Below the pieces are notes generated by a model. It searched no databases and was not told the DNA's origin. It saw nothing but the letters and a program-made list of their open reading frames with translations. From the NCBI GenBank assembly GCA_916610825.1, contig OU744454.1:3309821-3373820 (forward strand): a stretch of 64,000 bases of DNA. Direction: 5' to 3'. Shown piece by piece: positions 1 to 64,000 of the stretch. This DNA is from Haliclystus octoradiatus. Its lineage: Eukaryota > Cnidaria > Staurozoa > Stauromedusae > Haliclystidae. Position 1 is the first letter of the stretch, and every line of letters begins with the position of its first letter. Position numbers and translations under genes: made by a program.

Positions 1-177
1 ATTACGTCCCCTTTTACAACGGATAACTCCTTATAACATATTGAATTTAACTTATTAGTCTGGTGAAGTTTGGTATCTTTCTTCTTATAAATAATTGGCT
101 ATAACGGCACATAGTCTATAACATTAACAAGGTTTTCAAAGTTCCCTATGGATGTCGTTGTAAACAGTCTCTACTGT

Positions 178-372
178 AAATGGTTCATGAACAATAAATG
201 GCACCATTTTTATGAAATGGCTTATGAACTTTTCATCTTAATTCATGAACTGTTCATAAAAAGTTCATGAATAAGCATGAAACGTTCACGTTCATGGAAA
301 AGTTCAATAAAATGGTGACATTTAAGGTTCATGAACTCATGAACAAGTGTTCATGAACTCATGAACCAGTTC
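178..372. repeat. TTCATGAAC-rich palindromic repeat
   Basis: The palindrome TTCATGAA and its variants recur many times in this 195-bp stretch, so it can fold on itself. The same motif family appears at 4168-4233 and 62588-62755. It lies downstream of the last receptor exon seen, in an intron of the minus-strand gene. Confidence 0.6.
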
Positions 373-402
373 CGCAGGGATAAAAGTTTCAAATATACAT
401 AC

Positions 403-21296
<20,894 letters not shown>

Positions 21297-22128
21297 ACTT
21301 GCTGTGTTTTCAATGCATCAATGCATGTTATTTATGTTATTAAATAAAATTGAATAAGAATCAATTCTCTTCAAAACAAGGAAGACGTTTGACAATGCAA
21401 CCTTCTTTTTCACTTACGTTTGTTTTATTTCGGAAAAGAACCCGAACTGTACCGGAAATACCTCAATTCGAGGGTATATATGCATTGTGCATCAAATCGC
21501 TAATTACCGTTTTTCAGAAAAATGTTACTAACAGCTCATTTCAAACACAGCTTGGCTTTTCAAACACCTTCTGTTGTTCTTTGCGATATACTTGGACTTG
21601 AAGATTGTGTTGATAGAAAAATAATTGTTTTTAAAAAGATCACTCAGTGATAAAGCATGCAGACACTGTTGAAATGTTGAAATAGAACGAAATTACATTA
21701 GCATTTTCACTTCTCCCTATCCCTTAAAAAAATAGTGGAGGATTCAAGCTCCCCTAAAGATTTCCCCGTGTTAATCACGTGGCTGAAAACGTCACTGTGT
21801 CCAGACCTTTTTCAAAATTGCGCTGATTGAATGATGTTGTTTTTGAGGGGGATAAGCAAAATTAATGTTGTAAACTCAAGCTTTTTGTCACTGATTTCTT
21901 TTCACAAATAATTGTAAACAGTTTGGAGATATGGTATAATAAGATAAGATTAAATTGGTTGTATTATTCGGTGGTTTATGGGAACATATTAGCAAATAAA
22001 CGATGTGGAGTTAACTCTTTATTCAAGGTTATATGCCTAGACAGCTAAGCTTCACAGCTAGACTTAACAAATAGCAGCGCTGAAAACGCTTGAAGGTTTT
22101 TGATAGAGCTTTTATAATACATTTTATC
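21297..22128. promoter_or_regulatory. Divergent intergenic region between receptor and TBC gene
   Basis: These 832 bp separate the minus-strand receptor start (21296) from the plus-strand TBC start (22129), so both promoters must lie here or in unseen 5' exons. I see no clear TATA box and no long conserved ORF. The small ORF at 21350-21601 has no recognisable family. The head-to-head layout suggests, but does not prove, a shared regulatory region. Confidence 0.55.
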
Positions 22129-36078
<13,950 letters not shown>

Positions 36079-37263
36079 TTAATCTTTTTTAAATGTATAA
36101 GCATTATCATCATGCTTGAAATTTATTTAAAATATACAATGCATCAAATTGAAATTTAACCTCATCAAATTGTAGAATATAGATAATTGATTTTATAAAA
36201 CCCTTTGGTTACAATTAAAATGTGAATATTTGAGGAAACGACCTATCTATACTTCTTGTGATTCTGTTTACCTATAACCTACCGTGAAACCTGTATATAG
36301 CAGCCACATGTGAGCTATTGATATCTGCGCACAAGAGGGAACGCAAGGAAAAAACGAGAATTAGATAATCGCGTTTTCTCTTGAAGTGACAAGAGTAGAC
36401 CAAATATAAATAACCTTTTTGACCTTTTTTAATATTTTCAAAGGTGGCCACCCTCAATTGGATTAGATCATACTGATGTAGTTCTGTCGGATCAAATGCA
36501 TTTCAAATAATAAATTTATTTTTTGCAATTTTTACTGTTGTCAGCGACATGTATTTATGGCTTTATTTGATCAAATTATTCTTATTTGAGTTGAAATTGA
36601 AACATTCTAAATCTTTTAAAGGGCTACATCAATTGATTAATCAATCATGTTGTTATTCAACCGGGACTGCGCATGCGATATGCACCGAGGTTGTCACCAT
36701 CTCTACAATTCGTTAGCGGGACTTCACGCGCGATGCCTGACGAGCTACGACATCAGAAAGGTCTCTGATGAGTTCCTTGGCAGGAACGAAACACGTGCTA
36801 GACCAGCCGCTTTATTACATAAATTTTGGACTTAAATCTCATGATGAAAATATTTTGACCGAATTACAAACCGTTTAAACACATGATCAATTGTTTGTAA
36901 ATCAGATGCCATGCACACCTCAAAGTATATTTCAAATGTTCAATCATGAAAGACTCAAACAATAATCAAATATACAAATTGAATAAAAATTAAAGGGTCG
37001 AACCAAAAACACCAAATCAGATAAATTTTATATAAAACATAGTTTTGATTGTAAAACTCTGAAATAATTCTTAATATTTGTCTATAAATGATAATGTATT
37101 AACACAATTAACTTTTCTATTACATAATGTAAATTATATCATATCTGTTTGTTTTATTTACAAAGGCGTTTATTTTCAAATACTGTCCATTAGTAATGCG
37201 TATAGAACTATAGATACTCCTAATTTTAATATAAAAAATGTAATTAAATTTTGATGATCAAAA
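36079..37263. other. Convergent intergenic region between TBC and LysM genes
   Basis: It holds 3' UTR sequence of both genes. AATAAA at 36509-36514 could end the TBC transcript. On the other strand AATAAA (complement of 37153-37158) could end the LysM transcript about 106 bp after its stop. A degraded pogo-like MITE lies at about 36283-36450, and a GC-rich island with a hammerhead-like motif at about 36655-36835. The rest is AT-rich with no coding signal. Confidence 0.6.
36760..36804 (+). ncRNA. Hammerhead-ribozyme-like motif
   Basis: The core CTGATGA (36765-36771) is followed by stem II GTTCC/GGAAC (36772-36776 with 36783-36787, loop TTGGCA) and GAAA (36788-36791), exactly as in hammerhead ribozymes. 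Flanking GGTCT (36760-36764) and AGACC (36800-36804) form a 5-bp stem I. Between them, ACACGTGCT would be a very short stem III. The cleavage triplet should read NUH but is GCT, so the invariant U is C and this copy may not cleave. It sits in a GC-rich island (about 36655-36835) unlike its AT-rich surroundings, compatible with a retrozyme remnant. No second copy was found. Confidence 0.5.
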
Positions 37264-40005
37264 TCAAAAACATGGTTCATCAGGATAATGTTTTGTTGGT
37301 GACATGGTCTTGTTTTGATAACTATCATAACAAATGTCAGGGATCGGTCCAGCAGCAAGTACGGCTGGTTGTGAACTGCAAAAGAAAAAAGAACACAGTC
37401 AAATCTGGTATAACGGTCACCTATAAACAGTGGCCACCTGTCTATAGTGGTCAATATTGGTATGTCTAAAATATTATTTTCTATTGAATACTATTTCTGT
37501 GTATATGGTATTGGTTATTGCTGTGTATGCTCTTGGATAAATTCCGGTGTATTGCCGAGAGTAGACAGGCTAGTCTGCCGTAAGAGGTGCAATTATCAGG
37601 TAAACAGAGAAATTTTTTTTTAAATTCACGTTTCATTTAAATTTCCTGCATAATTGGAACCCGCTTTGAAACTGTTGAAACTACTTTGTAATCAATTTCG
37701 GACAATTACAGTACAATAGGCATATTATTATAAAAAGCTATTGCTTGTAATTTCAACTTACTTAGAGGGGCAAAAATGGCCAGTGGGCTCTACGCGCTTA
37801 GTGTCACATGCGTGTTTGTCATTTTCGTATATTTTCTGTGCCATAAACCATGCAGAAACTGAAATGTGGATCCATGCCGAAGCCATGACCGACGTTGATC
37901 GTTGAATTTATGCTAAACTTAATTTAAATTGAGCTTGTAGCAACCGCTGCTCAATGTTGCTGCTTTAAACAGATTACAATGTAGGTAGGTAGGAATAATC
38001 ATGAATAACGTGATTCATGATGAACACCCATTGCGATTGAAAAATGGTGGCTCTGAAAACTTACTGATTAGGCAACTGTTCAGTAATGATTCACTACAGT
38101 GAAACCTGTGTATAATGGAAAGCTACTGAGATAGATGAATTGACCACTATAGCCAGGTGGCCTTTATATAAAGGTTTGATTCAATAGAAAATAGAATTTT
38201 CGACATTGCAAGAGTGACCACTATAGACAAGTGGCCACTGTATAGAGGTGACCATTATAACAGGTTTGATTGTATATCCAAGATTCATAGTGTATAAATA
38301 GATGGCATTGTAAGTACTACCTAGTATAACATACATAAATAAATAAAGGAACTAGAAACACACCTGCTGGACATGTTATCAGGTTTGAATTTTTTCAATT
38401 GGTCATCGATTCTCGTCAAGAATTTATCAAATGCTTGATGATCTAAATCTCTGTCATTTAGAACACAATTATTAGACTTGATATTTTCTTGATTGTGTTT
38501 TAATGTAATATTATCATAGTTCAACTCTCTAATTGGAGATACAGAGTATGGATTGACATCCTCTTCAGAGTTTAACACTTCAATTGAATCTTCATTGTCG
38601 CTTTGCGTTGCCACTTTTGGTATGAGTAATGTTTTCCTTAAGAATAGAATATCATTTGTCCATAGTTTATTTACTCGCTTTAATTTTTCAATCTAAAATA
38701 GATAACAGATAAAATGTTTTACTCACACACAGTATTTTCCTTCTAAATGGATCTAAGGGAATCACTAGAGGGTACAATTATCGGGTAAACAGAGGAATAT
38801 TTTTACATTTATGTTTCACGTATGACAAAATTTCATAATATCTGTTCAAATCACTGGTTTAATTTTCTTGTTTTTTTTTAATTCGATAGGATAATTAATT
38901 ATTTCTATAGCAAAACATAATATTAGTTTTACTAATTTCACACATAATTAATTGATTTTAATTTTATATATCTGTTTCAACAAAATTCCTGTTTTAATGA
39001 TGTCGAATTCTCGTTCTAATTAAGACAAATTTTTGTTTTACTTCCACGCTATCGAAAAAGGGTGATTCTCGATTCTCTTTATATAGTAACTCCCTTCTAG
39101 GCTTACTCAATTAAGCTGGACATTACAGAGTATGGTAAGAGTTTGTTTTTCTGGATCTGGAATCTCAGAACATTTCAATTTTCAACATTTTCTTCAAAAT
39201 TTAGCATATCAATCATAAAAAAAAATGTTTTTTTTTCTGGTTCATCTCTATCTTTATGTAATCTAGGGTTACACAAGCCTACAGGAAGCTTGTATATGTA
39301 ATTTTCACGCACATGCACACTGCTCAGTTTATGAACGTTTCAACATTTCAATAATTAAACAATTTAAAACATTATTTAACGACAATTGATGTGCAACTAA
39401 TCATGATACAATTGTCAAAAATGAAAAGTCACAAGTAATGCAGCTTTAAAGTCACAGAAGTTAGTAGGCCTACACGTGATGCAGCTGTTGTCAGCTGGAC
39501 AGATGTTTGCAATTGAATTGTAGTGTCGTTGGACCTTGGACATTGGGCAAGTTTTATTTACAAATAGCGTAATAAAAATGTCCTCATGGGTGAAATGAAA
39601 ACGAATATATAGTATATAAAATATAATATACCAGCCATTACTTGCATATTACAGTATCTGTTTTTACTGTTTAGTTCAGTGCTTACAAGGTTAACAAACA
39701 ATCGAGGAAGGTCAAAACATCATTGAAACCAAGTCAAAACGAAAGCACTTAATTGTTTTCAAATTAAATGGTCTAATGATTAAGTTAGAAAAGAAATACA
39801 ATAGAGTTTAATACCATCTATATCAACTTACACTAACACCATATTTAATAGCAAGGCTTTGTATTGTATCTCCTGGTAGAACATCATGCGTAATGCCAGA
39901 TCTATCTGCTAAACATATATCACTTCTAATTGTTCCATAACTTTTTGTTACAGATATAGCATCAGAAAATGATCCCGAAGGATAACGTGAAAATATACCA
40001 CTCAT
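37264..40005 (-). CDS. LysM-domain protein, LYSMD1/2 type
   Basis: Three exons keep phase: 40005-39832, 38692-38364 and 37375-37264 (TGA), giving about 204 residues, close to the 215-227 of vertebrate LYSMD1/2. The LysM domain (about residues 40-86) is split by intron 1: HDVLPGDTIQSLAIKYGVS in exon 1 and IEKLKRVNKLWTND then TLLIPK in exon 2. The rest is polar and acidic, with a helical stretch (DRDLDHQAFDKFLTRIDDQL) typical of this family's C-terminal region. No signal peptide or membrane helix is seen, so it should be intracellular, unlike LYSMD3/4. In bacteria LysM binds peptidoglycan; the animal intracellular forms have no settled function. The ATG at 40005 is preferred because the frame upstream has only a TTG. 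Confidence 0.9.
37396..37491. mobile_element. pogo-like MITE, 5' half
   Basis: CAGTCAAATCTGGTATAACG through AATATTATTTTCTATTGAAT. It lies 20 bp upstream of LysM exon 3 in transcript order, close to its acceptor. Confidence 0.7.
38097..38272. mobile_element. pogo-like MITE, full length
   Basis: CAGTGAAACCTGTGTATAAT to AACAGGTTTGATTG, TA on both sides. It is 176 bp long, in intron 2 of the LysM gene. Confidence 0.85.
38693..39831. other. Intron 1 of the LysM gene
   Basis: AT-rich sequence of about 1.1 kb. I see no delimited mobile element and no coding signal in it. Confidence 0.5.
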
Positions 40006-42500
40006 TTGGATTACTTTCAAATCATATTATATTATGTTAAATTCCAATAATAATGTGCTGAAAAGTCCGAATTACAAACTTGAAGTCCGCCATGATAAAA
40101 CTTGCGAGATGAGAAAAGTGAGATTTCGTTTGTCAACAAAGGGACTGGAAGCAATGTTGTCTATGACGTTCCTCCTATGAGTCCGATATCGGCTGACTGA
40201 TGAACAAACGGTTAGTATTTATGAAATTACAGAAAAAAATGAAAATTTATCAAATTATTAAATATTTGCACCACTTTACTTCTGAGATTTTTCAAATTCT
40301 TGGCCAATATTCCTCTATTAGTAAATAAGGAAAGTGGATTCATTCACCAATCAAATCTTAAAAGATGTAGAATTTTGCTGCCCCCTCAACAAACATTATG
40401 TGGAACATTTTGGATTTTGCCCCCACATTTGGAAATAAATTGCTCTTTTTATTCAGCCAGGATTTAAATATTTGTCTTGGTAGCGTCTTCAATACAAATC
40501 GTTCACAGCTTGAATCATTGCATGTAAATCACACATTAGTTTGCACGTTTCCGTGTTGTCTTCAGGAATTTATTAATTTTCATTCTGTACATCCTTTTCT
40601 GATATTGCAGCAAATATCTCTACCATCATTTCATTTTGAACCGCTGAAGAAAACAAGAGGTTTGATTTAAAGAAGTGTTTCGTAGACCTGATAAAGGTGT
40701 AGATATTCCTACATATTCAGAAAGAAGAATCTGAGGTTAGTAGCTAGACACTTTTCCTAAAGATTATAGATATAATCTGGTATTGTTCTTTAGGCCTCTT
40801 CAGGCATTAGGAATTGCGATTGATTGAGATGGGCCTACAGAGATCCTCGATAAAATGATCAAATCAGATTCTTATTGTTGTTGATTGACGGAGTATTATT
40901 GAAGTCTTATCGTAAAACTGTTTATCAATTTTCCCTAAGACTATTAAAATTAATTTCGTTTGCATCTATTGATTTGCGTGAGTCGGTAAGTGGAGAAGAG
41001 TCAAGCAATTGACATCAATCTAACAATTTTGATATTTCCTTGCCAAGCTATGTTAAAGTTGTCATTGAATATGAAGTTTACACATTTTCTATACAAGCTC
41101 GATTGTAGCCCACGGTAGCTCGTTATAATTGCGTGATCGAAAGCGTCTGTGTTTTACCACAACACAACGAATACTAAAAAAGTTTCACAGCTTGTTCGAC
41201 AAAAAATCATAAAGAAGTTTGGAACATCAAATTTCTCCTGGGGCTAACCCCCAAACCCCCATCCAAAAATTTCAACGTTTGCAAATTTAATATCAATTTT
41301 TGTCAGAACAGTTTTCGACATTCAAACTTTGTCTGAACATCTAAATAATATCAATTTCAAGCGCTGACATTGGTTGAGAATGCAAGAAATTTGAAAGTTT
41401 TACTGCGTTCAAGGTCCGATAAAAACATTTTTCCTTCCCGGATTCTAATTTTTTCTTCCAAAAATTTTTCGGCTGCTTAAATCATTTAATGTATCCACAG
41501 CTTTTATTTTTAGGGGCTATTGTCCATTTATTGTCCTAAAATATAATACAAATGCACCTGTTTAGCCATTGTGCTACAAATATTTATACATACATACATC
41601 TTAATTTTTATCTTCTAAAGAAAAGGAAGGAAATTACTTGACTTCTGCTTGCAGCTTACATGACTTGAATACAACCGTTTCCATCCTTTCCTCCTGAATT
41701 TGTGCTTTCAGGCCTGTCAGTCCTAAAATCCCCTGTTTTATCGAAACCTGATTGCATTAATGCATGGAATTGCAAAGAGTGCATGAATACGTTTGACTAA
41801 CATGACTGCCTGGCTGAGAGTTGAGAATTGCTGCAGACCTGAAAGTATGCTATATGCAAGCAAAATTTAAAATTCACTACTCCTCTCATTTACTTTGATG
41901 TCTTTCCAATTCAAAGCATCCACTTATGCCCAAGGCGCCCGTAGAATATGATCACAGGTATTTGTTGTTACTAGACCTAGTAGCCAACATAACTCTACAT
42001 TATCAAAGAACGCCAGAACAGGGGAACAGTAGGGGAAGCTGGCCCTCCTGCTTTTGAACTGGGGGCGATTTTAGAAAAATGTTTCTACAGACTAGTGTAG
42101 CTTGAGTCTAACAACTGACAAGCATACCTATATTGTTTATAAGTATATTTGCAATGGCGTTGGAGCCACGGGCAGAGGGTGTATGTGATACCCCCTCCTA
42201 CCCACGCAGTGCGGGTGCAGCAAATGCCCTTTTCCAAAATAGTATAATACTGTAATACCTTTTAATCAAACTTGATGATGTGATATATCGCACAAAAATT
42301 ATAATTAAAGGCCATTAGGCTTAAATATTTTTTCAAGAGTGCCCTCTTTTGCTGCCTGCCCCGGCTGCTTGATTTTTGCTCCAGTACTCCTCTATATTGG
42401 TAATAATTGCAGGCCTTTGCACTGTACATAGTTTATCAAGTAGACTATGCAGATGCACTGTACAAGCCTCGAGGCAATTGCTCCGCTTAAGGCTCCCATC
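40006..42500. other. Intergenic region between LysM and CHK genes
   Basis: It contains the LysM promoter side and the upstream side of the CHK gene. A hAT-like remnant spans about 41411-41755 (AAGGTCCGATAAAAAC to TTTTATCGAAACCTG). Short ORFs such as 40398-40670 show no family resemblance. No TATA box is convincing. Confidence 0.45.
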
Positions 42501-42671
42501 AAGTGTCGGACGAAAGAGTTGGCTTTCGAAAATCTTGAATCATTTCATGAATTTTACTCCGAATTTTGTGTTGAGGTTTGGTCTATAAATCAGGAAATTA
42601 TACATTTTCTTCTGAATTTTTTCTACCTGGGATCTAGGATCCCAGGATCATCCCACTTTTATCGAACCCTG
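42501..42671. mobile_element. hAT-like element upstream of the CHK gene
   Basis: AAGTGTCGGACGAAAGAG to CTTTTATCGAACCCTG, with CTCCCATC (42493-42500) and CTCCCACC (42672-42679) as an 8-bp duplication with one change. It ends 63 bp before the CHK start codon. Confidence 0.8.
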
Positions 42672-42733
42672 CTCCCACCTCCTTGATGACCCAGAAAATT
42701 TGATACAACTAAGGATTATTTGATTTGTAGATC

Positions 42734-43897
42734 ATGGATATCAATGATGAGCTACCACAAACAGCTAAAGATGTTAACAATGCTTGGCTTAAGAAGACAT
42801 TATCTGGTCATTTTAAGGACATCACAGCAATCGAAATAAATGAACGCAAAGGTGAATTGCAAGGCTATCTCGGTGAGCTTATATCATTAAAATTACATTG
42901 CAGCAATTCGGAATCTGTTAGTCTAATTGTTAAAGTGAAATCTCATAGTAGGTTATGTAATCAATTTCTTGATGATGTCCAATTTCATTCTCGTGAAGGA
43001 TTTTTTTATAAAGTTTTATTACCAACATTATTGAATGTTGCAAACAATGGGTCGATTGTTAAGAAATATCTACCAGAATGCTATATTTCACTTTATAAAC
43101 AAAATGAAAACTGCTCTGCGATTGTTTTAGAAGATTTGGAAGTTGCTGGATATGAATTAGCAGAATTTTCCAAAGGATTAGATTTGCAACAAGCATTCGA
43201 TGCCGTCGAAGCATTAGCAATATATCATGCATCAACATATCTTACTATAAAAAATAAAAATGAAAATCGTTCATCGATATTATCAAATGATGACATTCAT
43301 GAGAAGTTTCTTAATTGGAAAGAAGAACATAGTGATATGTCTAATTGGGAATATTTCTTTGGTTGCGCAATCGATTGGTTTGACGATTATTATCCTGATG
43401 AAATTAAAATCAGAAAAAAAATTGTAGCACTTATTGCTTCTGCGCCAGAAATATTTAAACACAGTAGTAGGGTTCAAGATAATTGCCCAACTGTAATCTA
43501 CCATGGTGATTTCTGGTGTAATAATATTTTCTTTAACGCGAAAAATAATCAATTAAGAAATGACGTTAAATTAATTGATTTTCAATGTATTGCATATGGT
43601 AGCGCATGTATTGATTTGTCATCGCTTATAATGTCAAGTTTATCATCTGAATTGAGACGTTCGTCAACAGATGAAATTTTACAACATTATCATCAGACAT
43701 TTATTGAAGCAATGAAAGGTTTTGATGATAATTTAATTGATCAATATACATTTGATTCATTACAAGAAGATTATAAATCATCTCTTACCAATGGTCTATG
43801 CTGGTGTCTTTTGTCAATTGTAATATTTATGGATAATGGTGCTAGTAATCGGATTTTTAATGTTATTAAAGATTTATGTGATCAGAAAGTTATTTAA
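42734..43897 (+). CDS. CHK/ecdysteroid-kinase-like small-molecule kinase family protein
   Basis: A 387-residue protein encoded in one exon. The Brenner-type catalytic loop HGDFWCNN (about residues 257-264) and the metal-binding IDFQ (about 282-285) followed by AYGSACIDLSSLIMSS match the CHK/EcKinase-like family (relatives of choline kinase and aminoglycoside phosphotransferases). Upstream VLEDLEVAGY matches the family's hinge block. The length is normal for a single-domain member. Such proteins phosphorylate small molecules in arthropods, but the substrate cannot be read from sequence. TTTGATTTGTAG directly before the start suggests a spliced 5' UTR. No other member is nearby. Confidence 0.88.
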   Translation: MDINDELPQTAKDVNNAWLKKTLSGHFKDITAIEINERKGELQGYLGELISLKLHCSNSESVSLIVKVKSHSRLCNQFLDDVQFHSREGFFYKVLLPTLLNVANNGSIVKKYLPECYISLYKQNENCSAIVLEDLEVAGYELAEFSKGLDLQQAFDAVEALAIYHASTYLTIKNKNENRSSILSNDDIHEKFLNWKEEHSDMSNWEYFFGCAIDWFDDYYPDEIKIRKKIVALIASAPEIFKHSSRVQDNCPTVIYHGDFWCNNIFFNAKNNQLRNDVKLIDFQCIAYGSACIDLSSLIMSSLSSELRRSSTDEILQHYHQTFIEAMKGFDDNLIDQYTFDSLQEDYKSSLTNGLCWCLLSIVIFMDNGASNRIFNVIKDLCDQKVI

Positions 43898-44064
43898 ACA
43901 TTTCATCGATTTCAAGCAGTATAATCCTATATTATATATATCATGTACATTGAGATCTGATTATATGGCAAAGTAAGATATATAAATATATATTGAAAAA
44001 TATGTCTTCCAAAAAAATTCGATTTAGATTTTATCAACACAGTATATATTAGCGTTGGATCAAA

Positions 44065-44900
44065 TTATATATTCAAACCAAATATCACATGATTGTTTTA
44101 ATCAAACATGGTTGATTAATTTTACTTCTAAATCTGCATGATCTTACCTATTTGCATACCTATAATACCTATTCGTTTAAAGCAACGTTACGAATCATGT
44201 ATTATAAAAGTTTCTATTGGACAAACTGATAAATGTATTCAAACCAAATATCAAATAATTGTTTTAATCAAACATGGTTGACTAATTTTACTTCTAAATC
44301 TGCATGATCTTACCTATTTGCATACCTATAATACCTATTCGTTTAAAGCAACGTTACGAATCATGTATTATAAAAGTTTCTATTGGACAAACTGATAGAT
44401 GTATTCAAACCAAATATCAAATAATTGTTTTAATCAAACATGGTTGACTAATTTTACTTCTAAATCTGCATGATCTTACCTATTTGCATACCTATAATAC
44501 CTATTCGTTTAATGCAACGTTACGAATCATGTATTATAAAAGTTTCTATTGGACAAACTGATAAATATATTCAAACCAAATATCAAATAATTGTTTTAAT
44601 CAAACATGGTTGACTAATTTTACTTCTAAATCTGCATGATCTTACCTATTTGCATACCTATAATACCTATTCGTTTAAAGCAACGTTACGAATCATGTAT
44701 TATAAAAGTTTCTATCGGACAAACTAATAAATGTATTCAAACCAAATATCAAATAATTGTTTTAATCAAACATGGTTGACTAATTTTACTTCTAAATCTG
44801 CATAATCTTACCTATTTGCATACCTATAATACCTATTCGTTTAAAGCAACGTTACGAATCATGTATTATAAAAGTTTCTATTGGACAAACTGATAAATGT
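44065..44900. repeat. Minisatellite, five 166-bp units
   Basis: Unit starts (AAATGTATTCAAACCAAATA) fall at about 44065, 44231, 44397, 44563 and 44729, an exact 166-bp period, with only scattered single-base changes. It begins 170 bp after the CHK stop codon. The first AATAAA noted downstream is at 44951-44956, so the array could lie in the CHK 3' UTR. Confidence 0.93.
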
Positions 44901-45678
44901 ATGGAAAAACATGTTCTAAATAATTAAATGGATTAAATATAAACATTTTGAATAAATAATCAAATTATAATTTGATTTTTGATGGATTAATCCATTATTA
45001 TACACAGCAGATTAAATATTGAAATATTATTGTACAAATTTAAACTTAATAAATGTGAAGAAATATCGAATAGATTAAAAGCATTGTAGCATTTTTATAT
45101 ATTTATAACAATAGATGTAATTAATGAATTGAGAATTTGTAGAATCATTAATCTCAATCTGTACTCAAATATGATCCACGATGACTGTACAGATATGATG
45201 TTTATATGTAATATAACACAATTAATTTATACCAATAATAATTAAGTAATATTTTAATTATCTGTATTGAATGTAAAAAGTTTCTATATACAAAAATTTT
45301 TGGAAAATAATCTCCATAGTGTGATGTGCTTTCTTATATTTCTGTTAAACTTCTCTGCAGCATTACATATCAGTTTTACAGATTCAACAAATTTCGTGAT
45401 ATACAGGCTTTGTTGATGCAGTAATTCGTCAGAAATCTTTATAGTACAGTTTCCTTCAGACCATTTCATCCTCCATCGCAATATGGTACCACATGTGGCA
45501 CCTCAGTACTTTAGGTAGGAGGACGTACTTTTTTGAGAATCTTGCTAGCATCTTAAAATTGCAGGTTTTCTGGAATTTATACCCACAAATTGCAAAAAAT
45601 ATATATTATTTATTATAATAATAATGAAATGAAGTCAACGACTAAACATTCTTTATTTATTATTCATTATTTATAATA
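44901..45678. other. AT-rich intergenic DNA
   Basis: No coding signal. The 65-codon minus ORF at 45284-45481 has no family resemblance. AATAAA at 44951-44956 may be a poly(A) signal of the CHK gene. Confidence 0.4.
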
Positions 45679-45883
45679 ATAATAATAATAATAATGGAGT
45701 CAGAGACTACGCATTCTTTTTCTGTAACTTAAGTTTCTCGCTTTCTGCGATCATCAGACAGATACTATTAATGAAAAATATATACCAGTTACTCTTATTT
45801 GATAAAAGTGACAAAAAAGTGTGAAAAAAGTGCGTGAAAAAAGAAAATGAATGCGTATTCTTTGACTCCATTATTATTATTAT
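45679..45883. repeat. Diverged snap-back element
   Basis: AATAATGGAGTCAGAGACTA and CGCATTCTTT are mirrored by GAATGCGTATTC and TTTGACTCCATTATTATT. It belongs to the family of the perfect hairpin at 35480-35688 and is likewise flanked by ATT repeats and CTCTGTCAAATGACA. Confidence 0.65.
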
Positions 45884-46647
45884 TCACGCTCTGTCAAATG
45901 ACATCGAGCACTATCTCAACTGCTGTAAGATACCATATTTTTATAATTACATTATCTATTATTTATTAATATTTCACATCAAAAATGTCCCATCATAATG
46001 CAAAAATGTTACCCTGAAACATGATGCGTCCCGTGATAGCGCCTATTTGACAGTACTCCCGATACGGGTATACACGGTTCATGCCTACCTGCTACTGACA
46101 TATTGGGAGAGTGTTGGAAATTATGCCAAAAAACATGGGCGTGGCATGAAATTTTGCCCGAAAACGTGGACTTAAATACACATTTTGAAAACCTCGTGGA
46201 GAGTATCAGGTGTATTCAATTAATGCATAAATAATTTATGTAAAATGATCATATACGACAATTTCAATTCGAGTAAAAGTTTCTTCATTCAATCGTCATA
46301 TAATTGAAAACAGGAACTGGTATAAATTTTAAAATTTGCACATCAGTTGAAAGAAGTATCTGTCTAATTTCAAAAGTCTCATTGAGAATTATTTTTACGT
46401 TATTAAGATAGTTTACTTTTCTTATTTATTGGTCTGTTTTCCTATCCAGTTTACCTTATATGTTTTTAGTCATTAATCAGTCCTTTATAAAAAAAAGTTG
46501 TATGTAACTTAAAGGTTTCTAAATGCATGATGATGATGATGATGTTTTGCCTCAATTTATTATCATAATCTTTATTCTGAGGTATGGTATCCCCCTCCCT
46601 CTCTGATTTACGACCGTTGTCGATATGGTACTGTAGTGTATTTGATG

Positions 46648-46970
46648 CCCGGGGGTAACTTCCATTGCGCTTCGATGGGGTCGTTCAAATGGAACTTTGG
46701 TAGAATGACCATAAAAATTTTCCACATAATGAAAAAGATACCCCAAATATATTTTTTTGAATGAAAGATTCAACCAAAACAATTATAAAAAAACAAATTC
46801 ATAGGCAAAATTTGTTTTGCAAAATGAAAAATTTCAAAAAGCTTCAAAAGGATACCTCAAAAAATTGTCTTGACTAAGCATACCCTAAAAATTTTTTCTG
46901 GGTTTTGAAAAAGGTACCCTTTAATATTTGAACGTCCCCGTATACTAAAAGTATGGAAGTTACCCCCGAG
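46648..46970. mobile_element. hAT-like MITE, CCCGGGGGTAACTTCCAT family
   Basis: CCCGGGGGTAACTTCCAT at the left is inverted as ATGGAAGTTACCCCCGAG at the right, with ATTTGATG exactly duplicated at 46640-46647 and 46971-46978. It is 323 bp and non-coding. A diverged relative lies at about 51963-52100. Confidence 0.85.
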
Positions 46971-47124
46971 ATTTGATGTTCAGGTAAAGTCAAGTCATGG
47001 CAGAGTTAACGTCTAGGTAATTGGAACCAGTACAGGCTATCAAATCTAGTGTTATAAGTGCTCTGCTATCAAAGCCAGTAAAGGAACACAGGGCACGGCT
47101 CAACAAGAACATTTTTCGATACGT

Positions 47125-47265
47125 TTCAAGTAGTAGTAATTGTATAGACAGTCACATTATAGGAATATGCCGTCCATCTTACGCCTTACATATTTGCTAC
47201 ACAAAGAACGCCACAAATCACGGTCAGACATAGCTGACAAAGAAACTTGCAAATAACACAATTCA
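47125..47265. repeat. Interspersed repeat shared with 58545-58670
   Basis: GACAGTCACATTATAGGAAT, ATTTGCTACACAAA and GGTCAGACATAG match the copy next to the right end of the Kolobok-like transposon. Downstream sequence to about 47640 may belong to the same unclassified element. Confidence 0.6.
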
Positions 47266-47640
47266 CGATACAAAACATTATGAAAAGATGCTACTCCCCC
47301 ATAGCCCCGTCGAAGCATCTCCTTTGGTTGCCAGTTAAGGATGTCATGCAGCGGTTGAGGGGCATACATCTCTTGATCTCTCGATGTGACCTAAAACAGA
47401 CATTTGACATTGGTGAGCAATAGCAGAGGCAGAAGGGGAAATTTTTCTAAGTTTAGCAGTGAACAGTAAGTTGGGCCAATGTATTCCTAAAGCATGCCGT
47501 TTTAAGAATGATTTTGTTAATTGTGATCTTATCAATGTTGAACATAACCGTAAAGTTTTTAAATCTATGTGGGTGAATGTAATTAAACGTAAAGAGGAAC
47601 GGTTTGTTAAATTGCACAACACCGTTTACACATATATAAT

Positions 47641-48465
47641 ATAACATATCAAAGCCAATCCCCTATAAATTATATTGACAGTTGCTGGGTGTACAAGCAA
47701 AAAGTATCCCACAAGGAAATTCATTACCTTCATAATCGGATTTATTTGCATTCCATTTTTCTTGTTCAAATATCGAATAAAGATTCCATTATTTAGAATG
47801 ATGATGTCGTGACCAGTGTGTTTGAATCTGCAATGGAATATTTATTAGCCTGAGTAAACAAATTTTTATTCAGATGAACTTGCGTCGATAACCTTGAACA
47901 AATATTCAAAGTGGTTGATATAGCGTAGGATGTAGTTACGTTCGAAAATTTTATTACCTGATATTTTTTTTGAAAAATCAAAAATAGATTGGAATGATAA
48001 TCAATACATTATAATTTACATAAAAAATTCGCTACTTTTATTCGCTACTAAAATATTGTAATCTAGATGTTCTCTCTAGCTAGTTTTCTATTCATGCGAC
48101 AGTACTCAGATTCTATTCTTGTTCTTGGCGTTTATACGACATAGCCTGCATGGGAGCATGCATGCTTCCTAACACAAATGGATCCTATGTTCTGGAAAGC
48201 TAGAGCAAAAGAAGCTTGACATTTCTTGACAAACCAACAGATTCAGAAAAAATGTTGTAACATTCCTGAAGAGAATTAATTCAAGGTCAAAATTCTAGTT
48301 TATGTTTAAAAATTTAAACTCTGAAGATTTGGTTGCAATACATTTTGTAAAAAATACTGAATTTTAAGAACTTTCATTTTCCAGCCGCTCTATTCACTGC
48401 TTTTAAGATTATTTTTCACATCATTTGTCATCATGGCAAGATTTCGTCCAATGAAGATATTAAAG
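47641..48465. other. AT-rich intergenic DNA
   Basis: No convincing gene. A diverged hAT-like remnant may lie at about 48185-48270 (AGCTAGAGCAAAAGAAG, ATTCAGAAAAAATG). Confidence 0.35.
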
Positions 48466-48469
48466 ACCG

Positions 48470-48530
48470 GTAGCTCAGAGGTAGAATGAGCTAGCATTAC
48501 ATTCGGAAGGCTCGATTTTTCGTCAGTCGA
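48470..48530 (+). pseudogene. tRNA-like relic or SINE head
   Basis: GGTAGCTCAGAGGTAGAATG is a good A-box and D-arm, and GGCTCGATTTTTCG is a weak B-box with the expected TTCGANNCC changed. No complete cloverleaf can be drawn. It may be a decayed tRNA or the head of a lost SINE. Confidence 0.4.
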
Positions 48531-48830
48531 CATGACACAAACTCTGTTTTACGTATGTAATTTTGACTTTAACCAAAAAGCTCATTTCAATATCCAATTC
48601 AAATGTTCAGTTCTTCGTGCCCCCGCAAACTGTCCAAGAAAACTACACACATTCACATTCACAAACTTTGTTTTATGGGGTAGCACTGCAATTGATATCT
48701 GTGAATTACATATCATAAACAACGGAGATATATATACGATATGATAACATTAATTTACTATGCAATCGAACGTGCTAAATACTGCATCCCCCTCATTGGC
48801 ATGGTTAGAGGGAAGCAGCTAATTATGAAA

Positions 48831-49077
48831 CATACATACATACATACATACATACATACATACATACATACATACATACATCATACATACATACATACAT
48901 ACATACATACATACATACATACATACATACATACATACATACATACATACATACATACATACATACATACATACATACATACATACATACATACATACAT
49001 ACATACATACATACATACATACACATACATACATACATACATACATACATACATACATACATACATACATACATACA

Positions 49078-49111
<34 letters not shown>

Positions 49112-49133
49112 CATACATACATACATACATACA

Positions 49134-49166
<33 letters not shown>
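48831..49166. repeat. (CATA)n microsatellite
   Basis: About 84 units of CATA/TACA with a few phase breaks near 48880, 49020 and 49106. Open frames of repeated Tyr-Ile-His-Thr or Met-Tyr-Val-Cys are artefacts. Confidence 0.98.
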
Positions 49167-49167
<1 letters not shown>

Positions 49168-49667
49168 GGAGTTATAAAATATACACTGTTCGGTAATTAT
49201 CATACGATATGAAGTGAGAATTGTTTTTAATAGAAACATTTCTATTGACGCATTGAAGGTGTAGGAATTCAAATTGTTAAATTTGTATTCCTCGCCAACG
49301 CCGAGTGAATCACCCACTTAACCATTAAATCACACATCAGGTCATGAAAACAAAAATTATTGAATTTATAAATATTATCATTTCATTGTTAATTCTATAA
49401 AGTATTCCAATTTTTGATTTTAAGTTCATCAAATGTTGTTTAATAATAATATTGTTTGATACATAACATGTAAAAGCTAAATAAATACTATTTTTCTAAA
49501 ATTTTTGATTTATTAAAATTCTAATGTGTTACTCAAATAAAACATTGACGATATTTGATGAAAACTATCCCGAATTATTTTATTTGTATAAACATAACTA
49601 CATTTTATGATTATCACATCTAGATATTTGAATAGCTGTGTTTAATAAATTTAAGATTACTTTTGCA

Positions 49668-49675
49668 TATAAAAG
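49668..49675 (+). promoter_or_regulatory. TATA box of the secreted-protein gene
   Basis: TATAAAAG lies about 100 bp before a GTAAGA donor at 49772. Transcription would start near 49695-49700, giving a 5' non-coding exon of roughly 75 bp that splices to the acceptor at 50710. It contains one short upstream ORF (ATG at 49736). Confidence 0.6.
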
Positions 49676-49854
49676 ACCGATCATTCATTTGAATTCTATC
49701 CAATCCTATCTTGGTCATCGAAGTATTCCACTTTTATGCAACGAAGTTCAACTACTTAATTTCTCTACAAGGTAAGAAACACTAAACAACAGTACATTGG
49801 TTTCTAATACTTTTCATGATTTTAGATGGGTAATAAATCTATATATACAATTTA

Positions 49855-50025
49855 ACCCGCTTATGTGCAATTCGGATAAGTGAAGTTCCGGCTTATCTGC
49901 AACCTGGCTTTGAAACCCGTTAAACAATTTTCTGATCAAGTCCTTGGTAAACAATTCCGGATAACTGCAATTTCGGATAAATGCAATAAAAACCGTTGGC
50001 AATTTTGACTTGTACTTAAGCGGGT
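49855..50025. mobile_element. pogo/Tigger-like MITE in the 5' UTR intron
   Basis: ACCCGCTTATGTGCAATTCG at the left and GACTTGTACTTAAGCGGGT at the right are inverted ends, with TA on both sides. The interior repeats CGGATAA and TGCAAT motifs seen in Tigger-type elements. It is 171 bp long. Confidence 0.75.
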
Positions 50026-50710
50026 TACACAGTACTAATTTGACATGAGACTTTTCAGACTATTTCAAAATTTGAATTCTCTTGCTTTGAAAAACCAAAA
50101 TACTTACACAGAACATACTAATCATACTGCTGTATCACCGGTCACAATGATATTTATATTTCCTAGAAATATCATATAGACTGTCTGACACGAGCTATAA
50201 ATTAACGAGTCGGAATTTTGTTCGAATTTGAAAAATAAGCGGATATCCGAACAAGTTTGTTTCAAAAATATTTTAATTTTAAAACTTTTCTTGAATTCAT
50301 TATAGCGTATTAGCAATGAGTGTGGTCCATAATGGACCTTCTATGATAAAACTTATTTCGCCAGTAAGACGTACATAAGTCGCGGACAGACACAGAAATA
50401 TAGTGATATATAAACAGACAGTATTATGTATATAAGTGATTATTGTCATCCTTGTGTTTGATATCTTGGCTAGTTGACTTAATTCGCCAATTTGTTCGGA
50501 GATCGTATTGTCTTTCAGATTCAATCGTAATCCGATTAAGGTACTTTTTATTTTATAACTCATACTATCTATATCACAGAAATATATATTTTTATAGCAA
50601 TATGTACATATGTATAAAATCTTGCTATTGGATTTTCATTGTATATTTGATTTGTAAATGACATTTAAGACGTATTTATTAAATTTGAGTGAAAATTGAT
50701 TTTTTTTTAG

Positions 50711-53700
50711 ATGAAGATCTCTTTCTTAATTGTCACCGTATTGATAACACTTGCTTTTGTAAGTGCAAAAGAAGATGATAAAGTAAAATGTGAAGACATC
50801 ATATCTGCAAAGGTATAATAATAATAATGACATAAAACGTGGCTATCGTTTGCTAAATAAGAGGATTTTACGATGATGACAGACAATTATTTAGAAATGC
50901 AATACAGTATTGTAGATGCCTGAAGTCACGGCCTTAAGTCCTTAGGGAAGGGCCGGGTCTGATAAAGAATTTTGACTCATACTTCGGGCTTTTTTGAGGC
51001 GAAAAATTGCAAGTACTGAAGCACCCAAATATGCAAATGCCACGCCTTTTATTAAGCAAAATTGACAACTCCCTCCCTTGTCAGAAGCATATAGTAAGCA
51101 TATTATCAGATAGTAAAAGTGTCCGTTTGATTGTTTGTTTTTTTCTATTGGACTATACTACTACACAGATTGTAGATTTGCAAATTAACATGGATACAAT
51201 ATTCAAATATTTCCATTTTTATTAGTCGTGTGTAGCTATGGAAAAATTAGGCAAGACACTTCAGACATCAATTGGAAATGTCAATCGAATTATCCGAAAT
51301 GCAGTTATCAAGGGAACAGGAAAAGTCTCTCTTATCTACAAAAGGTTATTGATGCGTTTGAAACGAGCATCAATTGGTTCACCAGATCAAAGTAAGTATC
51401 ACGTCTCATTATATCATGGTCACAAAAAAGAACTAATAGAAAAGTTACATTGATCACGTTCTAATTCTCTGGTGTTGCAGTAATATCAATAATATAGGGA
51501 GAAATTATCACTGTTTATTGTTGGGAAAATATATCTATTAATAGTAAACGTTGGGTTGGCATGCTAGCCTTCAAGGACCATCACATTTGCAGTTAAAGGA
51601 GCAACATTGACCAGCGGCTGCTACAAGCTCAACTTGAATTAAGCTTAGCATAAATTTCACCATCAATGTCAGTCACAGCTTCGGCATGGCTTCAAATTTC
51701 AAGTTTCAGCATGGTTTCAGGCACCGAAACAATACACTGTGACTCTAGGCATGTAGAGCCAATCGTTCATTTATGCTCTTTTAACACTGTGATTAATGAC
51801 ACCAAAGTATCATCGAATCGAGGAACTCACACTCACCTCTGTGTATTGACCTTTATTTATAAATTATGTTTGGCTCTGTTTTGAAATCTCTACGAGAGTT
51901 GATGCTATTTGATACGCTACTTTCAATCATTATACCCTCATCACACTATACTGTAAATATGGTCTAAATAGGAGAGGCTACTTTCATTACGCTTTTCGAC
52001 GGGGTCGTTCAACTAGATCTTTGGCAGAATGACCATAAAAAAATTCAGATCATGAAGAAAGTACTCCAAATGTAAAAAGTGTTTGAGCAACGTGAATAAA
52101 CCTCTTAATTGAAAATAATTTCTTGCACTTGATTAAAAATTAACAAATTGAAACTTTGATGATGATTATTATAACCTTCTGTATTAATGTGTTATTCTTT
52201 CTTATTTCTTGGTAAAAATTCAGACAAAATTGCAGAAGTAAAGAAATTGATGGATAAAATCATTGAAGATATTCTCAAAGAGTACAAGAATGCTGACAGT
52301 AAAATGAGAAAATTGATCGGTCGTGCTGTTCTCAATTCTCATTTCAAACGCAAGGGAATGGGAGTCGCTGTGAAAAATTTCCTTGAAAAGATCTCTGGCG
52401 AAAAAGATGATAATGTTGAAGGTGAGACTCAATAGGATTTGATTGACAAGGTCAAGGACAAGGTCGCATAGCCTCTTATGTTATTTTCTCCAATTCCAGT
52501 GAGCCTCTACAGCTAGCTTCCTATACACACTAGGATAAAATCACATCGGATTCCGTCAATCCTGCTATTAGTCGCAATATTTTCGTAGTATTGATGTTGA
52601 TACAGTACTATACGAATGACGCTATTCTATCAAAACAACCCTGTATATAAAGGTCACCTGTCTATAATGGTTAAATTATAGATATCGGCTTATTGGCTAA
52701 GTGGCTATACTGTACTGTATGCGATATATATTAAAATGTACCGTATATACAGAAAGATATTGTTTGAAGTGTTATTCGAAGGCGTAACCGACATACAATA
52801 CTCATTCCATATACCTGATTTCAAAAACTGGAGTACATTCGATTGGTAACCTACAATAAGTAGATGCCCACTTCTAGGTACCCCGCATACCTATATTGTA
52901 ATTATGAACAGCATTTCCGTAAGTAAATATCAATGCTATATTTGACTACTAATTCATATTCTGTATTATTCTCCCTGAAGATAATCATTTTTTTATTAAA
53001 AGTTTTAAAACTTAAAGTTGTCAGGTTCTGAACAACTGATAATGATGATGATAATATTACGTAACTTGTTGACTATATGAACCAGGGCTCGATAAAACGG
53101 GGACCGCTTGAGCCGCCGGTTGCAGGCACATTTTGGGAACATTGGAATTACTGCAGGCACATCTTTCAAGATTGCACAAATGTATGCATATTTGGAGTGA
53201 CTAGTGCAGACTGTTGTGAATCAGAAACTATTATGAATTCTACGCATTTTTCAATAAATTATATTCTCATTAAAATAATGTCCTTTCATTTAAGTCCGTA
53301 ACCAAAACAACTTGCAGACACTTTGAAAGGGAAAATTTGGTTGAAGGCACTCATATATTTTATAAACCCCTGGTATAAACACGCTGTATAGTATCCACCT
53401 GTTGCAGCGACCATTTCTTGAAGCAAACTACACGCTAGTCTCTCTGCTTCTATTACTGATTCATATAGAAGATGTACTCAAATGGTATATGTGGACCGTA
53501 TATTGCACCGGACTTATGATTTGATCATATCTGGTCGACTGTGAACTGTGGTTCTAATCTCTAAAGATCAGCTCAGCCTTGACTTTATCTAAAACATCAA
53601 ATGAGTACAATCTTCCAACGGTGGATGGTAACAACCAGACTCTCGTTGCTATAATATATTTTGTTTTCTTCATATTTGTTTCAGATAATTTGGAAACAAG

Positions 53701-55122
53701 ATATCGACGCACTGTCGACGAACAAATGAAAAGTATCCTTTCAATGGTTCGACTTTATGGTAAAGCTGCCTTGGCTAAGCTTCTTAATGCAGTAAGCAGT
53801 GGTCTTGGACATTTCAAAACATACTTAGAAGATTATTTGAAGAAAATGGAAGGAAGTAGAACGATCCGATCTGAAGGTATGATTGGATTTATATTGTATT
53901 CTTAATCCGTTTGAACTGAAAATAAAAATATATGTTATTATGACAATTGAAATTAAGCACAGTGCTATCAAATCAGAGAACATTTTCGAATAACTCCAGG
54001 AAAAATTATATTAGTTTTATTTGAATATAGACAATCCGTCAGCAACGATATTAGCCTTTACAAAAACGTGATTCATTCAAGCAATGAAAGACTTGAAATC
54101 TACAAGTAACTATTGTAGGACTTTCTTGTAGATAATCTACAATGATTCTCAATGTGGAAGAAACCAAAAGGCTACCTTTAGCCTATGTAATATATATACA
54201 CGTCTGTACCATGTTGTCTTTGTTGTCAACATTCTTTACGGCCTGAAAAATGGTACCCTAAAATCTTGAAAACTGTGGTGAAATCTTACTTGCCTGTAAG
54301 ATCTACACGCAGGCTAACAGCCCTAAGAATTTCAGTAGCATTTCATACTGAATGATACATGAGTGATACTTATACGCAGTAGGGACGTGTCGTTGGATTA
54401 TAAAAACGTCTTCTTCATTGATCCTAATAGTTTGCACGCCTGCCTGAATTTCATGTGTAGATGAAATTGTATTTAATCTGAGGGTATCATTTCTCTTTAA
54501 ATTAAAATCCTGTTGTATTTCTGATAGATGACGAAGACCGTATTGCTGACGAAGAAGCTCAAAATGAAATCAATGCTATTGTTGATGAAGCAGAATTTGA
54601 AGTTGAATTGAGCATTGAAAGTACTGTTGGAGAAAGCGAGAAAGAAATTGAAGAAATATCTAACGCTTTGGGTCATGAAATCTCAAGAAGAGACTTAGCT
54701 GATGACAGTAAGTGAATATAATATATATATATCAGGGGTGCTAAAGATTACCGTGCTTATACGGTGTCAGTCCTTTACAACGACGGAGTTGATGTCTATC
54801 CACTGAACAAAATGTCTATCTAGCAAGATGGAGAACCATTTTTGGGGCTTAGTTTTCAAAATATCCTCAATCTCTGATCGGCCTTGGAATCTCAATATTT
54901 TCAAGCCATCTAGTCATGAATAATATTTTTTTTTCTCTTTTAGTTATCTTGAAGAAGTTTGAATTCTTTCTTGGAATATTTGGTGCAATTGCTGGTCCAC
55001 AACTTCATTCAATTGCTAATCAATTATTCCAAACGCATCGTCAAGAAATTATTGCAGGTGTAAAAGGCGGATTCTTTGCCATGCTTCGACTTGTTCCCAA
55101 ACTTCTTCCATTGATTGGATAA
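50711..55122 (+). CDS. Secreted modular charged helical protein, unrecognised family
   Basis: Six coding exons keep phase: 50711-50812, 51226-51391, 52224-52421, 53685-53876, 54528-54707 and 54944-55122 (TAA), about 338 residues. Residues 1-19 are a clear signal peptide (MKISFLIVTVLITLAFVSA). Only two cysteines were seen in the mature part, ten residues apart. Exon 2 encodes a strongly basic, amphipathic stretch (NRIIRNAVIKGTGKVS, YKRLLMRLKRAS). Exons 3 and 4 encode mixed-charge helices (IIEDILKEY, KAALAKLLNAVSSGLG). Exon 5 is very acidic (over twenty Asp/Glu in about sixty residues). Exon 6 is hydrophobic and glycine-rich (FFLGIFGAIAGPQ, FFAMLRLVPKLLPLIG). Internal exons are phase 1-1 modules, so they can be duplicated or swapped. 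The basic, acidic and hydrophobic order recalls antimicrobial-peptide precursors, but this is inference; no family match is claimed. AATAAA follows at 55238. Confidence 0.8.
51963..52100. mobile_element. Diverged relative of the 46648 hAT-like MITE
   Basis: GGGTCGTTCAACTAGATC and CAGAATGACCATAAAAA align with GGGTCGTTCAAATGGAAC and TAGAATGACCATAAAAA of the element at 46648. Right end not seen. Confidence 0.5.
52625..52720. mobile_element. pogo-like MITE, 3' part
   Basis: ACCCTGTATATAAAGGTCAC and CTGTCTATAATGGTTAAATT are family sequence. Both ends are lost. It lies in the intron after exon 52224-52421. Confidence 0.55.
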
Positions 55123-55237
55123 ATCAAATTCAATTGAAATATTTTAAATTTTAGTTTATAAAACTATGTTGACAGACTGTTGTATGATTTTCATTTGATG
55201 TAACTAATGGAAATTTATTTTGAACGATTTAAAGAAA

Positions 55238-55243
55238 AATAAA
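55238..55243 (+). terminator. Poly(A) signal of the secreted-protein gene
   Basis: AATAAA lies 116 bp after the stop codon of the secreted-protein gene, followed by a T/G-rich stretch (GATCTTTTGAGTTTTG). This is normal spacing for cleavage and polyadenylation. Confidence 0.6.
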
Positions 55244-55259
55244 TGATCTTTTGAGTTTT

Positions 55260-55559
55260 GTGATGATTTTATCTATTATTTCTTTTCTATTTTAAGTCAG
55301 ATCTTAAGCCAGTTTGACTATCTACAAGAAGAGCAAGAAAGCTTTACCTTGTCTACCAATTCAATCCAAGTGTAGCTCTCATTCAATCTCCGGACTTCAC
55401 AGGCAAACTCCTTTACTCTGTACGATTACGTCAAACATTTAGCATATACAGTGTACAGCTTGTACCACCATTCTCAATCTCATGGAGCATAACATGAGGT
55501 AGAGGTTCTTTCCCATTCCCGAATGATCCGTCCATGATGAATACTATACACGCATTACA
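55260..55559. repeat. Unclassified repeat flanking the Kolobok-like insertion
   Basis: TCTCATGGAGCATAACATGA and GGTAGAGGTTCTTTCCC resemble part of 22925-23340. The segment ends at the TTAA where the transposon inserted. Confidence 0.4.
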
Positions 55560-58507
55560 TTAAGGTCACTCTCTAGTCTAACATTTTTCTACCATTTCCA
55601 AAGTCACTAAAATTGTTATTTTGTGGCAAATCAGTTTGTGTCCCATCAAAATTGAGCTGGATCTAAAAATTTTGGTCTAAAAATAGCTTCTCTGGTGTAA
55701 AACGCACGAAATATAGCCTTTGGCCTGACAAGGATCCAGGTTCAGGGGAAGTAGCTTTGGACCCCAAATTCAGTACAAGTATTCCTTAAGAGTTGCATTA
55801 TGCAACTATAGAATTAGATTTTTTAATTAGCAAGTTATAAAAAAAAAAAACAGATTTGTAACTTGACGTCACGAAATTTGTAAATCGATTGTTTCAAAAA
55901 AAATTTATTAAAAAATATTTAGATATGTTATAAAAATTCTGTTACTATAGTTGCATGGATAATACAGTAATAAATAAATAATCCAAATTTGAAAGCAATA
56001 GCTTTACAAATGAGTTTGCTACATCCGTCAAGGTCATTGAAAATCGCTCTAAATCATAAATTGAGAAAATCGCGGTCAAAGTCAAAGTTTATGTTTATCT
56101 GTCTATATTTTAGTTGTAATTGGATTAAAAACCACCTGCTTCATAAGCAACTCCTTCTTCCTCTAATACCTCATCCTCTACTGCTTTTTTCGACTGTCTC
56201 TGTGCTTGTCTGATTTTTTTTTGGATGGTTGATGCATTTCTATCACTTTCACGAATTCTTTTCTGGTCAATCTTACGTGTTTGCGCCAACATGAATTGTC
56301 CTGGTGCTACTCCCATGGCAACTAACACATTATTTAAGGCTGAGGTTCCATCATTGAATACAGTGACTGCACTAGCACAAGCAGCATCGAGGTGAGCTCT
56401 CCCAGATGACACACCTTTAGGACATCTAGACCAGATAAGATGATTCAGCGCCTCACAAGAATTTTGCGTATAGCCACCAAGACATCCTTCGAGTATTTCG
56501 TCTTTGCCCAATCTTTCATATGTAGGTTTCAGGACAGCTACAATTGACTCAGGTATAGTTTTAACATGGGAGTACGTTTCTTTATTGGCAACAGCTTTTT
56601 GGTATTTGCACCATGATTCTTTCCCAGTTGGACAGTTCTGGTGCTGTGGTTTATCATCTGTCGAAGCTGTGTGATATAGACCAGCCCAAACCTCTTTTCT
56701 CATTGCTTCTAAGTTATATTTATTTCTTCTAATAGCCAGACCATAATATATTTGCAGCTTACCTATAAGGTCTTTTGTCAGCCTACCACGTCCACCAATA
56801 GTTTTACCATCAGGCAATTTTTTCTTTCCCCATTGTGTTTTCAATTTTCGCAAAGCGTTGCCCATGCGCTTTTGAACATGTCCGACGCATTCATGCTTTT
56901 TAATGTCAATTTTATTCCCATAAGGCATACTTTCTTTTATATTGGAGAACGACTTACTATCTCCATCACCAATATATCCCGTATATCTGAGTTTCTTATC
57001 CTTTACCGATCTTTCATACATTCGCTTTATACCTTCCGGCTCCATGGAAGGGGCAGACCCATCATAGTTTACTGGGCATATATGATTTGCATTCCAGGAT
57101 TGTTTTTTTAAACTTTCAGGTTTTGAGCCCCAACGTGAACAAGAAGAACACAATTTGTTCATGCTTTCGTAGTCTAGAACTTTGCCTGATTCAACCGATA
57201 TAGCTGTGACAACTCCTTGCAGGGAGGAGAAGCCCCGTTTGCGCCATGACCCATCGAACATAGCTTTACAGTCAGCAATTTTTCTTTGCTGTACATCCTG
57301 CAAGTTATGCTCCTCTTTAGCTGCATTTAGCATACTGGATGATGCGCATTGTTCAAGAGACTCTTTCACAATGTTCAAATTGTCTATGTAGGAGGTTTCA
57401 GTCATTGCTTCGGGCATATTCAGAATTGCACATAACTTTTCGAGTGAAGTTTTGCCACCACCAATTTCTGACATTCCAAATACAGCTCTTCTGTTGATCT
57501 CATAACCTCTAGATCCTTCAGCTATAGGGGAAGTGTATGATTCAGTGATAGCTGAACATGATTCACAGGTTAGCATAATCATGGAAGACAAACCCATTTT
57601 TCTTGATGAATCTTCTTGTAAACATAGTCTCCCTTGTTTGCATGATTTACAAATCGAAGCTTCATTGATCAATAATTCAAGTAGTTTTAAATTGACAAGC
57701 CTGAATCCATGACATTTATCCTCAATTATAATATCTTTTTCTGATAACTTCAGTTTTTTCGAGCTTGCTCCAGGTTGCTCATCAAAATCAGCTGATTCCT
57801 GTTGTTTCTCGTTGAGGGATTTTTTAGCTGGAAATAACTTCCTTTTACACCTCCTTTTGACAGAAAATTTCCTTCTAACATTTGATGAATCACCAGAAGA
57901 CATTATAAACACGAAAAAGAAATCAATAAATATTTCAAGGCTTCGGATACACAGTTGAAAGCAATAAAAACTACTTCAAAACGATTACATTCGTGAAAAA
58001 CTATCACTTTTGAACCCTTTTGAATGCAGTGTGGAAGTAGCTTCAATACAGCACTTCTATTGGACAATATAAAAAAAACCTTTTGTTTGGAATATTGGAG
58101 CGACTTGATGTTTAGAAATTCCATTGTCTGATAGGGTGTTGGTCAAGGTCTCATTTAGAAGCCAATATCGATTTAATGGCAGAGGCTACAACAAAATGGC
58201 CTGAAAAATTGGAAACAGCGATAAATTACCAACAAAATGAATGTCTTATGCCTAAAAATGACCAAAATTTACCATTTTTTTCCAAATTTGCAATGTTTTG
58301 CACGAAATGGACCAAAAAAGCATGAAAACAACAAGAAATGCTAGGTATGATCTTTGAAAATGTATTATTTTGTAGTTTTTCGTTCGTTTTGTAGTAAAAA
58401 AAATTCAGAATCATGTTCCTTAATAATTATACTTACTAAAAACAAGAAAAGCTCAAACTCAACAAAATTTTATTTTTTCCCAAAATTAGACTAGAGAGTG
58501 ACCTTAA
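55560..58507 (-). mobile_element. Complete Kolobok-like DNA transposon
   Basis: The 18-bp inverted ends GGTCACTCTCTAGTCTAA (55564-55581, and inverted at 58486-58503) are identical, and TTAA lies on both sides (55560-55563, 58504-58507). The 2,940-bp element encloses one long intact ORF on the minus strand with about 590 bp of 5' and 560 bp of 3' non-coding DNA. TTAA duplications occur in Kolobok and piggyBac; the transposase sequence is not piggyBac-like, so Kolobok-like is the better call. Perfect ends, perfect duplications and an open frame point to a recent insertion. Confidence 0.93.
56125..57912 (-). CDS. Transposase with Mutator-like transposase domain (Kolobok-like element)
   Basis: A single open frame of 595 codons. 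The basic N-terminus (RRKFSVKRRCKRKLFPAKK) looks like a nuclear-localisation or DNA-binding segment. A zinc-binding pair (CKSCKQGRLCL ... LTCESC) follows near residues 90-120. The central catalytic region has MFDGSWRKRGFSSLQGVVTA (about 215-235) and YIGDGDSKSF (about 310-320), holding two likely acidic catalytic residues. ECVGHVQKRMGNALRKLK and LIGKLQIYYGLAIRRN are strongly typical of the mutator-like transposase domain family found in many animal genomes. Later motifs TGKESWCKYQKA and CLGGYTQNSCEALNHLIW support the same family. The ORF has no frameshift or internal stop, so it may be functional. It catalyses cut-and-paste of its own element by inference. Confidence 0.9.
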   Translation of the reverse strand: MFIMSSGDSSNVRRKFSVKRRCKRKLFPAKKSLNEKQQESADFDEQPGASSKKLKLSEKDIIIEDKCHGFRLVNLKLLELLINEASICKSCKQGRLCLQEDSSRKMGLSSMIMLTCESCSAITESYTSPIAEGSRGYEINRRAVFGMSEIGGGKTSLEKLCAILNMPEAMTETSYIDNLNIVKESLEQCASSSMLNAAKEEHNLQDVQQRKIADCKAMFDGSWRKRGFSSLQGVVTAISVESGKVLDYESMNKLCSSCSRWGSKPESLKKQSWNANHICPVNYDGSAPSMEPEGIKRMYERSVKDKKLRYTGYIGDGDSKSFSNIKESMPYGNKIDIKKHECVGHVQKRMGNALRKLKTQWGKKKLPDGKTIGGRGRLTKDLIGKLQIYYGLAIRRNKYNLEAMRKEVWAGLYHTASTDDKPQHQNCPTGKESWCKYQKAVANKETYSHVKTIPESIVAVLKPTYERLGKDEILEGCLGGYTQNSCEALNHLIWSRCPKGVSSGRAHLDAACASAVTVFNDGTSALNNVLVAMGVAPGQFMLAQTRKIDQKRIRESDRNASTIQKKIRQAQRQSKKAVEDEVLEEEGVAYEAGGF

Positions 58508-58737
58508 TAAGATCAATACTGTGCTAGTGGCAAAAGATGTCTAGTAATAGTAATAGTAGTTGTAATAGACAGTCACATTATAGGAATGTCCCTCTTGTGC
58601 GCTTAAAAATTTGCTACACAAATAACGATCAGACATATGACAAAGAATAATGTGAATAAGGCAATTTAATAGTCAATACTTGAATGATATTGATGATATT
58701 TAAGTCCTGACTCCTGAGATCTGAAACATGGACATTG
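58508..58737. repeat. Interspersed repeat next to the transposon's right end
   Basis: GACAGTCACATTATAGGAAT and ATTTGCTACACAAATAAC match the block at 47125-47265. The transposon therefore inserted in or beside an older repeat. Confidence 0.55.
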
Positions 58738-59214
58738 GAATATCATATAGTTGTCAGTCTGAGAATATGGTTCCAAACTTGGATACTTTTCTAATTGTAT
58801 AAATTCTTATAACCTGAATATCATATAGTTGTCAGTCTGAGAATATGGTCCCAAACTGGGAAACTGGGATACTTTTCTAATTGTATAAATTCTTATAACC
58901 TGAATATCATATAGTTGTCAGTCTGAGAATATGGTCCCAAACTTGGATACTTTTCTAATTGTATAAATTCTTATAACCTGAATATCATATAGTTGTCAGT
59001 CTGAGAATATGGTCCCAAACTGGGATACTTTTCTAATTGTATAAATTCTTATAACCTGAATATCATATAGTTGTCAGTCTGAGAATATGGTCCCAAACTG
59101 GGATACTTTTCTAATTGTATAAATTCTTATAACCTGAATATCATATAGTTGTCAGTCTGAGAATATGGTCCCAAACTTGGATACTTTTCTAATTGTATAA
59201 ATTCTTATAACCTG
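58738..59214. repeat. Minisatellite, six 78-bp units
   Basis: Units start GAATATCATATAGTTGTCAG at 58738, 58816, 58902, 58980, 59058 and 59136. The second unit is 86 bp because of an extra GGGAAACT. Otherwise units are almost identical. Confidence 0.95.
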
Positions 59215-61101
59215 GACTTTTTCTACATTTTATACTTTTTCGTCTTTGATTTATTTAATCTTGTATCTGCCCCCTGGTCTGTGGTTAATTTTCATAAACA
59301 ATCCAGTCACTTACATACAGCTTAACTTATTATATTTCTCTTCTAATTTAATGACTTTATGTGAATGGAATTACTGTTGTGGTAATTCCTTGTTGTGGTA
59401 ATTTGCTTCTCAGCCAATCACAAGGCTCACAATTGCTTTAACAATAATAATAATTTAATAATATTAATAGTGGGATTGGTCCACACCAGTTCTTGGTATA
59501 TACTGCTCAATGAAATTAATCAGAGCATTTATATAGAATGATAGTCAAAAATGAAACATTTTAGACTTCCGCTAATTCAAGTTTCACACTAGAACGTGAT
59601 CATCAGGCGATTTATTTCAACTATACTTCTTTGACAAAATAGTCTAGTTGATCTAAATCACCTGATGATCTCCTTCTGATGTGAAACTTGAAAAGCGTAA
59701 TTCTAGCATGTTTCATTTTTGACCCTCCCATTCACAATTATTACTCTTATCAACTTTTTCGTACTTAAACCAGAACAACTCTCAGCCAATCAGAAGCGAG
59801 TATTTGCTGTATGATGTTATCTAGCGTAGACTACCTAGCGTTAATAGAATCACAAGTCTGAGGATGCCTCTTCTATATATCTACCCACTCTGGCCTTTAA
59901 TTACCTCGATCATGAAAGATAATCTATTGTAGACAAAGTGGATTTCATCGTCGTAAGGTGAAGGCCCAGAGCCAAAAAGGTCCGAAAAGACCTGAAAAGA
60001 CAGACTGCTGTGACACTCTCGCTCAATTTAATACTCAGTATATATTATACGGTTGTACAAATACAATGTACATATAATTGTAGTTGTAGGGATGTACATA
60101 AAATGTAGGCTATATTTTTAAAAGATGACAATTCACATGAATTATAATCTATGACGAGTTTGTTATCTAAACATTAGTCAATATACCGCAATCGGGGATA
60201 TGCTAATCGAAATGACATTGTAATGTTTGAATGAGAAAACAACTTCTGCATGATGTATATTGAGGAAAGAGGTTGCCATAGAAATAATTCCATGAACGGA
60301 GGTCAATGAACAAAACAGTTGTTTTTGATTTTCAATGTAACAATTTAAATGAATGAAACTACGCTATTTTCACGGCCTAAAGCACAACTAAGAATCGTGC
60401 AAAAATTTAAATAAGTTTGTTTGTTTGTTTGAGTATTTAATTTTGTAACTTTGTTTGTGTTTAAGTTTGTGTGTTAATAGGGATTTCTTCAGAAAGTATT
60501 ATCTGTATATATGTTTGTGTTACGAAATTTGGCAACTACTGGCTACCTGTTTTCACTCATAAACACTTATAAAAAGCCGTTTTTAAGTTGATAAATGCTG
60601 CAGATAAAATGGCAATTCCTTCATCTTATAACTTGATTTGCATATTGCATAACGCAACTTGTGCTAGTAATGAATGTAGCATTTACTTTTATTTATAAAT
60701 CTGAAGTATTGTTGATGTGCTAAGAAGGTGTAGCAGAAAATATACGTAGTTGACAGACTTTAGAGTTGCTCAATTAAATCGTATCATAGCAACGCCAATT
60801 ACGTCATAGCCTATCAATAATGATTGGTTAATATCAGTCACGTGACAAAATACTCAAATTCACGTTTTCGAAATAGAATACGCCCGCACTTTGGTTTTGT
60901 TGTGTGACGAAAAAGTGTACAAAGGATTCTACAGTACTAAGTTCTCATCGTTAAAGTGCTTCAAATCAGTCTATTTAACAAGATTGTCTATCAATATATC
61001 CTCTATTCTGTCCATAAGTCCAAAGTTTTTACTTCGGATTGTGTTTGGAAACTGTTTCAATTTGTATTCTTTTGAAAATATAATTGTGTCCTGATTTAGA
61101 C
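59215..61101. other. Intergenic region upstream of tropomodulin
   Basis: It holds a diverged snap-back at 59535-59730 and otherwise AT-rich DNA. The stretch just before the tropomodulin start is AT-rich and probably 5' UTR. No TATA box is convincing. Confidence 0.4.
59535..59730. repeat. Diverged snap-back element
   Basis: AGTCAAAAATGAAACATTTT and TTCAAGTTTCACAC are mirrored by GTGTGAAACTTG-like and CATGTTTCATTTTTGACC sequence. The GATCATCAGG and CCTGATGATC core links it to the foldbacks at 30755 and 35480. Confidence 0.65.
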
Positions 61102-64000
61102 ATGGCTGAAATTAACGGAGGAAGGAGAGCTGATGATGATTTATCTGACGAAGATTTACTTTCACAGCTCACAGAAGATGATTTGAAAGCTCTTGAGGTT
61201 GAAATGGATCCTGAGGTATATTATATTTATCATTGTGTGTTTATTTCATGCAGTTTTAATGTTAGAAAGTCGCTATTGCAATAATTATTACTACGACACA
61301 GCGTATTTTTCTCGTGTTTTCCGTGCAGGTGCTAAATCTTGAGGTCGCCTTGTTTTATCATTTGAAATCTTCATGCAGAGTTGCATATGATGTGTTATCA
61401 TTCGTAAATCCTGCTATTTGTTTCAACTCAACCAGTTATTTCCACTCTTCAAACTATTACAGCGTCGACACTTTTGACTTTTATGATAAGATATCGATGA
61501 CAACTTTTATCATCTTATAATTCACCTGTAATAATTACAAAATAAAAGGTATTATTCTCAATTTAAATCTTTATTCTTTAAATACGACAGACTTGAAGTT
61601 TCTATTTAATTGTTTGTGTATTGTTCATCGATTTTGTTTTTTAAGACCGGTGGATTGTCGGTACAGGTTGAACTTAATCAAAACGATTGTGTAAATTCAA
61701 TGTTGACTGCCCAAACGAATCGTACAGTCTATAACATATATTTTCATTCCAACGAAAGATATCGATAGATGGCCACAAAATTTGTGCACAGCTTGTATAT
61801 ACCACTTCGAATCTCAGTTAATTATTTACTTGTACAATTTTACATTATAATCATGTTTTTTGATATTTGCGTCGGCATTACCCTAAATTTGCTAGCTGAA
61901 GGGTTACATGAACAAAATTGATTGACTCTTAATGGATAACGTCAAAAGCCTTTAAAAGGCTTTCATCATCAGCTGTCTTTATAAGATTTATGATAACGTT
62001 GACGATTCAATCAAACTTATCTCATTCCTTTCAAGGATTGTTTGTAAATTATTTTATTTCATAATGCATTTCTCAATAGATATTTACTTTACTAAGAAAG
62101 AACTCCAGTTTTTCTGTTTACCAATATTAAAATGAACAATTCTTGGTTTTAAGTTTTAAATCAACCAAAAGAAGATAAGATATCATTTCACTCTTGTGTC
62201 AGGTGATGAAATATGAACATATATATTTCTTTTTGACAGTTGATTTGAAAGGTATTTGCATACATTTGCTTTTTACGAAATCCAGTACTTTGAATTTTTA
62301 ATAACTGAAAATTGAATAGGTTAGTGAATGGTGCACAATCCAGTATTTTTCATATGTTGAGATGCTGCCTTTCATTAGTTTTCCAGTGGATTAAAAATGA
62401 TCTAGATTAAAGTGTCGGATGAATTTATTATTTCATCACCATTTCAGTACCCAATACTATTCCAGTAGGTTTTCAGGTCTTTATAAAATGGTCTCTATGA
62501 TATTCTAATAGTTCAGAAGATTACACTGTGATCTGCAATTCTGATGACTAAAATTTATACTTATCTCGACTCCCATGTTAAAATGGCGCAATTGTCATTA
62601 ACTTTCATCATGAACGGTTCATGAAAGCGTTTATGGAAAACAGGCGATTTGACGTTCATGAATTTTTGATGAACTTTATAAAATATGTTCACAAACTGTT
62701 TTATAAGTTGTTCAATTTCATGATTCATGTTCATGAACCCATCATATTTTTCACACACTTAGGATATTATTTCATCACCGTTTCAGTAGGCCCTACCAAT
62801 ACTATTCTAGTATGTTTTCAGTAGGTTTTCAGTTGTAACTCAGTAGGCCCTATATTCAAGATTCATAGTGCAAAATATGTTAGTGCTGTACGCTCTTGCT
62901 TGACGCCCTGCAATAAACATTAATTGTTTAAACGCTATCGACCCAACCCCCTCCTTTTTCCAGGGATCAACAGTACTGTTTTCTTTCCAGAAAGCTGAAT
63001 TTACATCCGAAGTCTTTGGAAAAATTTCATATGAAAAATTCCTGAAAGACCTTAGAATGACCAGCCTTTGCATATTTTTGTCTTTAAAATCTGGCCCCAA
63101 ATTTCAATCACTCGTTTTCATGATACACAGCCTGCCTTTGTGTCTCCTTTGCACAGACACGCGATTCTGTAAAACATTTTGTAAAACGAACAAGGAAGTG
63201 GAAGCATCTCTGCCAAGTTATTTATCAACGAACTGGTTTAGGAAGTTACAAGTGCAATAGAGGTGGACCTCGTAAGGGCTTTTGATGCTCGAAGAATTTT
63301 TTACCACGAAAATCAATTCACTTCAAACAGACAAGCAATACTGCTTAAGTAGTTAAGAGGTGACGTCAACAATGTTTAGTAATTGCACTATGTAATGCTT
63401 AAATTGTTGAAATAAATTCTATCTACTTGCGACCAGCTTTTTGTTGAGGTTTGACCTACAAATCAGGAAAATATCAATTTTCTTCTGAATTTGTTCCATC
63501 CTTCTGGGATCTAGAATCCCCACTTTTGTTGAACCCTGGCTGACGGCGGTGTTGCATGTCAGCAATTATAGTTTTATAAATTATATGTCTTAAGGAATGC
63601 GTCGAGCCTTTCGTGGAGTTCAGAGATCGCATTTATGTCTCCCTCGCATCGACCATAGTTTTACAATATGTGACGGTTCTTGTCAAAATCAACATTTCAA
63701 TAAAATGTTGGATTTCGTTTATGATTATCTAATTTAGAATTTTAATTTATTTTGGAATCTTCAATTTGTTTTCATTCAGACAACTCTATCTCATTTTATT
63801 TATTAAAATATGTTTAATTTTTCAATAATTTCCTATTTCTTGCCGCCAAACTGTACCATTGGATTTTCGCCGATTGTTGATTCTTACACAGACCGTCACA
63901 TATAGTATATTTTCTTTTCTTATAGAATGACCTTTTACCAGCAAGAGAACGTCAGGCTAATCAAACAACAAAGAAGCCAACAGGAGAATATGATCGAAGT
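61102..64000 (+). CDS. tmod: Tropomodulin, N-terminal coding exons (continues past window)
   Basis: Two coding exons lie in the window: 61102-61215 (38 codons) and 63926-64000 onward, joined in phase 0 at CCTGAG|GTATAT and CTTATAG|AAT. The first gives MAEINGG, then DDLSDEDLLSQLTEDDLKAL and EVEMDPE; the second gives NDLLPARERQANQTTKKPTG. This matches the N-terminal tropomyosin-binding and actin-capping region of tropomodulins (vertebrate LTEEELxxLExEL and LLPAGLRQKDQTTKAPTG). The protein caps the pointed end of actin filaments together with tropomyosin. The leucine-rich repeat part lies beyond the window. The ATG at 61102 is preferred over an upstream in-frame TTG. Confidence 0.93.
62588..62755. 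repeat. TTCATGAAC-rich palindromic repeat
   Basis: Repeated ATGAACGGTTCATGA and GTTCATGAA blocks as at 178-372. Likely the same foldback family. Confidence 0.5.
63440..63538. mobile_element. hAT-like element, right half
   Basis: TTGTTGAGGTTTGACCTACA, AATCCCCACTTTTGTTGAACCC and TG are the right half of the CAGGGTCCGAC family. The left half is absent. Confidence 0.6.

Follow-up and report, generated by a model that had tools for sequence, protein, structure and literature searches.

Nematode polyprotein allergens (NPA, ABA-1) are described in PMC3079579 as secreted lipid binders composed of helical repeated units, with a precursor that is cut at the motif [KR]-x-[KR]-R and a Cys pair that is conserved in each unit; the same text describes them as nematode-only. 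For the arminins of Hydra and arminin-like placozoan peptides, PMC12013895 reports a signal peptide, an acidic pro-region and a cationic C-terminal part. According to the same source, arminins comprise about 150-250 amino acids, acidic towards the N terminus and alkaline towards the C terminus, and their C-terminal Gly is thought to be amidated. Here we analyzed a stretch of 64,000 nucleotides (the window) from Haliclystus octoradiatus, which belongs to the Staurozoa, a poorly studied medusozoan class. In 10,000 bases of the 18,316-base contig C33 of this assembly, putative cox1 and large rRNA genes are on the minus strand, opposite to most of the other long frames, as is typical of medusozoans. 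The window contains a gene, gene A, which together with its relatives would represent a new form of a known kind, secreted helical precursor proteins. Judged from the sequence comparisons below, gene A and its family are almost certainly real.

Structure of gene A

Gene A lies on the plus strand and comprises six coding exons between positions 50711 and 55122 of the window, which the initial annotation had joined into one reading frame. The join was confirmed by an intact frame of 1017 nt, encoding 338 amino acids and the stop codon, and by GT-AG borders in all five introns; the product is predicted to be secreted. Coding exon 1 (50711..50812, net charge 0) carries a signal sequence, judged by eye, and one Cys, the first hinge Cys (CEDIISAK), and ends in phase 0. 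The helical module with the second hinge Cys is encoded by exon 2 (51226..51391), which has a net charge of +9 and ends in phase 1. Exon 3 (52224..52421) and exon 4 (53685..53876) encode helical segments bounded by phase 1 on both sides; both are net basic (+5 and +4), which corrects their earlier description as mixed-charge. Exon 5 (54528..54707), also phase 1-1, encodes an acidic segment (-19) that ends in HEISRRDLADD, and exon 6 (54944..55122) encodes a hydrophobic, cationic C-terminal segment (+4) with a terminal Gly before the stop codon. The earlier claims of a strongly basic amphipathic exon (exon 2), a strongly acidic exon (exon 5) and a hydrophobic last exon were borne out, the last by a GRAVY of 0.75, the highest among exons 2-6 (the signal-peptide exon has 0.74). 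The claim of phase-1 modules stood for introns 2-5, intron 1 being in phase 0.

The best 18-residue helical moment of exons 2, 3 and 4 was reached by only 11, 26 and 29 of 500 shuffles, respectively. The amphipathicity of exons 5 and 6 did not go beyond composition (89/500 and 167/500 shuffles). Single-sequence AlphaFold2 predicted one helix over almost the whole length of exon 2 (mean pLDDT 84, pTM 0.46) and of exon 6 (mean pLDDT 77, pTM 0.31); these models are predictions of helix propensity, not of fold. The earlier view of the product as a secreted, modular, helical protein appears right.

Upstream on the plus strand, a TATA-like box (TATATAAA, 50407..50414) precedes a putative 5' UTR exon (50437..50540), the start of which was placed about 30 nt after the box and the end of which is donor-like (AAG/GTACTT). 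The TATA box and 5' UTR exon proposed before are consensus matches only, and the proposed poly(A) signal, AATAAA, was located at 55238..55243 (plus strand), 116 bases past the stop codon. An acceptor-type AG stands immediately 5' of the ATG, as it does in the paralogue gene B, which has the same upstream layout (TATAAAA at 11042775, donor exon end at 11042838). In the window and 50 kb on each side, tblastn detected no tandem copy better than E 1.0, and the plasmid search gave no match for a transposase adjoining gene A.

Paralogues and the family plan

Gene A had been regarded as an orphan. We found instead at least four relatives in the same genome, namely gene B (667 residues), gene C (390), gene D (333) and gene E (324), with gene models built by eye from open frames and GT-AG borders, alternative splice sites being unscored. 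When exon 4 and exon 6 of gene A were searched against the genome, each returned the window and one weak second locus (34%, E 0.009 and 31%, E 0.1, respectively). The two second loci lie about 400 bases apart on the same contig (C1) and led to gene B, which has 11 coding exons. Gene C, on the minus strand, was found by a search with one module of B; its seven exons encode the signal peptide and six modules without the C-terminal exons. A 13-module profile run against 314,000 bases in six frames detected gene E (minus strand, E-value 4.2e-4) and gene D (plus strand, 4.9e-4), both beside B. Genes B, D and E are clustered on one chromosome, and C lies 0.7 Mb away. Because a whole-genome search with B returned only A, B and C at E<=1 and missed D and E, the family size of five is a lower bound.

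The family plan comprises a signal peptide, a C-x7/8-C hinge and between one and six helical modules. The modules are about 60 residues long, with most encoded by a single exon each, and four phase-1 exons come after them in four of the five genes (A, B, D and E). The first seven exons of B, the signal exon and six modules, are joined in phase 0, and its last four enter in phase 1. Gene D repeats the six-exon plan of A, and gene E combines signal and module in one exon before its four phase-1 exons. The search for paralogues with the exon phases of gene A, which had been set beforehand as a test, was therefore successful, B being colinear with A exon by exon. Gene A retains a single hinge module, compared with six in B and C; D and E likewise have one. 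Across the five genes, the hinge junction reads C-x8-C in 14 of 15 cases and C-x7-C in the other, in gene D. In an alignment of 13 modules from A, B and C the hinge Cys never varies, and an Ala and a Gly are almost as constant. Since the hinge pair provides the sole two Cys of A and of D, it would form a disulphide that closes a small loop between units. The mean hydrophobic periodicity of the 13 modules peaks at 159 degrees in helix 1 (0.35, compared with 0.32 at 100 degrees) and at 93 degrees in helix 2.

A and B share 95 of 304 aligned residues (31%). When each of exons 2-6 of A was compared with its positional partner in B, none of 2000 shuffles reached the observed score in any of the five comparisons, and for each exon the positional partner was also the best among the other 20 segments. 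In addition, the A module scored 25.3 bits with a module profile built without A, and the highest of 500 shuffles scored 8.6 bits. By this exon-by-exon shuffle test against B, gene A is more than a chance reading. Exon comparisons involving D or E reached p < 0.05 in 11 of 25 cases; exon 4 never did so, and exon 6 did so once (A-D, 0.043). By these scores D and E are much more distant than A and B are from each other, and the probable homology of their C-terminal exons rests mainly on shared architecture and phase. On sequence grounds, the family is small, fast-diverging and secreted, and its five genes belong to a stauromedusan.

Two possible origins of the C-terminal exons were considered and set aside. 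Internal duplication within A was not convincing in any of ten exon pairs (lowest 96/2000 shuffles). A derivation of exons 3-6 from the hinge module is weakly indicated: against a 12-module profile, exon 8 of B was matched by 5 of 500 shuffles and exons 3-6 of A and 9-11 of B by 16 to 193, and against the 13-module profile exon 8 of B was matched by none and the other seven C-terminal exons by 7 to 252 of 500.

The earlier statement that gene A belongs to no recognized family stood up to profile searches of Pfam and PDB. Among the Pfam matches listed at E<=10 there was no credible family for A, B, C, D or E, and in the PDB no credible structure for A, C or the module profiles. PDB 7rdr (E 2.9e-5), a circular tendon repeat protein that we take to be designed, was rejected, its score being the sum of eight weak copies. 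Two Pfam matches of B, DUF7726 (2.5e-6; 27.9 bits, which passes the cut-off of 26) and DUF7418 (2.8e-5, below cut-off), have best stretches of 17 and 46 residues, respectively, and were judged to be sums over repeats; neither appears among the matches listed for A, C, D and E. ISG65-75 in D (8.4e-5) and DUF6891 and PCI in C, all below their cut-offs, were judged to be helical chance matches. Viral contigs searched with C gave 7 pattern matches, and bacterial and archaeal genomes searched with B gave 143, none of which was confirmed as a relative. The family was also unnamed in the titles and abstract starts of open-licence PubMed Central papers among the matches listed. It is therefore apparently unnamed in the libraries searched (Pfam, PDB, viral, prokaryotic), and we do not claim that it is unique.

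Candidate cleavage sites and charge order

Gene A carries several candidate processing sites, all on the plus strand. A furin-type site, RLKR (residues 78-81, 51355..51366), lies near the exon 2/3 boundary, and a second, RYRR (residues 161-164, 53699..53710), is column-aligned with RHRR of B. The minimal RxxR site RTIR (residues 214-217, 53858..53869) is column-aligned with RATR of B, and a dibasic RR (residues 273-274, 54686..54691) is present at the exon 5/6 boundary. A further site inside the module, RIIR, is column-aligned with RIVR of B. In the part that corresponds to A, gene B carries RLRR, RHRR, RATR, RR and RIVR; the dibasic site is also column-aligned, within a stretch (HEISRRDL) identical in A and B, and RLKR and RLRR are close to each other without being aligned. 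Three RxxR sites of A thus share columns with B, a number reached by none of 5000 shuffles, which ignore the 31% identity of the two proteins, and one of the three sits inside the module helix.

The exon 5/6 boundary, the best of the four tested, has a [KR]R within 8 residues in all four genes with C-terminal exons (A, B, D and E), compared with 0/4, 1/4 and 0/4 at the other three boundaries. The chance product for these sites is 4.5e-5 if the genes are independent, which A and B are not. In gene E the dibasic site is just inside exon 6. RLKR and RYRR of A and RLRR of B are at or just beyond the 8-residue limit. The full [KR]-x-[KR]-R motif is found near exon borders 2/3 and 3/4 (A numbering) in A and B and at border 5/6 in D and E; neither [KR]R nor RxxR occurs in gene C. 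From the dibasic site at exon 5/6 in A, B, D and E, we infer a proprotein, and one that releases its last exon would be the simplest reading common to these four genes. We consider that the precursor is probably cleaved.

The net charges of the last four exons follow the order +5, +4, -19, +4 in A and +3, +6, -12, +3 in B, compared with +2, -2, 0, +5 in D and 0, -3, 0, -3 in E. The acidic segment and the C-terminal Gly are present in A and B and absent in D and E. The basic, acidic and hydrophobic order noted in the initial annotation is therefore real in A and common to B, but it does not extend to D and E. Charge alternation is not a defining trait of the family, since D and E retain the exon plan and the exon 5/6 site without an acidic exon. 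The reading as a peptide precursor that had been built on this order is plausible for A and B.

For A and B, precursors of membrane-active helical peptides are the most likely reading, to which we assign a probability of about 0.4. In the proposed mechanism, a furin-type proprotein convertase would cut all four proteins with C-terminal exons (A, B, D and E) at the exon 5/6 dibasic site, and those of A and B also at the RxxR sites near other exon borders. For A and B the outcome would be a set of cationic helical peptides freed from the acidic piece that masks them before cleavage, with possible amidation at the terminal Gly. Once free, these peptides would act on membranes, most likely in antimicrobial host defence and less likely as components of secretion or venom. 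The amphipathicity of exons 2-4 of A, which exceeds that of most shuffles, counts in favor of membrane activity. Against it, exon 6 of A shows no amphipathicity above that expected from its composition, and the periodicity of helix 1 is strongest at 159 degrees, if only slightly weaker at the helical 100 degrees. The predicted peptides would be roughly 50-80 residues, which is long for antimicrobial peptides. Since the charge order and the terminal Gly are missing from D and E, and C has neither the C-terminal exons nor the sites, the release of membrane-active peptides cannot be a family-wide role.

More tentatively, the genes may represent a way of making a peptide mixture from one precursor, in which hinge-borne, one-exon helical modules are gained or lost as exons and cut at basic sites near their borders, and in which the acidic module of A and B masks several helices that act on membranes, together with a C-terminal peptide that is amidated. 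Such genes would form an undescribed stauromedusan, perhaps wider cnidarian, family. If cleavage at exon borders is true, they would clearly exemplify exons serving as peptide-release units, and the peptides so defined could be tested. The exon architecture and the probable cleavage site have outlasted the sequence itself (31% identity between A and B, lower for D and E), a pattern expected of defence or secretion genes.

Alternative functions and known systems

The main alternative, of lower probability, is a secreted lipid carrier that would work in the manner of exchangeable apolipoproteins or nematode polyprotein allergens. Its amphipathic helical modules would bind lipids or fatty acids, and cleavage would do no more than split the chain into carriers. 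It fits the modest net charge (-5 to +5) of the 12 modules of B and C and also accommodates C, which has no cleavage sites. Nematode polyprotein allergens are helical and cut at [KR]-x-[KR]-R, according to PMC3079579. The top PDB profile match, apolipophorin III (E 0.44), and a Pfam Apolipoprotein match in D (E 0.51) point in the same direction but are at chance level, and a carrier leaves the extreme charge order and terminal Gly of A and B unexplained. An unlikely alternative is a structural or adhesive extracellular protein, from mucus, a coat, the attachment disc or the nematocyst matrix; its disulphide-hinged helical modules would form a rod whose length is tuned by module number. The six-module arrays of B and C beside the single module of A, D and E and the nearly invariant hinge spacing are consistent with such a rod, but the proteins, read by eye, contain no low-complexity or cross-linking motif, and a rod would give no obvious role to the charged segments and the cleavage-type sites of A and B. 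It is highly improbable that gene A is a decayed pseudogene or that its exons join by chance, given its intact frame, five GT-AG introns and poly(A) signal and its exon-by-exon match to B with identical phases.

Three known systems come closest to the family. Exchangeable apolipoproteins and apolipophorin III resemble the family in being secreted and rich in amphipathic helices, and the resemblance in profile is weak (E 0.44, module profile). They differ in that the only Pfam Apolipoprotein match, in D, scored 10.4 bits (E 0.51) against a cut-off of 90. Exchangeable apolipoproteins are not known to contain Cys hinges or proprotein cleavage sites. With nematode polyprotein allergens, as described in PMC3079579, the family may share secretion, helical repeated units, candidate basic cut motifs and a Cys pair. 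The Trp conserved in each NPA unit has no consistent equivalent, the number of Trp being 0 in A, B and E, 2 in C and 1 in D, and no NPA model is among the Pfam matches listed for A-E at E<=10. Arminins, compared by description only, may resemble A and B in the acidic exon that precedes a cationic last exon ending in Gly, whereas D and E have neither the acidic exon nor the terminal Gly; they differ from A in its 338 residues, its four basic exons with one acidic exon next to last, its Cys hinge and its multi-exon modules. By analogy, the branch of A and B appears most like arminins, and the modules of B and C appear more like nematode polyprotein allergens.

Gene C as an array of hinge modules

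Gene C (C1:11763217-11768879, minus strand), a relative of the window's 338-aa secreted helical protein gene (gene A), is made up solely of the hinge-module array, the hinge module being a helical unit of about 60 residues with a C-x7/8-C hinge. Since gene C consists of the array alone, the array and the four-exon C-terminal part of genes A, B, D and E are able to exist separately.

A transposase match and a recurrent SINE-like stretch in and near the genes

A 616-aa open frame at window 56125-57975 (minus strand) matched a Mutator-like transposase (Pfam PF20700, E 9.5e-82); it lies about 1 kb downstream of gene A, on the opposite strand. Similar short stretches with endings like TTGACTTTATCTGAAACATCAAATGAGTACCATCT were found by eye in intron 3 of gene A (window about 53520-53630), in intron 1 of gene C and downstream of gene D, a further relative. 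In the last two of these three places the stretch follows tRNA-like letters, and by this inspection it has the look of a SINE.

Other frames and repeats in the window

A 388-aa stop-free frame (42731-43894, plus strand) matched the ecdysteroid kinase-like (EcKL) family with an E-value of 1.1e-48. EGF-like repeats were recognized by eye in several minus-strand frames at about 4763-11466, perhaps a single receptor-type gene; the only one tested, 10267-10665, matched EGF, laminin-EGF and DSL models. A 996-aa plus-strand frame (24431-27418), with no Pfam match at E<=0.01, contains about six copies of a 147-bp (49-codon) repeat (25771-26668, 94% matches). Six further tandem-repeat tracts (5595-5798, 35149-35412, 35677-35912, 48830-49167, 44070-44902 and 58738-59214) include long microsatellites of TAA/TTA type and ACAT, together with minisatellites of 166 bp and 156 bp (or 78 bp).
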